The position numbers and the translations under genes were made by a program. Positions 1 to 64,000 of a stretch of 64,000 bases of DNA are shown here, piece by piece. A model generated the notes under the pieces. That model searched no databases. It saw nothing but the letters and a program-made list of their open reading frames with translations, and was not told the DNA's origin. The DNA comes from Pirellulaceae bacterium (GTDB lineage Bacteria; Planctomycetota; Planctomycetia; Pirellulales; Pirellulaceae). The number at the start of each line of letters is the position of its first letter. Positions within the stretch are counted from its first letter, which is position 1. The stretch lies in NCBI GenBank assembly GCA_022448645.1, contig JAKVBZ010000005.1:1-64000 (forward strand), written 5' to 3'.

Positions 1-240
1 GTCGAGTATGGCGGATGTTTGCGAAAGCTCATAGAACCAACGATTTGCTTTGTGCCAATTGTTCAGCCGGTAAATGTCCACCGTATCGGGTACGTGATCG
101 ACCATGTGCATGAACTGATCTTGCAGTTCTTTGATCGAATGATCATCGAATACAAGCAAATCCTTTAAGTACCCTGATGAGTTGTATTTCTCAACCTCGT
201 CCTGGCTGAGTCTGCGTCCGCAACTGGAAGTAATAGACAT
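1..240 (-). CDS. Phytanoyl-CoA dioxygenase (PhyH) family protein, N-terminal part, cut by window edge
   Basis: Reading leftwards from the ATG at 238-240 the frame stays open for 80 codons to the window edge. The start LSQDEVEKYNSSGYL is the usual opening of PhyH-family proteins, and the later NNWHKANRWFYEL followed by ILD resembles planctomycete members. The family are Fe(II)/2-oxoglutarate-dependent hydroxylases. The catalytic HxD and distal His lie outside the window, so activity cannot be judged. The substrate is unknown; planctomycetes carry many paralogues. Confidence 0.75.
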   Translation of the reverse strand, partial: MSITSSCGRRLSQDEVEKYNSSGYLKDLLVFDDHSIKELQDQFMHMVDHVPDTVDIYRLNNWHKANRWFYELSQTSAILD

Positions 241-733
241 AGGATGCTCTGGGAGGATTGATTTCTGATGCTGACTGTTGATCGAAGACCCACTGAAACT
301 TCGACATTCAAAGGACGGCATCAACAGCCGTTTGACACTTTTAGCATTGCTTTACAGTATAAGGGTGACCTGATCGGTAATGGATGTCAAATTGCGGTTT
401 TTCCGTCAAAGGTGAGGTCCAGCAATGTACGCTGTCAGCTGCAACACGAGTACCAAATCGATCGTCAATAGTATGTTCTTCATCGTCACCAACTCCAACC
501 TTAAAATTTGCAAAGATACGTAGGCATGGAGAACGCTTACACACCTATGTTAATCGTTCTAGAAATCTGTTCCAGTGCCTAAAAGAACATGGGACACTCA
601 GAAAACTGGAACATTCGACGGTGGTGGAAGGCCGTCATCCGGTTTTTTGAAATCATTCATAGTGGCATTTCAACTTAGTTATGGTCTGGACTGAGCCGTC
701 AGTTCCGTCCTCCCAATCACAATGGAATGACCA
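241..733. other. Intergenic stretch without a supported gene
   Basis: About 490 bases lie between the start of the PhyH gene and the end of the next minus-strand gene. Short open frames exist on both strands (for example minus 341-544), but they overlap one another, have no clear ribosome binding site and match no family I recognise. It presumably holds the PhyH promoter; no clear -35/-10 pair was seen. Confidence 0.5.
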
Positions 734-1702
734 CTAGCCTAATGAAAATAACTCTGTGTGCATCTTTCGCTGCTCCACAGTCGAATAATGATCTATCTGG
801 AACATCTTCTGCAAAGTATCCAAGGAAATCGGAGCATCCCATGCTTCGAACAGATGCTCTTCGATAGCCTTTCGCTGCTCGGGTAACAGCTGAGGATTGA
901 GACCAAGATTGCTTTTCCACTGAGTCCCCGAAAGCACCGGAGTGGGCTGTTCGACAAAGACTTTAGCGGTATGGTTTGAGCGATAGTCGAGATATGCCCA
1001 TTGGAAATCGTGATATTGAGGATTACTACCTACATGAAACTGCTCGGGGTCGAGTAACACCACCGGTCCGGTCTCAACTCGAAAGGATGCGTTCGGATTG
1101 CCATCCGCCCATTTGACCGGATATTCGATCCGGTAGCCATGAACACCATCATCAGCCATAAATTCGGTGCGAGCAACAATCGAATGCCAATCTCGCAAAG
1201 CGTCACGTAATTCTGCGCCAGTCGTCAACGGCGTGGCCGGAACGCGGTGAATCCGCCAGCCTGGCGACGCGAATTTCTCGATAGGTACGCGCGAGGAACT
1301 GTCACCATACGATGATGCAAGTGTTCGACGAATGTAAACAAAACGTTTCGAAAAGATGAACCAAAAGTCATAGCCCGGATCCAAAATGTCAGAAAGCGGT
1401 TCTGTGCGCAGACCCGTTTGCGTGCGAACGCTGAGCAGGTATTCATCCGACTCACCAGTCGAAAGATTGAAAACTTCGCAATAACAATCGACGTTAACAC
1501 GCACCCAAAGCTGGCCACCATCGGCTTCGTAGTGGCAAAACGTGCGTGCAAAATCGATAGCTTCCGCGTCAGGTGCTGCCTGCGCAGCAGTCGGACTCGA
1601 CGACAAAGCCACCGGTAAAGTACAGGCGGCGCCAGCAATAAATTGCCGCCTGCCCAGACCTGAATTGTCGCCTTTGGATAACCTGCTCGACTCGGTCTTC
1701 AT
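734..1702 (-). CDS. Tat-exported protein of unknown function
   Basis: A 322-residue protein. The start at 1702 is chosen because GGAGGAGAA sits just upstream of that ATG and because a twin-arginine signal follows at once: RRQFIAG at about residues 18-24, a hydrophobic stretch, then an Ala-rich cleavage region. It is therefore probably exported folded, possibly with a cofactor. The mature part is rich in aromatic residues and in E/D and shows no motif I can assign. It is divergent from the DUF2490 gene at 2022. I do not recognise its family. Confidence 0.7.
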   Translation of the reverse strand: MKTESSRLSKGDNSGLGRRQFIAGAACTLPVALSSSPTAAQAAPDAEAIDFARTFCHYEADGGQLWVRVNVDCYCEVFNLSTGESDEYLLSVRTQTGLRTEPLSDILDPGYDFWFIFSKRFVYIRRTLASSYGDSSSRVPIEKFASPGWRIHRVPATPLTTGAELRDALRDWHSIVARTEFMADDGVHGYRIEYPVKWADGNPNASFRVETGPVVLLDPEQFHVGSNPQYHDFQWAYLDYRSNHTAKVFVEQPTPVLSGTQWKSNLGLNPQLLPEQRKAIEEHLFEAWDAPISLDTLQKMFQIDHYSTVEQRKMHTELFSLG

Positions 1703-2021
1703 GGTTCTCCTCCGCCAACCATTTTCTAAAACATCCGTTGAACAACACGGCTGTAAAAACATACAGATTTTACTCATTGAACAGGTAATAGTAGCTGTTT
1801 GCCACTCGAAATCGGCTGGCCCAGCCAAATATTCAGTGATTTTCCACCAGTGGCCGTTTTTCTTACAAAATCCATGTGTTGGTCGTCGATTTAAGACATA
1901 TCTTGTCGCTTCATCTGGAAGATGTGCTGGGTTGAACGAACGGACATTAGCGACACCGGCGCAGCCTATCGTCCGACTCGGCCAGGAATATGTCATGTGT
2001 GTACGAAAGGCCAAATTCCCT
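1703..2021. other. Divergent intergenic region
   Basis: This region of about 320 bases separates two divergent genes for exported proteins, so promoters for both are expected here. Open frames cross it on both strands, but only as upstream extensions of the two genes without signal-peptide character. An alternative start for the plus-strand gene lies at 1995. No convincing promoter elements were recognised. Confidence 0.4.
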
Positions 2022-2795
2022 ATGATCATGCGTTGGATATCCAAACAACAAACCACCGCCAGCCAAACAAGTCTTCGGTTCTCAGTACTTACCACCATGG
2101 TTCTGGCTGGTATTTTCATCGCCGGTCAGGCTGCGAATCTGGCACGCGCCGAATCGATCGATGACGCGGGTCTGTGGTGGGCATTCTTTGGCCAGGGAGA
2201 AATTGGCCAACACCATGAATCCTGTACAAACAACAGGCTGAAGTGGTGGTTTGATGGCCATTCCCGTTTTTTGGATGACGCAGACGGTTTCAATCAAAGT
2301 ATTGTGCGACCGGGGCTCGGAATATCGATCAGCGAACGCGCAGCGCTTTGGGCCGGGTATGGCTGGATTCGCACTTCGCCGCTGTCCGGCCCCGATTTTG
2401 ATGAACACCGTATCTGGCAGCAATGGACATGGTCGGCGTCACACGATCCGTTTGCGTTTGCCCTGCGTTCCAGACTGGAGCAGCGGTTTATCGAAACGGG
2501 CGATGACACCGGCTGGCGGTTCCGTCAGTTAGTTCGTGCCCAGTACACGTTCCCTTGCAATCCTTGTCGGACAGCCGTTGTCTGGGACGAACTTTTCATT
2601 CACCTGAACGACACCGACTGGGGAGCACACGATGGTGTCAACCAAAACCGACTGTTTGTCGGCCTCGGCATCAAGCGAGATTTACAAGGACGACGACGGA
2701 CAGAAATCGGGTATCTCAATCAAACGATCAACGTGGCTGGTAAAGACAATCGCATGCATCACATCTTGTCGATCAACGTCTACCGCAGACCGTAA
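2022..2795 (+). CDS. DUF2490-family outer-membrane beta-barrel-like protein
   Basis: A 257-residue protein with an N-terminal signal segment (hydrophobic core about residues 20-38, cleavage near ANLARA). The mature part shows alternating hydrophobic strands with patterns of the DUF2490 family: LRSRLEQRF, then WRFRQLVRAQY, then NQNRLFVGLG and TEIGYLNQ near the C-terminus. Family members are predicted small outer-membrane beta-barrels of unknown function. The start at 2022 gives a conventional signal peptide; an ATG at 1995 in the same frame is also possible. It converges on the C45 gene with a gap of under 30 bases. Confidence 0.75.
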   Translation: MIMRWISKQQTTASQTSLRFSVLTTMVLAGIFIAGQAANLARAESIDDAGLWWAFFGQGEIGQHHESCTNNRLKWWFDGHSRFLDDADGFNQSIVRPGLGISISERAALWAGYGWIRTSPLSGPDFDEHRIWQQWTWSASHDPFAFALRSRLEQRFIETGDDTGWRFRQLVRAQYTFPCNPCRTAVVWDELFIHLNDTDWGAHDGVNQNRLFVGLGIKRDLQGRRRTEIGYLNQTINVAGKDNRMHHILSINVYRRP

Positions 2796-2822
2796 AGCCG
2801 ACGGTGAATTCTGACTCGCACT

Positions 2823-3839
2823 TCACTGTACGAGGGTATGCCGCTGGTATTTCCCTTCACAGGGCGCACTAGGGCAAAAATAGAACTCCCGCATGGCAGG
2901 AGATGCGATCCAAGAAAACACCGTTGCCACACCGGAATCGCAATGCCTGCAAACCGGTCCCTCGTCGTCATGCTTGCGTAACAGTGTCTTCATGGCATCC
3001 AACGAGATGCTCTGACAATCGTGACAACCATTTTCGATTACTTGATAGCGTCGCTGGGACTCGTACAAATGTGTCGGGTCTTTCTTGTGCTCGATCTGTC
3101 CTGAACTGAAATAAGTCGTAGCGATCAAATGTCCATTTTCGGCTGGGCGCAAGACACGTCGATCCGAAGTCATCTCCATGACAACCATCTCGCCGCTCGC
3201 ATCACATAACATAAAATTTCCAGCGTCGCAAACGGGCCTAATTCGCTCAATCAGTTCGAGTGCTTCAACAACGTTGCGGCACTTTGACAGCAGCAGGGGG
3301 GGTAACAGGTAACTGCCGAACGCCGGAATGGCAGCTTCATTTCTCAATGGATATGCTGCCGTTCCTGCCGTACAAAGCCCCTGGTCATTCATCCCATGTC
3401 CCCAGATCCGCCCCACATGGCCATAACCGATGAACGCATAGCCATCCTCCGGATAAACTTTTCGAAGCAGATACTGATCGTAGGGCGCTATTGGCATTGG
3501 CCGATCTTTATTCATGCCAACCAGGACCTGACCGTCCTGGGCAACGGCGATGTCCGAACAGGTCTCTTGGTCGACCAGACTGGCGATTGCTCGATTGTTG
3601 AACAGAAAAACATCCGCAAACGGAGCTTCGGCACCGTCGGCGATTCCGCGAATTTCTTGAGTAATCTCAGGGAACAAACCGTCCAAGAACTCGATGGTTC
3701 TCTCAATAGCGAACTTGATGTCCGAACGTCGCAACTCGTGCTTAAAATGCGAAAGACAAGCTTGCGTTTCTGATGCAAGTCGCTGTCCGTGTTCGCGTCC
3801 CCGATCATAAGCACTGCCTTGAAGTGTCAACTCCACCAT
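2823..3839 (-). CDS. C45-family Ntn hydrolase / acyl-CoA:6-APA acyltransferase-like protein
   Basis: A 338-residue protein resembling the C45 peptidase/acyltransferase family of autoproteolytic Ntn hydrolases that includes isopenicillin-N acyltransferase. The N-terminus GSAYDRGREHGQ is the family's opening. The predicted nucleophile is Cys94 in the ETCSD segment, and VGMNKDRP and NDQGLCTAGTA match conserved core segments. Family enzymes cleave or form amide bonds on acylated small molecules; the substrate here is unknown. There is no signal peptide, so it is probably cytoplasmic. The start at 3839 follows AGGGGAAC at a reasonable distance; an in-frame ATG at 3857 is the alternative. A C-terminal CRHC segment is unusual. 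Confidence 0.75.
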   Translation of the reverse strand: MVELTLQGSAYDRGREHGQRLASETQACLSHFKHELRRSDIKFAIERTIEFLDGLFPEITQEIRGIADGAEAPFADVFLFNNRAIASLVDQETCSDIAVAQDGQVLVGMNKDRPMPIAPYDQYLLRKVYPEDGYAFIGYGHVGRIWGHGMNDQGLCTAGTAAYPLRNEAAIPAFGSYLLPPLLLSKCRNVVEALELIERIRPVCDAGNFMLCDASGEMVVMEMTSDRRVLRPAENGHLIATTYFSSGQIEHKKDPTHLYESQRRYQVIENGCHDCQSISLDAMKTLLRKHDDEGPVCRHCDSGVATVFSWIASPAMREFYFCPSAPCEGKYQRHTLVQ

Positions 3840-4246
3840 CAACTTGTTCCCCTGCAAAACATTAAAGTGACATTCGAAACGGAAAGAGGAAGGTCACCAA
3901 GCCAACCAGCACTGAATTTGTGTCCTGCTGCTAGAGGGCTTACACTCAATGCCGCTCACTGTTGACATGACAACCTCCGTCCGAGAAAGTCGGGCACCAT
4001 CGCGACCGGAGAGGGCACACGCTATGGGCACCGTTTAAAAGAAAAATGGTCACACTCTCTCCCACATTGGTTCCTGGCAAACCTCCTGGAGGGAGGAGGA
4101 TAAAAACAAAGTGAATGGCCTGGGGCTTGCGCCCAACGACTAAATCATCATACCAACCTTGGAGCTGTCATATCAGATAGAGTAAATTGTTCGAGACACA
4201 AGTAGCATTGCTGGTAAACCACTAAATATCGTTCGAGCAACAAACA
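3840..4246. other. Divergent intergenic region with small inverted repeats
   Basis: About 400 bases between divergent genes. It contains short imperfect inverted repeats, including CTCCG...CGGAG arms around 3976-4013 and a GTTG/CAAC pair near 3962-3975, which could fold in the leader of the minus-strand C45 gene. I could not match it to a known riboswitch. No open frame with coding character was seen. Confidence 0.4.
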
Positions 4247-5815
4247 ATGCGAGGATTGACATTACAACTTGTTTTTGCCCTCAAGGCAGCGTTCATCTTA
4301 TATGTCCTTGGTGGATGCGCGGGTTGTACCCCAAGCCCCAGTGCGGATTCGCCCCAGCAGCCAATGAATCAACCTCGACTGGTGCTGGTATACGCACCTT
4401 GCACGGTCAATAAGAGCTATTTATCACCCTACAATTCGGATGTTACCTACACGCCCCAACTGGACGCATTTGCGCGCAGCGCGGTGGTATTTGAAAAACA
4501 CCGCACCGAAGCTGGGCTCTCAGGCATTGCTTACGCCTCCATTTTTACAGGACATCAAGCGTCGGAACATGGCGTGTTCGCACATCCTACAACCTTATCC
4601 GACTCGTTGTATGACATTACCGAGGCCTTCACAGATAATGGGTATGACACCTATTTTTGGAATCATCAGCGAATGGGAGCTGCCGACCTGAATTACGGCC
4701 AGGGAGTCCCTGCTGCCAATGTATTTAAGCGCATGCTGAATGCCGAAGACCATCGACTAGGCCAAATACTACAGCGTTTGACAACGGATAAGGATTACCG
4801 AGCTTGCTTAGTGGTGAACCATCGCGTCAACCACAACCCATACCAAGCTCGTCATCTGGCAACTTTCCTTCAACAGTATCCGGCAGAAGGAGAGATCCTT
4901 CATCGTATTTCGCAGGAAGACTTCCGCAAGTACATGAACCTCTATTACACGCACAACTTCATGTTACGGTATGACTTTGAGCGGGTAAGCAAAGAGCAAA
5001 ATCTTTCGGACCAGGACATCCAGAATCTTGCTGAAGTGGTTGAGCTTCTTTACAAATCAAACATTCCAGTCCTGGACCAGTTGTTCGGCAGCGTCCTGGC
5101 GAAAATCGACGAGTATGGTTTAAAGGAAGACTCCCTGATCGCATTTACAGCAGATCATGGCGAGTCAATGTTTCGGTCTCATGCATCGTTTAAATGGTCT
5201 CACGGACACGCATTACAATCAGACGTCCTGGATGTGCCTCTCATTATCCGCATACCGGACTCTGACGTTGCCTCGAGACGGATTGCGCACGTTTCGCGTT
5301 CCATCGATCTGTTTCCAACCTTGTCCACATTGGCGAACCTGGAAATGCCAGACGACTTGATCCTCGGTGGGTATGACTTTGCCGATGCTGTCAGGGGCCA
5401 ACAACTAGCGCCTCGGCTTTTAGCCTTTTCACATACGGGAATGGTCATGCCGAACACTGACAAACGCTACGAACTACAGGAAAGCCTGGGGCGCTACCTT
5501 GCTCGGTTTTATCCTGCTGTGGACATGGAACACACTTGGGTTGCCGTGCGCGACGGAGACATGGTGTGGAAGTATCGTCCAAGAGACAACCAAACTTTTG
5601 AATTTCAAGCGTTTGACGTTCAAGCAGATCCAGGCGAAGCCAACAACATCTTTGATGATCAAATCCCCATGCATCAAGAACACGCAAAAAAACTGACCGC
5701 TTATAAGGAAATACTCGTCACCGCCTACCGAGAATGGCTTGCTTCACCGCCAGCAGAACAACTTGGTACCGAAGAGCGATTGGACCGACTAAGAGGGTTG
5801 GGCTACATCAAGTGA
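4247..5815 (+). CDS. Sulfatase/alkaline-phosphatase-fold lipoprotein with altered active site
   Basis: A 522-residue protein with a lipoprotein signal (LGGC, acylated Cys about residue 24), so probably membrane-anchored outside the cytoplasm. It follows the sulfatase fold: an N-terminal strand LVLVYA, ASIFTGHQASEHGV at about 97-110, FTADHGES near 300, a second SHGHA segment, VPLIIRIP, and the typical C-terminal RLRGLGYIK. The usual N-terminal metal-binding DxLRxD is replaced by CTVNKS (52-57), and the CxPxR formylglycine motif is replaced by SGIAY (92-96). It therefore belongs to an atypical subgroup and may be a phosphodiesterase-like or non-sulfatase enzyme. The Gfo/Idh/MocA gene follows 259 bases downstream on the same strand. 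Confidence 0.75.
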   Translation: MRGLTLQLVFALKAAFILYVLGGCAGCTPSPSADSPQQPMNQPRLVLVYAPCTVNKSYLSPYNSDVTYTPQLDAFARSAVVFEKHRTEAGLSGIAYASIFTGHQASEHGVFAHPTTLSDSLYDITEAFTDNGYDTYFWNHQRMGAADLNYGQGVPAANVFKRMLNAEDHRLGQILQRLTTDKDYRACLVVNHRVNHNPYQARHLATFLQQYPAEGEILHRISQEDFRKYMNLYYTHNFMLRYDFERVSKEQNLSDQDIQNLAEVVELLYKSNIPVLDQLFGSVLAKIDEYGLKEDSLIAFTADHGESMFRSHASFKWSHGHALQSDVLDVPLIIRIPDSDVASRRIAHVSRSIDLFPTLSTLANLEMPDDLILGGYDFADAVRGQQLAPRLLAFSHTGMVMPNTDKRYELQESLGRYLARFYPAVDMEHTWVAVRDGDMVWKYRPRDNQTFEFQAFDVQADPGEANNIFDDQIPMHQEHAKKLTAYKEILVTAYREWLASPPAEQLGTEERLDRLRGLGYIK

Positions 5816-6074
5816 TATCGCTCCTTTCGGCAACAGGGTGGAGAGTTTCGCTTGCCATTTTTGAGTGCACCGGGGCCCTGAGCTGTCTCGACTGGATCGG
5901 GCCAGGAGACCAAATAAGCAACGGATGCTCACTCTCTAGAGCAATCCCAATACTGGCTCTCCCAAGCTGGCCGTCAATGGCTTGTCCTACAGTGTGAAAT
6001 CAGGAAATAATATCTGTGGAGTCCCAGCTCAGTACCACACCCCATAACGTCATACTTACTTAAGGATTTTTTCG

Positions 6075-7424
6075 ATGCAATCAGACCACCGTACGAAACA
6101 TCGGTGTAGCAGACGTCGATTCCTGACGGCAGTGGGAACAGCCGGGGCAGCCCAGGTCGTACCGATGTTTGTCCCTGCCAGCGCACTAGGACGTGAGGGC
6201 AGCACGGCACCGTCGGAACGTATCACGATCGGCATGATTGGCGTCGGACGACAAGCTCGAGCCTACAACTTACCTTGGTTTCTAAAATCGCCTGAAACAG
6301 AAGTTGTCGCAGTGTGTGACGTCGATGCTTGGCGTTTGAACCGCGCCGTCGAAACGGTTCAGCAAAGTGCCGGGGTGACTTCCGGTAGCGTCGTCGCCTA
6401 TCGAGATTTTCGAGAACTACTGGACAACGACACAATCGACGCGGTAATGATCTCGACACCCGATCACTGGCACGTCCCGATGTCGATCGCCGCAGTACGT
6501 CACGGCAAGGATGTTTGCTGCGAAAAACCCATCACCAAAAGCATTGCCGAAGGCCGACGTCTGTCCACAGAAGTCACGCGTCACAATCGTATTTTCCGTG
6601 TGGACAGTGAAGCTCGAACTCGACCTTCCTTTTTCCAAGCCTGTGAAGTCGTCCGAAATGGCCGAATCGGCAAACTGGTCGAAATCGAAGTCGGTACCCC
6701 TCCCGATAACGTGGGCTGTGGTCAACCGGAGGCAATGCCTATCCCAAAAGAACTCGACTACGACATGTGGTTGGGACCAGCGGCTTCAGCCCCGTACACC
6801 GTTCAGCGAGTACACCCGCACCATGACTATGGGCGTGGAGGGTGGATGCGCATTCGCGACTACGATGATGGCATGATCACTAACTGGGGAGCTCATTTGA
6901 TTGACATCGCGCATTGGGGAGCCAATTTGGAACGCACGGGCCCCATACACATTTCAGGAACAGGCACGTTTCCTGAAAACGAATTGTGGGACGTGATGCA
7001 ACATTTTCACATTGATTACACCTATGCCACGGGACTTACCATGACCGTCCGTTCGATTCCTGCTGGCCAAACCCCTGATCACTACACCCGGTTCATCGGT
7101 AACAACGGTTGGGTTGAAGCTGGGTTCAATCATGTCACTGCGAGTGATCCAGAAATCCTCAGCACACCGCTCGACGAAGATGCCATTCGCTTAGTCCGTA
7201 AAGATGAGAAGCAGGATTTCGTCGACTGTGTTCGATCTCGCCAACAACCGCTGGCAGATGCAGAAGTTGGCCACCGCACCAACAGCATCGGCTTGTTAGG
7301 AATCATCGCAGCCGAAACCGGACAGAAACTCACCTGGGATCCTGCCAAGGAAGAATTCTTAAATGACCCCACGGCAAATCAGTTTTTGGAACGTCCGGCG
7401 CGCGCACCTTGGAATCAGTTCTAA
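6075..7424 (+). CDS. Tat-exported Gfo/Idh/MocA-family oxidoreductase
   Basis: A 449-residue NAD(P)-dependent oxidoreductase-like protein. The start is supported by AAGGA about ten bases upstream. A twin-arginine signal RRRFLTA lies at residues 13-19. The dinucleotide-binding turn GVGRQ (56-60), the CDVD acidic end of strand 2 and the CEKPIT catalytic-lysine motif (149-154) are intact, as is the ITNWGAHLIDIAHWG substrate-domain segment. Exported planctomycete members are thought to act on sugars or sugar acids, but the substrate is unknown. The 3' end lies one base from the end of the convergent phosphoesterase gene. Confidence 0.9.
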   Translation: MQSDHRTKHRCSRRRFLTAVGTAGAAQVVPMFVPASALGREGSTAPSERITIGMIGVGRQARAYNLPWFLKSPETEVVAVCDVDAWRLNRAVETVQQSAGVTSGSVVAYRDFRELLDNDTIDAVMISTPDHWHVPMSIAAVRHGKDVCCEKPITKSIAEGRRLSTEVTRHNRIFRVDSEARTRPSFFQACEVVRNGRIGKLVEIEVGTPPDNVGCGQPEAMPIPKELDYDMWLGPAASAPYTVQRVHPHHDYGRGGWMRIRDYDDGMITNWGAHLIDIAHWGANLERTGPIHISGTGTFPENELWDVMQHFHIDYTYATGLTMTVRSIPAGQTPDHYTRFIGNNGWVEAGFNHVTASDPEILSTPLDEDAIRLVRKDEKQDFVDCVRSRQQPLADAEVGHRTNSIGLLGIIAAETGQKLTWDPAKEEFLNDPTANQFLERPARAPWNQF

Positions 7425-7425
7425 A

Positions 7426-9171
7426 TCACCGCGGTATGTACTTGTGTCCAATCGTCTTGCCGACTTGAATCAAACGGATGCCACGATCCTTCTGGTCGAA
7501 CATATCGACCGCCTGAACCTCTAGGATATGGACACCTGGGGGCAAATGAGCCGGCAGATTCGCCTGCCAAATATGTGGTGTCGTTTTGGGTGTGGGTAAT
7601 GGTCTGTAGGGTGGATCCTGTATGGCTTGGTCACGATCGTACGCCGCCTGGTAGGGAGGCCAAATCTGTGGCGATTGTTTCATCGTGATCCAATCGCCGT
7701 GCCGTCGCACACGCATGCGAACCTGTGAATGGCTACTTCCGGCGAAGACATTGGCCAAAACGACTGCCGACCCTGTGTCGTCGGCTGCAATCACGTCATC
7801 GGTATGGAGTCCGATCTGGTAATCAGCCGGCATCCGCGCTGCTTTATAGCGAAACGAATAATCGTTACCGGAGAAGCGCGCGACAAGATAACCGTTCGGC
7901 GTGCCATCCGACATAGGCGTCATCGGAATACCAGTTTCGTCCAATGGACCGCGATACCAACTTCCCGAGCCCGTGACAACGTTATGATGGTGGTGCAAGG
8001 CCGTTTCGTGACCATGATGCTCATGACTATGTTCGTGAACGTGTGAATGCTCGTGACCATCTCCCTGGTCGTCATTTTCGTGCGGGTGGTGGTCCCAATA
8101 AGAAGCCAGAGTGCCGTCACTACGCATTTGATCGGTCCGCATGTAGTGCGTGTGGGCCGAAAACGAAATGCTGTGAGGGTGATCTTTCAACAGCGCCAAT
8201 AGCTCTGGTGTTTCGGCGGTGCTCTTGGATTTGCTTTCTGACGGAGTTAACGGAATGTGAGTGCAAATCACGATACGTTCATCGCGGGGTACTGTCGCAA
8301 CATAGTTACGAACAAACAAAAGTTGATTGGGAAGCAATCGTCCTGAATAACCTCCGTCCAATACGGTGCCATTTTCATCGAACTTGACACCGTTGTAATA
8401 GACGTTGTTCAAAACAATAAAATGCACCCCTCCAAATTGGAACACATGGTCGGTGGGGCCGTACACTCTCTCAAAAGTCTCATCCGCAAATTCATTGTTC
8501 GGCGAGTCGTAGTTCATATCGTGATTGCCGAACACGTTGTACCACGGTATTCCGACCGTCGCCTGCACTCGGTTCACATCAGGAAAATGCCGTAACACAT
8601 TGCCGACAATGTCTCCCATCGACATACCAAACGCGGCCTCCACGTCGACCAACTCTGCGACCACATCGTTCGCGAAGTGTCGAATCTCTTCCGGATTGGA
8701 AGGTTGAGGATCCCCAACGAAGACAACCGAAAAATCGTCTGGCTCGGGTGACGGCCTGAGCGGAAAATCCACCGACTCGGGAAGTGGGCCAGTCGGCTCC
8801 ACACCTGCATAACGAAACTTGTCGTCCGGAGAACCATTCGGCTTGTGGATATAATAGAACTGCGGAAGGTTTAATTCGTTGAGCGGAGTTCTCCAGCCGC
8901 GAGGTTTGGCGACAAATAGAATCGTATCGTCATCCACAGGAAGTTCGTACGAGCCGTCGGGAGCCGTCACGGTAACGTCGACACAATTGGATACTCTCAC
9001 ACCGCCAAGCCCTGACTCGCCAGCGTCTCGAATACCATTTTCATTGCGATCGTGGTAGACGATCCCTCGTGCCATTTCGCCAGAAGCACTCTGTGTCGCG
9101 GTGCAAAGCAAAACACACGTTAACGCATAGCGAATCATGATCATTTTCACGTGTCGATATCCTTTATTCAT
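7426..9171 (-). CDS. Secreted calcineurin-like phosphoesterase with SdrD-B-like N-domain and His-rich insert
   Basis: A 581-residue exported metallophosphoesterase. After a signal peptide (about 10-33) comes a short beta domain of the SdrD-B/Cna-B type (RNENGIRDAGESGLGG, about 42-57). The metallophosphoesterase core has GDPQ (153-156), GDIVG (186-190), GNHD (215-218), THIP (304-307) and SAHTH (338-342), together the five-block dimetal site. Directly after the last block is a histidine-rich insert at about 361-396. Two further beta domains follow. The start at 9171 is preferred; in-frame starts at 9144 and 9237 exist. The family cleaves phosphomono- or diesters; the substrate is unknown. Confidence 0.85.
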   Translation of the reverse strand: MNKGYRHVKMIMIRYALTCVLLCTATQSASGEMARGIVYHDRNENGIRDAGESGLGGVRVSNCVDVTVTAPDGSYELPVDDDTILFVAKPRGWRTPLNELNLPQFYYIHKPNGSPDDKFRYAGVEPTGPLPESVDFPLRPSPEPDDFSVVFVGDPQPSNPEEIRHFANDVVAELVDVEAAFGMSMGDIVGNVLRHFPDVNRVQATVGIPWYNVFGNHDMNYDSPNNEFADETFERVYGPTDHVFQFGGVHFIVLNNVYYNGVKFDENGTVLDGGYSGRLLPNQLLFVRNYVATVPRDERIVICTHIPLTPSESKSKSTAETPELLALLKDHPHSISFSAHTHYMRTDQMRSDGTLASYWDHHPHENDDQGDGHEHSHVHEHSHEHHGHETALHHHHNVVTGSGSWYRGPLDETGIPMTPMSDGTPNGYLVARFSGNDYSFRYKAARMPADYQIGLHTDDVIAADDTGSAVVLANVFAGSSHSQVRMRVRRHGDWITMKQSPQIWPPYQAAYDRDQAIQDPPYRPLPTPKTTPHIWQANLPAHLPPGVHILEVQAVDMFDQKDRGIRLIQVGKTIGHKYIPR

Positions 9172-9309
9172 ACCGTGTTCTTTTTCACCCACACTCCTGG
9201 AGGAAGGGTGATAGATGCTCTTCTTCTGCACCCCCATCCGAAAGAGTACAAAAAATGAGCGACAAGGACCAGATGATGGGTACGTGGGAATAGAGCGATA
9301 GGTGACCGG

Positions 9310-9828
9310 TTAACTTGGCTGGTAAAACCAACGGGCCGCAGCCAGATAGACCATGCCTAGTCCCAACAGCAGCACCGACGTCGGTTCTGGTACCGCATTC
9401 GCACCGTCACTGACGAGACTACTGCCTGGTGAAATTGTTCCGCTCGAATTGTCCACATTACCTCCGACAATGCCGTGGCCTGAAACCGACCCGTTCATCA
9501 GTGCCAGCGTTCCGCTACCTGTTTGCAACAGATTATTGACGGCCAGATCGCCATTGCCATTTTTAGTAAGCGTAAAACCATTCAGGTTAAGAGCATTGTT
9601 AAATGTGAGCGTTTCATTGGCCGCCACCGTCGCGGTGGCACTCGCTTCCAAATTGACTGGTAATTGAAACTCGTGGGAACCACCTGACACTGAAATCGTG
9701 GGTAGCCCGGAAGCAGCATTGGTGGTGGCCACCATGTGGATTCCAGGTCCGCCCGCAATACGGTACGACCCGCCAAGCGTATTATCAAACTGAATCGAAT
9801 TAACACTGACCGCTTGATCCGTGAACAC
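9310..9828 (-). CDS. PEP-CTERM protein, probably 5'-truncated
   Basis: A 172-residue frame ending in a PEP-CTERM sorting tail: VPEPTS, a hydrophobic segment (about 150-165), then Arg. Upstream of the tail is autotransporter-associated repeat sequence (TKNGNGDLAV, GSGTLAL, GSVSGHGIVGG). No signal peptide precedes it, although a PEP-CTERM substrate needs one. The frame stays open upstream only to a TAG at 9928-9930, still without a signal sequence. It therefore looks like the 3' remnant of a longer surface-protein gene. PEP-CTERM proteins are exported and processed by an exosortase, which is not in this window. Confidence 0.6.
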   Translation of the reverse strand: MFTDQAVSVNSIQFDNTLGGSYRIAGGPGIHMVATTNAASGLPTISVSGGSHEFQLPVNLEASATATVAANETLTFNNALNLNGFTLTKNGNGDLAVNNLLQTGSGTLALMNGSVSGHGIVGGNVDNSSGTISPGSSLVSDGANAVPEPTSVLLLGLGMVYLAAARWFYQPS

Positions 9829-9911
9829 CGTGCGAGCTGCGTTACCAATCGAATTAGCAAATGTGGCTCGATGGTACGATACTGCTACGGCGTTGGCGTT
9901 GCATTTGGCTA

Positions 9912-9933
9912 TGATACTATGCTGATACTATGC
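9912..9933. repeat. Tandem 11-bp direct repeat
   Basis: Two exact adjacent copies of TGATACTATGC. They lie just upstream of the point where the PEP-CTERM fragment loses its reading frame, so they may mark a deletion junction. They may also be incidental. Confidence 0.6.
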
Positions 9934-9954
9934 TTATCAATTTACAAATGAATC

Positions 9955-9993
9955 GTTGACTGCCCAGGTGTTGCTTCCGGCTGGGCAGTCAAC
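9955..9993. other. Perfect 13-bp inverted repeat (strong stem-loop)
   Basis: The arms GTTGACTGCCCAG (9955-9967) and CTGGGCAGTCAAC (9981-9993) are perfectly complementary and separated by 13 bases. There is no T-run on either side, so it is not a textbook intrinsic terminator. It lies between the truncated PEP-CTERM frame and the symporter gene, and could be a transcript-end hairpin of a lost gene or a protein-binding site. Confidence 0.6.
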
Positions 9994-10061
9994 AAAACGG
10001 AATAACAACTCTGGAATTCCTGTCTGTGGCCTGGAACTTGGTCTCTGTGGATTTACCCTAA

Positions 10062-10102
10062 TGAACTGAACTTGAACGGCCAAAAAAATTATTTTCAGTT
10101 CA
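10062..10102 (+). promoter_or_regulatory. 9-bp inverted repeat in the leader of the symporter gene
   Basis: TGAACTGAA (10062-10070) and TTCAGTTCA (10094-10102) are perfect inverted arms 23 bases apart, ending 33 bases before the symporter ATG. This spacing suits either a dimeric regulator site or an RNA stem-loop just upstream of the ribosome binding site. The regulator is unknown. Confidence 0.35.
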
Positions 10103-10135
10103 ACTCACACTAATTACTTCCAAAAGGATAGTTTC

Positions 10136-11656
10136 ATGCTCCAAAGCGATATCGGACTGGACTGGTCAAGCTACCTCGTCATGGGCCTATACTTGGTCGC
10201 AATGATTGGGCTAGGCTCTTGGTTTGGACGCGGAAAAGTCGATACCGAAACGTATCTGCTCGGCGGCCGCTGCATGCCTTGGTGGGTTGTGGGGATCTCC
10301 TATCTGGTTTCCGTGTTTAGCACGGTGTCCTTGGTGTCAGGACCCGGCGAAGCCTATGAACACGGAGCTACCCTGGGGCTGGCGACCATCATCGCCCCAA
10401 TTGCCAGCATCTTTGCATTTCTGATCTTCGTACGATTCTATTTCAAACATCGCATTTTTACTCCATTCGACTACTTGGAACGTCGTTTCGACGCGCGTGT
10501 ACGGGGCATCGTTGCCGCTATGTTCTGCTTAACACGCCTGACATATCTGGCCATGGTACTGTATGCATCCGCCAAGATCCTGCAAGGTGCCGCAGGATGG
10601 CCAATCTGGATTACGATCATCGCGGTTGGAATGATTGGTGTTGTATATACCGTCATGGGAGGAATTCGAGCTGTGATTTGGACCGATCTGATTCAGTTCG
10701 TCGTGTTGGTAGGCGGACTGGCTTGGATCACGGTTGTGCTGTGCGAGCAAGTCCCTGGCGGCGCACAGGGAGTCATCTCCACGGCACAAGCACACGATCA
10801 TTTATTCCCGGATCTCAATAAAGCAGAATTTTATACCTTCGACCCGCGTGTACGTCTGACTCTGGGGTTCATTCTAATCATCTACATTTGTGAAGCACTG
10901 ATGTACAACAGTGGTGACCAAATTGCACTGCAACGACTATTATCAACTTCGTCGTACGAAGCGGCTTGGAAGTCTTTGTTGACGTATGCAGGCGTGCTGT
11001 TACCGTTCCTAAGCGTCTTTTGGTTCGTGGGGATTGGGGTTTATTCCTTTTACATGCATCAACCAGAAGCGGTACGTCCCGAACGTGGCGACCTAGCCCT
11101 TTTCAACTTCATTGCCACCGAACTACCACATCCTGTTCCAGGATTGATCCTGTCGGCCATGCTGGCTGCTGCCATGAGTACACTGGATTCAGGCATGAAC
11201 AGCTTGGCGACGGTGATGACGAAAGACTTTTATTTGCGTTTTCTGCGGCCGGAAGCAACTGAAGAGCGTCAAGTGGCTATTTCGCGCTGGTTGACCTTCT
11301 TGATCGGCGGAGGAGCGATCATTGCCAGTTTGGCAATCTACGTCGTTTCGGAGTGGGCAGAAGACACGATCATGGAAGCGATGATGATCTGGGGGTCGTT
11401 CTCCGCTTTGATCGCTCCCATTTTCCTGCTGGGAGTCACCAGCCGCCGTCTTCGCGCTCGACACGTATTGGTCAGTTTGGGAATCGGCACGATCGTTCTG
11501 CTGGGTCTACTGACTTGGCGAATGCTGCGTGGTGACGAACTTAGTTTTATCGTGGTGACACCATTCACACTTCTGGTGACAGTTGCCGTCGGTTATGCCA
11601 TGACACCCTTTGTAAAGCCACTGCCTCGCGAAGAGACCCGGGATCTAACCTATTAG
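10136..11656 (+). CDS. Sodium:solute symporter (SSS family)
   Basis: A 506-residue integral membrane protein with about 13 hydrophobic segments. AAGGA precedes the ATG. Family features include LVAMIGLGSWFGRG in helix 1, ETYLLGGRCMPWWVVGISYLVSVFS (residues split over helices 1-2, the SSS signature region with the Na+-site residues), and AAAMSTLDSGMNSLATVMTKDFY in the helix-8 region. It probably couples Na+ entry to uptake of a small organic solute such as a sugar, carboxylate or nucleobase. It stands before the catabolic module at 12.4-18.3 kb on the same strand, although 730 bases separate it from the first gene. Confidence 0.9.
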   Translation: MLQSDIGLDWSSYLVMGLYLVAMIGLGSWFGRGKVDTETYLLGGRCMPWWVVGISYLVSVFSTVSLVSGPGEAYEHGATLGLATIIAPIASIFAFLIFVRFYFKHRIFTPFDYLERRFDARVRGIVAAMFCLTRLTYLAMVLYASAKILQGAAGWPIWITIIAVGMIGVVYTVMGGIRAVIWTDLIQFVVLVGGLAWITVVLCEQVPGGAQGVISTAQAHDHLFPDLNKAEFYTFDPRVRLTLGFILIIYICEALMYNSGDQIALQRLLSTSSYEAAWKSLLTYAGVLLPFLSVFWFVGIGVYSFYMHQPEAVRPERGDLALFNFIATELPHPVPGLILSAMLAAAMSTLDSGMNSLATVMTKDFYLRFLRPEATEERQVAISRWLTFLIGGGAIIASLAIYVVSEWAEDTIMEAMMIWGSFSALIAPIFLLGVTSRRLRARHVLVSLGIGTIVLLGLLTWRMLRGDELSFIVVTPFTLLVTVAVGYAMTPFVKPLPREETRDLTY

Positions 11657-12386
11657 TTTGGTGAATTTCACACAATTTTTTTGACCGCCGCCGTTTTATA
11701 CCACGGCTTTCCTGTCGGTACTAAAGTTCTTTTTCCTCCAACACTGAGTCACCATTCGGTGCCTCATACCCTAGATCCACAAACACCCAACTTCCACTTA
11801 CTAACCGTACTGACTTGCCGTTGGCATTCGCCAACTTAACGAACCAAACGACTCGTAAAACAATCAGCGCATCGGGATCACGTTCGAACAGGGCTCACAT
11901 ATCGTCAGGCCCATGACGATGGCGTGTTTTGTGGGCACGATTTTTGCGAGACATGGCTGACGACTTCAACAACGTTGTTGCGCGGCTGGGAGTCAACGAC
12001 GACAACAAAAACTTCATCGTCGCCAGCATATGCTCCATGAGGGCATTTAGCAGAATCGCACTACGAAAAATTACTTTTCTACTTGGGTGTCCAGCGAGAA
12101 TTGGCAGTAAAGAATGGTACACTGATGGGAAAGCATGATTTATGCCAGCGGTAGCACGTCTGCGTCTGACCAAACAATCATGACAACACCATTCAATCTC
12201 TACTCAGCGTTAAGCCGATGATGTCTGGGGTGTCACTGCTGGCTTGGCCCCACAAGGGTACCCACGCAGGTCGAAAAACGATACATTCTTCTACCGCGTG
12301 GCTAAATTGCCACTTCGCATTACCTCGAGGTCAACTTACTGATAGCAGCTAGATCGTTTCTCGATTTTTCTACAAGGGCCTGTGCG
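11657..12386. other. Gene-poor region between symporter and RraA-like gene
   Basis: This 730-base stretch holds no intact gene I can support. Its only coding-like content is the minus-strand frame at 11721-12173, described separately. It should contain the promoter of the 12387 gene cluster, but no convincing -35/-10 pair was identified. Confidence 0.4.
11721..12173 (-). pseudogene. Possible decayed reading frame split by an in-frame TGA
   Basis: On the minus strand an open frame starting at 12173 meets TGA at 11895-11897 and then stays open, in the same frame, for 57 more codons to TAG at 11721-11723. The downstream half has protein-like composition (alternating strands such as IVLRVVWFVKLANA and LVSGSWVFVDLGY) but no start codon of its own. 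I do not recognise the family. It may be a relic, a chance open frame, or a short gene using a non-ATG start. Confidence 0.3.
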
Positions 12387-13052
12387 ATGAGTGCTGAACA
12401 TGTTGAGATCACTTTGGACATGATGCGAGACTCGCTGTACAGCGCATGCGTCGCCGATGCGATCGACAAGGTTGGCTTGCGCCGTCAATCTCCACGAATT
12501 CCTTTTCAGGCCATGACAGGCATTCACAAACTGGTGGGTCGCTGCAAAACGACACTCTGGTTAGATTTCGACTATGATGACCCTAACAGCTACGAACTGG
12601 AGTTGCAGGCGGTGGATAGTTGTCAACCAAACGATGTCGTGATCTGTGCGGCTCAGGGATCCATGCGAGCAGCGATCTGGGGAGAATTATTGTCGCAGGC
12701 CGCGCGAAATGCAGGGGCGGTAGGTGTGATCGCTGACGGTGCTGTCCGCGATATCGCACACATGGAATCCATGGGATTTCCAGCCTTTGCTCGTGGAGCA
12801 AGTGTCTACGATGCCATGCATCGACAAAAAGTCGTTGAATACGATATTCCTGTCGACATAGACGGCGTACGATTTAGCCCTGGTGACCTGGTCATCGCTG
12901 ACAGGGACGGGGTCGTCGTCGTTCCTCAAAGAGTCGAACACGAGGTCATTCAACGAGCTTGGAAAAAAGTGCACGAAGAAAACGAAGTCCGTGAGGCCAT
13001 TCGTAAAGGCATGAAAGCCTGTGACGCCTATCAGCGTTACGGCGTCTTGTAA
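12387..13052 (+). CDS. RraA-like / HMG-aldolase-fold protein
   Basis: A 221-residue protein of the RraA superfamily, which includes 4-hydroxy-4-methyl-2-oxoglutarate/oxaloacetate aldolases-decarboxylases and oxaloacetate hydrolyzing relatives. The family block is clear: WGELLSQAARNAGAVG (98-113) followed by ADGAVRD (116-122), where D117, R121 and D122 match the metal/substrate-binding DGxxRD motif. SPGDLVIADRDGVVVVP near the C-terminus is also typical. In this neighbourhood an aldolase/decarboxylase acting on a carboxylic-acid intermediate is likely. It lies 17 bases upstream of the molybdoenzyme gene, consistent with one operon. Confidence 0.85.
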   Translation: MSAEHVEITLDMMRDSLYSACVADAIDKVGLRRQSPRIPFQAMTGIHKLVGRCKTTLWLDFDYDDPNSYELELQAVDSCQPNDVVICAAQGSMRAAIWGELLSQAARNAGAVGVIADGAVRDIAHMESMGFPAFARGASVYDAMHRQKVVEYDIPVDIDGVRFSPGDLVIADRDGVVVVPQRVEHEVIQRAWKKVHEENEVREAIRKGMKACDAYQRYGVL

Positions 13053-13069
13053 CGCGACACTCAACGACC

Positions 13070-15016
13070 ATGTCGGACTCCCATTCCATCCAGCGACGTA
13101 CGTATTGCAACCGAGACTGCCCGGATGCTTGTGGTATCGTTGCCACGATTGAGGATGGTCGAGTGGTTCGCCTGCAGGGAGACAATGACCATCCTGTCAC
13201 CCAAGGGTTTCTTTGCTACCGCACAAGCCGTTTCTTGGAACATCAATACGACCCCCAGCGTATTACCAGTCCGCTCATGCGGCGAAACGGCTCATTGGAA
13301 CCCGTCAGCTGGGAGGTCGCACTTGACTGCATTGCCAAGAAGTTAATACAGGTCAAGGAGGAGTCCGGACCTGCTGCCATCTTGCACTATCGATCGGGCG
13401 GCTCGATGGGCATGATGAAATTTGTCACGAATTATTTCTTTGAACAATTAGGGCCCGTCGCAATCAAATCGGGCAATGTCTGTTCGGGCGCTGGTGACGC
13501 CGCACAGCTTACCGACTTTGGCGACAAAGACAGCCATGATATGTTCGACGTTCTCCATAGTAAAACCATTCTGATTTGGGGAAAAAACGTCTATAACAGC
13601 AGTGTGCATCTGCTACCTGTGCTACAAGAAGCAAAAAAACGCGGCGCACAGATACTCTTGATTGATCCGGTCTATCATCGCACGGCTCAGCTGTGTGATC
13701 ACTACTTTCAGCCTCGACCGGGAAGTGACATGGCCATCGCCCTTGGCATGGCTCAGGTATTCTTCGAACGTAATTATTGCGATCCCAACGCGGGTAAGTA
13801 CTGCGATCACTTAGATTCGTTTCGGGAACTTGTCTATTCTCAATCCCTGTCAGAGTGGTCCCAACAAACTGACTTACAGGTAGAGGACATTGAATTGTTG
13901 GCGGAGTTGTACCACCGTGGCCCGTCTTCCATTCAAGTCGGTTGGGGGATGCAACGTCGAACCTGGGGATCGTCCACGATTCGAGTTTTGGATGCGTTAG
14001 CAGCCATCTCAGGAAACTTGGGAATTCCCGGAGGCGGTGTTTGCTTTTCGAGTAAATGGCTTGGCAACTTTAACATGTCGTTCCTGAAAGGCATGGCAGC
14101 CGCTCCACGCACCATTCCCGAACCGCTACTTGGTCCCAGCATCCTGGAAGCCAAAGATCCGCCAATCCGGTTCGTTTGGGTCACCTGTGCAAACCCAGTC
14201 ACGATGCTTCCCGAGTCACTAACCGTAGCGCGTGCCTTGGAGTCTCGCGAGTTGACGGTCGTTGTCGATGCTTTCCTGACTGACACCGCACGCTGCGCTG
14301 ACGTTGTGCTACCCACCACAACGATGCTCGAAGATGACGACATTCTAGGATCGTACGGCCATCACTGGATCGCCGAATCCCGTCCTGTTGTACCACCACC
14401 ACCTAACGTCAAAACTGATTTCCAAATTATCCAGGAATTGGCACCTCGTGTCGGCTTGGGGGACACGTTTTCCGAAGATGTCGATACTTGGAAGAAGCGA
14501 ATTTTAGAGCGTGTCGCGCCAGGCGGTGCTACGCTCGACAAACTGCGAACAGGCCCTGTTCGTGATCCATTGTCGACGGAGGTTCTGTTCGCCGACCGTA
14601 AGTTTCACACCAGCTCTGGAAAAGTGAATCTGTTCCATGAACCGCTGCTCGAACCACCCTCGGTATCCAAAGAGCGTCCCCTATTCCTGATGGCAGTCTC
14701 GACCGACAAAGCGCAAGCTTCGCAATGGCTACCCGGTACACAACAGGGGCCTGCCGAAGCTCGGCTCCACCCCGACGCAGCTCCTGCATTCGCTGATGGT
14801 GACCGAGCACGCTTGGAATCGGAAGTCGCCGAGCTGACGGTGATCCTACGGTTCGATGAGCGACAGAGACGAGACGTTGTGTTGATGGATAAAGGAGGCT
14901 GGCTAAGCGCTGGCCGTTGTGCCAACACGCTCGTCCCCGCACGCGCTACCGACGCTGGAGGCTGCGCGGTGTACTACGACACCCCCGTACGCGTGTTGCC
15001 TGATGTACAAGAATGA
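13070..15016 (+). CDS. Molybdopterin-dependent oxidoreductase (DMSO-reductase family), catalytic subunit
   Basis: A 648-residue protein of the bis-MGD oxidoreductase family. Cys13, Cys17, Cys21 and Cys49 form the N-terminal [4Fe-4S] site. The segment SGNVCSGAG puts a Cys (about 138) at the usual Mo-ligand position, as in formate dehydrogenase, nitrate and polysulfide-reductase types. VWVTCANPVTMLPE and DAFLTDTARCADVVLPTTTMLE are the canonical MGD-binding segments, and a C-terminal molybdopterin-dinucleotide domain is present. There is no Tat signal, so it is cytoplasmic, and no adjacent iron-sulfur or membrane subunit. The substrate is unknown. RraA, hydrolase and PLP-enzyme neighbours suggest oxidation or hydroxylation of an organic substrate. 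Confidence 0.9.
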   Translation: MSDSHSIQRRTYCNRDCPDACGIVATIEDGRVVRLQGDNDHPVTQGFLCYRTSRFLEHQYDPQRITSPLMRRNGSLEPVSWEVALDCIAKKLIQVKEESGPAAILHYRSGGSMGMMKFVTNYFFEQLGPVAIKSGNVCSGAGDAAQLTDFGDKDSHDMFDVLHSKTILIWGKNVYNSSVHLLPVLQEAKKRGAQILLIDPVYHRTAQLCDHYFQPRPGSDMAIALGMAQVFFERNYCDPNAGKYCDHLDSFRELVYSQSLSEWSQQTDLQVEDIELLAELYHRGPSSIQVGWGMQRRTWGSSTIRVLDALAAISGNLGIPGGGVCFSSKWLGNFNMSFLKGMAAAPRTIPEPLLGPSILEAKDPPIRFVWVTCANPVTMLPESLTVARALESRELTVVVDAFLTDTARCADVVLPTTTMLEDDDILGSYGHHWIAESRPVVPPPPNVKTDFQIIQELAPRVGLGDTFSEDVDTWKKRILERVAPGGATLDKLRTGPVRDPLSTEVLFADRKFHTSSGKVNLFHEPLLEPPSVSKERPLFLMAVSTDKAQASQWLPGTQQGPAEARLHPDAAPAFADGDRARLESEVAELTVILRFDERQRRDVVLMDKGGWLSAGRCANTLVPARATDAGGCAVYYDTPVRVLPDVQE

Positions 15017-15305
15017 TCACGGGGAGGAAATTGGACAGGATCGACAAACTTGTTTCAGCCTCGTGTCCCTGATTGTGCAAGTTTCCGAGCTTTCCGTTTT
15101 TCTTCTACTTTGCTTTCCGAAACATTCATGATTCATCCAATTTCTCTACCGTTAGCGACCAGACCATTGACGAGCTGGACTTCATGTGTCCAAGCGGTAC
15201 ATTGCACCGATTTTAATTCTAAGATTTCGGTGGCCTCAACAATAATATCGGTGACAAACTGACCGACCACTTGACAGCTCCCACGACCAGTTCGACACTG
15301 ACGAC

Positions 15306-16037
15306 ATGATCATTGATGCGCACGTACATATTGGATCAACACAATACGTTCAGATGGCTGCCGATGCTGAAATGCTGATAGGCATCGCCGACGACGCAGG
15401 TTTTGACCGGATCTTCGTCACTCACCTCACTGCCCTCTTCTACGAAATGCGAGAGGGCAACGACTTGTTGGGCGCCGATTTGGCCCGGTACAGCGATCGC
15501 ATGATCGGCTACGTAACCATCCCCACACATCGCATGGCTGAAGCCGCTTGTGAAGAAATCCGACGATGTGTGGAATGCTATGGAATGCGTGGTGTCAAGA
15601 TCTACTCCCATCCCGATTCTTCGGTTGCTGAATCATGTTCGACCATGATCTTCGAAACGGTCGCTGACCTGGACTTAATCGTACTCGGACATTTTTCTCA
15701 ATCTGAGTGTGATCAGCTGATGCAACGCGTGCCCGAAGCCAAAGTCATCATGGCACATATGGGAGGGACTCCTTATTCCCTGGGAAATTGGCATTTGGCC
15801 GTAGAAGTGGCCGCCCAACATGCGAACCTATTTGTCGATACGGCTTCGTCGATGATCGACAATGGAATGCTAGAATATGCCGTGGAGCATTTGGGCCCGG
15901 AAAAGATTCTATTTGGTACCGACATGCCAGCCCTGGATCCTTGGGTTCAACGTGCCAAAGTGGACGGAGCGGAAATCAGCGACGAGGCCAAACAGCTGAT
16001 CCTGGGTGGGAACGTACAACGCATACTTGGGCTGTAA
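15306..16037 (+). CDS. Amidohydrolase-2-family TIM-barrel metal-dependent hydrolase (intact active site)
   Basis: A 243-residue TIM-barrel hydrolase. The family metal site is visible: DAHVH (H6 and H8) after strand 1, GVKIYSH in the middle, MAHMGG for a later His, and FGTDMP with the conserved catalytic Asp near the C-terminus. Relatives hydrolyse lactones or decarboxylate carboxylic acids. The next gene starts three bases after this stop codon and encodes a paralogue lacking these residues, so the two probably function together. A 290-base gap separates it from the molybdoenzyme. Confidence 0.85.
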   Translation: MIIDAHVHIGSTQYVQMAADAEMLIGIADDAGFDRIFVTHLTALFYEMREGNDLLGADLARYSDRMIGYVTIPTHRMAEAACEEIRRCVECYGMRGVKIYSHPDSSVAESCSTMIFETVADLDLIVLGHFSQSECDQLMQRVPEAKVIMAHMGGTPYSLGNWHLAVEVAAQHANLFVDTASSMIDNGMLEYAVEHLGPEKILFGTDMPALDPWVQRAKVDGAEISDEAKQLILGGNVQRILGL

Positions 16038-16040
16038 TCC

Positions 16041-16796
16041 ATGCGATTCGACATCAACGCATTTTTCGGCCATTGGCCTTATTACCCACTGCCGCAGACA
16101 AGCGGCGAGGACGTGCTGCGTTTGATGGATCGCTTTCAAATCGATCGTGCAGCCATGACGTCCTTGCGAGCAATGCACGGAGATTGGGGCGAAGCGAACG
16201 CAGAAACCTTGCGCTTTACTCGAGAACATGCAGACCGGCTTACTCCGATCGCTTGCATGAGTCCCATGCTGAACGGAGGCGGTGACAAATTGCGGGAACT
16301 GGTTGAGGAAGGTTGTCGCGCCGTGAGGCTCTATCCGGGTTTAGCACAAGGATATCATTTGGGTAGTCCGTTTGCCGACGACATCGTTTCTACGGCGGGA
16401 ACACTGGGAATTCCTGCGATCGTTCCCACTCGTCCCATGATGCACTTTCGCTTCCCTCCTGTGCCCATCCCACAGATCACTGCGTTGGCCTCACGCCATC
16501 CGCAAACCCAAATCATCTTGTCCGGCCCGAACTATCTGCTGGAATTCACGATGGCGGTCGAAGCATTACAGGCTAGCCCCAACATGACGATCGAAATCTC
16601 TTGCATGCAAGGTTTTCGTGGTCTGGATTTCATGGTGGATGCGGTCGGTGCGCAACGAGTCTTATTTGGGACAGGCCTGCCATTGCACTATGCCGCCTGC
16701 GGCACTGCAAAACTGGAACACTCGAAGTTGACAGCCGATCAGCTAGCTGCCGTTTCGTCTCAAAACGCCGTGCGACTGTTGGGATTGGATCAATGA
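16041..16796 (+). CDS. Amidohydrolase-like TIM-barrel protein with lost metal ligands
   Basis: A 251-residue protein that aligns over its length with the preceding gene product (IPAIVPTRP, ILSGPNYLLEFTM, VLFGTGLPL). The strand-1 HxH is replaced by NAF (residues 6-8), and the Asp of FGTD is replaced by Gly (FGTG). Both metal-binding and catalytic positions are thus gone, and it is probably not a hydrolase by itself. It may be a structural or regulatory partner of the intact paralogue. Its stop overlaps the next start (ATGA at 16793-16796), so translational coupling is likely. Confidence 0.8.
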   Translation: MRFDINAFFGHWPYYPLPQTSGEDVLRLMDRFQIDRAAMTSLRAMHGDWGEANAETLRFTREHADRLTPIACMSPMLNGGGDKLRELVEEGCRAVRLYPGLAQGYHLGSPFADDIVSTAGTLGIPAIVPTRPMMHFRFPPVPIPQITALASRHPQTQIILSGPNYLLEFTMAVEALQASPNMTIEISCMQGFRGLDFMVDAVGAQRVLFGTGLPLHYAACGTAKLEHSKLTADQLAAVSSQNAVRLLGLDQ

Positions 16797-17902
16797 GTCT
16801 ATGGCGCTGGTCAGATTGGCTACCGGAGACTCCTCAAAAAGCTCGCATCGACTTGGGGGCGGGTAATACCCCTTTGATTCGTTCGGCACGAATCGGACCC
16901 GACATCGGCCTCAAGAATCTCTTCTTCAAACTCGAAAACAACAATCCGTCTGGTTCCTATAAGGACCGTTTCGCTGCGGTGGCTATTTCTCACATGGTGG
17001 CGACCCAGAAGACCCACTGCATTGCGTCGACCAGTGGAAACAGCGGCGCATCTTTAGCAGCGCACTGCGCGGCGGCAAATGTCCAATGTGAGATTTGCGT
17101 CATCGTCACAGCTCCCGACGGAAAGCTGGATCAGATGCGAGCCTACGGCGCTAATGTTTACAAGGTCGAAGGCTTTGGCACCAATGATGACATGACCCAC
17201 CGCATTTTTCACTATCTCACCTGGCTAGGTGAACAGCCCGGTGGCATGCTGCAAATCAGTGCCTTTGCCTGGAGCCCCATAGGAATGCAGGGAGTGAAAA
17301 CGATCAGCTATGAACTGGTGGAGCAAATGGACACCCCGATGGATCACGTTTTCAGCCCGGTCAGTGGAGGCGGATTGACATTGGCAATTGCTCGTGGTTT
17401 TGAGGACATGGTCGCTTGCGGCACCTTATCCCGTGGACCAAAGATCGAATGCGTGCAACCCGCAGGTAACAACACAGTCGCAGGTCCATTACGCGACGGA
17501 GCCGACCGCGCAACACCAGTTCAATGGACCACCCAGATTAGTGGATTGCAATGTGCCAGTATCCTCGACGGCCACGAATTGATCACAGCCGCTCGACACA
17601 CAGGAGGTAGCGGGCATCTGGTTTCTGACGAACAGATATGGCACGCCCAGTCTCGATTGACGCGAGAAGAAGGAATCTTTTGCGAACCGGCCGGCGCCGC
17701 CGCATTGGCCGGCGTTTTGGCAGCTTGGGATCAAGGCCAGCTGAGTGCCGATGCGAATGTCGTTTGTCTGGTAACCGGTGCTGGTTTCAAAGACCCACTT
17801 TCCATCAAACGACTCCTGTCGAATGAAGAGGTGCCAACACATACGTTGTCTGAACTCGTTCGGAATTCCAATGCACCGGAAAGCTTACTGCCGCCAGGTT
17901 AG
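16793..17902 (+). CDS. Threonine-synthase-like PLP-dependent enzyme (fold type II)
   Basis: A 369-residue PLP enzyme of the threonine synthase/threonine dehydratase family. The PLP lysine is K57 in NPSGSYKDRFA; STSGNSGASLA is the substrate-carboxylate/phosphate loop and PVSGGGLTLAIARG the PLP-phosphate glycine loop. The ATG overlaps the stop of the preceding gene by four bases, which fixes the start. It is shorter than housekeeping threonine synthases and sits in a catabolic context, so an eliminase or lyase role, releasing an enamine that RidA would hydrolyse, is plausible. Its 3' end overlaps the convergent RidA gene by four bases. Confidence 0.85.
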   Translation: MSLWRWSDWLPETPQKARIDLGAGNTPLIRSARIGPDIGLKNLFFKLENNNPSGSYKDRFAAVAISHMVATQKTHCIASTSGNSGASLAAHCAAANVQCEICVIVTAPDGKLDQMRAYGANVYKVEGFGTNDDMTHRIFHYLTWLGEQPGGMLQISAFAWSPIGMQGVKTISYELVEQMDTPMDHVFSPVSGGGLTLAIARGFEDMVACGTLSRGPKIECVQPAGNNTVAGPLRDGADRATPVQWTTQISGLQCASILDGHELITAARHTGGSGHLVSDEQIWHAQSRLTREEGIFCEPAGAAALAGVLAAWDQGQLSADANVVCLVTGAGFKDPLSIKRLLSNEEVPTHTLSELVRNSNAPESLLPPG

Positions 17903-18279
17903 CCCGCGTAGGCCACCACATCCACCGCAACTCGACCGTCACACGGCAGACACCCCATCAACATGGTTCGAACCGGATAAGGTTGGCTGAGAGTCTGTTG
18001 ATAGACACGGTTAAAACCCGCAATGTCGTCAACGTTCGCCAAATAACAGCGCACTTGAACAATATCACTCAATGCTAAGCCTGCCTTGGCAAGCAAACCT
18101 TGAATGTTTGCAAAGGTCAACCGTGTTTCCGTTTCGATAGAGCCACTGACGATCTGGCCATTCTCATCCGAAGCAAATTGCGCCGAGAGAAAGACAAAAT
18201 CACCGGCCCGTATTGCCTGAGATGTAGGAATACCTGCTGCAGCCCCGGAAACCGGTTCGGCTTGGATCACGGTAAACAC
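17899..18279 (-). CDS. RidA/YjgF-family enamine/imine deaminase-like protein
   Basis: A 126-residue RidA-family protein. SQAIRAGDFVFLSAQFA, FANIQGLLAKAGLALSDIVQVRCYL and PVRTMLMGCLPCDG are the family core, with the conserved active-site Arg in PVRT. The Glu usual near the C-terminus (VEIE) is replaced (VAVD), so it may belong to a divergent subgroup. Classical RidA hydrolyses reactive enamines/imines released by PLP enzymes. It converges on the threonine-synthase-like gene with overlapping stop codons (17899-17902), so it is not co-transcribed with that gene but may serve the same pathway. Confidence 0.85.
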   Translation of the reverse strand: MFTVIQAEPVSGAAAGIPTSQAIRAGDFVFLSAQFASDENGQIVSGSIETETRLTFANIQGLLAKAGLALSDIVQVRCYLANVDDIAGFNRVYQQTLSQPYPVRTMLMGCLPCDGRVAVDVVAYAG

Positions 18280-18971
18280 TCTGACACACTCCTTCTTGGT
18301 CGATTGTCATGTACCGAAGTTGATTGCTCACGACCGCCCGCATCACCAACAAAAATCCCTTTGTCAAATCCAGCCACATCGGTTCCCGTAAACCGATTGA
18401 CACAAATGTTTTCGTTAGCCAGATCCAACATGTTTTGATGATGCCCTTGAAGACGTGTGAAGTCGACAAAGCTCATCAATGCCGGCATGCTATTGTTCGG
18501 ACAAACACGCAAGGCCGCACCAGACGACCAGGATTCGACGGTCCCGAATTGATAGCGACAAGCATTCATGCCTCGAAGAACAATGGCATCTCCTTCGGCA
18601 CGATCATAATGCGGATGAGTTCCCAACGCCTGAATCGAACAATTCGCAGCGTCGGGAATTTCCAACGTCTCGGTCAGATGATAACTGCCGGCCGCCCACT
18701 CCACGGTATGATTTAATGCACACCGAACGGTCTTTTGTGTCTTGGGATTGATGTCGAGATCCGTTTTCCCCTGTGGGACTTCGGCAAACGCTGCCGCCAA
18801 TTCCATTTGATCGTCTTTTCCATCGCAGACGTAGTCCGCTCTCGCCTTGTCACGCAGAGACGAATCAGCAGCCGCAACAAGAATGGCAGCCAGGCAGTGT
18901 CCAGCACAGCCAATATTGAAAAACAGCAAACCAAATACGAAGAGACGGCGAAGTAGAATAGCCAAGTGCAT
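18267..18971 (-). pseudogene. Truncated right-handed beta-helix (pectate-lyase-like) protein
   Basis: The frame encodes a signal peptide (hydrophobic residues about 8-30), then ADYVCDGKDDQMELAAAFAE and VEWAAGSYHL, the start of secreted beta-helix proteins in which a 'DG.DD' repeat is followed by GGTVxLxxGxY. The homology runs to GFDKGIFVGDA and then changes into unrelated sequence that ends over the RidA start. Most of the expected beta-helix is missing, so this looks like a 3'-deleted gene. Confidence 0.55.
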
Positions 18972-19004
18972 TACGTTTTCTCACAGAGCATGGCGCAGGT
19001 ATTA

Positions 19005-19886
19005 CTAAATACGATAGACGGTTTCTGCATTGACACAAAACAAAGACTTTCGTTCGTCTACCGAAAACCCTTGAGTGATCTCATCAAACGCAGTCCAGAC
19101 TCGTACATAGTCTGAAAACAGTTTATCGACGGGAAAATTCGAGGCAAACATCGATCGCTCAACGCCAAAAAAGTCGAGCGTTTGTAGCACATATGGCCGG
19201 AAGCTTTCGACAGTCCATTCATGATCAAACATACCGAGCCCTGAAATCTTCACAAACACGTTGTCTCGTTTTGACAATGCTGCCAAACCGTCTCGCCATT
19301 GCCGATATCCTTCCAAGGTACGATCGACGAACATGCCAGTATGGTTTAATACAAAAACCGTATCAGGACTTGCGTCGATGATTCGGCACGCATCTGGAAC
19401 CTGTTTTGGATATAGCTGTAGATCGAACGATAGATCAAACTTCTTAAGCAACTGGAATTGATGGCACCAAGTTGAGTCATTGAGGTAATCAGTATCCACA
19501 TAGTTATAAACTGGATCCATGTGACGATTTAGGATCTGGCGGATTCCTCGCACGTTGTCAAATGCTCGATGTTGCTCCAAGATTGATTCAACATCCGGCG
19601 ACGACAGATCGGCTGCTGCCACAATACCTTGAGGAAAATCGCCTTCATCGGCGAGACTTTGCAGCCATCGAGTTTCATCGATGGGCGACTTTGGATTTCT
19701 CAGCGCCTCGACATGTACGATCTTGACGATTTCGATATCCTTGGCACCTTCGAAGAGATCTGGGGGAAGGAATCTTCGATCAAGTCGATTCGCTGCACCA
19801 ATGAATGTTTCGGCAGTACTTGTGAGCCATTGATAGGCGTCCGTTCCCAGCTCCCAAAAATGAATATGTGGGTCAACGATTTGCAT
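19005..19886 (-). CDS. Amidohydrolase-2 family protein (L-fuconolactonase-like)
   Basis: A 293-residue TIM-barrel hydrolase starting DPHIHFWE, where H7 and H9 are the strand-1 metal ligands. VLNHTG with a conserved His, KISGL and MFASNFPVDKL match L-fucono-1,5-lactonase and 2-pyrone-4,6-dicarboxylate lactonase relatives. It probably opens a sugar lactone in the cytoplasm, but the exact substrate is unknown. It is larger than, and only distantly related to, the two hydrolases at 15.3-16.8 kb. Confidence 0.85.
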   Translation of the reverse strand: MQIVDPHIHFWELGTDAYQWLTSTAETFIGAANRLDRRFLPPDLFEGAKDIEIVKIVHVEALRNPKSPIDETRWLQSLADEGDFPQGIVAAADLSSPDVESILEQHRAFDNVRGIRQILNRHMDPVYNYVDTDYLNDSTWCHQFQLLKKFDLSFDLQLYPKQVPDACRIIDASPDTVFVLNHTGMFVDRTLEGYRQWRDGLAALSKRDNVFVKISGLGMFDHEWTVESFRPYVLQTLDFFGVERSMFASNFPVDKLFSDYVRVWTAFDEITQGFSVDERKSLFCVNAETVYRI

Positions 19887-20121
19887 GTTATCCCTTTACT
19901 TTCACCATCCCTTGAAACTACCGTGAAACTTCGTCCTTCGGTGACCGTTACGTTTTACCAAAACCGACCACCGTTTTGGGTAAAACTTGGAATTTTCCAT
20001 GGCCAAGAGGGAACCGTCCTCTAATTTGTAGTGTATATCACAATAGGAAAAACAGAGCTGCGAACCAGGCCGCAGCGTTCAGTTAAACGAAACGCTTATC
20101 GTACACACCAGGAGCGATATC

Positions 20122-20658
20122 TTGAACTATCGACTGATATTCTTCGCAAAATTCACGTCCGTCGCGGTCCTCTGCCAGCTGGCCCACGCAGAACATTTTC
20201 TGGTCTATCAGTCACTGGCGTCGTTTCCACAGGCGCCCAGCGCGTCCTCCACAACCCTCCCACTTGTGGCCATGAATCAAGGTATCAGCACGGAATCCTA
20301 TTCCTTTGTACCTATTACAGAACCCACGCCGACAGTTTCAGTCATCGAGTCACCAGATCCGCTGACCTATGTCACACAAGTTTCCACAGTTCCCGTTTCA
20401 CCCCCCGTATCAGCCGTTGCGACTACAGCCTCTACTTGCTATCAACCCGTGACAACGTGCTGCTCACCGGTCACCACTTGCAACGCACCAATCAGGACGT
20501 GTGCCACACCGATGACCACAGCTTATGCTCCCGGACCAGTGGTAAGGGCTAGCTACACACCGGTTGTTCACGCAGCGCCGCCAACTCGAGGGTTGTTTCC
20601 ATTTCTGGGGTGGCGCGTTCGGCGCATGTTCGGAGCCCCCGCGCCGGTACCGTATTGA
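20122..20658 (+). CDS. Exported low-complexity Pro/Thr/Val/Cys-rich protein
   Basis: A 178-residue protein with a TTG start at 20122, supported by AGGAG about eight bases upstream. A signal peptide (about 1-23) is followed by Pro/Thr/Ser/Val-rich sequence. Near residues 108-135 it contains a small Cys repeat, TCYQPVTTCCSPVTTC followed by CNAP and CATP, and ends with a basic WRVRRMFG segment. Similar Cys-Pro-Val-Thr proteins are common in planctomycetes and are of unknown, possibly cell-wall, function. Confidence 0.7.
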   Translation: MNYRLIFFAKFTSVAVLCQLAHAEHFLVYQSLASFPQAPSASSTTLPLVAMNQGISTESYSFVPITEPTPTVSVIESPDPLTYVTQVSTVPVSPPVSAVATTASTCYQPVTTCCSPVTTCNAPIRTCATPMTTAYAPGPVVRASYTPVVHAAPPTRGLFPFLGWRVRRMFGAPAPVPY

Positions 20659-20759
20659 ACGGTGTTAGATGCGTTTCCACAGGACGCACGCGAGCGAGAC
20701 GAAGCGTGGGAGAGCTAACATCGCTGTAAAACAATCACCACCTTGGAACTCCACTCGAT

Positions 20760-21698
20760 CTAATCCAACAAATTCAGGATTGATCGCAGGTATTCAGCCT
20801 CTTCATGAGCTGCAACCGGCGGTTCGCGAATTGTGTTCCAATACGATAGTGGCATCCCTTTAAAAGGGTTGACGTATTCAAACACGATCGCCCCATCAAA
20901 ACCATCTTGGGCTGCCCGAGGAATCAGTTGGCGCCAATCAAGGTCTCCATCGGATAAAGTTGTCCAGGCATAGTGATGTTCGCCTCGCGGCATGTACCCG
21001 TCCTGAAAACGGGCAACTCGTCGGACATTCTTGACATGCAACACGTCGATCTGTCCACGGAGTGCGTCCAGTTCTTGCTGCGGATCGTTTCCTTGGAAGT
21101 AAGCATTCACGGGATCGTAGGCGATGCCCACACGGCAAACATCGCTAACGTCACGTTGCAGCTGCAGCAATTCGGCAGCATTAGCATGAACCGTATTTTC
21201 ATTGTTTTCGAACAACAAACCGATGCCGATTTCCGCTGCCAGCAGGCCAACTTCTCGAGCTCCCTCAGTGATACGTTCATAAGCTTCCTGCCTAGACATC
21301 TCCGGTCCTTGATAAGTCGCCTGCGTGTTGTAGATCGGTCGCACCCATTCTGCTTCCAAATCAACACCTAACTCCAGGTATTCACAGAAAAGCTGTCGAT
21401 ATCTCTTGCCTTGTTCCCCGGGAAGATTCAGGGGACTGGAACAATAAATACCACACAAAGGGGTGCCCGCTTCTTTCAAAACGTGATGCAGGTCTGCACG
21501 TGCTGATGGACGAATCTGTCGAGGCCCCAACATGTCATAGCCGAACGCATCGAGATAGTTGCACGGATCACCAGGAATGCCAATACACATACCACGTGCG
21601 TCTACACAGTCCCACCCAAATTATTTAGCCCAATCAATGACTTGTCGGAAACCAAAAGGATGCCGCCAAGCGATGGAGCCGTAGAGTGCAATCCTCAT
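20760..21698 (-). pseudogene. Sugar phosphate isomerase/epimerase-like TIM-barrel gene interrupted by an in-frame TAA
   Basis: From the ATG at 21696-21698 the frame reads MRIALYGSIAWRHPFGFRQ..., meets TAA at 21621-21623 (codon 26), and continues in the same frame through FGWDCVDARG to a normal end at 20760. The rest of a xylose-isomerase-like TIM barrel is intact, with the E-D-H-E metal-site pattern (LLFENNEN, IAYDPVNA, VLHVKN, IVFEYVNP). The ATG overlaps the upstream gene's stop (ATGA at 21695-21698), which supports this as the original start. An internal ATG at 21590 would drop the first barrel strand. It may be a recent pseudogene or a base-call error. Confidence 0.75.
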
Positions 21699-22711
21699 GG
21701 GCTAGCAATTTCTTTCATCTCGCGTTCGAACTTCTCGATGGCTTTGTCTTTTGGCATCGGGTAAACACGCAATGAAGTAAGCTGGGTGATTGTCTGACCT
21801 GGCGCAACATTGGAAGTCCATGCATCACTATGCGTACAAGGAGAATCGGGATTGAAAAAAACCATAGATCCCTGAGGTGACCCATACATGACCGTATGGG
21901 TCCCATTTTGCAACGGCATACAAATATAGGGGCTATCCATAATATGGATTGCCGGATTGCCGACGCTATTACGAACAAACTCGTGTTGGTAATTAGGTCC
22001 AGGAGGATGCGTCCTGACGAACCACCGTACCCCTTTAGGGCCGAATTCTCCCGCAAACAGTCGCCGCGGCAAAATCCACTCACCACGCACCTTTACGTAA
22101 GTTCGTTCCGACCATCCCCAAACATTACCACGACCATAGTACCGGTTACAAATGTCGGTAAAGATCGAGGTGGTTTTGTTCTCCAGGTTCGTGATCGCCA
22201 TTTCAATATCAACGCGATCGCTATCCACGATCACCGTCGCCCGATATTTAAGGCGTCCTTCACGATTGATCATTTCTCGTTGGCCGGCAAAAGCCACAGG
22301 TTCGTCGGGACCGATTGGCTTACTTTCGTTTTCATAGTAGATGGCGTTCGGCTGACCGGGGACTGGCAGCCAGCGGCGGTCTGGATCAAATCCAAAAATG
22401 AACCCTTCCGAGTTGCCAATCAACTCTGGAATTTGAATCGCCCAATTTCCGAGACTAGGATCATTGTTCGCATAATCACCAGATTGTTCACGAAAGTTGA
22501 CTTGGATATAGCGATAAGGCCCCAGTGTATTGAGTTCTACACTCAAACCTTGAGGCAAAGCCTGCCGCACCAAAATTCGTGATTCACCACCCCCCGAGGA
22601 AATCCTCGAATCTTCGCCCTTGGCTAGCGGACATAGAACAGCCAATAAACCGTACAGGAAGATCAAAGGCATTAAAAACATTTTTGACAATCGGCCATTC
22701 CAGACAAACAT
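21695..22711 (-). CDS. Exported protein of unknown function
   Basis: A 338-residue protein. The start at 22711 is chosen because AAGGAGAAAGA stands directly before this ATG; a longer frame extends to 22873 but lacks such a site. The N-terminus is a signal peptide (hydrophobic 13-27, cleavage near LAKGED). The mature part is rich in beta-strand-like and aromatic segments, including RYYGRGNVWGWSERTYVKV. I do not recognise the family. Its stop overlaps the start of the sugar-isomerase-like gene, so the two were one operon. Confidence 0.7.
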   Translation of the reverse strand: MFVWNGRLSKMFLMPLIFLYGLLAVLCPLAKGEDSRISSGGGESRILVRQALPQGLSVELNTLGPYRYIQVNFREQSGDYANNDPSLGNWAIQIPELIGNSEGFIFGFDPDRRWLPVPGQPNAIYYENESKPIGPDEPVAFAGQREMINREGRLKYRATVIVDSDRVDIEMAITNLENKTTSIFTDICNRYYGRGNVWGWSERTYVKVRGEWILPRRLFAGEFGPKGVRWFVRTHPPGPNYQHEFVRNSVGNPAIHIMDSPYICMPLQNGTHTVMYGSPQGSMVFFNPDSPCTHSDAWTSNVAPGQTITQLTSLRVYPMPKDKAIEKFEREMKEIASP

Positions 22712-23013
22712 TCTTTCTCCTTGCTTGCAAACAGGGCATGCACGATAGCTACTGGAAAGCCATGTTCGATAGCAGAACAAACTCTGCGATAGGCCATCCC
22801 ATTCAAAAACATACAGTGACTCATCCCCCAACAAACTCAACACTGCCTCTGCCTTCGTCAAGCAGAACGTCACCTAACGTGTTCCATTCTATCGCAACGT
22901 TGCTCGACACTTCTACTGCCTTGATAGTCGCCAGTCAGTCCGTTGCTTTGAGAAGATGGATCCCCTAAGATCGACTTTTCAAGGATTGTCACTATTGCGA
23001 TTGGCAAACACTT
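22712..23013. other. Divergent intergenic region
   Basis: About 300 bases between the exported protein gene on the minus strand and the sialidase relic on the plus strand. Only upstream extensions of the minus-strand frame are open here, and they have no ribosome binding site. No promoter was recognised. Confidence 0.4.
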
Positions 23014-23510
23014 ATGAGCTTTACTCGATCCCTCTCCATCATGATGTTGGCCGGCGTGCCGACATCAACCATTTGTCCTGCCTCAAGGACACATGGCACC
23101 GAACAAGCGCGATCTACCAAGCACGACACAGATAACACGCTGGGTGCAACTGCCCTGCGTTGGGTACCTTGGGAACGTTTTACCATTGCGACAGACAATG
23201 ACTGTGACTTTTTGTCACCCGTAGCAACGACGACGACAGCGAATGCGTTGGTAGTTGCAATGCAGCAGCACAGCGAAAAGGGCGACAATCTTTGCATTGT
23301 GCTGGGTGACTCGGAAGGGAAGAACTGGTCAGTTCGATACTGATCAGGTCACGCGACGGTGGGGCCAGTTGGTCAGCGCCAACGATCATCAACGAAACAA
23401 CCGTTTTGACCTATAGTGACGTCCCCGGTCCACAAGTCATGAGTTCAGGACCTATCTATGCACGGTATCTCCGACGTGCCCCCATCCAAAGAACAGTCAA
23501 TAATCGTTGA
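23014..23510 (+). pseudogene. Relic of an exported sialidase/BNR-repeat protein
   Basis: Frame one (23014-23343) has a signal-peptide-like start (MSFTRSLSIMMLAG) and ends at TGA 23341-23343 after NWSVRY. One base out of phase, the next frame reads LIRSRDGGASWSAPTIIN, a textbook Asp-box (SxDGGxxW), and continues to TGA at 23508. Loss of a single C in a TAC-CTG junction near 23339-23340 would explain the break. The rest of the beta-propeller is missing, so this is a frameshifted and truncated gene. Confidence 0.6.
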
Positions 23511-23636
23511 TGGAATGGATGCCATGCGTCCATGTGCTGCCACATCCCCCACGAGATCGGAAACGGTTCATTCCGTCACCACAAAATGCAGGCTTGCCTT
23601 CATAACCTCCTAGAATTAAGCTTTTTAAGCGTTGTG

Positions 23637-23642
23637 TATAAT
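23637..23642 (+). promoter_or_regulatory. Candidate -10 element upstream of the haem peroxidase gene
   Basis: A consensus TATAAT occurs 84 bases before the peroxidase ATG. No good -35 box is seen at the standard distance. The match rests on the hexamer alone. Confidence 0.3.
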
Positions 23643-23725
23643 AGAACTAATCGTAAGATCTCGCAGGGAGCCACGGATCATCTCACCACCTCATTTAGGC
23701 TTTCTGTGTACTTTCCTACACCACA

Positions 23726-25885
23726 ATGGCACGATTCTTAATCCTACCGCAAGCTCCATGGAAAACTCTATGGAGCGTCTGGATGCTGATGATGTGCTGC
23801 TGTCCCTCGGACGGTTTTTCGGTTGAGTATCGTAGTTTTGACGGTACGGGAAACAACATAGGATCACCGTCTAACGGAATGGCAGGCGCTAACTTCATTC
23901 GCTTCGGCTACGGCCATCGTTTCGAGGACGTTGTCGGCGACGTTCTCAAGCAAGGTTTGCCGAGTCCTCGTGACATTAGCAATCGAATCAGTCCACAAAC
24001 TAGCAGCGTACCCAATGCGCGTCATCTGAGTGACTGGGTCGTTCAATGGGGTCAATTCCTGTCGCACGATCTTTCACGGGCTAGTAACGGAGGCAATGGT
24101 GACACGTTGTCAACAGGCGCGACGGTTTCTTTTTCGATTCCGGTATTGGATCCGAATGACGTCTTGGGCCCGATGCCGATTTCTTTTCACCGTACGAATT
24201 ATGATCCCAACACGGGGCTACAGGGCCCTCCCAACGTAGCTCGAGAACAAGTCAATCAAATGACGGCCTACGTGGATGGTTCACAAATCTACGGATCGGA
24301 CACGATTCGTGCGACGGCTCTCAGGACGTTATCGGACGGGTTATTGGCAACCTCAGCAGGGGGCTCATTGCCAGGACTGAATACAGACAATACGTTCCCG
24401 AATCAGGATCCATTTGGTCTGGGTGCCTCTTTGTTTCTAGCTGGTGACATTCGCGCTAATGAAAACGTGGGCTTGACCGCCACCCATGCGTTATTTGTTC
24501 GCGAACACAATCGGCTAGCCGGCCTACTCAAACAACAAAATGGTAACTTGACGGACGAGGAGCTATTCCAGTTAAGCCGCAAGATTGTGGGAGCCGAGTT
24601 ACAAAAGATCACTTACGAGGAATTCCTTCCGGCAATCCTGGGAACTTCCGCTCCTCGGGCGGCAGATTACAGCTATGATTCGTCTTTAAACGCCGCCATT
24701 ACCAATTCGTTCACGACAGCATTTTTCCGGTTCGGTCACAGTATGCAATCGCCTGCCATTACCTTAGTGGATAATGCTGGAACTCAAACTGGTAGCCTCG
24801 CCGTACGAGACGCTTTCTTTAATGTGGCCTTTTTCAATGATCCCAATAACGTCGACCTGGTACTCAAAGGACTCGCCAACCAGGTAGCTCAAGAGAACGA
24901 CCCCATGCTCGTCGATGATTTGCGAAACTTCTTATTCGGGCCCCCGGGTGCGGGGGGACTGGATCTCGCAGCTCTTGACATCCAGCGTGGTCGTGACCAT
25001 GGACTCCCCGGCTACAACTCGCTACGACTGGCTTACGGACTAACACTACAAGGTTTTTCACAGATTAGTTCCGACGCTTCGGTCACTCAAGCCTTGATGG
25101 ACCTTTACAGCACGGCCGGAGACATCGATCCCTTTATCGGAGCGATTGCCGAAGACCAAGTGGCAGGAACCGTACTCGGTGAACTGGCCGGATCCGTGCT
25201 CACCAATCAGTTCGATCGACTACGGGATGGCGATCGATTCTTTTATACGGGAGATCCGGATCTACAATTGCCGGACGTTCAAGCCGTAATTGACTTGGAC
25301 GAAATCACACTGTCCCAAATCATCGAGCTAAACACTGGGGTTTCTGTCTTGCAGGAGAATGTATTCTATGTCGCGGAAGAAAGCCGCTGTGACTTTAGCG
25401 GCGATCTGGTATGCGATGTCCAAGACATCGACTTGCTGTATGCTCAGGGTAACCTGGTCTCGGGCGTATCTGTTCCTTCGGAAAACGCGTTTGACCTCAA
25501 CGGTGACCTACTGCTTGATCAGGCCGACCTAACTCAATGGCTTTCTGAAGCCGCCGTTGTCAACGGCTATGCAACCTCATACCGTCGAGGAGACAGCGAC
25601 AATGTACTCTCCACTGGAATTCGCAATGTGGACATCACCGACTTTTCACAACTTTCTAACTTCTTTGACCCCACCGGCGCGGCAGGATCTGCGAACACCT
25701 GGCAACGAGGAAACTTCGACGGTGATGCGGATATCGACATTACTGACTTTACATTGCTCACTGGGAATTTTTCACCGTCGTCATATAATACAGCGGTTCC
25801 TGAGCCTTCTGTCTGGATGGTCATCCTGTATAGTGGTTTGATCTTCTTGGCAATCGGAAAACGAAACGTTGTCCATAGTGTTTAG
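23726..25885 (+). CDS. Animal-type haem peroxidase with dockerin-like repeats and PEP-CTERM tail
   Basis: A 719-residue exported protein. After a hydrophobic N-terminus comes a peroxidasin/cyclooxygenase-superfamily domain (about 35-540): distal WGQFLSHDL (His114), FVREHNRLA (Arg259, Glu260), proximal FRFGHSM (His338) and LDIQRGRDHGLPGYN. The Asp that links haem covalently in mammalian enzymes is Ser113 here, while the following Ca-ligand Asp115 is kept. Between about 555 and 690 are three calcium-loop, dockerin-like repeats (CDFSGDLVCDVQDID, FDLNGDLLLDQADL, GNFDGDADIDITDF). The end VPEPS plus hydrophobic helix plus basic residues is a PEP-CTERM signal. It is probably attached to the surface by exosortase and oxidises halides or phenolics. 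Confidence 0.9.
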   Translation: MARFLILPQAPWKTLWSVWMLMMCCCPSDGFSVEYRSFDGTGNNIGSPSNGMAGANFIRFGYGHRFEDVVGDVLKQGLPSPRDISNRISPQTSSVPNARHLSDWVVQWGQFLSHDLSRASNGGNGDTLSTGATVSFSIPVLDPNDVLGPMPISFHRTNYDPNTGLQGPPNVAREQVNQMTAYVDGSQIYGSDTIRATALRTLSDGLLATSAGGSLPGLNTDNTFPNQDPFGLGASLFLAGDIRANENVGLTATHALFVREHNRLAGLLKQQNGNLTDEELFQLSRKIVGAELQKITYEEFLPAILGTSAPRAADYSYDSSLNAAITNSFTTAFFRFGHSMQSPAITLVDNAGTQTGSLAVRDAFFNVAFFNDPNNVDLVLKGLANQVAQENDPMLVDDLRNFLFGPPGAGGLDLAALDIQRGRDHGLPGYNSLRLAYGLTLQGFSQISSDASVTQALMDLYSTAGDIDPFIGAIAEDQVAGTVLGELAGSVLTNQFDRLRDGDRFFYTGDPDLQLPDVQAVIDLDEITLSQIIELNTGVSVLQENVFYVAEESRCDFSGDLVCDVQDIDLLYAQGNLVSGVSVPSENAFDLNGDLLLDQADLTQWLSEAAVVNGYATSYRRGDSDNVLSTGIRNVDITDFSQLSNFFDPTGAAGSANTWQRGNFDGDADIDITDFTLLTGNFSPSSYNTAVPEPSVWMVILYSGLIFLAIGKRNVVHSV

Positions 25886-25990
25886 GCATGTTTCCCATCG
25901 TCATCCCCTGAATCGCAAGCGAAGAAAACAGCATGCTGCCTGGGGCATTCGTTCCCTCTTGCTTTTGTGGTTCGCACGTTGCCGTCACGC

Positions 25991-26254
25991 ATGATCTTCA
26001 GTCTGCGCCAAATTTTCCTAGCCATCTGGATTGTGGCAATGATGCTTGGTCTCGCAAGGCTGGGTATGGCAGGGATTGCTTTGTTTCCAGTAGTGGTGCC
26101 CTTAGCCATGCTCTGCACCGGGTTACTCACAAATTTGACTGTTGCGCAACAACGTAGTGATCGCTGGTTTTTGCTTATCTACGGGATCACACTCATGGTG
26201 CTATCACTGCTCATGCTGGGCAGTTTGCAGTTTCTACTATTTCGCAAACCGTGA
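25991..26254 (+). CDS. Small membrane protein, unknown
   Basis: An 87-residue frame with two strongly hydrophobic stretches near the start (about 7-22 and 28-43) and one near the end (about 62-80), so two or three membrane helices. The ATG at 25991 is chosen; a GTG at 25967 in frame would add eight residues. No strong ribosome binding site is seen. It lies between the peroxidase and ureide genes on the same strand. The family is not recognised. Confidence 0.45.
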   Translation: MIFSLRQIFLAIWIVAMMLGLARLGMAGIALFPVVVPLAMLCTGLLTNLTVAQQRSDRWFLLIYGITLMVLSLLMLGSLQFLLFRKP

Positions 26255-26313
26255 TCTGGGTGCATCGTTTCCCGCAGTGTTCCAGTCACCCCCATCAGCC
26301 GCGTGACCAACGT

Positions 26314-26341
26314 TTGAATTGACAACACGGTCCGCTACAAT
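26314..26341 (+). promoter_or_regulatory. Candidate sigma-70-type promoter for the ureide cluster
   Basis: TTGAAT (26314-26319) and TACAAT (26336-26341) are separated by 16 bases and end 54 bases before the ATG of the ureidoglycine aminohydrolase gene. Each hexamer differs little from consensus. Confidence 0.35.
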
Positions 26342-26395
26342 GGGCACTCGCTTTTTCACGATTCAAAATTCTACGAGTTTGAAGGCATCCGTTCT

Positions 26396-27163
26396 ATGGA
26401 CGTATTTGGCCATACCAGGTCGCGGGTCATGCCCGACCATGCACTGATCACACCCGACACACACGTGTCAGCTCCCGCCGCTGGCTGGCAAAATGCGTCG
26501 GAGACCATTCATATATCACCGACAATGGGTGCTCGATTCTTGCAATACACGGTTGACTTAGAATCAGGAACGGCAAGCAAATCGCCTGGAAATCACATAC
26601 AACGGTTTGTATATGTGTTGAATGGGCTGGTCAGCGTACAATTTGACGACGCAAGCATCGGCAAACAATTTGCAAATGATACGCTGGGAGTCGGCGGATA
26701 TGCCTATTTTCCAGCAGGCTGCCAACATTGTGTGAAGGCGAAAGGAAATGCGCAGCTACTCGTTTTTGAAAAAAATTTCCAACCATTTTCACAAGACGAA
26801 GTCACGTATCCTGTGATGGGCAACCAGGCGGATGTTAATGCCGAGCCATTTCAGGGCGATCCAGCGGCGCTGTTGAAGACCCTTTTGCCGGACAAACCCG
26901 CTTTCGATATGGCAATCAATATTTTCACCTATCAACCAGGGGCAACTTTGCCTCAGGTTGAAATCCACATGATGGAACACGGGCTCATGATGTTAGCTGG
27001 CGCTGGAGTCTACCGGCTGGGCGATCATTACTATCCAGTTCGCGAGGGAGACGTGATTTGGATGGCTTCGTTCTGTCCACAATGGTTCGTAGCCATGGGA
27101 AAGACACCGGCCAGTTACATCTATTACAAAAATGTATACCGTGAGTCTCTTGAATATGAGTGA
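26396..27163 (+). CDS. allE: (S)-ureidoglycine aminohydrolase
   Basis: A 255-residue bicupin enzyme that converts (S)-ureidoglycine to ureidoglycolate and ammonia in purine-ring catabolism. The metal site of the C-terminal cupin is intact: EIHMMEH gives Glu189, His191 and His195, and PQWF gives Gln229, the E-x-H-x3-H...Q set known for this Mn enzyme. The length matches the family. Its stop overlaps the GTG start of the next gene (GTGA at 27160-27163), so the two are translationally coupled. The neighbours place it in allantoin breakdown. Confidence 0.9.
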   Translation: MDVFGHTRSRVMPDHALITPDTHVSAPAAGWQNASETIHISPTMGARFLQYTVDLESGTASKSPGNHIQRFVYVLNGLVSVQFDDASIGKQFANDTLGVGGYAYFPAGCQHCVKAKGNAQLLVFEKNFQPFSQDEVTYPVMGNQADVNAEPFQGDPAALLKTLLPDKPAFDMAINIFTYQPGATLPQVEIHMMEHGLMMLAGAGVYRLGDHYYPVREGDVIWMASFCPQWFVAMGKTPASYIYYKNVYRESLEYE

Positions 27164-28410
27164 TCAGACCAGGTGATGTGGTGGTAAACATCGAACGTGT
27201 GTGTGTTGAGCTGGAACAACTCGCTCAATTCTCTGATTCGCCAGCGCCGTCCGTTACCCGCATTCTGTTCACGCAGCCCGACTTAGAAGCCCGCATTTTC
27301 GTATGCGAACGGATGTCGCAAGCTGGCTTGCAGGTCCACACCGACGCCGCCGGAAACATATTCGGTCGCTGGGACGCCGGAGATCCGTTATTGCCACCAG
27401 TGGCAACCGGCTCTCACATTGATGCCATTCCACACGCAGGTCGCTTCGACGGTACGGTCGGAGTTCTGGGGGGACTCGAAGCACTTCGTACCTTGCGGGA
27501 ATCAGGATTTCAACCAAAACGGCCTTTGGAACTGATCGTTTTTAACAGCGAGGAGCCAACGCGGTACGGGATCGGTTGTTTGGGTAGCCGCCTGCTTTCG
27601 GGACAGCTTGACACACTTCGTGCGTCCCAATTAGTCGATACCAATCAGGTAACGTTTGAAGAGACTCGACGGATGGCTGGTTGCCATGGATCCCTAGCAG
27701 ACGTCGTTCTGTCGCCCGGTCAATATCACGCCTTCGTGGAATTACATATTGAGCAAGGTCCTAAGCTGGAAGAAGCGTCCATACCGATCGGCGTGGTAAC
27801 GGCTATCGCCGCACCCGCTGCGGTTCGTGTCGTGTTTCACGGCAAGGGCGGTCATGCGGGAACTGTCCTGATGCCCGAGCGTGTGGACGCGCTGTTGCCA
27901 GCGGCTCAATTAGCCTTAGTAGTGGAACAACTGGCGTTACACGAAGGAGGCCATGACACCGTCGCTACCACAGGACTATTGCAAGTCCACCCTGGCGCCA
28001 TCAACAGCATCCCCAGCCGCGTGACGATGGAAATCGACGTGAGGGATATCGAGTTGGATCGCCGAAATCGAGTCCTGGATCGTATCCAGCAGCAAGCTCA
28101 AGAGATCGGAAACGATCGAAACTTGAAAACGACTGTCGAACTCATCAACGCCGATCCCCCGGCTACTTGTAATCCTACGGTGGTTGCCGCCGTAAAGGAC
28201 ACCTGCCGTACCATCGACGTAACATGTCTGGAAATGATCAGCCGAGCATACCATGACGCGCTCTTCATGGCGCTGATCGCTCCAACAACAATGGTGTTCA
28301 TACCTTGCCGAGATGGGATCAGTCATCGCCCCGAAGAATTCGCAACACCAGAAGCCATCAAAACGGGCATCCATGTCCTTGCCGGTACGCTCAAACGGTT
28401 GGCCGAGTGA
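27160..28410 (+). CDS. allC: Allantoate amidohydrolase-like M20-family hydrolase
   Basis: A 416-residue M20-type amidase of the allantoate amidohydrolase / N-carbamoyl-L-amino-acid hydrolase group. TGSHIDAIPHAGRFDG and FNSEEPTRYG supply the dimetal ligands (His, Asp, Glu-Glu), VELHIEQGPKLE and HGKGGHAG the substrate and dimer residues, and a His near MISRAYHDALF the last ligand. Sequence alone does not separate allantoate from N-carbamoyl substrates; the coupled ureidoglycine aminohydrolase gene favours allantoate, whose hydrolysis yields ureidoglycine. The GTG start overlaps the preceding stop. Confidence 0.85.
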   Translation: MIRPGDVVVNIERVCVELEQLAQFSDSPAPSVTRILFTQPDLEARIFVCERMSQAGLQVHTDAAGNIFGRWDAGDPLLPPVATGSHIDAIPHAGRFDGTVGVLGGLEALRTLRESGFQPKRPLELIVFNSEEPTRYGIGCLGSRLLSGQLDTLRASQLVDTNQVTFEETRRMAGCHGSLADVVLSPGQYHAFVELHIEQGPKLEEASIPIGVVTAIAAPAAVRVVFHGKGGHAGTVLMPERVDALLPAAQLALVVEQLALHEGGHDTVATTGLLQVHPGAINSIPSRVTMEIDVRDIELDRRNRVLDRIQQQAQEIGNDRNLKTTVELINADPPATCNPTVVAAVKDTCRTIDVTCLEMISRAYHDALFMALIAPTTMVFIPCRDGISHRPEEFATPEAIKTGIHVLAGTLKRLAE

Positions 28411-28592
28411 GGACACGCTATGTAACGTCTTAGATTGAGGACAGTAGGCTCGGTGGGAACTTGATCCCTCAGCCGATCCATCGGGACGAGCTTGAGAACT
28501 TTCCTGGACGACACCATGCAACCACAATCTTTCACAACGTTGGGCGCCGCAACCATCCATGTCATTTCACATTGGGAAGCGATCTTATCTTC

Positions 28593-29099
28593 ATGTCACT
28601 CACTGAATTCCTATCCAATCTAGACAACAAATGTTTCTCAGACACGATGACCAAATGCTGCGCGTCGACACAATGGGTTCGTCAAATGACAGCATCTCGT
28701 CCGTTCGATCATGACGAACAGTTGTTCGCAATGGCTACCCAAATCTGGTGGTCACTCGCGAAAGACGATTGGCGAGAAGCGTTCGCGGCCCATCCAAGGA
28801 TCGGAGATTTGGACAGCCTGCGTGCCAAGTTCAGCATCACACAATCATGGGCATCCGGCGAGCAATCAGGAGTTACGGGTGCCAGCGAGGAAACTTTGAG
28901 CCAACTGGCGGTGGGAAACGATCGTTATTGGAAGCGATTCGGTTACATCTTTATTGTGTTCGCTACCGGTAAAACCGCGTCAGAAATGTTGGACATTCTA
29001 GAACGGCGATTGGACAATCATGCCGGCGACGAAATCCGGATTGCAGCCGAAGAACAGTTGAAAATTACGTTATTAAGGCTAGAAAAGCTCGTGGACTAG
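28593..29099 (+). CDS. 2-oxo-4-hydroxy-4-carboxy-5-ureidoimidazoline (OHCU) decarboxylase
   Basis: A 168-residue protein of the OHCU decarboxylase family, which forms S-allantoin in urate oxidation. AHPRIGDLDSLRAKF carries the catalytic His, and the following SxxEQSGV and LxxGNDRYWKRFGYIFIVFATGKTASEML are family hallmarks. The start at 28593 gives the normal family length; the frame is open upstream to 28461 without homology. It lies 182 bases after the allantoate amidohydrolase gene. Urate oxidase, HIU hydrolase and allantoinase are not in the window. Confidence 0.9.
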   Translation: MSLTEFLSNLDNKCFSDTMTKCCASTQWVRQMTASRPFDHDEQLFAMATQIWWSLAKDDWREAFAAHPRIGDLDSLRAKFSITQSWASGEQSGVTGASEETLSQLAVGNDRYWKRFGYIFIVFATGKTASEMLDILERRLDNHAGDEIRIAAEEQLKITLLRLEKLVD

Positions 29100-29600
29100 C
29101 TGGAATGTCTTGCATTGCACTGACTCGCACCGAACGCCGCCAAGGATTTTGGACACTGAAATCCCCGGAAACCAAACACGATGTGCATGCGCGTGGGTCT
29201 CTCGACGGCATGGTTCGGATTTCGGAGAGGGGACTCAACTCTCAAACAGAAAGGGGCTCGTGCCGCTTTTTGGTCCACAGTTTCTCCTTCTCCTTAGGAG
29301 CCAATGGTTATACCGATCGTTCACCATGCCAACCAACATTCTCTATCGTGCGACTGGCGATAATTCTGGCCTTTTTTTGTCTGCGGCCACAGACATCCGT
29401 CAAATTCACGGAGCGTCTCAGCCTTTGCAATCTGCCAAGCACCATGTCCGTTTGACTCCACTCAGGTCGGGACTTTCGTTTGACCGAAGTGCATGGTGAT
29501 GTGATTCACGATATACTTACGTGAACGTATTGCGAAGGCGTGTTACCACCATCGTCAGCTGGACGGATCCCTTCTGGCACCACTCTTCCATGAAGGATAA
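29100..29600. other. Intergenic region, no supported gene
   Basis: About 500 bases between the OHCU decarboxylase and ceramidase genes. Overlapping short frames exist on both strands without family similarity or ribosome binding sites. Its one notable element is the palindromic site at 29501-29525. Confidence 0.45.
29501..29525. promoter_or_regulatory. Overlapping palindromes upstream of the ceramidase-like gene
   Basis: GTGATTCAC (29501-29509) is a 4+1+4 palindrome, and TTCACG (29505-29510) pairs with CGTGAA (29520-29525) across nine bases. They lie 75 bases before the gene's ATG, where a repressor or activator dimer could bind. The regulator is unknown. Confidence 0.3.
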
Positions 29601-31745
29601 ATGGCCATGTGTCGACTTCTCACAAGCTTGAGCTTGTTAGTATTCATTGGAGCAGGCATCTTTTTTTCATCTCAGGCGACTGCCGGCTTGATGGCCGGTG
29701 CGGCAGCCATCGATGTTACTCCCACAGTTTTTCCGGTCCTCATTAACGGAAGCATGCTCCAACACTCAGCTTCTCGCGCAACTTCTAAGTTGCATGCACG
29801 CGCCTTGGCATTGGACGACGGCACCCAACAGCTAGTCATCGTCGTGGTGGACAGCTGCGCGCTACCTCGAGAGCTGATCGATGAAGCCAAGCAACTGGCT
29901 TTTAAACAGACGAACATCCCTACCAATCACATTACCATTGCCGCCACCCACACTCATACGGCACCATCATCACTAAGTGCCCTGGGTACTGGTGTCGATC
30001 CGCAGTACCCAACCTTCCTACGTATTAAGCTGGTAGAAGCCATCACCGCGGCACAAAGAAACCTTGAACCGGCTCAGATTGGTTGGGGAGTGGGCGATGC
30101 GGGTGAGTTTACCGCGTTACGCCGCTGGATTCATCGTCCGGACCGCATGGACAAGGATCCGTTCGGCAATCTCACCGTTCGAGCCAATATGCACTCGGCT
30201 CGAGACTGGAATAAGGTAACAGGGGTATCCGGCCCCGAAGACCCCGACCTCTCACTCATTTCCGTACAGGCTATCGATGGCCGCCCGATCGCAGTGCTCG
30301 CAAATTTTTCGATGCACTATTTCGCTGGCGTTTCACCAGTGAACGCTGATTATTATGGCATGTTCTGTGAAGGTTTGCGGAAGCGGTTGGAGACGTCAGA
30401 CGCTGGTTCGCCCGCATTTGTGGGAATCATGTCCCACGGCTGCAGCGGGGACGTCTGGCGACGAGACTATTCGCTGCCCTCGGATCAACAAAAAAATGAT
30501 ATTTCTATCGACGAATACACGGAGGAATTGCTGACCATCGCCATATCTGTCTGCAGCAATATCGAATACCAGCACGATGTGACACTTGGAATGGCAGAAA
30601 CGCGATTCACGCTGCCACTGCGAGTCCCTGACGCTCAACGTCTGCAGTGGGCACAAAACATCGTCGAAGAATTGGGAGACCAGCCCCCCAAAACCACAAC
30701 GCAAGTCTACGCACAGGAACAAATCCATTTGCATGAAAAACAGGCCTCTGAGATTGTCGTCCAGGCGATTCGTATCGGTGAGATCGGTATCGCCACGACG
30801 CCTACCGAAACCTACGCCCTGACCGGACTGAAAATTAAGCTTCAAAGTCCTCTTCGCAACACGATGGTGTTCGACTTGGCAAATGGGGCCGAAGGCTATA
30901 TCCCACCACCAGAACAACATTTGTTGGGAGGCTACAACACATGGGCGGCCCGCTCTGCCGGTTTGGAAATCATGGCAGAACCCAAGATCGCCCAGGCCGC
31001 GCTACACTTATTAGAAAAGGTGGCCGGTGAAACTCGGCATGTCTACCTTCAAAGTCAAGGAGCGACGTGTACCGCCCAATTAACCGCTCGTCCCCGCGCG
31101 TACTGGAGACTTGATGAATTTGCCGGCACAATGGCAGCCGACCTAACGGAACATGCCCGACATGCATACTACGAACCTGGAGTTGTATTTTTTCTGGACG
31201 GACCTCGCTCCGATCTCTTTTGCCAGGATGGCGAAATGAATCGGGCTGCACATTTCGCTGGAGGTCGCTTACGAACACAGGTTCGCAAACTAGACAACCA
31301 ATACAGTGTATCTCTTTGGTTTTGGAACGGCATGCCGTCGGATGCACGCGAGGTGACAGGTTGGATGTTCTCGAGGGACCGCAATCACAACCTCACAGCA
31401 TACGGAGACCATCTGGGAATCGGAGGGACGGCCAATCAGCCAGGGGTTTTAATCTATCAACATGGACCAGATCTGAGTGATTCGGTTGCTATGGGGACGA
31501 CACCGATTTCCCGTTGGACATGGAACCATGCGTTGCTTGTGCGAGATGGCAATCGTGTCCGCGTGTTCTTAAATCACCATGACCATCCGGAAATCGACAC
31601 CACGATCCAGGGAAACATTCCAGAGCAGTTTGACGAACTCTTCTTCGGAGGACGCAGCGACAATCAAGCCAATTGGGAAGGTCGACTTGACGAAATCGCT
31701 GTGTTTGATCGCGTGGTGACTCCGGCCGAGTTACAACCGAAATGA
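29601..31745 (+). CDS. Neutral/alkaline ceramidase-like protein with C-terminal LamG-type domain
   Basis: A 714-residue exported protein. AAGGAT precedes the ATG, and residues about 6-28 form a signal peptide ending ATAG. Residues about 30-470 resemble the neutral ceramidase N-terminal domain: LMAGAAAIDVTP, ATHTHTAPS with the zinc-type His pair, LANFSMHYFAGV and GIMSHGCSGDVW. Residues about 500-710 resemble a concanavalin/LamG domain (YWRLDEFAGTMAADLT at its start, GRLDEIAVFDRVVTPAEL at its end), which often binds glycans. Many planctomycete members are not tested ceramidases, so an amide or ester of a surface lipid or glycan is only a guess. Confidence 0.85.
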   Translation: MAMCRLLTSLSLLVFIGAGIFFSSQATAGLMAGAAAIDVTPTVFPVLINGSMLQHSASRATSKLHARALALDDGTQQLVIVVVDSCALPRELIDEAKQLAFKQTNIPTNHITIAATHTHTAPSSLSALGTGVDPQYPTFLRIKLVEAITAAQRNLEPAQIGWGVGDAGEFTALRRWIHRPDRMDKDPFGNLTVRANMHSARDWNKVTGVSGPEDPDLSLISVQAIDGRPIAVLANFSMHYFAGVSPVNADYYGMFCEGLRKRLETSDAGSPAFVGIMSHGCSGDVWRRDYSLPSDQQKNDISIDEYTEELLTIAISVCSNIEYQHDVTLGMAETRFTLPLRVPDAQRLQWAQNIVEELGDQPPKTTTQVYAQEQIHLHEKQASEIVVQAIRIGEIGIATTPTETYALTGLKIKLQSPLRNTMVFDLANGAEGYIPPPEQHLLGGYNTWAARSAGLEIMAEPKIAQAALHLLEKVAGETRHVYLQSQGATCTAQLTARPRAYWRLDEFAGTMAADLTEHARHAYYEPGVVFFLDGPRSDLFCQDGEMNRAAHFAGGRLRTQVRKLDNQYSVSLWFWNGMPSDAREVTGWMFSRDRNHNLTAYGDHLGIGGTANQPGVLIYQHGPDLSDSVAMGTTPISRWTWNHALLVRDGNRVRVFLNHHDHPEIDTTIQGNIPEQFDELFFGGRSDNQANWEGRLDEIAVFDRVVTPAELQPK

Positions 31746-31748
31746 TGG

Positions 31749-34271
31749 TCAACCACCGCCGCGTGGAGAACGTTGAAGTGCACTCTGCACCGCCTTGAGC
31801 AGTCCGGCATTGACCTTACCGCCCATCTGCTGGCATTGGTCCACGTCTCGCTGTGCGGCCTCGAACTGGCCTAGGTGGTACAAAGACTGAGCTCGGCGGT
31901 GATAATTCTGTGAATCCTGAGGTAGTAGCCGAATCGCGTGGCCAAAGTCACGAACAGCTCCGGTGTGGTTTCCAAGTGCGGCCCGTGCTTGCCCGCGATT
32001 GAAGTAAGCTTGTGGAATGTCTGTACTCAGAGCCAGAGCGCGGTTGTACTCGCGTTGCGCAGCAGTATGATTCCCCAACATCAAATGCGCGTTTCCTCGA
32101 CAGACATAGACTATCGCCGATTTAGGATCAGACTCGATGGCGCGGTCAAAATCAGTAAACGCTTTATCAAAGTCGTTCAGGCTCATGTAACACAGAGCTC
32201 GATTGTTGAGCGCGCCTGTGTTTAGCGGATTTTTTTCGATGGCCTGTGAAAAATCTTCAATGGCACGAACATAGTCCTCCCGGTTCATATAGATATTGCC
32301 CCGGTTATAATAGGCCAAATCCAAATCTCCAATTTCGATCGCACGGTTATAATCCTGTAAAGCCTGCTGCGCCTCGCCAAGTTGAGAATACGTGCCGGCC
32401 CGATTGTAGTAGGCTTGCGCCATATCAGGATCTAGACGAATGACTTCATCGAAGTCGCGCAGAGCCAAATTCAACTGTCCCAATTGCATATGCGCGTCAC
32501 CACGATTCAAATATGCAGCTGAGTTGTCACTTTGCAGTGCGATGACTCGGCTAAAATCGTCGATGGCTCGTCGAGTCTCGCCGATCTGGCCCAGAACGAC
32601 ACCACGATTGAAATACGCTCCAGCGAATTCATCGTTGATCGTAATAGCGTGTGTGTAGTCGGCAATGGCCGATTCCAGATCGTTAAATTGTTCAAACGCT
32701 ACGGCTCGGTTGTAACAAAAGATAGGCATGCCTTTGCGAAGTTCAATCGCCTTCGTCAAATATGCGAGCGCCGGCTGTCGCTGACCTAACTCGACGTACA
32801 GATTGCCCAAGTTGTTCAGCACTTCCACAAAGTGTTGTGCACGTCCTAACGCAATTTTGTAATCATGCATTCCCTTTTCAAGATATTCATCACGTATCGT
32901 TTCGTCAGACAAACCCATGGTGACATATTCTTTTCCTCGATTGTTCCAACCACGAGGTTCCATGGGGCTCTTAACGATCACATCTGTCCACAATCCAATC
33001 ACGTCCTGCCATACTTGATTGCGAGCAATCGTACCGGCCATCATGGCCCCCAAGACGACGGCCCACACTGCAAACAAGGCCACTCGCCTGCATCGTCCCC
33101 AAGCCGTATCAACAAGCAGCACAAACAGCAAAATGATCCCCACCGAGGGCAAATACAGGCGATGCTCGAAAATCATCTCTAACGGCATCATGGTTGACTC
33201 GAGCAATAACTGGCCGAAAAACCATAATATGCAAAACGTGTAAAGTGGCCGACTTCTCAGAAAATAAACTGCCCACCCAACCAGCGAACTCAACACCAAC
33301 AGGCTAACGGCGGTCCCCACAGAAGCCAGGCCACTGACCGGCGGAAAAATGTAGTGGATCAGATTAAGACGTGATGGGTGAGGATAGAACAGCAGGCTTA
33401 GATAGAACACGACCACCCGCGCTTGTGTCCACAATCGTTCTGCCATCGTAAAATCACGAAATCTGTAACCATTTACGACTTCTAGCAACGGATTACGGCG
33501 AGACACCAGACAGATGACGACGACAGCCAACAACAACGCCACGCCACCACAGACGAGTTGCCATTTCAGACGTCGCCCAATCATGCGCGGCACCGTGGGG
33601 GATTTGGAAAACAACAACCATTCCATCAGCACCACAATCAACGGCAACGTGATAGCAATCTCTTTGCAGCCAAGAGACAGTCCCCAGAACACCAACACGC
33701 CCACCAAACACCAGTTCCGTCGCAACGAATCCCTTTGTAGACGCCCCAGACAATACAAAACCAAAGCCAGCAGATAAAACATGACAGCCAACGACGCCAT
33801 CCGCTGCACAACATATGTCACCGATTGACTATGCACGGGATGCGCTACAAATACCAAAGCGGCGATCGCCGAGATGAGTTGTCGACGAGTATCGCAAATG
33901 CTCCAGGGGTCGCGACACAATACTCCTTCGCTACTGACTCTCATCCAGAGCAAACAAAGAGCGTAGACCAACAACCCACTCACCACATGGATTAAGATAT
34001 TGACAACATGCATGCCAACCAGGGGGTCCTCGCCGCTCCAATAATAATTAAGGGCAAAACTAAGATTAGCCACAGCCCGACTGGGAAGGGGGCTCTCAAA
34101 GGCTGCCTCATAGAGCCCTTGCGGTGATAACTCCTTCAAATGAAGGTGTTCGTTAAACGCCACATTCTGGCTATCATCAAAGATGAAAGGGACGTGGATG
34201 GAATTCGCATAGATCACGACCCCCACAATAACGATCAACAGTCCGGCAAAGTAATGAATGAAAGTACGCAA
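31749..34271 (-). CDS. TMTC-like multi-pass membrane protein with C-terminal TPR repeats
   Basis: An 840-residue protein. The first ~430 residues hold about ten hydrophobic segments with an early IFDDSQN motif (about 30-36), as in DUF1736/TMTC-type protein O-mannosyltransferases and their bacterial relatives. The last ~370 residues are at least eight tandem TPRs, recognisable from repeated AYxNRGxAxxxLGxxxxAxxDF patterns. The start is a TTG codon at 34271; no ribosome binding site is visible. It probably transfers a lipid-linked sugar to exported proteins, the TPRs binding substrate. It ends three bases from the convergent ceramidase gene. Confidence 0.85.
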   Translation of the reverse strand: MRTFIHYFAGLLIVIVGVVIYANSIHVPFIFDDSQNVAFNEHLHLKELSPQGLYEAAFESPLPSRAVANLSFALNYYWSGEDPLVGMHVVNILIHVVSGLLVYALCLLWMRVSSEGVLCRDPWSICDTRRQLISAIAALVFVAHPVHSQSVTYVVQRMASLAVMFYLLALVLYCLGRLQRDSLRRNWCLVGVLVFWGLSLGCKEIAITLPLIVVLMEWLLFSKSPTVPRMIGRRLKWQLVCGGVALLLAVVVICLVSRRNPLLEVVNGYRFRDFTMAERLWTQARVVVFYLSLLFYPHPSRLNLIHYIFPPVSGLASVGTAVSLLVLSSLVGWAVYFLRSRPLYTFCILWFFGQLLLESTMMPLEMIFEHRLYLPSVGIILLFVLLVDTAWGRCRRVALFAVWAVVLGAMMAGTIARNQVWQDVIGLWTDVIVKSPMEPRGWNNRGKEYVTMGLSDETIRDEYLEKGMHDYKIALGRAQHFVEVLNNLGNLYVELGQRQPALAYLTKAIELRKGMPIFCYNRAVAFEQFNDLESAIADYTHAITINDEFAGAYFNRGVVLGQIGETRRAIDDFSRVIALQSDNSAAYLNRGDAHMQLGQLNLALRDFDEVIRLDPDMAQAYYNRAGTYSQLGEAQQALQDYNRAIEIGDLDLAYYNRGNIYMNREDYVRAIEDFSQAIEKNPLNTGALNNRALCYMSLNDFDKAFTDFDRAIESDPKSAIVYVCRGNAHLMLGNHTAAQREYNRALALSTDIPQAYFNRGQARAALGNHTGAVRDFGHAIRLLPQDSQNYHRRAQSLYHLGQFEAAQRDVDQCQQMGGKVNAGLLKAVQSALQRSPRGGG

Positions 34272-34506
34272 GGAAGGTCTATGAGCAGAGCCGGCGGAAG
34301 AAAGATGATCCTTATTGGATCCGTATTGCGGTTACAATCTTATTCTAATCGAGAAGGGAAATCTGCGACAATAGCTTCTCGTAAACCTTTAAAACAAAGT
34401 GATCTCGTGGACTTATCAACGCCCATGCTTTCACTCAGACCAGACGATCTTTCAGCCATTCACTGACACTGCCTCCCAGAACAACACCTCGGAAATCTGC
34501 AGAACG

Positions 34507-35343
34507 ATGAAAATAATCGAATTGGTCTCGCGATTGCCCACACCCATCGCCAATCTCGTTGATATTTGGGCAAACAGAATATTCCTGAGTCAAACTTCTC
34601 GCCTCGCATGCGAGACTTCTCGTTTGGGACGAGCTGACGAACGGCTTCGTGCCGCCGTTGACCATTGCGACTCAGAAAACCACCTCTGGCAGGAAGCCTT
34701 GAATTCATTTCACAAATGCGGTTTGGGCAACCTTTCGTTGGAACAGTCCATCGAAAAACGGCTACTGTTTCATTTCGCACGGAACCTACAACCTTCGTCC
34801 GTTTTGGAAATTGGTAGTTTTCTTGGCCATTCGGCGCTTGTCTTCACGTCAGCTTTAACAGCCGCCCGATTAGAAACGAGCCAGTTCAAGATTTGCAGTG
34901 TCGACATCGTGGACGTAAACGATGCATCAACCGGCTATTGGCCACAGCATGGACAACGATACTCGCCACAACAAATGATTCACAAAATCCAACCGGATGC
35001 TCAGGTAGAATTCGTCCAAGCAGACTCGATCTCATTCCTGAACCAATCTGAAGACGAGTTCGACTTGATTTTCCTGGACGGCCATCATCGCGGAACAACG
35101 GTATACCGGGAGACGGTACTCGCGCTCCGTCGGCTTCGCCCAGGAGGCCATCTGTTGTTACATGACTATCACCCATTCCACTTTATCCCTTACAAACGCA
35201 AGATCGTTCCAGGCCCCTATCTGGCCGTACAGCGTTTGATCCGAGAGGGAGTGCCATTGGTAACCCTTCCACTCTGTACGATTCCGGCATCCTCCACCAA
35301 ACGGGTCCCCACAACGTTATGTGTTGTCGCCGCCCAAGAGTGA
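34507..35343 (+). CDS. Class I SAM-dependent methyltransferase
   Basis: A 278-residue methyltransferase of the Methyltransf_24 type. VLEIGSFLGHSALVF is motif I (SAM-binding), CSVDIVD the end of strand 2, and FDLIFLDGHHRGTTVYRE plus LRPGGHLLLHDYHP motifs III-IV. The ATG at 34507 is preferred because the open frame to 34399 has no homology. Members near cell-surface genes often methylate sugars, but the substrate is unknown. Confidence 0.85.
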   Translation: MKIIELVSRLPTPIANLVDIWANRIFLSQTSRLACETSRLGRADERLRAAVDHCDSENHLWQEALNSFHKCGLGNLSLEQSIEKRLLFHFARNLQPSSVLEIGSFLGHSALVFTSALTAARLETSQFKICSVDIVDVNDASTGYWPQHGQRYSPQQMIHKIQPDAQVEFVQADSISFLNQSEDEFDLIFLDGHHRGTTVYRETVLALRRLRPGGHLLLHDYHPFHFIPYKRKIVPGPYLAVQRLIREGVPLVTLPLCTIPASSTKRVPTTLCVVAAQE

Positions 35344-35542
35344 CACCATTCATGCAATTTCTGACAATGCTAAGCTGGAGAGTAAAACAAGCGTTGGTGA
35401 AAAGCCTAAAAACATTTCATCACGTCTTTTCCGATACTCGTAGAATGCTCGAAAAAACATGCAGACCAAATTTCTGAACATCTCTTAGACGGCTCTGAGA
35501 GGAACATGTTCACTGAGACCAACAGGTTGCGTACCTTTTACA

Positions 35543-35770
35543 ATGACCGAGATGAAGTCGTTGACAGTTTGGCAAACCGTTTTGTGGATGAGTATCATGT
35601 GGTGTGTGACAGGCCCTCTCACGATGGTGCTGGCAGCACCAAACACGGAGCTGGTTCCGCTACAAGACCGCACTCAACTGCTGGACTCTTTGCTGCTGGA
35701 AGATTCTGCGGACGCTGCGGAACAAAGCATCAAGGCAAGTTACGCGCGCGGCCGTGTGCAGTCTGGCTGA
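35543..35770 (+). CDS. Small exported peptide, unknown
   Basis: A 75-residue frame beginning with a charged tip, a hydrophobic stretch (about 10-30) and a plausible signal cleavage after VLAA, then an acidic LLDSLLLEDSADAAEQ segment. ATGs at 35543 and 35552 are both possible. An overlapping frame starting at 35506 has a better ribosome binding site but implausible composition, so this call is tentative. Confidence 0.35.
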   Translation: MTEMKSLTVWQTVLWMSIMWCVTGPLTMVLAAPNTELVPLQDRTQLLDSLLLEDSADAAEQSIKASYARGRVQSG

Positions 35771-35843
35771 CATGACATTCATTTCCTCAGAAAGCACGCC
35801 AGGTTACACGGAAAGACGGTGGATTGATTCAAACAGTTGATGT

Positions 35844-37295
35844 TTACTTCTGAGCTCGTTTGATATCACGTAACTGCTTGAATTCATCAAGTGTTTTATA
35901 ATAGGGATCTAGCGGAAAACATCCGGAAATCATCCCCTTGCGCGGCGCGGTGGTACAGTCACTGAACGTACGACAAATCCGTTTTCGCCGCAGCGGATCA
36001 CCTACCAACACATCGGCTGGAAGCTCAGGATACGACAGCACCATGCGCCCTAAACCTACCGAGTCAATCCAACCTTGGCGGACCACAGCCTGTGCGACAT
36101 GAGGCAGATAATCTTGTAGATACGAATACCCACTGCCAACCATTGGCATTTCCGGCACAGCATCTTTACAGAGTTTTGCAGCACGAATCTGTCGGGCAAC
36201 ACCAACAAGTGGATCTTCGGGAGGTTGATAACCGTCGCTGGGAGGAAATGCTGCAGGCCGCTGAACGTGTGGGCAGTAATACGGGCTACCACAAGAAATA
36301 TTAAGCGCCGCCACATGCTGTTCCTTCAGAATCTTGATAAGCCGGATAGCTTCCGCCAAATCCATGGCCAATGGATTCCCAGGATCGGCACCAAAAGCGT
36401 GTTGGTACGGTAGGTGAGAAGTGAAATCCATCGGGCGTCCCTTCTCACGACTGGTTTCGTAAGGAACAATATCAAACACGCTCAACCGTACCACGATCGT
36501 TAACTCGGGTACCTCATCGCCAATGCGTCCGATGATTTCACGCAACAGCCGAGTTCTCCCCTCAAAGTCACCTCCAAAGGGTCCAGGCCGCATGCGGGCA
36601 CTGAGGAATTCGTGGAGCAAGTATCCGTGACACGCTTTGACGTCGATGAAGCTAAATCCTACGTCGTATGCCAGTCGCGCCGCCGCCACATAGCAGTCCA
36701 TCAAACGCCGCAGTTCATCGTCAGAAAACACAATCTTCTGATCATCCGAATCTATCTGGAACTTCTTGTCCAGCAATGGATGATGATAAGCAATACGTGG
36801 TTCCGCTCGGCCCTTCTCTTGGGGACGACAAAAGCGACCCGAATGAGTTAGCTGTAGTCCTACAAGCAAATCATCCGTTTGGCCAAATGCTTCTCGATGA
36901 GCCAACATCAGTTCGTCTCGTAGTCGTCCTAATCCAACCTTGTTTTCCGGCACAGCCAAAGATTGATTGGGATTTGCCCGCCCCTCTGGACAAACGGCCG
37001 CCGCTTCACCTCCCCATATCAATTTGGCACCACTTAATCCGAAATTTCTCCAGCGACGTAGAGTAAAATCCGAAGGTGAACCGTCTCGGTTCGCGTCCCA
37101 TCCCTCCATGGGATGAATACACCATCGATTGCCAACTCGATGAGGACCAATATGCATGGGCTGAGCTAACGGCGAACCCTGTGCAGCCGTTAACAAGTCG
37201 TCATCCACCGGCAAATCAATCCCCAGTTCTGCGCAACGGTCGCGCAAAGCAGCAGGGTTTTCAATACGAGCGAGTTTTACAAAAGATTCGTCCAT
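35844..37295 (-). CDS. NADH:flavin oxidoreductase (Old Yellow Enzyme family)
   Basis: A 483-residue FMN-dependent TIM-barrel oxidoreductase. VGNRWCIHPMEGWDA opens the barrel, GLQLTHSGRFCRP and VKACHGYLLHEFLSARMRPGPFGGDFEGRTRLLREII are the FMN/substrate blocks, and GSGYSYLQDYLP with DSVGLGRMVLSYPELP binds the FMN phosphate. It lacks the C-terminal flavin/NADH domains of 2,4-dienoyl-CoA reductase. CRTFSDCTTAPRKG near the end is a Cys-containing segment that may carry a cluster or a disulfide. It probably reduces an activated C=C bond. It is divergent from the FhcC-like gene. Confidence 0.85.
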   Translation of the reverse strand: MDESFVKLARIENPAALRDRCAELGIDLPVDDDLLTAAQGSPLAQPMHIGPHRVGNRWCIHPMEGWDANRDGSPSDFTLRRWRNFGLSGAKLIWGGEAAAVCPEGRANPNQSLAVPENKVGLGRLRDELMLAHREAFGQTDDLLVGLQLTHSGRFCRPQEKGRAEPRIAYHHPLLDKKFQIDSDDQKIVFSDDELRRLMDCYVAAARLAYDVGFSFIDVKACHGYLLHEFLSARMRPGPFGGDFEGRTRLLREIIGRIGDEVPELTIVVRLSVFDIVPYETSREKGRPMDFTSHLPYQHAFGADPGNPLAMDLAEAIRLIKILKEQHVAALNISCGSPYYCPHVQRPAAFPPSDGYQPPEDPLVGVARQIRAAKLCKDAVPEMPMVGSGYSYLQDYLPHVAQAVVRQGWIDSVGLGRMVLSYPELPADVLVGDPLRRKRICRTFSDCTTAPRKGMISGCFPLDPYYKTLDEFKQLRDIKRAQK

Positions 37296-37505
37296 GACGA
37301 AGTGCTCGTTCTCTGGCTTACGGATAATACTGTATGAAGGACGGTTGCAGGTACATGAAGTGCGATGCCGACTATCGAGCAGGAGGCAATTTGCTACAAT
37401 AACGACATCTTGGATACGCACATAGTATGACGACTGTGATCGGAAGATTACGCTGTTCTGGACCAAGCGTCAATAACTCTCCGTCCCATTCTCGCAGGAA
37501 AATTG

Positions 37506-38330
37506 ATGGCCCTACACATTGAATGCATCGCTTCTTCCGAGGTACCCGTCGAAGTCGAAGGGGTCACTCCGGACGTCATGCAGCCGATGAATCTCGACCA
37601 GATCAAGCGACTTAAGATATTTCAGGGAAACCGTGAAATGGAACTGGCGGATCTGTTCAATGTCCAAGGTGATCCCATTGACGGAGAAGTACACTGGAAT
37701 GGCGACTTGACGGGAGTCCACTGGATCGGCGCCAAGATGTCAGCAGGTAAGGTTACGGTGCATGGATCGGCTGGACGACATGTGGGCAGTGAAATGTCGG
37801 GGGGCCGAATCGATGTTATGGGAGATACCGGTGACTGGGTGGGTGGTGAAATGCACGGCGGTACCATCCATGTACGGGGCAGGGCAGGGCACCTGATCGG
37901 TGCGGCTTATCGCGGTAGCCGCCGCGGCATGACAGGTGGTTCCATTCTCATCAATGGCGATGTGGGTAACGAGGTCGGCCATACGATGCGCCGTGGGTTA
38001 CTCGCTGTCGGTGGTGATGCCGGAGACCTGGTCGGCTTCAATATGCTGGCTGGTACTATTCTGATTATGGGAAACGCTGGAATTCGCCACGGAGCGGGTA
38101 TGAAGCGAGGTACCATTGGGCTATGGGGCAAAGAGCCGCCAGCGCTGCTGCCTACCTTTCGGTACGCCTGTCAATTCTCACCGCCCATGCTGCCTATGCT
38201 TTTAAAGTATCTCCATCAGCATGAGTTTGACATTCCGGAAGCATTGCGCACCTCCGAATATCAGTTGTTTCATGGCGACCAGATTGAGGGTGGACGCGGC
38301 GAAATCTTAGTTCCGGTAAAGGGACAATAA
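37506..38330 (+). CDS. fhcC: Formylmethanofuran dehydrogenase subunit C-like protein (formyltransferase/hydrolase complex subunit C)
   Basis: A 274-residue protein built largely of glycine-rich beta-helix turns (GAKMSAGKVTVHGSAGRHVG, GGRIDVMGDTGDWVGGEMHGG, GGSILINGDVGNEVG and so on, about 75-210), the fold of FwdC/FhcC and of the glutamate-synthase C-terminal domain. In methylotrophs and planctomycetes FhcC is part of the formyltransferase/hydrolase complex of the H4MPT C1 pathway. The start at 37506 follows AGGA. The fhcA, fhcB and fhcD genes are not adjacent here, so the assignment rests on the sequence alone. Confidence 0.85.
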   Translation: MALHIECIASSEVPVEVEGVTPDVMQPMNLDQIKRLKIFQGNREMELADLFNVQGDPIDGEVHWNGDLTGVHWIGAKMSAGKVTVHGSAGRHVGSEMSGGRIDVMGDTGDWVGGEMHGGTIHVRGRAGHLIGAAYRGSRRGMTGGSILINGDVGNEVGHTMRRGLLAVGGDAGDLVGFNMLAGTILIMGNAGIRHGAGMKRGTIGLWGKEPPALLPTFRYACQFSPPMLPMLLKYLHQHEFDIPEALRTSEYQLFHGDQIEGGRGEILVPVKGQ

Positions 38331-38745
38331 AACAACAAACATCGTCCCCACACAGATCACCGCCTCACACAACGAAACGCTGTGAAACGTTCTTTCTTGT
38401 CATGATTTCGGATAACTTACCAGAAAGATGCAAGCCAACTTGCCGAAATCCCGGAGAGTCTGTGCTCCGGATACTTACTTAAATTTCTCCACTCTCCGTC
38501 CGAAGGCACTTCGGCAATTTTAGTGGCTTCATTACATGGAGGCCGAACCGAGCCGATGCGTATCTCGCTAGAGCTTCAATCTCTTTTGGAATTCGACGTT
38601 TGCACACCTGATGAATTGTCATGCGAGGCATTTGCCATATTCGGACAAAAAAGATCAATGTTAATCCGGCTGACGAAACCACCACTCAATCTGACGAAGC
38701 GCCGCCAGAGGAGTGGGGCCAACCTCGAAAGTGAGAGTAAGAGCT
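38331..38745. other. Convergent intergenic region
   Basis: About 415 bases between the convergent FhcC and MoeA genes. Apart from the stem-loop at 38451-38470, only short open frames without family similarity are seen, one running over the 3' end of the MoeA gene on the opposite strand. Confidence 0.45.
38451..38470. terminator. Possible bidirectional terminator hairpin
   Basis: CCGGAG (38451-38456) and CTCCGG (38465-38470) form a perfect 6-bp stem with an eight-base loop, between convergent genes. There is only a weak T-rich stretch after it (TACTTACTTAAATTT), so termination is plausible but unproven. Confidence 0.35.
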
Positions 38746-40680
38746 TCAACCTGCCGGAGCAAACCCTCGCTCCACGAGCGCCTCGCGAATCGAGTGATCT
38801 GCCAATAAGTCTCGAAAAGCTTTGACAGCCGGAAGATCTTGACGCGACTTGGCCATGACGAAATCGTATTGTTCTTCGGCCAACGGTAGGAAACCAAGAT
38901 GTTGTTGTTCAGCCACATACCGTACCGCAACGCCCCAATCTGCTCGACCTTGGGCAACCGCAACCGCAACCGCCGTGTGATTGCGTGCTTGAACCGCGTA
39001 ACCCTGAGGCTGCTTTCCTCCCAATTGTTCATCGATCAGGATTCGAGTTCCGCTACCTTGGTTGCGATTGACCATCACGCAGTGCAGATCTTGGCTTACG
39101 TGGGAGATCGCCTCCGTCGCCGTCTTGTCAACAAATCTCGTGTCACCGGAACGGAATACAACACCCTGCTGGCGTTGGTATCCGGAAATCAATTCCAACG
39201 AGTCGGATAAGAATGGCAAGTTGTATTGCCCACTTTCTGCATCCAACAGATGTATGCCTGCCAAATCACATTCTTCTCGCCGAACAGCTTCCAAACCAGC
39301 CGTCGAACCAACCGACAGGAATTTGGTTCGGAAGCCTGCATCTTGCATGTAACCCAACAGCAAATCCAAACCAACACAATGGCTGCCAATGACCACCAAG
39401 TCAGCAGGACGAGTCTCACGACCTAATAGTGTCACCAGAACGTCTGCATTCGCTGGGATTATTTCTTGGTGCCGTCCAATCGTGACAAACCCGTCAGCGC
39501 GGCTAAATGCCGTCACGGATCCCGACCCCTTTCCCATTGGATAAGCTGCCAAAGACGATTTTTCCGAGTCATTTTCGTCGCGTTGCACGAGTCCCACCAA
39601 CATGTATTCAGTACGTCCAATTTCTGAGTTCACCTTGACAGCCATCGTCGCCGGGACGACTCCTGGTTCCTCCTCGGACCTACCTGCCATGCAACGAATG
39701 ACCGGTGCCACAAATTCGTGAAACGTAAAAATCGCAGAAGTGGGAAAACCTGGAAGGATCACCACTGGTTTGCCTCGTTGTGCCGCCAGGCAAATAGGCT
39801 TACCGGGTTTCAATGCAACGCCATGAGCAACGATCCCCGGCTCATCAAGTTGCTGTACGACGCGATACGAAATATCTCCTGCCCCCTTACTGGTACCGCC
39901 AGACAGCAAGACAATGTCGCATGCATCGAGTGCCTCATGCAACGTGATTGCCAGGGCGGCTTCATCATCGGTTACGATTCCAAATTCGATCGGCTGACCA
40001 CCTTGTTCCCGAACTGCATCCGCGAGGATGCGCGCATTGGAATCGTAAACTCGCCCCGATTGCATTGGGTCGCCTGGCGCAATTATCTCGTCTCCTGTAG
40101 AAATGACGGCAACCGTTGGTCGCCGCCAGACCGACACCTGGCTGACACCAATGGCAGCAAGAACTCCCGTCTCGCGGCTAGTGAGTACTTCTCCTCGCCG
40201 CAAAACCGTTTCTCCGGATGAGATATCGGTACCGGCAAAAGCAATGCCGAAACCGGATGTGACCGCTTTGCGCACTATCAACAACGAACCTTCAACATCC
40301 GCATGTTCCACCATCACGATCGCGTCGGCACCTCGAGGCACCATGCCTCCTGTGGCAATGGCTGCAGCCATTCCCGACTCAATCTCTACCGTCGGAACGA
40401 CCGCCGTTGCGATCACTTCGTCGGCCAACCGCAACTGCATGGGGACTTCTTCTCCAGCCCCAAAAGTATTAGCAGCGCGCACAGCAAAACCATCGTAGTT
40501 GGAGCGATCAAACGAAGGAACATCGACGGTAGCCTGTACATCTTCTGCCAACACACGTCCCAGCGACTCTGCTATAGGAATCGTTTCTGTACTAAGCACC
40601 TCCATGCGAATAGCATCGTGGAAACGTTGTTCTGCTTCCTGTCGATCGATGACGTCGAGAAACTGTTCTTGTGAAACCAT
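38746..40680 (-). CDS. moeA: MoeA molybdopterin molybdotransferase fused to a periplasmic-binding-protein-like domain
   Basis: A 644-residue fusion. Residues about 1-410 are MoeA (gephyrin E-domain), which inserts molybdate into adenylated molybdopterin: LGRVLAEDVQA, FDRSNYDGFAV, TGGMVPRGADAIVMVE and the MoCF motif LSGGTSKGAGD. Residues about 425-640 form a PBP-like ligand-binding domain (VVIGSHCVGLDLLLGYM, NRNQGSGTRILID, RADWGVAV), as in archaeal and some bacterial MoeA fusions. The extra domain may sense molybdate, tungstate or a cofactor precursor. It lies 150 bases downstream of a second MoeA gene on the same strand. Confidence 0.9.
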   Translation of the reverse strand: MVSQEQFLDVIDRQEAEQRFHDAIRMEVLSTETIPIAESLGRVLAEDVQATVDVPSFDRSNYDGFAVRAANTFGAGEEVPMQLRLADEVIATAVVPTVEIESGMAAAIATGGMVPRGADAIVMVEHADVEGSLLIVRKAVTSGFGIAFAGTDISSGETVLRRGEVLTSRETGVLAAIGVSQVSVWRRPTVAVISTGDEIIAPGDPMQSGRVYDSNARILADAVREQGGQPIEFGIVTDDEAALAITLHEALDACDIVLLSGGTSKGAGDISYRVVQQLDEPGIVAHGVALKPGKPICLAAQRGKPVVILPGFPTSAIFTFHEFVAPVIRCMAGRSEEEPGVVPATMAVKVNSEIGRTEYMLVGLVQRDENDSEKSSLAAYPMGKGSGSVTAFSRADGFVTIGRHQEIIPANADVLVTLLGRETRPADLVVIGSHCVGLDLLLGYMQDAGFRTKFLSVGSTAGLEAVRREECDLAGIHLLDAESGQYNLPFLSDSLELISGYQRQQGVVFRSGDTRFVDKTATEAISHVSQDLHCVMVNRNQGSGTRILIDEQLGGKQPQGYAVQARNHTAVAVAVAQGRADWGVAVRYVAEQQHLGFLPLAEEQYDFVMAKSRQDLPAVKAFRDLLADHSIREALVERGFAPAG

Positions 40681-40832
40681 ATTACTTAAAATGCATCAAT
40701 AGTCAGGTTGGATGTTTTATTAGTTCAGATTTGTTAGTTGAGTGTTCAGATATCCGGCATCATACATGTGCCCCATTTCCGTTCCAGCAATGGCTTGTAT
40801 GCCCTCCGTCGGAACTACATGAATCCTTTCGA

Positions 40833-42092
40833 TTAGGCATCGTACAACCACACTTCCACTACGGTTCCCGCTGCGTAACCTTCGCTGTCCGCAGGTACCA
40901 CCACAAAACCGTCAGCTCTTGTCGTCGTGCTCAAAACTGAAGCTCCACTAATGGCCAGCGGTTCCAATTCGTCATTTTCCAAACGTACTCTAGCGTAGTC
41001 GACACGGCCAACGGCAGACACAAGTTTGCGCCGAAGTGGCTTGTAAATCTTACGATAAGGCCATTCCGGATTTCGCCCACCCAGGATCCGAATGGCCCGA
41101 CCAGCAAAAAAATCGTAGGCACACAAACAGGAAACCGGGTTTCCCGGCAGCAAAAATACCAACCGATGCTCTAACCGCCCCATACCAGTCGGGCTACTAG
41201 GTCGCATCGCAACTCCATGAAACCGCAATTCACCGTCCTCCGCCAGTATCACGGGTGCATGGTCCTCCTGACCAACACTGGATCCCCCTGAAACAAGCAC
41301 CACATCGATATCTTCGTGCATCGCTTCTCGAATGGATGCCGGCCGATCAGCAACAATGCCAGGATGATTGGGTATACCTCCATCCCGCTCACAGAATGCT
41401 CGCAACATCGGTCCATTCGCATCGGTGATCTGAAACCCTGATGGCATCGTCCCACTCGGCAATAATTCGTCACCGGTAACCACAATGCGGATCGTCGGCT
41501 GACGTACTACGGGAACTTCTGCCACACCTACCGACGACAAAACACCAACATCTTGTGGCCGTAAGATTCGTGACTTTTCCAAAACAACATTTCCATGGGC
41601 AACATCTTCCCCAATCCCACCAACATGCTTTCCAGGAGACACCTCTCCCTGTATCCAAATACGGTTCCCATCCACCTCTGTCAGTTCTGCCGGCAAAACA
41701 GCATCCGCTCCGGCCGGTAACGGTGCTCCTGTCATAATCCTGACAGCGGTCCCCCGTTCGACCGTGCGAGACGCTGGACGTCCTGGCAACGATTCATCAC
41801 TGACATCAAACTGCAAACGCTGATATGGGGTCGCTCCAAGAGTCTGATCCGCAATGACAGCGTAACCGTCCATCATGGATCGCTTAAATCCAGGAACATT
41901 GCAGTTCGATTGCACATGTTCGGCCAACACACGTCCAGCCGCCTGGCTAAGCGGTACCGATTCTGTCGTGAGAGGTACCGCAGTTTGATCGATCCAAGAC
42001 AATACTTCGTTGACTGTGGAACGCTGCACAAATCCACGCATACGAACGTCAGCAAGTTGGTTTTCGGTTGGTTCCGGCTGGGACATTGTCAT
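40833..42092 (-). CDS. moeA: MoeA molybdopterin molybdotransferase (stand-alone)
   Basis: A 419-residue MoeA. AAGRVLAEHVQSN, FKRSMMDGYAV, MTGAPLPAGADAVLP, GDELLPSGTMPSG and the MoCF signature VSGGSSVGQED are intact, as is the C-terminal beta-barrel domain ending EVWLYDA. It completes molybdenum cofactor synthesis. An upstream ATG at 42125 in frame is equally possible; neither has a clear ribosome binding site. It is transcribed ahead of the MoeA-PBP fusion gene, and the pair may divide Mo and W insertion or serve different enzymes. Confidence 0.9.
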   Translation of the reverse strand: MTMSQPEPTENQLADVRMRGFVQRSTVNEVLSWIDQTAVPLTTESVPLSQAAGRVLAEHVQSNCNVPGFKRSMMDGYAVIADQTLGATPYQRLQFDVSDESLPGRPASRTVERGTAVRIMTGAPLPAGADAVLPAELTEVDGNRIWIQGEVSPGKHVGGIGEDVAHGNVVLEKSRILRPQDVGVLSSVGVAEVPVVRQPTIRIVVTGDELLPSGTMPSGFQITDANGPMLRAFCERDGGIPNHPGIVADRPASIREAMHEDIDVVLVSGGSSVGQEDHAPVILAEDGELRFHGVAMRPSSPTGMGRLEHRLVFLLPGNPVSCLCAYDFFAGRAIRILGGRNPEWPYRKIYKPLRRKLVSAVGRVDYARVRLENDELEPLAISGASVLSTTTRADGFVVVPADSEGYAAGTVVEVWLYDA

Positions 42093-42629
42093 GAACGTTA
42101 AGGAATGGATCTCATCGTCGATCATGGCGCGATACAGGATGAGGATAACGAATCCTCAATGTCGCTTCCGTTTCTTAGTAGGAAGACGAAGATTGAACGC
42201 GTGCTTAACAGACCTACTATTGTAACTTCTCAGGTGCCTATCAACCCAGAGTGGGTCACTACCCGATCAGGTGTGAATTTAGCCCGGCTGAGTAAACGAA
42301 ACCAATCGAACAAAACAAATCGTCCGCCTAATTCTGGTGCAATAGGAGAAAACACGTCCACATGCTCCATTTCGCCTTCATCAGATGGCCGGCGAGCTGA
42401 AAAGAAACACGCAACATTGCCGCCTCACGCCAAGATCTAGCATGAGCCACACCATCTGATGACTTTCGTTCTAATTTATTCTATCGCATCTGCGTTGCCT
42501 GCGTGGCACTTTTACCTTTACAAAATTGTCAAAAGACATCCTCTTATGTGCTGGAACGTTTCTTAAGGAACACAGCTCTGAGTGTGGAAAGCTGTTCGAA
42601 ACACACTTGCCTACCGCCCGCCCCTCTTC
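42093..42629. other. Gene-poor stretch upstream of moeA
   Basis: About 540 bases with no supported gene. A plus-strand frame at 42105-42440 lacks family similarity and a ribosome binding site. It borders decayed gene fragments at 42630, so it may be degenerate sequence as well as the moeA promoter region. Confidence 0.4.
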
Positions 42630-42924
42630 GAAATGCCGGCTAACGAACGGGTCACAGGAGATCTCGGTTTAGATGGAACACAACAAGGCCAAGAAGGACT
42701 GTAAAAAGTCATTGCGGATTTTCGGCGTGGAAACTCCTATGGCATCGCGTTCATCGACGTGCGCGCCCCTGCAGGATGGGATGGCTAACAAACTGGGCGT
42801 TCGCGTAACCGCCGAAGGTATTGAAACATCAGGACAATTGAAATTCCTCAAGGACCGACATTGAGGTTACGGCCAAGGCTTCCTCTGGGGCCGGCCGTCA
42901 CCTCTGCCAGACCAGTCAGAGTGA
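42630..42924 (+). pseudogene. Relic of a receiver-domain / EAL-domain signalling protein
   Basis: Two fragments of one gene are spliced by deletion. The first frame (42630-42785) reads GTQQGQEGL, a TAA at 42702-42704, then NSYGIAFIDVRAPAGWDG, a receiver-domain core. About eight bases before that frame ends, a second frame takes over: MANKLGVRVTAEGIETSGQLKFLK, TGA at 42862-42864, then GYGQGFLWGRP, the C-terminus of an EAL phosphodiesterase. Everything between (rest of the receiver, GGDEF and most of EAL) is missing. It is clearly non-functional. Confidence 0.7.
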
Positions 42925-43313
42925 GAAAAATAAATCGAATCTAACAAGGCCTCGCTGACAATTTTCGGGTACGAAGTTATCGAAGTAGTGATAGGTATCT
43001 TAGATTTGCTAGATACCCCCGTTGTCTCCCGGGACGCTTCCGGCGAAAATCATACTGGTACCTGCAGCATTTCGTAGCCAGTGCTTACGGAAGGGTAGTC
43101 CAACACCGCCAGGTCATTTAAAAGCCGTTTCCCGTTGCTATTCGTCCGCATGATGTCGGCTCGGAATGCCGAACAAGCGACCGGCAAATCAGCGATTCGG
43201 CTTCCTGAAACCTTAAAGGCGTTACTTACCGTTGCTGAGGTTCTCTCAGAAACATAATTCAGTTTGTAAGCACAGGTCCAGGTAATCTTGTTGGACAACT
43301 GGCGAACACGGTG
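42925..43313. other. Intergenic region between two pseudogenes
   Basis: About 390 bases without a recognisable gene. A minus-strand frame at 43050-43334 has no family similarity and overlaps the start of the O-demethylase relic. Confidence 0.4.
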
Positions 43314-44661
43314 GAGACAACGATGGCGCACCAAAACCTCGAAGAAAAACTACAGTCTTGGAAGAACCCCGTTGAAATGCTACGTAATGCACAGACGGGC
43401 CCTTATATTTTCCCAATAAAACCTGAGTTCAGTAATTGGGCAGATGAGCAAGAAGCATGGTTCAAGAGCGCGGTGTTGTTCGATCTTTCGAAACACATGA
43501 CAGATATCTATTTCGAAGGTCCAGATCTGTCGACTGCTAAGTCACCTGGCCGTCAACAGCTTCAAGAACTTTGGGGTTAACCGCGCAAAACAAATCGTCT
43601 GCTGCAATCCCGAGGGTTACGTCATCGGAGATGCGATTCTCTTTGGACTCGCCGAAAACAAAGTCAATATCAGTGGCAGACCATCCGTTCCAAATTGGGT
43701 CGCATTTCATGCCGAGACCGGGGACTACGATGTCACGGTAACCAGAGATAAACGGTCGGTCCAAAATCGTGGCGAACGTATGACCTATCGGTATCAGCTT
43801 CAAGGTCCCCACGCTGCACCCATTTTGGAAGCTGCCATAGGTGGTCCGTTTCCCAACATCAAATTTTTCCACATCGGTGAGGTAACCATCGCGGGATGCA
43901 AAGTGAACGCTCTGGGACACGGGATGGCAAGAACACAGGGACTTGAACTATGGGGACCTGCAGAAGAAGGCGAAACGGTTAAATCCGCGTTGGTCGAGGC
44001 CGGCAAGAATTTCGGGCTGAGAGAAGTAGGGGCTAGGGCTTATTCAACCGTTTCACCAGAATCTGGTTGGATCCCTTCGCCGATGCCGGCTATCTACTCC
44101 GATTCGATGAAAACTTATCGGGAATGGCTGCCCGCAGATGGCTTCGAGGCAAACGCTTCTCTGGGAGGCAGTTTCTATTCCGAACGCATCGAGGACTATT
44201 ATCAAACTCCATGGGACCTGGGATACGGGATGCATGTGAAGTTCGACCACGACTTTGTAGGTCGGCCAGCCTTGGAAAAGAAATCAGAAGGTCCTCACCG
44301 AAGAAAAGTCTGGTTAGTCTGGAATCATGAAGATGTGCTGAAGATTTTTGGCAGCATGCTCGGCACTGGCGAAAACTACAAATATCTCGAAATGCCAGGC
44401 TCACAATACTCAACACTACCCTTTGACAAGGTCTTGCGCAACGGCCAACTGATCGGACTTTCTACTTACAACTGTTATACTTCCAATGTCCGTGCCTGGT
44501 TTTCGTTGGCCATGATCGACGAGACACATGCTATCGATGGGACCGAAGTCGTTGTCGTATGGGGTGAAGAGAACGGTGGATCCGACAAGCCTATCGTAGA
44601 AAGACATGTTCAGACGGAAGTGAGAGCGGTCGTTCGGACGGAACGCCCAGTCGCCTCGTAG
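43314..44661 (+). pseudogene. Frameshifted LigM/DmdA-like (GcvT-family) O-demethylase gene
   Basis: The first frame, from the ATG at 43314, encodes a typical N-terminus (MAHQNLEEKLQSW, NPVEMLRNAQTGPY, LFDLSKHMTDIYFEGPD). Homology then jumps to another frame near 43527-43534 (LLSHLAVNSFKNFGVNRAKQIV) and continues to TAG at 44661. Two bases appear to be missing between GPD and LLS. The second part is full length and keeps the family's RYQLQGPHAAPILE, VGRPALE and NGQLIGLSTYNCYT segments. Intact homologues (~450-470 residues) transfer methyl groups from aryl or DMSP-like substrates to tetrahydrofolate. It is a recent pseudogene or carries a sequencing error. Confidence 0.75.
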
Positions 44662-44732
44662 CCTAAAAACAGTTTCAAAACCGCATACTAAAGCCTTCCC
44701 CAACCGTCCTATTTCTGCCTACAAGTTTTGAA

Positions 44733-44760
44733 ACGCCTTCGAAACAGTCGAAGACGGCGT
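44733..44760. terminator. Hairpin between convergent genes
   Basis: CTTCGA (44737-44742) and TCGAAG (44748-44753) form a 6-bp stem with a five-base loop, extended imperfectly by outer ACGC/GCGT. It lies between the O-demethylase relic (plus) and SulP gene (minus). There is no clear T-run. Confidence 0.35.
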
Positions 44761-44822
44761 CGTTCGACACAGCGTGCCGGATTATGAAGAAAACGGAATT
44801 GGCTCTTTCGCAGGTTTTCGAT

Positions 44823-46472
44823 CTACTGTTTGACACGATAGTGAACCGGTTTGTGAAACCGAAGATCGACTCCCTTCCAATCGAGTGACACTTTACCGCC
44901 TCCCCGTTCGTGCTGAGCGGTCCAGTCCCTAATGAGCTCCAAACAGGCGTGGTCAATGTGCAACAAACTATGCAAATCAATATTCACATTCGCGTTGCGA
45001 GGAATTCTCTCAAGGTTTTTCGCGAGTAATGGTAACCGCAGAAATGTTGCCGCGCCCTGTAGCACAAGCGTGGCATCACCCTCGTCATCGGCAACATGGA
45101 GATTGACATCCAAATAGGCAAAACGGTGGAGCAATTTGATTGCTGAGATCGCAATACCAACGAGAACCCCAATCAGCAAATCAGTCGCAACAATTGTCCC
45201 CAATGTCGCGAGGAAAACAAACGCCTCTGACTTGCCAACAGACCACAAATTCCGAAGTTCTTTAATGTTGACTAGTTTGCAACCGGTGTACACCAACAAT
45301 CCCCCCAGAGCAGCCCGTGGTATGTAACTCAATAACCAGGGCAATAGGACGACGAACATTAACAACCAAGTACCATGAAGCACAGTGGACCAACGTGATT
45401 TCGCACCCGCACTCACATTCGCCGAGCTACGAACAATAACACCCGTCATCGGTAACGCACCCACCAAACCACAGAGCGTATTACCAACTCCCTGAGCCAT
45501 CAACTCTTGATCGTATTTAGTTCGAGGTCCGTCATGCATTTGGTCAACCGCCGTCGCGCATAGCAACGTCTCAGCACTGGCCACCATACAGATCACCACT
45601 GCAGAACTCAAAACCAATGGATCGACAAGCAAACTTGTCCACAAGGTACTGGGAAACGTGGTTTCCGAAAACATATTCTCTGGAATTTCCAACAAAACGA
45701 TGTCAAGCTTCATGACGACGGTAAACACCGTGGCCACTATGACTCCGACTAGTGGAGCCGGAAGAATACGCAACCTCTTTGGTGCAAACCGAGGCCATAA
45801 CAGAATGATAGCAATGGTGATGATTCCCGTGGTGGCAGCAAGGTGATGACTTTGGTCGTTGTCCAGAGGAAAGCATTTACCTAAAGCTTGAGGAATGGTC
45901 GCCAAATACTCGACTCCACCATGAGCTTTCTCGCCATGCCACATCGCCGTGTGGTCAAGCATGACATGGAATTGGCTGGACAAAATCAAGACACCGATGC
46001 CGGCCAACATCCCCTTGATGACGGCAGGTGAAACCGCGCGAAACCATTGCCCGATTCCCAACCACCCGGCAAATAATTGGCCCAAACCTGCGATGAATAC
46101 GGACGCCCCCATCACGGAGAGTGCATAGGCCAGGGCCTCCTCGTTTAATTCTTGACCTCCATCCGAAACGCTTGCCACATATCGTTCTTGAGCGTTAGCC
46201 AGTAATTCGGCCAAAATAACAAAAAGCCCAGCAGCCGGACCACTCACCTGTAGCGGCGAACCGGCAAACATGCCCACCACAATGCCACCGATAATCCCGG
46301 TAATTAATGCGCGCGCTGGGTTGACCCCCACAGCCACTGCAATGCCAATGCAAAGAGGTAAGGCAACCAGAAATACCACGAGAGACGCCAAAAAGTCGGC
46401 CTTCCAATCCGGCGATCCCACCTGCGAGGAAACACTGACTTTAGAGTCAGCCGGCTGTTTCATTTGCATCAT
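44823..46472 (-). CDS. SulP-family inorganic anion transporter with STAS domain
   Basis: A 549-residue protein with about 11-12 membrane segments and a C-terminal cytoplasmic STAS domain (about 440-549). The SulP signature region (GIAVAVGVNPARALITGIIGGIVVGMFAGSPLQVSGPAAG, shown here in parts) lies at about 42-85, and NTLCGLVGALPMTGVIVRSSANV is the conserved helix-8 region. Family members carry sulfate, bicarbonate or related anions, usually with H+ or Na+. The substrate cannot be fixed from sequence. An 8-bp palindrome stands about 120 bases upstream. Confidence 0.9.
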   Translation of the reverse strand: MMQMKQPADSKVSVSSQVGSPDWKADFLASLVVFLVALPLCIGIAVAVGVNPARALITGIIGGIVVGMFAGSPLQVSGPAAGLFVILAELLANAQERYVASVSDGGQELNEEALAYALSVMGASVFIAGLGQLFAGWLGIGQWFRAVSPAVIKGMLAGIGVLILSSQFHVMLDHTAMWHGEKAHGGVEYLATIPQALGKCFPLDNDQSHHLAATTGIITIAIILLWPRFAPKRLRILPAPLVGVIVATVFTVVMKLDIVLLEIPENMFSETTFPSTLWTSLLVDPLVLSSAVVICMVASAETLLCATAVDQMHDGPRTKYDQELMAQGVGNTLCGLVGALPMTGVIVRSSANVSAGAKSRWSTVLHGTWLLMFVVLLPWLLSYIPRAALGGLLVYTGCKLVNIKELRNLWSVGKSEAFVFLATLGTIVATDLLIGVLVGIAISAIKLLHRFAYLDVNLHVADDEGDATLVLQGAATFLRLPLLAKNLERIPRNANVNIDLHSLLHIDHACLELIRDWTAQHERGGGKVSLDWKGVDLRFHKPVHYRVKQ

Positions 46473-46589
46473 TTTTGATTCGAAAAAATGTCATAGAGAA
46501 CCACAAAAACAAATATACCACCATTTTAATCTACACAACCCAACATTTCCTGCAAGGCCAACATACACACTCTCTCTGAATCCGCTTTT

Positions 46590-46611
46590 ATGATATTCAG
46601 GCAAATATCAT
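46590..46611. promoter_or_regulatory. Perfect 8-bp palindrome upstream of the SulP gene
   Basis: ATGATATT (46590-46597) and AATATCAT (46604-46611) are perfectly complementary with a six-base spacer (CAGGCA). The AT-rich dyad resembles a dimeric regulator site and stands 118-139 bases from the SulP start and 140-170 bases from the end of the GGDEF gene. The regulator is unknown. Confidence 0.4.
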
Positions 46612-46754
46612 TTCCTAAATTAGATATCAAACATTCAGATAAACACAATCAGAAGACAGGCCCAACAAGCTGGAATGAAGTTTCAACAGCCAGTGGCTCA
46701 AATCATTAAGATTTGATTAAGAAAACATCAAGTCGAAATCCTTGACTGACCTGC

Positions 46755-48428
46755 TTACGAATCGCCAGGTACGGTCTGGCTTGCCAGGTAAGCAGTAAAA
46801 CTGCCGAGCGAAGCAGTTGACGGGTCGTCTTGCGACTTGTGTGCTATGGCTTTTTTTGTTGGTAGATCGGCAGCCGGACGATGGCGATTCATAGCTCCAG
46901 CAAGGGCGAGCAAATCGTTGGCCAACTCCTGTATACGCGAGGCTCCGCCGACCACACACGACACGAACTCATGAGGCTCACTGTCCATGTGTTGTTCGAC
47001 CATGTTAGCTTGGCGAATCAGATCCACGACTGTTGCACTTAACCGTTCGCAAGTATCTTCCTCATCGATCGTGTGCACGTTAGCGGACGCATGATGTTCC
47101 AAGGCTAATTCCGAATTGGACACCCAGCGAAGCAAGCTTGTGCGGCTCACGACCCCCGTCGGTCTACCGTCCAGCATGATGACCACACTACGGATGGAGA
47201 CTCGGCAGAGAAACTCATAGATGGCAAGAACGGGAGCATTTTCGTCGTACCACACAACATTCGTCTTCATGACGTCACAGATCTTCGTCTGGCGCCAATC
47301 GGGCCAAATCATGATACTCATCAAGTCCTTTTCAGAGAGGATGCCGACAAGTTTACCAGTTGTGTCGATAATGGGCGCCGAAGTAATGCGGAATTGCTGG
47401 AAGAATTGGGCAGCTGACCAGACATCATCGCATACGTTCAGTCCAGCAACGATGGTGGTCATAACATCTTTGGCTTTGAGTCCACGGAAAACGACTCCCG
47501 GGCCGTACGCGGTTGCAGACTTGGAACCACCAGATTTATCGATGGTTGTGAAAGAAACGACGCGATCCCTTCCTGAATGTTTTGCGACTAACAGTGCCTG
47601 ATCGGCCAAGTCGATAAGTTGCGAGGGAGACTTGGTGTCGTCCAAGCGTGACGCAATGCCAATGCTGGCGGTGACACGAATCGCCTTCTCCTCATGCTCA
47701 ACAAAAAGAGCCGCAATCCGTTCCCTCACACACTCAGCCCATGTGAGTGCACTTTCTTCGGTTGTTTCAGGCAGGAGGACACAGAACTCTTCGCCGCCAT
47801 AGCGAGAAACCATATCCGTAGTGCGGCACTCATCGTGCAGAACTTCGGCAACCGCTTGGATAACTCGGTCTCCCACACCATGGCCATACGTATCGTTAAC
47901 CCGTTTGAAAAAATCGAGGTCGATCATGGCACAAGTGAGTGGCAGACGAAATTCTATGGCACGACTCCATTCACGTTCCATCATCTCGGCCATCCTGCGT
48001 TGTGACGGCAAACCTGTCAAAGGATCGTGATTCGCCAGAACGCTTAGTCTTTGTTCGAGATGGATCACTCGGCAACTCGCGTCCAACCAAGCACGTACCT
48101 GATGCTTTTCGACATCACTGGGCAAGAAAGTATCCGCCCCGGCCTGTAATGCCTGCACCGTGGTGAGGCTATCAGAGACCACCATCGTATACACATAATT
48201 AGGCAGATCTCGATTACGAACCCAGTGACAGAGATCCATCACATCATTGGACTCATCTTGGTTGATCACCAACATGTGAGGACAATTGCGTTCGATCATC
48301 TGTACGGCCTCAGCACGATCTTGCGCCAGAGACACAACAAATTCTTTTTCGGCAAGCCAATGACTCCACAAATCAGCACGATTGCTGTCTTGATCAATCA
48401 ATAGGGCATGTATTGGCTGGGTTATCAT
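46755..48428 (-). CDS. Diguanylate cyclase with degenerate receiver and CBS pair
   Basis: A 557-residue soluble regulator. Residues about 5-120 are receiver-like, but the phospho-acceptor Asp appears to be Asn (LVINQDE), so phosphorylation is doubtful. A GGDEF domain follows, with NHDPLTGLPSQRRM, an intact GGEEF active site and an RxxD inhibitory site (RTTD) five residues before it. Two CBS motifs come next (KDVMTTIVAG..., ICDVMKTNVVW...), able to bind adenine nucleotides. A C-terminal helical part is unassigned. It should make c-di-GMP. The start at 48428 is chosen over upstream extensions, which lack receiver homology. Confidence 0.85.
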   Translation of the reverse strand: MITQPIHALLIDQDSNRADLWSHWLAEKEFVVSLAQDRAEAVQMIERNCPHMLVINQDESNDVMDLCHWVRNRDLPNYVYTMVVSDSLTTVQALQAGADTFLPSDVEKHQVRAWLDASCRVIHLEQRLSVLANHDPLTGLPSQRRMAEMMEREWSRAIEFRLPLTCAMIDLDFFKRVNDTYGHGVGDRVIQAVAEVLHDECRTTDMVSRYGGEEFCVLLPETTEESALTWAECVRERIAALFVEHEEKAIRVTASIGIASRLDDTKSPSQLIDLADQALLVAKHSGRDRVVSFTTIDKSGGSKSATAYGPGVVFRGLKAKDVMTTIVAGLNVCDDVWSAAQFFQQFRITSAPIIDTTGKLVGILSEKDLMSIMIWPDWRQTKICDVMKTNVVWYDENAPVLAIYEFLCRVSIRSVVIMLDGRPTGVVSRTSLLRWVSNSELALEHHASANVHTIDEEDTCERLSATVVDLIRQANMVEQHMDSEPHEFVSCVVGGASRIQELANDLLALAGAMNRHRPAADLPTKKAIAHKSQDDPSTASLGSFTAYLASQTVPGDS

Positions 48429-48694
48429 GCTGGAACTCACGGGCCTAGGAAGAACGATAAAAAGGGTTGTTCCGGTATCGCAACCCAAAGCGATGGTAAA
48501 CTGCCACAGGAAATATAGCTTGAAGTAACCTACGTGAGGCACCGTATCGAGAATCGATATTGTGGACTGTGGCGGTTACACAAGAGAGCGGTCGAAACTT
48601 GATTCACGGCGAGTGATTTGCCGATGTTTCGAATAGCTAACGGAAGCAAATTTCGGCAGGGACGCGCCACACACCCTCAGCATGGGGATCTTGG

Positions 48695-48784
48695 ATGTCT
48701 GTCGAAATCATACACAGCGTGTTTGGCTTTGTCTTCTTCGCCGTATGGGCCATGATCGGCCATTTTGCTTGGCGAGAACTATAG
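48695..48784 (+). CDS. 29-residue single-pass membrane peptide
   Basis: An ATG at 48695 preceded by GGGGA nine bases upstream opens a 29-codon frame ending TAG. The peptide has polar ends and a continuous hydrophobic core (VFGFVFFAVWAMIGHF), which could cross the membrane once. It lies in the 360-base gap between the GGDEF gene and the alpha-glucan phosphorylase gene, on the opposite strand to both. No family is recognised. Confidence 0.45.
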   Translation: MSVEIIHSVFGFVFFAVWAMIGHFAWREL

Positions 48785-48792
48785 TGACCTTG

Positions 48793-50991
48793 CTATTTCA
48801 GATGCATGTCGCAACTCAGACCGCCGGCAGCTGGCACGTAACATGATCGGGTATAGTCCATTACCATACGATGGGCGCTGAATCGCCACGCGAGCGTGCT
48901 GATCGAATTCTTCATCATCTTGATCCAGCGCTGGGGTAAGCCATCAATATCCCGATCATAGAATAACGGGACCAGCTGTTGTTCGAGAATATGGTACAGC
49001 TGTTCGGCATCTCGTTCATCAGAAATGGCATCGTCCACATGCTGGGTACCTTTACCAATGGCGAACCCGTTCTGTCCGTTGTAAGCTTCCGCCCACCAGC
49101 CATCGAGCACCGACAGGTTCAGCCCTCCGTTGAGAATCACTTTTTGACCGCTGGTTCCGGATGCTTCCAGGGGACGTCGAGGATTGTTCAGCCACACGTC
49201 AACACCTTGCACCAAATGTCGGCCAACGTTGATGTCATAGTCTTCGATGAAGACTAATCGACTATTGAATCGTTCGTCGAGCCGTAAATTGGCAATGTCC
49301 TTAATCAGTTGCTTTCCTGGTTTATCCTTGGGGTGCGCTTTACCGGCAAAAATCAATTGAACGGGACGGTGTGTGTTGTTCAACAGTTGTTCCAGACGTT
49401 CTGGATCCGTCAACAATAGTCCCGCGCGCTTATAGGTGGCAAATCGACGAGCGAATCCGATCGTAAGGATGTTTGGATCGAGCACATTCCTGGCAGCTTC
49501 GACCAACTGCTCAGATTCGTCCCTTCGACGACACTGACGACTAACTCGTCGGCGAACAAAACCGATCAATAGATTCTTTAACGCAGAATGCGTTTCCCAA
49601 AGTTCTCCGGGATCCACATTGTAGATCTCTTGCCAGACTTCGGGTTCCCCCATGCGACTCGACCAACCTGCTACAAAATTGCGATCGTAAAGATTCTGCA
49701 TCTGCCATGCTAACCAGCTGGGAACATGCACTCCGTTAGTAATGTGACCAATTGGAATTTCTTCTTCCACTCGCCAAGGCCACAGATGAGCCCACATGCG
49801 ACGGGTCACGTGTCCATGCAGCGAACTGACTGCATTCGCACGTCGCGACAGCTTTAAACCCAAGACCGTCATAGTAAATGCTTCAGCCTCATTTTGCGGT
49901 TCTACCCGTCCCAAACCCATTAACTGATCATAGGAGATGCCCAAGGCATCGCGTAAAGGCCCCAAATGCTCTTCGACCAACTGACCATCAAAACGGTCAT
50001 GGCCTGCGGGAACGGGCGTGTGTGTCGTAAAGACTGTATGTTGAGCCACTTCGCGAAGTGCATCGTTGAAACCGACACCATCTTCATACATTCGCTCACG
50101 GATTACCTCTAACGGAGCAAATGCACTGTGTCCTTCATTCAAATGAAAAACCCCCGGAGTGATGCCAAGTGCTTTTAAGGCACGAACACCGCCAACGCCC
50201 AGGACCAGTTCTTGACGAATTCGCGTGCGCTCGTCACCTCCGTACAATCGGTTGGTGAGTTCCCTGTCTTCCGGACGATTGCCTTCTACATCGCAATCCA
50301 ATAAATACAGGTTCACTCGGCCAACACACATCAACCAGACTTTAGCATGCAAAGGCCCGTTTCTCGTCTCAATCTGAACTTCGACTGACTGCCCGTCCGG
50401 CGACACAGCAGGCTCCATCGGCAGGTTCTCTACCTTGGTCGCCAGATATTCCTCTTGTTGGTATCCCTGTTCGTCCAAATGCTGCTTGAAGTATCCATGA
50501 TTGTAATACAGCCCGATCGCCACCAACGGCACCCCTAAACCGCTGGCACTCTTGATATGGTCGCCCGACAGTACTCCCAAACCCCCAGAATAAATCGGCA
50601 CCGATTCATGAATACCAAACTCTGCCGAAAAATAGGCAACAGGCATTGCTCCCAGGACCCCAGCATGGGTGTTGCCCCAGGTCTGTTGCTCCGTCATGTA
50701 TTCCTTAAGCTGACGGTAGGCGTGGTGGATACGGCTGTAAAGCACCATCTCGGCAGCGCGAGCCTCCAAACGATCGGGCGTGAGTTCCTGAAGCAACGCA
50801 ATGGGATTATGATCCAGTTGTCGCCAGCGAATCGGGTCCAATTCACGAAACAGATTGATGACTTCCGGGTGCCAGCTCCACCACAGATTTCGTGCCAATG
50901 CCTGACACTTTTCGTACAAGGAATTGGGGGAGTTGTCGGTAACGGATGGCACGGTCGTTGCTTCCTGCATCTCGATGTTCACTTGACTCAT
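48793..50991 (-). CDS. glgP: Alpha-glucan (glycogen) phosphorylase, short form
   Basis: A 732-residue glycogen/maltodextrin phosphorylase of the shorter bacterial-archaeal type, releasing glucose-1-phosphate from alpha-1,4-glucans with PLP. NLWWSWHPE near the start, AEFGIHESVPIYSGGLGVLSGDHIKSAS (segments at about 125-155), HLNEGHSAF, GHITNGVHVPSW and EASGTSGQKVILNGGLNLSVLDGWW with the PLP lysine are all present. The start at 50991 has GGAG nine bases upstream; a longer frame to 51018 does not. It is divergent from the APS kinase gene. Confidence 0.95.
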   Translation of the reverse strand: MSQVNIEMQEATTVPSVTDNSPNSLYEKCQALARNLWWSWHPEVINLFRELDPIRWRQLDHNPIALLQELTPDRLEARAAEMVLYSRIHHAYRQLKEYMTEQQTWGNTHAGVLGAMPVAYFSAEFGIHESVPIYSGGLGVLSGDHIKSASGLGVPLVAIGLYYNHGYFKQHLDEQGYQQEEYLATKVENLPMEPAVSPDGQSVEVQIETRNGPLHAKVWLMCVGRVNLYLLDCDVEGNRPEDRELTNRLYGGDERTRIRQELVLGVGGVRALKALGITPGVFHLNEGHSAFAPLEVIRERMYEDGVGFNDALREVAQHTVFTTHTPVPAGHDRFDGQLVEEHLGPLRDALGISYDQLMGLGRVEPQNEAEAFTMTVLGLKLSRRANAVSSLHGHVTRRMWAHLWPWRVEEEIPIGHITNGVHVPSWLAWQMQNLYDRNFVAGWSSRMGEPEVWQEIYNVDPGELWETHSALKNLLIGFVRRRVSRQCRRRDESEQLVEAARNVLDPNILTIGFARRFATYKRAGLLLTDPERLEQLLNNTHRPVQLIFAGKAHPKDKPGKQLIKDIANLRLDERFNSRLVFIEDYDINVGRHLVQGVDVWLNNPRRPLEASGTSGQKVILNGGLNLSVLDGWWAEAYNGQNGFAIGKGTQHVDDAISDERDAEQLYHILEQQLVPLFYDRDIDGLPQRWIKMMKNSISTLAWRFSAHRMVMDYTRSCYVPAAGGLSCDMHLK

Positions 50992-51445
50992 CCGGATATT
51001 CTCCAAAAACCTGCGCAATACCTACTCACAATGCTTTACCTGCTTTTGATAACCGGCGAATTATATCCAGTCGACCAACCTCACGCGACCCCGCTGTACA
51101 TTCACACTTGGAACCTCAGCTAATTTTGCACTTTCCCCACCACAAATATTCCTGAGTCCTGGAAAGTGCCCCATTCGGTGCCAACAGTTGCACATCCTTT
51201 AAGACGCTAAATCCGTTATAATGCCTGGTTGAAAGCTGCATAGCCAATTAGCTGTCGGCCAGATCAAGTCGGGAATTACCACAATCGAAAAGCACTCTTT
51301 CGGCAGGACGCTGTCAGGAAACCGCGATGCAGGATTCGTTTTCAGCTCAACGTTCAACAAGAAAATGGATCACATCAAGTAACCTCCCCCAAATTACCGG
51401 CTCTAAATGATCGACTCCTAAAGATTCTTAGGAAAGTATTCACTC
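50992..51445. other. Divergent regulatory region between glgP and the APS kinase gene
   Basis: About 450 bases between divergent genes, expected to hold both promoters. The clearest element is a consensus TATAAT at 51217. The ~220-base leader ahead of the APS kinase start could be structured, but I could not match it to a known riboswitch such as SAM. Confidence 0.4.
51217..51222 (+). promoter_or_regulatory. Candidate -10 element upstream of the APS kinase gene
   Basis: A consensus TATAAT lies 224 bases before the APS kinase ATG. The -35 region at 17-base spacing (ATCCTT) is poor, so the call is weak. Confidence 0.25.
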
Positions 51446-52126
51446 ATGGATCAAGAAGTCCAAGTCTCCTGGCACGAGCACAGCGTGACCCGCCCAGAAC
51501 GGGAAAAACTGAACGGGCATCAAGGCTGCGTTGTGTGGTTTACCGGGCTCAGTGGAAGCGGCAAGAGCACCATCGCCAATTTAGTGGACCGGCAACTTTA
51601 CGAAAGAAACATTCATAGCTTTCTACTGGATGGCGATAATGTCCGACACGGACTCAATGCTAGCCCCGGATTATTGATAGAGGAACATGGTGAAACATTT
51701 GCCAAACGATTCGGACTGGGGTTTGCCGCCGAGGACCGAGAAGAAAACATTCGCCGTATCGGATCGGTCGCCGAGTTGTTCTGTGCTGCTGGAATTGTGA
51801 CGCTTACCGCCTTTGTCAGTCCCTACGTACGCGATCGTATGGCTGTACGGCAACGTGTCGAACAGGCAGGACAGCCGGGAGACTTTATCGAGGTCTATAT
51901 TGATGTTCCCTTGGAACTGTGTGAGCAACGCGACCCCAAGGGACTCTACAAAAAAGCACGTGCGGGCGAGATTCCCCAATTCACAGGTATCGATGCACCC
52001 TACGAACCGCCACCGCATCCCGAAATCGTGCTGCAAGGTGATCGCCACCCGCCACAAATGCTAGCGGCACAGGTGATTGGCAGGCTGGAAGAAAGAGGAA
52101 AAATACAGAACACACGCGGGCAATGA
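51446..52126 (+). CDS. cysC: Adenylyl-sulfate (APS) kinase
   Basis: A 226-residue APS kinase making PAPS from APS and ATP. The P-loop GLSGSGKST (34-42) is intact, followed by [67 protein letters not shown] and PEI. Compared with the common ~200-residue enzyme there is an insert of about 18 residues between HGLN and the [13 protein letters not shown] segment. No ATP sulfurylase is adjacent. PAPS may feed sulfation of surface glycans, but this is inference. Confidence 0.92.
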
Positions 52127-52209
52127 AGCGCTGTTGACACGAGACGGCACGGATTCGTACATTGCTGAATGTAAATGGTGCTGGCACTTTTAACGGATCC
52201 AATTTTGCC

Positions 52210-52470
52210 ATGCTGAGGAGTACTTTTGTAGACAAGGACAGTCGCAATTCAAATCAGTTTTGCGCTAGAGGGATAGAGAAAGTAGCACAATCGGCTTTGA
52301 ACTCTAGTCCTATTTATGCCTTGCGAGACTTGCATGTCGAGCATTTCAACGATGCCCTAGTTATCTCCGGGCATGTCGACTCTTTCTATTATAAACAGTT
52401 GGCACAAGAACTTGTCCGAGCTGTCGCCGAAGATGTACGAGTAGTGAATTCGATCGACGTAGACGCTTAA
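52210..52470 (+). CDS. Small BON-domain-like protein
   Basis: An 86-residue protein whose last ~55 residues resemble a BON domain (VEHFNDALVISGHVDSFYYKQLAQELVRAV, then VVNSIDV), a fold thought to bind membranes or lipids. The ATG at 52210 is taken because the frame upstream, which starts with TTG at 52162, has no homology. No signal peptide is present. Planctomycete genomes carry several such small BON proteins of unknown role. Confidence 0.65.
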   Translation: MLRSTFVDKDSRNSNQFCARGIEKVAQSALNSSPIYALRDLHVEHFNDALVISGHVDSFYYKQLAQELVRAVAEDVRVVNSIDVDA

Positions 52471-52665
52471 TCTTCCATCAGATCCACACCGTCCATCAGA
52501 TCCATGTCGTGGACGGCAATCTCGTCTCACACAAGCTCAGTGTCAGTCCATGCTCTACCAGAATCCAAATACTGAAAAAATGAAACCGTCAGATTGTCAA
52601 GCCAACCAGCAGTCCCACCATGCACAGGAGTACTAGTCTGGTGGTTTGTGACAATCGCTTTTCGC

Positions 52666-52738
52666 TGTAGGACGGGGCTCCGAGCCCATCTTCTCCAAGA
52701 AGATTGTAAAACTTGGATGGGCCTGGAGACCCATCATG
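52666..52738. repeat. Possible interspersed palindromic repeat element
   Basis: This intergenic stretch contains two hairpins with GC-rich stems: GGGCT/AGCCC (52675-52687) and GATGGG/CCCATC (52716-52735), separated by TTCTCCAAGAA-type sequence. The layout resembles REP-like elements that occur in many copies in planctomycete genomes, though only this copy was seen here. It could also serve as the terminator for one or both convergent genes. Confidence 0.4.
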
Positions 52739-52758
52739 CCAGCTTTTCATTTCAGAGC

Positions 52759-53823
52759 CTAAGCTGCCACTTTCACTGGCTGCGGAACCTTTTCTTCAAC
52801 CAATCTCAAAACCGATCGATAGATTTCATCCACACTGAGATCACGCATACAACGGTGGTGCCCGACGGGACAGTGTCGCTTGCCGCAAGGCGAACACGAT
52901 AAACGGCGAAAATGGTTGATCGATTTAGGATGGTATGTCTCCGTCCATCGAGGATCGATCGGCCCAAACAGACTGACAACGGGTACATTCATTGCTGTCG
53001 CGATATGCCGTGGCCCACTGTCGGTAGTAACCATAGCATCTGCTTTTTGAATACAGGCTTTGGTGATCCCCAAATCCAGATTCTGTCGAGCCATACTTCG
53101 AACGCGGGGATGTCGAACCTGGTCTTCAATAGCCGCTGCATTCTCTCGCTCTGCCGGACCACAGATCACCAAAACCGCATGGCGTTCGTCTTGAGTGATA
53201 CGACGTGCCAAGTCGACATAATATTCCGACGGCCAGTGCTTGGCCGTTCCAAATGCTCCACCAGTATTAAGCACTATCACTTTCTCAGATTGATCAAGGC
53301 CCAGATCTTCCCAGATGACGTTTGCCGCACAGGCGTCATCGGATGAAACATTTAGCTCTAGCCGCCGAGCCTCAGGCGGGCACCCCATGTAGTACGCCAG
53401 GTCCAAATAGTAGTCAACAGCCGATACAGGCACTAGCTTCCCCTGTGAACGAAGAGGGTAAAGTTTGTCTGTCAACAGCATGCCACGTCCGTAGCGAACA
53501 TAACCCAATCGACGGCTACTACCTCCAAGCCACGCGATCATTCCTGTTCGAAATGAATTCGACATCAAGATCGTCCAGTCGTAATTCTCCTCGCGCAATC
53601 GGCGAATCAACCGGCCTGGCCTGAGATCCGGAGCGCGGGAACGGCGATCATGATAGATCGTACGGTCTAACCACGGCGTACCGGCCAGAACCTTCGCAAC
53701 ATAGGGCCGCATGATTCCGGTGATCGTCGTTCCAGAATCAAAATGGTTGCGCAACGCACGCAACGTCGGTGTTGCCATCACTACATCGCCAATCCAGCTA
53801 GGGAGAACGATTGCTAATTTCAT
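52759..53823 (-). CDS. Glycosyltransferase family 9 (lipopolysaccharide heptosyltransferase II-like)
   Basis: A 354-residue GT9 enzyme. LPSWIGDVVMATPTLRAL opens the N-terminal Rossmann domain, VLNTGGAFGTAKHWPSEYY and MVTTDSGPRHIATAMNVPVVSLFGP form the nucleotide-sugar site. It is close to WaaF-type heptosyltransferases of LPS inner-core synthesis. A CSPCGKRHCP segment near the end is Cys-rich, as in many WaaF proteins. Its ATG overlaps the FkbM gene's stop (ATGA at 53820-53823), so it is last of a three-gene operon. Confidence 0.9.
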   Translation of the reverse strand: MKLAIVLPSWIGDVVMATPTLRALRNHFDSGTTITGIMRPYVAKVLAGTPWLDRTIYHDRRSRAPDLRPGRLIRRLREENYDWTILMSNSFRTGMIAWLGGSSRRLGYVRYGRGMLLTDKLYPLRSQGKLVPVSAVDYYLDLAYYMGCPPEARRLELNVSSDDACAANVIWEDLGLDQSEKVIVLNTGGAFGTAKHWPSEYYVDLARRITQDERHAVLVICGPAERENAAAIEDQVRHPRVRSMARQNLDLGITKACIQKADAMVTTDSGPRHIATAMNVPVVSLFGPIDPRWTETYHPKSINHFRRLSCSPCGKRHCPVGHHRCMRDLSVDEIYRSVLRLVEEKVPQPVKVAA

Positions 53824-54707
53824 GAGCTCCTCTTGCGGAACAGGAAGTTTCTTTTATAAGTCCACGCGTTCGGGTCAGACAAATGTTCCTCACCAAGATC
53901 AGCCAACGGCCGCAGGCTACCCCGCCATCTGGAAAAGAAGTGGCCCTCGTATCCTTGTTGTTGCAACCAATCAAACACGCTTTCGATGGGTTCTTCCGAA
54001 TGATGTCGGCGTTCACATTCAAACAACAAAACAGGATGGTCTTCTCGCAACACGCGCGCCGCACCTCGAAACACATCCAATTCGTGTCCTTCGACATCAC
54101 ATTTAATCCATCGAACGGGACGCCGATTGTGAGAATGAAAATAATCGTCCAGCGTACATGCTTTGACTTGCAACGAATCTTCTCTATTCCACGATGCACG
54201 AGCCATGGCCGCACTAGGCGAAGGCTGACCTTGAGGTCGAACTAACGTCATCCAGCCACCACGAGACGAAACGGCATGGGGAACCACTGTCACTTGAGGC
54301 ATGTGGAGCGTTGTGCAAGCTTGGGCAAGATAACCTGCCAATTCTGGCTGAGGCTCAAAGGCGACCACATGCCCAGTAAGTCCCACAGCCTTTTGCATCC
54401 AATAAGTCCAAGCTCCTTTATGCGCACCGATGTCCACGACGGTTTCTCCTCGACGAACATGGTGCAGAAGATAATCTATCTCGGCCCGCTCCACTTTCCA
54501 GCGATATCGCCAAGCCCGGTAAAGTATCCGAAACCCCAATTCAGTGCCCTGCCACCGTCGCTGGACCACCTGCCACCAACAGGCTGACGAACTGACGGTA
54601 TCGCGTGCCTCTAACCCATTCCAATCTTTCCCATAACAAGAAGGGGGCAAGTTCCCGTACAGAGCAGAAGTTTTACCGGAAGAAGAAATAGAACAATCTT
54701 GTTGCAT
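53820..54707 (-). CDS. FkbM-family methyltransferase
   Basis: A 295-residue SAM-dependent methyltransferase. GETVVDIGAHKGAWTYWM is motif I, VVAFEPQPELAGYL the acidic strand-2 motif, and IKCDVEGHELDVFRGA the FkbM signature. It probably O-methylates a sugar in the glycan made by the flanking glycosyltransferases. The start at 54707 lies 13 bases after the GT2 stop with GAGAAAG upstream; a longer frame overlaps GT2. Its stop overlaps the GT9 start. Confidence 0.85.
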   Translation of the reverse strand: MQQDCSISSSGKTSALYGNLPPSCYGKDWNGLEARDTVSSSACWWQVVQRRWQGTELGFRILYRAWRYRWKVERAEIDYLLHHVRRGETVVDIGAHKGAWTYWMQKAVGLTGHVVAFEPQPELAGYLAQACTTLHMPQVTVVPHAVSSRGGWMTLVRPQGQPSPSAAMARASWNREDSLQVKACTLDDYFHSHNRRPVRWIKCDVEGHELDVFRGAARVLREDHPVLLFECERRHHSEEPIESVFDWLQQQGYEGHFFSRWRGSLRPLADLGEEHLSDPNAWTYKRNFLFRKRSS

Positions 54708-54720
54708 CAATGTAACTTTC

Positions 54721-55533
54721 TCAAAGCTCACGGAGACTCGTCTCAGCCAATGGTGACGGAACAATTTTGCGATCGGCGGCCAAATTCAATTCCCACAATC
54801 TTACCTGCTTCCAATAAGCGTATATCCCCATCAGCATGCTGACGTGGAACCCGGCCATCCCATCGAGAAATCCGAGCCGGAGGACGTACGAACGTAGAAA
54901 TCTGAATGGACCACCAAAAATCAGTCGCAAGAGATTAGGACGCACTCCATTGGCATGCCATTGCTCTGCCTGTAACGTCGTATAACGACGTAGTTTTTGC
55001 AGGTACTCGTCGTATTGCCGTACGGAATAATGTCGCAAGCGATAGCGTAGCTTTCCAACACGACCGGAGGATACGTTCACCTCGGCGTGGTCGGTGTCGC
55101 CCACGTACCGGCATCCATCACGGCGAAACAATCGTATTACCTTATCACGCCCCCAATCTCCAAACCGGATCGGACGGTCCAGGAAATGGTTGTTGCGATA
55201 GATCCAATATGCGTCTTGAGAAGGCCCTGTTTCCAGCAAGTCTCCGATTTCCTGAGCCAGTTCATGCGGCACGCGCTCGTCTGCATCCACTAACAAAATC
55301 CATGGATAGGTCGCTTGAGGAATGGCCCAGTTCTTAAAGTCGCCACTACTCACATACTCTCGTTGAATGATGCGACAGTTCCCCAACTGCTGCACCAATT
55401 CCAGCGTACCATCGGTAGATCCCGAATCGGCAACTAAGATTTCATCTGCAACAGGCCGCACTGCCTTGACGCATGACAAAATATGGTCGCGCTCGTTCTT
55501 ACAAGGAATAATGACAGTAAGTAAACGGTCCAT
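54721..55533 (-). CDS. Glycosyltransferase family 2 (WaaE/KdtX-like)
   Basis: A 270-residue GT2 enzyme with VIIPCKNERDHI, ADSGSTDGT and LLVDADERVP (the DxD metal motif) in the GT-A domain. RYVGDTDHAEV and the C-terminal membrane-associated segment FLRSYVLRLGFLDGMAGFHVS match WaaE/LpsC-type beta-glucosyltransferases acting on LPS inner core. It is first of three co-directional surface-glycan genes. Confidence 0.9.
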   Translation of the reverse strand: MDRLLTVIIPCKNERDHILSCVKAVRPVADEILVADSGSTDGTLELVQQLGNCRIIQREYVSSGDFKNWAIPQATYPWILLVDADERVPHELAQEIGDLLETGPSQDAYWIYRNNHFLDRPIRFGDWGRDKVIRLFRRDGCRYVGDTDHAEVNVSSGRVGKLRYRLRHYSVRQYDEYLQKLRRYTTLQAEQWHANGVRPNLLRLIFGGPFRFLRSYVLRLGFLDGMAGFHVSMLMGIYAYWKQVRLWELNLAADRKIVPSPLAETSLREL

Positions 55534-55682
55534 ACGGAATACAAGTGATTCCCAAAGAAGAGAAACGGCGAAAAACTTTACCTATGGCGGCTTCAGTTTA
55601 TAGCTATTAACTGCCAACGGCGAAATAGATCATCCGCTAGCAGTGACGGCTGCCTGCCCATGACACTGTAATCGCAAGAAGA

Positions 55683-57443
55683 TTAGGACAAAGAAGCTGC
55701 GATCTTCGAACGGCGCCAGTCGACCAAGTGCAACTCAACAGAACGGCGCCCGGCGAAGGAATTGATGACGGGACGAAACACGATATCCAGCTGCCCGTCG
55801 ACCTGTGACAAGGAATCAGCCCAATCCCCATGCCCAAACGCCACCGCGCGCAAGGTAGTCTGATGTTGTTTCAATTTGACATTGAGATGACGGTCTCCGC
55901 CCCCCATGCGACGTGGTGTGCCCGCCAAAGAAACACCAGATGCACACAAAATGGGACGGTCGTTGGCCTGTCCAAACGGGGCAAGACGCTCAATCTGGCT
56001 AACCGCACTCAGTGTCAGACTACTCAACGGAGTTTCCGTATCCACTTGTACGGTGGCGACACGATCATCTTCCGAAATATGTTCCGCTGCGTACTCGCAA
56101 AAAGCAGTACGAAACGCGTCTAGTTTACTATCCTCTATTTGAAGTCCTGCGGCTGCCGCATGGCCTCCATGACCTACTAAGTGTTCAGTGCAATGTGCGA
56201 ACGCTTCACTCAAGTGCAACACCCCAGCACCTCGTCCTGAACCAACCCCAGGCTGAACACCCAACTCGTCCTGTGAAATCACTACCACCGGACGATGAAA
56301 CTTGTCAGCCAAACGCCCGGAAACGATCCCGATCACACCAACATGCCAGCCACGAGCGGCTAAAACCAATGCCGGGTCAGCTTCCGGATCAAAAAACTCC
56401 GTCACTTGTTTTTGAGCTGCCAAATAGACGCTACGTTCCAAGCCATCGCGACGCTGATTCAATTCCTGTAAATGTTGAGCCAATGCTTTGGCGCGCTCCT
56501 CGGAATCTGTCACCAACAGTTCGACCCCCAAAGCAGCTTCACCTAGCCTGCCAGAGGCGTTCAAACGTGGCGCCAAAGTGAACGCAATGTCTTCACTCTC
56601 CAAAGACGGTTTCTTGGCCAAACCGGTTTCGAGCAAGAGACACTTTATTCCCTGAGGTGCGCGGTGACGCAAACAATCCAGACCATGTTTCACGAGAACC
56701 CGGTTTTCGTCCAGGAGCGGAACAACGTCCGCTACCGTTGCCAAAGCAACCAATCCTACCGCAGAAAGAAGAAAACTACGTTGGCGAGGATTGACTTTTT
56801 CCGCCCCACTGGCTCGTTGACACAGTGCCCATGCCAACTTAAAGGCCACTGCTGCACCACATAGTCCCGCAAACGGATAATCATGACCGGGCAGGCGCGG
56901 GTGAACAATCGCCGCAGCTTCGGGTAAGGTATCCGTCATCTCGTGGTGGTCCGTGACGATCAGCTGCAATCCGAGCTCACGAGCAAGACGCGCTTCGGAA
57001 ACATTCGCGATGCCGCAGTCGACAGTGATGACGACCTGAGCTCCCTGAGACGCCAGTTTTTGCAAGGCGCCTCCATTCAAACCGTATCCATCACTTAAAC
57101 GGTTGGGAACATGATAAGATACATTGGCACCCAAAAGCGTCAGGCAACGATACAAGATCGCCGTGGCACACATGCCATCCGCGTCATAGTCTCCATAAAC
57201 AACAATATGTTCGCCGTCCGTGACAGCTCGATGAATCAGGCCTGCTGCCAACGAGACTCCGGGAAGTTGATCTGGGTCACGCAGCTGGGTCAGTTGGGGG
57301 TCTAAAAAATCTCGTACATCTTCTGGATTGGACAGACCACGGCACAGGAGCAATTGGGCAAGTACTGCGGGGATACCCGCTCTGCGTTCTAGTGCGCGAA
57401 TGGCATCACGGTCGTGCGGAAAGAAGTACCATTGCTTAGACAT
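55683..57443 (-). CDS. recJ: Single-stranded-DNA-specific exonuclease RecJ
   Basis: A 586-residue DHH-family 5'-3' exonuclease used in recombination and mismatch repair. YGDYDADGMCATAIL, VDCGIAN, VTDHHE, LATVADVVPL and the DHHA1 segment GHGGHAAAAGLQI contain the metal ligands. The OB-fold domain near the C-terminus is recognisable (LAPFGQANDRPI onwards). The start at 57443 (MSKQWYFFPHD) has AAGGA close upstream; an in-frame TTG at 57458 is less likely. It lies next to rpmG. Confidence 0.93.
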   Translation of the reverse strand: MSKQWYFFPHDRDAIRALERRAGIPAVLAQLLLCRGLSNPEDVRDFLDPQLTQLRDPDQLPGVSLAAGLIHRAVTDGEHIVVYGDYDADGMCATAILYRCLTLLGANVSYHVPNRLSDGYGLNGGALQKLASQGAQVVITVDCGIANVSEARLARELGLQLIVTDHHEMTDTLPEAAAIVHPRLPGHDYPFAGLCGAAVAFKLAWALCQRASGAEKVNPRQRSFLLSAVGLVALATVADVVPLLDENRVLVKHGLDCLRHRAPQGIKCLLLETGLAKKPSLESEDIAFTLAPRLNASGRLGEAALGVELLVTDSEERAKALAQHLQELNQRRDGLERSVYLAAQKQVTEFFDPEADPALVLAARGWHVGVIGIVSGRLADKFHRPVVVISQDELGVQPGVGSGRGAGVLHLSEAFAHCTEHLVGHGGHAAAAGLQIEDSKLDAFRTAFCEYAAEHISEDDRVATVQVDTETPLSSLTLSAVSQIERLAPFGQANDRPILCASGVSLAGTPRRMGGGDRHLNVKLKQHQTTLRAVAFGHGDWADSLSQVDGQLDIVFRPVINSFAGRRSVELHLVDWRRSKIAASLS

Positions 57444-57570
57444 GCCGTCCTTGATCAATCACGCAGAAAATTCATTCAAAAAGAATAGCAGTTCGAAAGC
57501 AGAACGACATGCGGGGAATCGTTGCTCAAGAAACCGAAAAACAACACCGTACAAGAAGAACAGCTAACTT

Positions 57571-57750
57571 TTATTTCTTCTTTTCAACGTGCAGTGTGTG
57601 TTTACGCAAACGAGAAGAAAACTTCTTTACGCGAAGTTTTTCACTGCCCGCCTTACGTCGCAACGTGTAATTGTAGTCCCCCGACTCCTCGCAAACGAGA
57701 AAGACGGTTTCCACCTTCTTTTTACTTTTGCCGCCCTTTTTCTGAGCCAT
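57571..57750 (-). CDS. rpmG: Ribosomal protein bL33
   Basis: A 59-residue basic protein: an unusually Lys-rich start (MAQKKGGKSKKK), VFLVCEESGDYNYTLRRKA, EKLRVKKFSSRLRKHTLHVEKKK. The KHTLH end and N-Y-T segment are diagnostic of bL33. The CxxC zinc pairs of the C+ paralogue are absent; only one Cys remains, so this is a C-minus type. The stop TTA and start CAT were checked at 57571-57573 and 57748-57750. Confidence 0.92.
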   Translation of the reverse strand: MAQKKGGKSKKKVETVFLVCEESGDYNYTLRRKAGSEKLRVKKFSSRLRKHTLHVEKKK

Positions 57751-58050
57751 GGCAGTGTCCCTGTGAAGAGTATCCGGGTTTAGTTTTAATCCGTGTTTGT
57801 TTTATAGCGATTGATCGGGGGCAACCGAATAGCAGCCCCGTATTGTAACTGGCCAGAGGCGCGGTCCGCTAGACCAGATCGCTGAGTATGGTGACTTCTG
57901 CATCGTATTCGTTTAGAATAGGAATGGCAAGCCAGTATACCGCTCCTCATATGAAGAGCTCATGTGGAGAGGTCGTGATCCACGGAGCAAAATATTGGCA
58001 GATCGTCGAGGTTTTTCTAAATTTCAAGTGGGACAAAGGCTTAGAGGCAG
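57751..58050. other. Divergent region between rpmG and the squalene-cyclase-repeat gene
   Basis: About 300 bases with no supported gene. A CGGGG...CCCCG pair with a 15-base loop around 57814-57838 lies in the rpmG leader. I looked for a tRNA here, since rpmG often has a tRNA neighbour, and found none. Confidence 0.4.
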
Positions 58051-59751
58051 ATGATGGGGGACAAGCCGCCGATTCTTCCCTCGAACAAACGGCTAGCATC
58101 CCAAGTTGGCGAACCGAGGCGAATTCCTCGACCGGTGCCAAGTAGCGTACCTCCTCCATTGGCCAAACCGGCACCGTCACGGCCAGCTCACCCTGACCTT
58201 GAACCAAACTCAACAGCACCCTTAGCCGTCTCAGCAGGAGTTGATACTGCCAACTCAGCGGAAGGGAACGAAGCGACGCCTACGGCAACTTCGATCTTCC
58301 AGTTCCTGAAGGCTCTACCGAGTTGGCTCGCTAGCGCCATATTGCACATGCTGTTAATTCTCTTCTTGGGGATCCTCTACTTACCGGAACATCCCCTGGA
58401 CACCTTTACCGAAGTCCTGTTGACCCGGCACGAGGCAGACGAGCCGTTTGAAGAATTCCTGGACGAAATCATAGAACCGGTTGAGATTGACGTGTCCACT
58501 AAGGACGTCGTCCCTGTCGAAACGCCTGCTATGGAGATACCTCAGGAAATTACAAATGTCCCAGCCGCAGAACTCGCCTCCTCCGCTCCCATGGCAGTCG
58601 AGTTAAACGAATTCGGAGAAACAGTGGCGCCGCAGGGTGATCTATTGGGCGTCATCGGCTCTTACGAGGGAACTGGCCTAGAAGGTCGTGGGCAGGCGGC
58701 TCGATCCAGGCTTTTGCGGGAAGCAGGCGGCACGCCAGAAAGCGAAAAGGCGGTAGCCAGGTCTCTGAAGTGGTTTAGTCAGCATCAATATGCCGATGGT
58801 GGATGGAGTTTCGACCATCAAAAAGGCGCTTGCCAATCTCGCTGTCAACATCCTGGCTCCTATCATTCCGCCAGAATCGCCGCCACGGCAATGGCTTTGT
58901 TGCCGTACTTAGGAGCTGGCCAAACTCACAAGAAAGGCAAATACCAAGAACAAGTTCGCGGTGGACTCTACTTCTTAGTCGGTTCCATGAAACTGACGGA
59001 CAACCGGTTGGGAGATTTTACAGAGGCAAATGGCCGTATGTATTCCCACGCCTTGGCAACGATCGCTTTGTCCGAAGCCTATGGCATGACCCAAGACACT
59101 GACTTAATTCAACCTGCCCAGTTGGCTGTAAACTATCTCATCTGGGCACAAAACGAAACCGACGGTGGTTGGCGTTATGGTCCCAACGAAGCACTGGGCG
59201 ATACCTCGGTCGTGGGCTGGGCCCTCATGGCGCTGAAGAGTGCGCACATGGCATACCACCTGCAAATTGATCCGCGGGCGATCGAGGGCGTCATCTACTT
59301 CCTCGATACTGTCCAAGTCGGTGATGGCTCGCAGTACAGCTACATCACGAAGGGCAGTCCAACACCAGCTACAACCGCCATTGGCCTGCTGAGCCGCATG
59401 TATCTGGGATGGGAAGAAAACACCCCAGCCTTACAGAGCGGAATTGATTATCTTGTCTCTTCAGGTCCAATGCATAATGACTTTTATTACAAATACTACG
59501 CCACTCAGGTCTTGCGGCACACTGGCGGGTCACGATGGCATCAGTGGAACGAAGTGATGCGACAACACCTGATCGAGACGCAAGTCATAGAAGGTCACGA
59601 AAAAGGCAGTTGGTATGAAGCGGCCGACCCACATAGCCCCGTCGGTGGACGCCATTACTGTACCTCGATGGCCACCATGATCCTGGAAGTCTATTACCGG
59701 CATCTCCCCATTTATGGCGCTCGCGCACTCGAAGAAGAGTTCCCTCTCTAG
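58051..59751 (+). CDS. Membrane-anchored prenyltransferase/squalene-oxidase repeat protein
   Basis: A 566-residue protein. Residues about 1-85 are Pro-rich and cytoplasmic; LASAILHMLLILFLGILYL (about 94-112) is a single membrane helix; an acidic EPFEEFLDEIIEPVEID stretch follows. From about 220 the sequence is an alpha/alpha-barrel with squalene-cyclase/prenyltransferase repeats (QHQYADGGWSFD, AQNETDGGWRYGPNE, ATTAIGLLSRMYLGW). The DxDD cyclase motif is not seen, so it is probably not a terpene cyclase. Planctomycetes have many such proteins of unknown function. ATG at 58054 fits the ribosome binding site slightly better. Confidence 0.85.
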   Translation: MMGDKPPILPSNKRLASQVGEPRRIPRPVPSSVPPPLAKPAPSRPAHPDLEPNSTAPLAVSAGVDTANSAEGNEATPTATSIFQFLKALPSWLASAILHMLLILFLGILYLPEHPLDTFTEVLLTRHEADEPFEEFLDEIIEPVEIDVSTKDVVPVETPAMEIPQEITNVPAAELASSAPMAVELNEFGETVAPQGDLLGVIGSYEGTGLEGRGQAARSRLLREAGGTPESEKAVARSLKWFSQHQYADGGWSFDHQKGACQSRCQHPGSYHSARIAATAMALLPYLGAGQTHKKGKYQEQVRGGLYFLVGSMKLTDNRLGDFTEANGRMYSHALATIALSEAYGMTQDTDLIQPAQLAVNYLIWAQNETDGGWRYGPNEALGDTSVVGWALMALKSAHMAYHLQIDPRAIEGVIYFLDTVQVGDGSQYSYITKGSPTPATTAIGLLSRMYLGWEENTPALQSGIDYLVSSGPMHNDFYYKYYATQVLRHTGGSRWHQWNEVMRQHLIETQVIEGHEKGSWYEAADPHSPVGGRHYCTSMATMILEVYYRHLPIYGARALEEEFPL

Positions 59752-59850
59752 CCAGAAGACTTTTCGAATACCAGACTGTCGGCAATGGAGATGTGCGATG
59801 TTGTGCGGTCGCACACGGTACTCTTAATCCTCAACTCTAATCCCTCAACA

Positions 59851-60606
59851 ATGCATATCATCCCTGTGATCGATCTGATGGGCGGTGAAGTCGTCCACGC
59901 AATTGCCGGCGAACGTTCTCAATATCATCCCATCCAAACCGTACTGACAAATGCCAGTACACCTCGAGCTATCGGGCGAGCATTGCGAGATTCGTTACAG
60001 GCCAGCTCTACGTACGTCGCCGACTTGGACGCCATCGGTGGTGCCCCGCTTGCTTGGGACGCATACCGCAGCCTGTCCGAAAGTGGCCTCCGTCTGTGGT
60101 TAGACGCTGGCATTTCATCGCCCGAACAAGCCAATCATTTGATGACAGAAAATCTGTCCTTGCAGATAATCGACCGTCTGATTCTGGGCCTGGAATCAAT
60201 ACCTCAACCAACCGTACTGCAACAGGTAATTTCCTCAGTGGGAACAGACGCTTGTGTATTCAGCCTGGACTTACGTGCCGGAGCACCAATCGTGCAAGCG
60301 GACGGATGGCAAGGTTACACAGCAGTTGATATCGTCGATGTGGCCGTGAACGCCGGTGTTTCCACAATTATCGTGCTCGATTTAGCACAAGTAGGAACAG
60401 GGCAGGGGGTAGGCACCGTCAAGCTATGCCAGCAGTTGAGCCAACGTTGGCCCAATGTCTCGTTGGTTGCAGGAGGAGGCATCAGACACCTTAGCGATCT
60501 GGAGGAATTGGAAGACAGCGGCTGCCACGCCGCACTCATCGCTTCGGCACTGCACGACGGACGGCTTACTCGATCCATGCTCCTAGACGCAGGCCATGCT
60601 TTGTAG
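59851..60606 (+). CDS. HisA/HisF-like TIM-barrel protein (COG1411-like)
   Basis: A 251-residue half-barrel repeat protein related to phosphoribosylformimino-AICAR isomerase (HisA). IIPVIDLMGGEVVHAIAG opens strand 1 with the HisA Asp, YVADLDAIGG the middle, and IVLDLAQVGTGQGV plus LVAGGGIRHLSDLEEL the second half. It is a non-histidine-operon member, of the kind grouped with archaeal proFAR-isomerase relatives. No other his genes are near. An ATG at 59785 would add 22 residues without homology, so 59851 is chosen. Confidence 0.8.
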   Translation: MHIIPVIDLMGGEVVHAIAGERSQYHPIQTVLTNASTPRAIGRALRDSLQASSTYVADLDAIGGAPLAWDAYRSLSESGLRLWLDAGISSPEQANHLMTENLSLQIIDRLILGLESIPQPTVLQQVISSVGTDACVFSLDLRAGAPIVQADGWQGYTAVDIVDVAVNAGVSTIIVLDLAQVGTGQGVGTVKLCQQLSQRWPNVSLVAGGGIRHLSDLEELEDSGCHAALIASALHDGRLTRSMLLDAGHAL

Positions 60607-60736
60607 TCGCACTCCCTCCAAAAAACCTACAGGCCAAACTGAGCCAAGGCTCTCGATTCCAAATTCGCAGCTGAAAGCTAAGAGTACCTTGTGCGACCTC
60701 CCATGGTTGGGTAGCGGGATTTTTCCAGATGGAATG

Positions 60737-61489
60737 TTATTCGCTGGTTGTTTCAGCCATGATTTCATCGGGTAGATTAAAGTTGGCCGACACGGTTTGT
60801 ACATCGTCGTGATCATCCAGCGCTTCCAGTAACTTCAAGATCTTTCGTCCCGAATCGGCATCCAGGTCGACTGTCGAATTCGGAATGCGTGTGAGCTGCT
60901 TGACATCGACTTCGATGCTGGCGGCCTCCAACGCATCCGACAAGTCACTAAACACTTCTGGCTCACAGGTCACTTCAAACCGGCCTTCCGTTTCCTTGAC
61001 GTCGTCAGCACCAGCTTCCAGCGCCAACTCCATCAAAGATTCTTCGTCCGTCTTGTCGTTTGAAATCAGTACCAGCCCTTTGCGTTCGAACAAATAGGCC
61101 ACACACCCGGTTGCTCCCAACTTGCCACCATGGATCTCGAACAGCTTGCGTACTTCCGGTGCAGTCCGATTCCGGTTATCGGTCATCACCTCACACATCA
61201 CTGCAACGCCCCCTGGACCGTATCCCTCATAGACAACCTCTTCAACGTCCCCACCGGCCAGTTCACCGGTCCCTTTTTTGATAGCCCGTTCGATATTGTC
61301 CTTGGGCATGCGCGCGGCGCGAGCATCGGCCAAAGGTACACGCAAACGTGAATTGGTTTCAGGGTCTCCGCCGCCAAGTTTGGCTGCAACCATAATCGCT
61401 TTGGAAATCTTGCTCCAAATCTTTCCGCGTTTATTATCAATCAGCGCTTTTTTGTGCTTAATTCCCGCCCAATGTGAATGACCTGCCAT
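60737..61489 (-). CDS. yebC: YebC/PmpR-family protein
   Basis: A 250-residue YebC/TACO1 protein. MAGHSHWAGIKHKKALIDNKRGKIWSK at the N-terminus is nearly invariant in the family, and MPKDNIERAIKKGTGE, EGYGPGGVAVM and DNRNRTAPEVR follow. Described both as a transcription regulator and as a translation factor relieving ribosome stalling. The start at 61489 is fixed by MAGHSHW; an extension to 61540 is not homologous. Confidence 0.95.
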   Translation of the reverse strand: MAGHSHWAGIKHKKALIDNKRGKIWSKISKAIMVAAKLGGGDPETNSRLRVPLADARAARMPKDNIERAIKKGTGELAGGDVEEVVYEGYGPGGVAVMCEVMTDNRNRTAPEVRKLFEIHGGKLGATGCVAYLFERKGLVLISNDKTDEESLMELALEAGADDVKETEGRFEVTCEPEVFSDLSDALEAASIEVDVKQLTRIPNSTVDLDADSGRKILKLLEALDDHDDVQTVSANFNLPDEIMAETTSE

Positions 61490-61547
61490 TGTGATTCTCG
61501 CAACTAATAACAATCGTCTAAGAGAACGTAACTGTCTCAAATGAATC

Positions 61548-63872
61548 TTACTCTTTGGACTTCCTTTGGTCTAACTTTGACGACACCTTCTCACGCAGTG
61601 ATTCGTTTTCCCCTTGCTCAAAGGCTGCCACAGCTCGACGCCAGACTTCGCGGGCTTGATCGTGCTGACCAAGTTTCCAATATACCTCTCCGAGATGATC
61701 TAGGATGACGCCATCAGGATTTTCGCTGCCGGATGCTTTTACGAGGTAAGTGAGCGCATCGTTGTGACGCCCCAATTTATGCAGTGCCCAACCCACACTA
61801 TCCAGATAAGCAACGTTCTCTGGTTCTGTAACCGATGCGTACTGCACCATCTTGAGAGAGCGATTCAGGTACTTGTTCTGATCGGCATAGAGGTACCCCA
61901 AATCGTTCAAAGCACCAACGTCGGCGGGAAACTCGTCCAGCACCTGTTCCAACCATTCTTCGGCCACCGCAAAATCTTCACGGATCACCGAGATATTCGA
62001 CAAGACAAACCGTGCGTCGCGTAAAGTCTCTCGACGCTGAGTCGAAGAATGATCATCGTCAAATTCCGCAATTAACTTAGCGTATTTATCATAGGCCTCC
62101 TCATGCCGACCAGCGTGGTAAAGGATCCAGGCTTCGCGACTGTGCCATTGCGGCATATCAGGTTGTAACTCAACCGCTTTTTGTGCGGACCCCAGCGCCT
62201 GTTCGGTACGTCCATCCAATTCCTGGGCTCCGGCAAGCAGGAAGAATACGTAGGGGTTCTTTGCTTCGACGCTACCGTTATCAATTGCCTGTTGCAGGAT
62301 GTCGGCTGCCCGGCCATAGCGACCTGACTCAAATAGCTCCATGACCCAAACGAGCGTCATTTCAGCAAGCTGTTCGCCAAAATCGGCCATTGCCAATTCG
62401 AATAACTTATCCGCTTGTCCAAAATCTTCTGAATGTAAGGCCAACAAAGCGCAGGCAAACCGAATTCCCACCCTTAAACCATCTTCGTCATCCGCCGCCA
62501 AACCAGCTTGAATCAGTTCGTTCAGGAATGGCTCATCCTGAATGATCTGCGCAGGCTGATCGCCCAAGGCTTCCAAGCTTCCCAATTGCAAAGCCACCTG
62601 CCCAAACCATTTGAGCAGTTCTGTTACTTGCTGACGTTGGCGCAGGATGTCAGTGATTCCTATATAACCTCGGATATCCGCGCCCTCATCAAGTAAACCC
62701 TGATAGATTGGCATCGCCTCATCAAGCTGACCAGCCGATCGCAACTGATCAGCAAGGAAAAATGCCAATTCTCTGTTGTCGGGATCGTTTTCTCTTAACA
62801 CATACAATCTCTGCAACAAACTTTGTTTCCATTGGTCTGGGGGCAAATCTGAGTTTGCCACCACCTGCTGCAATAGCTCGTAAGGTCGCGACCCTTCGTC
62901 TGTGGATTTGGACGTGAAGTAAACTTGCAATTGTTCTAGGGCAACCGGCCAATCCTTGGACTTCGCTGCCACACGCGCCAGACGCACCGCCAGCCTCGAT
63001 TCGTCGTTTTGCGTTTCATGCGCCTGACGATATAAATCAGCCGCATCGTCATGACGCCCTATCTCCAGGAAAGTCTCTCCAATCAAAGCATAAGTTAGGT
63101 CTGCGCGTCCCAGGATGCGCTCATGGGTTTTGGCATCGATTCCATATTTTTCAGGCAGACGAAGTGCCGGCAAGACAACATCAAATACCTTTGCTGCATC
63201 TTCGAACTGCTGTGTCAAATAATAGAGTCTGCCCATTTCGACAAGGGACGCCGCATTCATATGGCTATCCGCATTCAAATCAAGTTGAATGGATTTTTGA
63301 TAGAGAACCAATGCCCCTTCGAAATCGAGATTTTCCGTGAGATACAATGCCAGCCGCCGAATGATTTCAATGTCCGTGGTTTGTTGCTGTACACCGATCA
63401 CAGCATAGCGCGCGGCTTCGTCGTAACGATCGAGCGCCAGCTGAAGTGGGACAATATCGGACAGAACAGATACTGAGTTGGCATCGAGACGGAAGGCCCG
63501 CTGGAAACTTTGCAGCGATTCTCGAAGTCGCTCTTGTTGGAATTGGATCCTGCCCACTGCCACTCGGGCTGCAGCGGCGCTGTGATCTTCGTCGCTTTCG
63601 CTTCGCGGACGAAGGGGTTTTAGAATTGCCGGAGCATCCTCAAGCCAAAACTGCGGCTCTTCCTGGGCCACATCCCCCAGACTATTAGCACTCGGCACTA
63701 GGCACAGACAGCAAGCAAAGAACAACATCAAAAGCGTGTTGACCACACATCGTCGTTCTTGATCCTCCGGAGAGGCTGGCAACACGATGCCCCCTGAGCA
63801 AGACAGCCCGGTGCGAGCAGGTTTCCACCAACGAGCGTTCCAGAAAAAGCGTTGGCCAATCACTTGCTTCAT
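61548..63872 (-). CDS. Large TPR-repeat protein, probably exported or membrane-anchored
   Basis: A 774-residue protein composed almost entirely of TPRs from about residue 95 onward (AAVGRIQFQQERLRESLQSFQRAF, LGRHNDALTYLVKA and similar). A hydrophobic stretch at about 45-62 (TLLMLFFACCLCLVPSANS) suggests a signal peptide preceded by a ~40-residue extension. The ATG overlaps the stop of the upstream gene (ATGA at 63869-63872), supporting 63872 despite that extension. TPR scaffolds bind partner proteins; no partner can be named. Confidence 0.75.
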   Translation of the reverse strand: MKQVIGQRFFWNARWWKPARTGLSCSGGIVLPASPEDQERRCVVNTLLMLFFACCLCLVPSANSLGDVAQEEPQFWLEDAPAILKPLRPRSESDEDHSAAAARVAVGRIQFQQERLRESLQSFQRAFRLDANSVSVLSDIVPLQLALDRYDEAARYAVIGVQQQTTDIEIIRRLALYLTENLDFEGALVLYQKSIQLDLNADSHMNAASLVEMGRLYYLTQQFEDAAKVFDVVLPALRLPEKYGIDAKTHERILGRADLTYALIGETFLEIGRHDDAADLYRQAHETQNDESRLAVRLARVAAKSKDWPVALEQLQVYFTSKSTDEGSRPYELLQQVVANSDLPPDQWKQSLLQRLYVLRENDPDNRELAFFLADQLRSAGQLDEAMPIYQGLLDEGADIRGYIGITDILRQRQQVTELLKWFGQVALQLGSLEALGDQPAQIIQDEPFLNELIQAGLAADDEDGLRVGIRFACALLALHSEDFGQADKLFELAMADFGEQLAEMTLVWVMELFESGRYGRAADILQQAIDNGSVEAKNPYVFFLLAGAQELDGRTEQALGSAQKAVELQPDMPQWHSREAWILYHAGRHEEAYDKYAKLIAEFDDDHSSTQRRETLRDARFVLSNISVIREDFAVAEEWLEQVLDEFPADVGALNDLGYLYADQNKYLNRSLKMVQYASVTEPENVAYLDSVGWALHKLGRHNDALTYLVKASGSENPDGVILDHLGEVYWKLGQHDQAREVWRRAVAAFEQGENESLREKVSSKLDQRKSKE

Positions 63873-64000
63873 TTCGGCTTTCGTTTTGTGAGACTGCGCG
63901 AAGAACTCGTTTTTTTCTTGGTGGTCGTTTTTTTCTTGGTGGTCGTTTTTTTCTTGGTGGTCGTTTTTTTCTTCTTCTTTGCTGCCGCTTTGGGTTTGGC
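63869..64000 (-). CDS. C-terminal tail of a gene running off the window edge (Lys/Thr-rich)
   Basis: The last 43 codons of a minus-strand gene. The tail is a run of KKK-TTT units ending in LTKRKPK, encoded by an 18-bp tandem repeat. Such basic tails occur on planctomycete DNA-binding proteins such as topoisomerase I and HU, but the visible part cannot identify the protein. Its TGA overlaps the ATG of the TPR gene, so the two are one transcript. Confidence 0.6.
   Translation of the reverse strand, partial: AKPKAAAKKKKKTTTKKKTTTKKKTTTKKKTSSSRSLTKRKPK
63909..63973. repeat. 18-bp tandem repeat inside the Lys/Thr-rich tail
   Basis: The unit GTTTTTTTCTTGGTGGTC occurs three full times (63909-63962) plus a partial copy. 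Read on the minus strand it encodes TTTKKK per unit, so copy number changes preserve the frame. The unit begins with seven T residues, a slippage-prone run. Confidence 0.85.

Follow-up and report, generated by a model that had tools for sequence, protein, structure and literature searches.

The conserved core of the gene cluster is a pair of adjacent genes for Amidohydro_2 proteins, AH1 and AH2, located in a window of 64,000 nucleotides (the whole stretch of DNA analyzed). AH1 keeps the metal site of the family and AH2 lacks it; uneven pairs of this kind are found elsewhere too, as neighbours or as one fused protein, which suggests, at the level of sequence comparison, that the two proteins work as one enzyme. 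We consider it probable that a single enzyme is built from AH1 as the metal-bearing and AH2 as the metal-free subunit. The supporting evidence comprises the linkage of the two genes, the retention and loss of ligands, the sides taken by the two types in the tree, their correlated divergence, natural fusions and predicted folds.

Genes of the cluster

The seven open reading frames listed by the first-pass annotation are all present, and the family assignments are upheld by profile matches (Table 1); what had to be revised is the strand of the RidA-like gene, the distance of the symporter gene and the description of AH2 as a hydrolase.

Table 1. Genes of the cluster, in coordinates of the window
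Product	Position	Strand	Profile match and remarks
Sodium:solute symporter (SSF)	10136..11656	+	PF00474, 174.6 bits; putative member of the unit
RraA-like protein	12387..13052	+	PF03737, 116.9 bits (gathering score 24.5)
Molybdopterin (Mo) oxidoreductase, FdhF-like, Fe4S4 domain	13070..15016	+	PF04879, PF00384, PF01568
AH1, Amidohydro_2 TIM barrel, probable catalytic partner	15306..16037	+	PF04909, 100.3 bits (gathering score 26.4)
AH2, metal-less Amidohydro_2 paralogue, probable partner subunit	16041..16796	+	PF04909, above gathering score
PLP fold-type-II enzyme (PALP), threonine-synthase-like	16793..17902	+	PF00291, 233.5 bits
RidA-like protein (Ribonuc_L-PSP)	17899..18279	-	PF01042, 78.8 bits (gathering score 27.3)

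The spacing is 17 bases between the RraA and Mo genes, 289 between the Mo gene and AH1, and 3 between AH1 and AH2, and the PLP gene overlaps AH2 by 4 bases (ATGA). The RidA gene had been placed at the end of the cluster: it does overlap the PLP gene by 4 bases, but tail to tail, and since it converges on that gene from the opposite strand it is not the last gene of one common transcript. The symporter gene lies upstream, 730 bases from the RraA gene. Three terminator-like sites are present in this gap; they decide nothing, because such sites are no commoner in the region than in shuffled sequences (4 against a shuffle mean of 8.7). Promoter-like sites are about as many as expected by chance (6 against a shuffle mean of 6.3), and no Rfam family or inverted repeat exceeded chance in or around the gene gaps.

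Curated profiles place several of the proteins below the cut-off of the named function. The PLP enzyme scores 133.2 bits against threonine synthase TIGR00260 (cut-off 167.1) and 188.6 bits against PRK08197 (cut-off 303); it is probably an amino acid lyase. The Mo oxidoreductase reaches 226.9 of the 666.25 bits set for formate dehydrogenase alpha (TIGR01591), and the RidA-like protein 75.4 of the 106.25 set for TIGR00004.

An intact and a metal-less paralogue

The five metal/catalytic residues of the family were examined in both proteins. All five are kept in AH1 (the HxH motif formed by H6 and H8, then H129, H151 and D206), in the motif order HxH, beta-5 H, beta-6 H, beta-8 D. None is kept in AH2, which has N, F, P, G and G at these positions. 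The two genes had been described as amidohydrolase-2 paralogues; both do match Amidohydro_2, but one is intact and the other metal-less, so the label of hydrolase is unsupported for AH2. The 88 proteins found by a search with AH2 are distributed as follows: 78 keep none of the five residues, 2 keep one, and 8 keep at least two, seven of these eight being the weakest seven rows.

Alignment rows were classed by the five residues themselves, as intact (4-5 kept) or ligand-less (0-1 kept), and of 136 rows classed in this way 66 are intact, 67 are ligand-less and only 3 lie between. Every one of the 66 intact rows keeps all five residues. The ligand-less group has a conserved set of its own (D4, N6, W12, N53, R96, P99, Y105, R206, K224 and N242 in AH2 numbering, conservation 0.78 to 0.99), and the residues at its old ligand positions vary between subfamilies.

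Two readings of AH2 bear directly on these columns. AH2 could be a metalloenzyme of altered site, its metal held by new ligands; H is found at the position of D206 in 19 of the 67 ligand-less rows, and is common (0.82) at AH2 position 103. However, AH2 of the window has G and Q, respectively, at these two positions. The conserved columns (at least 0.7) contain neither C nor E, H occurs among them only at 103 and D only at 4 (0.97) and 48 (0.79), D4 being common to the intact group, and we regard a new metal site as very improbable. It is hardly credible that AH2 is the functionless remnant of a gene in decay: the catalytic residues are lost and divergence is somewhat higher than for AH1 (mean distance 0.696 for the ligand-less type vs 0.635 for the intact type), but AH2-type proteins are open frames of similar length whose columns are conserved over distant phyla, and some of them are fused to an intact partner.

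Distribution of the pair

AH1 adjoins AH2 in each of the 15 named genome loci (10 from Planctomycetota and 5 from Chloroflexota). The same arrangement is found in a planctomycete sample of 60 loci taken from genome profile searches (5 of which repeat loci of the 15 named): of 56 ligand-less genes, 51 are accompanied by an intact partner no more than 153 bases away, always on the same strand. For Chloroflexota an intact neighbour is present in 14 of 14 cases, 3 of them repeating named loci. For three of the ligand-less genes, L021, L026 and L029, no intact partner lies within about 6 kb in either direction or, on one side, before the contig ends. Intact genes stand alone at L045, L070, L170, L179 and L182; proteins with 2-3 of the five residues occur as partners at L066, L068 and L173, and alone at L181 and L183. 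The pair extends over Planctomycetota, Chloroflexota, an actinomycete and haloarchaea, amid very different neighbour genes. Viral contigs, scanned once with the AH2 alignment, yielded no relative.

In the tree a single branch, with an SH-aLRT support of 99 (quick method), separates the two types and has all 67 ligand-less rows on one side; when one very distant outgroup row was included, the support of this branch was 2. Several rows have long branches in the trees. Over 62 loci the divergences of the two partners are correlated (Pearson 0.942, Spearman 0.815, with 0 of 1000 permutations as high), although co-inheritance alone also raises such a correlation. Natural fusions of an intact and a ligand-less protein occur in planctomycetes and haloarchaea, for example at L067 (553 aa), L073 (549 aa) and L192 (586 aa).

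As a control for tandem arrangement, 52 PF04909 matches were collected from 5 genomes chosen for their pairs. The HxH and/or the C-terminal D motif is kept in 36 of the 38 matches that are not in tandem, and the two further tandem or fused pairs in these genomes (L191, L192) are again composed of an intact and a ligand-less member. The Fisher test gives p 0.0007 with the five pairs that had guided the choice of genomes counted, and a weak p 0.039 with these five left out.

Linkage and fusion could also reflect sequential catalysis, AH2 being a second, metal-independent enzyme (e.g. an isomerase or lyase) that acts one step before or after AH1. The conserved residue set of the ligand-less group is in favor of this, several of these residues being placed by fold prediction at or just past barrel strands. 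The variation of the old ligand positions by subfamily nevertheless fits a partner better than one fixed chemistry, and the pair is retained among widely differing neighbours; we hold a separate enzyme to be improbable and prefer the two-subunit reading.

Surroundings of the pair

The order Mo-AH1-AH2-PLP with a convergent RidA gene is found in 2 of the 15 loci carrying the pair, L001 and L002, where both the Mo oxidoreductase (75 % and 68 %, respectively) and the PLP enzyme (78 % and 72 %) stand beside the pair. The first-pass annotation had arranged the cluster into a possible pathway in which uptake and Mo oxidation are followed by the opening of a ring or lactone, cleavage by RraA, elimination by the PLP enzyme and the action of RidA. 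Such a pathway is compatible with a two-part enzyme, and the part from the Mo gene to RidA is reproduced in L001 and L002; RraA, however, is missing from all 15 pair loci, its orthologues in G001 (69 %) and G002 (65 %) being on other contigs of these draft genomes. The symporter, separated by its long gap, was not seen in the flanking DNA of L001 and L002 and is at most a putative member.

Conservation of the Mo neighbourhood across Planctomycetota had been named as a test of the module, and it fails outside these two loci. Among 296 Pirellulales genomes, 14 have Mo relatives (E <= 1e-100), and in a phylum sample of 294 genomes 24 have them. At 36 planctomycete loci other than those of G001 and G002, none of RraA, AH1, AH2, PLP or RidA was detected above 70 bits within 1.5 kb or to the contig end, and at 20 refetched Mo loci none was detected above 45 bits within up to 8 kb; of the 15 genomes that carry the pair, 13 lack a close Mo orthologue. 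The choice of the molybdoenzyme as anchor of the module is not borne out by these neighbourhoods. More distant associations do exist. In Chloroflexota, 4 of 5 loci have a divergent molybdopterin oxidoreductase (about 24 % identity over the aligned part) encoded on the opposite strand at a distance of 4-5 kb from the pair; the fifth locus is on a contig of 5 kb. In 3 of the 5, a protein that clusters with RidA is encoded some 9 kb from the pair. RidA directly follows a fused pair at the haloarchaeal plasmid locus L233, and paralogues of the PLP enzyme adjoin RraA at L184 and accompany RidA at L186. On balance we find the complete pathway rather unlikely, and the two-part enzyme, if correct, offers a testable two-protein unit in place of six guessed steps.

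Comparison with known systems

The protocatechuate 4,5-cleavage set LigI/LigJ/LigK combines two Amidohydro_2 enzymes with one RraA-like aldolase, and the same family names are found in one cluster in the window. We reject a pathway of this type on account of the ligand loss in AH2, which has no metal site, and of the score of the RraA-like protein against the LigK aldolase (4-carboxy-4-hydroxy-2-oxoadipate, TIGR02798), which is 89.8 bits for a cut-off of 304.5.

In structural comparisons of the predicted folds, the best match of both AH1 and AH2 is CAC3332 of Clostridium acetobutylicum (PDB 3cjp), an uncharacterised amidohydrolase with a similarly short chain. The predicted fold is also that of ACMSD and the gamma-resorcylate / 2,6-dihydroxybenzoate decarboxylases (PF04909), in which the five residues of AH1 are alike (HxH, H, H, D) as matched by motif order. 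According to two reports, the ACMSD monomer is inactive since an arginine that binds the substrate has to come from the adjacent subunit (PMC9021598, PMC11650718). ACMSD subunits, in completing each other's active site, offer a precedent for AH1 and AH2. The decarboxylases form homo-oligomers with chains of some 330 aa, whereas AH1 and AH2 have about 250 aa and the partner is a separate, metal-less paralogue. The activation or completion of a live enzyme by its dead paralogue is known from the pseudo-dihydroorotase of bacterial ATCase, which belongs to another branch of the amidohydrolase superfamily. The enzyme-prozyme pair of trypanosomal AdoMetDC and its dead paralogue (PMC6221367) shares this principle, AdoMetDC being unrelated to Amidohydro_2. 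In the available text of the best literature matches listed, no account of intact and ligand-less Amidohydro_2 pairs was given.

By analogy with the ACMSD subunits, we infer a physical complex in which AH1 would do the chemistry at its one metal site, of the kind found in ACMSD and dihydroxybenzoate decarboxylase, possibly the hydrolysis or decarboxylation of a small carboxylate. AH2, presumably an ancient duplicate that lost its metal ligands and kept conserved residues of its own, would most likely pair with AH1 and complete or gate its active site. In the window, L001 and L002 the two-part enzyme would act within a catabolic cassette including the Mo oxidoreductase, the PLP enzyme and the convergent RidA. 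More tentatively, though the idea deserves serious thought, a large branch of Amidohydro_2 might consist of obligate two-part enzymes, an ancient metal-free twin completing the site and neither protein working alone. If this is true, part of the proteins named "predicted TIM-barrel fold metal-dependent hydrolase" are partner subunits, filed in databases as metalloenzymes although they have no such metal site; the activity of an intact partner may escape assays in which it is used by itself, and the principle of an enzyme and its dead paralogue would extend to a catabolic family of bacteria and archaea. The natural fusions of haloarchaeal plasmids (six proteins examined, 541-565 aa) are a ready experimental handle.

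Recurrence of the uneven pair

AH1 and AH2 were compared at the five metal or catalytic positions of the barrel. AH1 carries HxH (6, 8), H129, H151 and D206, equated by motif order with the ACMSD residues His9, His11, His177, His228 and Asp294 (named in PMC11650718); AH2 has N, F, P, G and G at the matching places. Proteins that keep 0-1 of the five residues are called ligand-less below, and those that keep 4-5 intact.

At E <= 1e-20, the AH2 alignment used as search profile (A1) found matches in 46 of the 296 sampled Pirellulales genomes and in 33 of the 347 from Phycisphaerae, with no more than 9 and 7 candidates per genome scored, respectively; intact-type proteins are among the matches. 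At the 60 planctomycete loci with the best matches, 5 of which repeat loci of the 15-locus scan described below, a ligand-less protein was present in 56; in 51 of these 56 an intact partner lies on the same strand (51/51) within 153 bases, coming first in 41 pairs and second in 10. Among the loci with no partner, L047 is cut by a contig end, an AH1 fragment still being visible there (L151), L060 lies near a contig end (L159), and at L021, L026 and L029 the intact partner is absent from the fetched flanks of ~6 kb. An intact protein occurs with no ligand-less partner at four of the 60 loci (L045, L066, L068 and L070), its neighbour at L066 and L068 being in an intermediate state. Chloroflexota gave A1 matches in 23 of 201 genomes and returned 20 loci (3 repeating loci of the 15-locus scan): 14 hold a ligand-less protein, with an intact neighbour in 14/14, and the others hold an intact protein alone (L170, L179, L182), intact plus intermediate proteins (L173) or an intermediate one alone (L181, L183). 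A search with a profile of second-tier ligand-less proteins scored 7998 candidates, 4211 of them at E <= 1e-15; among the 120 listed, 99 keep none of the five residues and 21 keep one, a frequent name being "predicted TIM-barrel fold metal-dependent hydrolase". One verrucomicrobial name is found among the matches listed. At locus L150, a pair adjoins Peptidase C26-like, further Amidohydro_2 and dihydropyrimidine-dehydrogenase-like proteins by scan; L152 has the same neighbours by clustering.

The two types are also found fused. A ligand-less and then an intact domain share a single open frame at L067 (553 aa), L073 (549 aa) and L192 (586 aa). Searching plasmids with AH2 (tblastn) gave six records, five haloarchaeal and one from Nonomuraea. 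Each of the six haloarchaeal proteins examined in the five records (541-565 aa) fuses two domains, with the intact one leading in five and the ligand-less one in the sixth, the residues of the halves being read by eye; L231 holds one further annotated amidohydrolase of ~330 aa, outside these six. Neighbours of the fusions include RidA (L233), Gfo/Idh/MocA (L232, L233), class III aminotransferase (L231) and DegT aminotransferase (L236). In the record from Nonomuraea two separate pairs occur, the intact member of one being read by eye.

PF04909 genes do not usually stand in tandem. Of 52 matches at E <= 1e-8 in five control genomes (G001, G002, G004, G005, G009), 38 are single and the other 14 make up 7 pairs, tandem or fused. 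When the singles were searched loosely for motifs, 23 had an N-terminal HxH together with a C-terminal D motif, 3 had just the HxH, 10 just the D motif, and 2 had neither (L206, and L229, a fragment). Each of the 7 pairs combines an intact and a ligand-less member; the genomes had been chosen for five of these pairs, leaving L191 and L192 as independent, and in the ligand-less half of L192 the loose search also found an HxH-like string, away from the strand-1 place. Fisher's test gave p = 0.0007 with all pairs and 0.039 without the five.

History of the two types

A quick IQ-TREE analysis of 136 rows, 66 of them intact, 67 ligand-less and 3 in between, placed all 67 ligand-less rows on one side of a single branch (SH-aLRT 99); sub-clades recur on both sides, and several branches are long. 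In a 149-row tree that adds the fusion halves and a single distant outgroup row, each group again corresponds to one change, with support of 92 on the intact side and 2 on the ligand-less side. Identity distances of partners correlate over 62 loci (Pearson 0.942, Spearman 0.815; 0 of 1000 permutations as high), a correlation that common descent explains in part. The simplest history suggested by these sequences would be a single duplication, after which one copy lost its metal site and the two were inherited together.

Structure and possible mechanism

AH1 and AH2 are both confidently predicted as the same barrel (pLDDT 92.4 and 90.8), with 3cjp as best structural match; dihydroxybenzoate decarboxylases and ACMSD also rank high. 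According to PMC9021598, the ACMSD monomer is inactive because a substrate-binding arginine comes from the neighbouring subunit. By analogy, the best reading is an AH1-AH2 heteromer in which AH2 would take the role of that subunit. In the loop after strand 5, R131 and R137 are conserved in the close AH2 family, and D136 and R138 (own numbering) in the second-tier relatives. In the cassette, the AH1-AH2 product would pass to the PLP enzyme for elimination, and RidA would clear the resulting enamine. The completion of live enzymes by dead paralogues is an established principle, and the literature searched, mostly without subscription papers, held no account of such a paralogue in Amidohydro_2.

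Extent of the gene module

The first-pass annotation had proposed a catabolic module from symporter to RidA, to be recognized by conserved neighbourhoods of the molybdoenzyme (Mo) across Planctomycetota. Such conservation was not found: leaving aside G001 and G002, RraA, AH1, AH2, PLP and RidA lie beside none of 36 planctomycete Mo loci (matches > 70 bits, in flanks of 1.5 kb or as far as the contig reaches), nor do they exceed 45 bits at any of the 20 with flanks up to 8 kb. Neighbours at one of the 36, by scan, are CotH, Beta-CASP, ScpB and others. Mo belongs to a common family, with at least 2312 members at E <= 1e-30 when the best 7994 candidates were scored; at E <= 1e-100, 14 of 296 Pirellulales genomes and 24 of 294 in the phylum sample contain relatives. 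Since Mo is unlinked at the 36 other loci, its close form is a trait of the version shared by the window, L001 and L002, and Mo is not the anchor of a widespread module.

The anchor chosen was AH2, on account of its narrow close family, which at E <= 1e-3 comprises 88 proteins, with the organism named for 5 (4 planctomycetal, and 1 actinomycete with a weak match). Scanning genomes with A1 returned 15 loci, 10 in planctomycetes and 5 in Chloroflexota, and AH1 adjoins AH2 in all 15. Within the fetched flanks, neighbours were counted if they matched above 60 bits. The pair is accompanied by close Mo, PLP and convergent RidA at L001 (75, 78 and 67% identity to the window) and L002 (68, 72 and 60%), both from marine samples judging by isolate names, and at none of the remaining 13; RraA is beside none of the 15. 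The RraA orthologues of G001 (69%) and G002 (65%) are on contigs other than the pair's in these draft genomes. Among the 15 pair genomes a close Mo orthologue occurs in G001 and G002 only, and any Mo match at E <= 1e-10 in 8. At the other eight planctomycetal loci the pair has different neighbours. Scanned proteins upstream of the pair at L005 are SSF, Gfo/Idh/MocA, a class III aminotransferase and a large DUF4861 protein; by clustering of the window and the 15 loci, relatives of the last are present in 8 of 16 neighbourhoods and of the aminotransferase in 5.

The chloroflexotal loci favour the module in part. Four of the 5 (L011, L012, L014, L015; Pfam scan of the L015 copy) have a molybdopterin oxidoreductase on the opposite strand, 4-5 kb from the pair and only ~24% identical to the window's Mo where aligned, and in 3 of 5 a protein that clusters with RidA lies at a distance of ~9 kb. 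In 5 of 5 the pair is flanked by a protein that clusters with a xylose-isomerase-like TIM barrel (the L014 copy by Pfam scan). Mo homologues in the chloroflexotal genomes G011, G013 and G014 have a ~640 aa frame with one in-frame TGA and are possible selenoproteins.

A recurrent PLP/RidA/RraA/M81 association was also noticed: at L184 (G002) a PLP paralogue (60%) and the RraA orthologue adjoin an M81/MlrC protein and an MFS transporter, and at L186 (G001) a PLP paralogue (49%) occurs with SDR, DoeB-like deacylase, M81/MlrC and RidA.

Genes of the window

Terminator-like and promoter-like sites in the region of the module genes are not above shuffles in number, and no Rfam family attains its gathering score there. 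The ORF positions and families first assigned to the window genes were confirmed. The tight spacing described for them holds for RraA-Mo (17 bases), AH1-AH2 (3) and AH2-PLP (4-base overlap, the PLP frame beginning by translation at 16793); Mo-AH1 is 289 bases, and the symporter is upstream of RraA by 730. RidA, said to overlap the end of the series, does meet the PLP gene, tail to tail from the minus strand.

Coordinates of the genes and minor observations in the window
Feature	Position	Strand	Remark
Symporter (SSF)	10136-11656		
RraA-like	12387-13052		
Molybdopterin oxidoreductase (Mo)	13070-15016		
AH1, Amidohydro_2	15306-16037	+	intact
AH2, Amidohydro_2	16041-16796	+	ligand-less
PLP fold-type-II enzyme	16793-17902	+	
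RidA	17899-18279	-	
234-aa ORF	18267-18971	-	no Pfam match; overlaps RidA start
Third Amidohydro_2 protein	19005-19886	-	L-fucono-1,5-lactonase-like; 94.6 bits, far below the curated cut-off of 400
Large ORF	23726-25885	+	by eye resembles haem peroxidase with C-terminal PEP-type anchor
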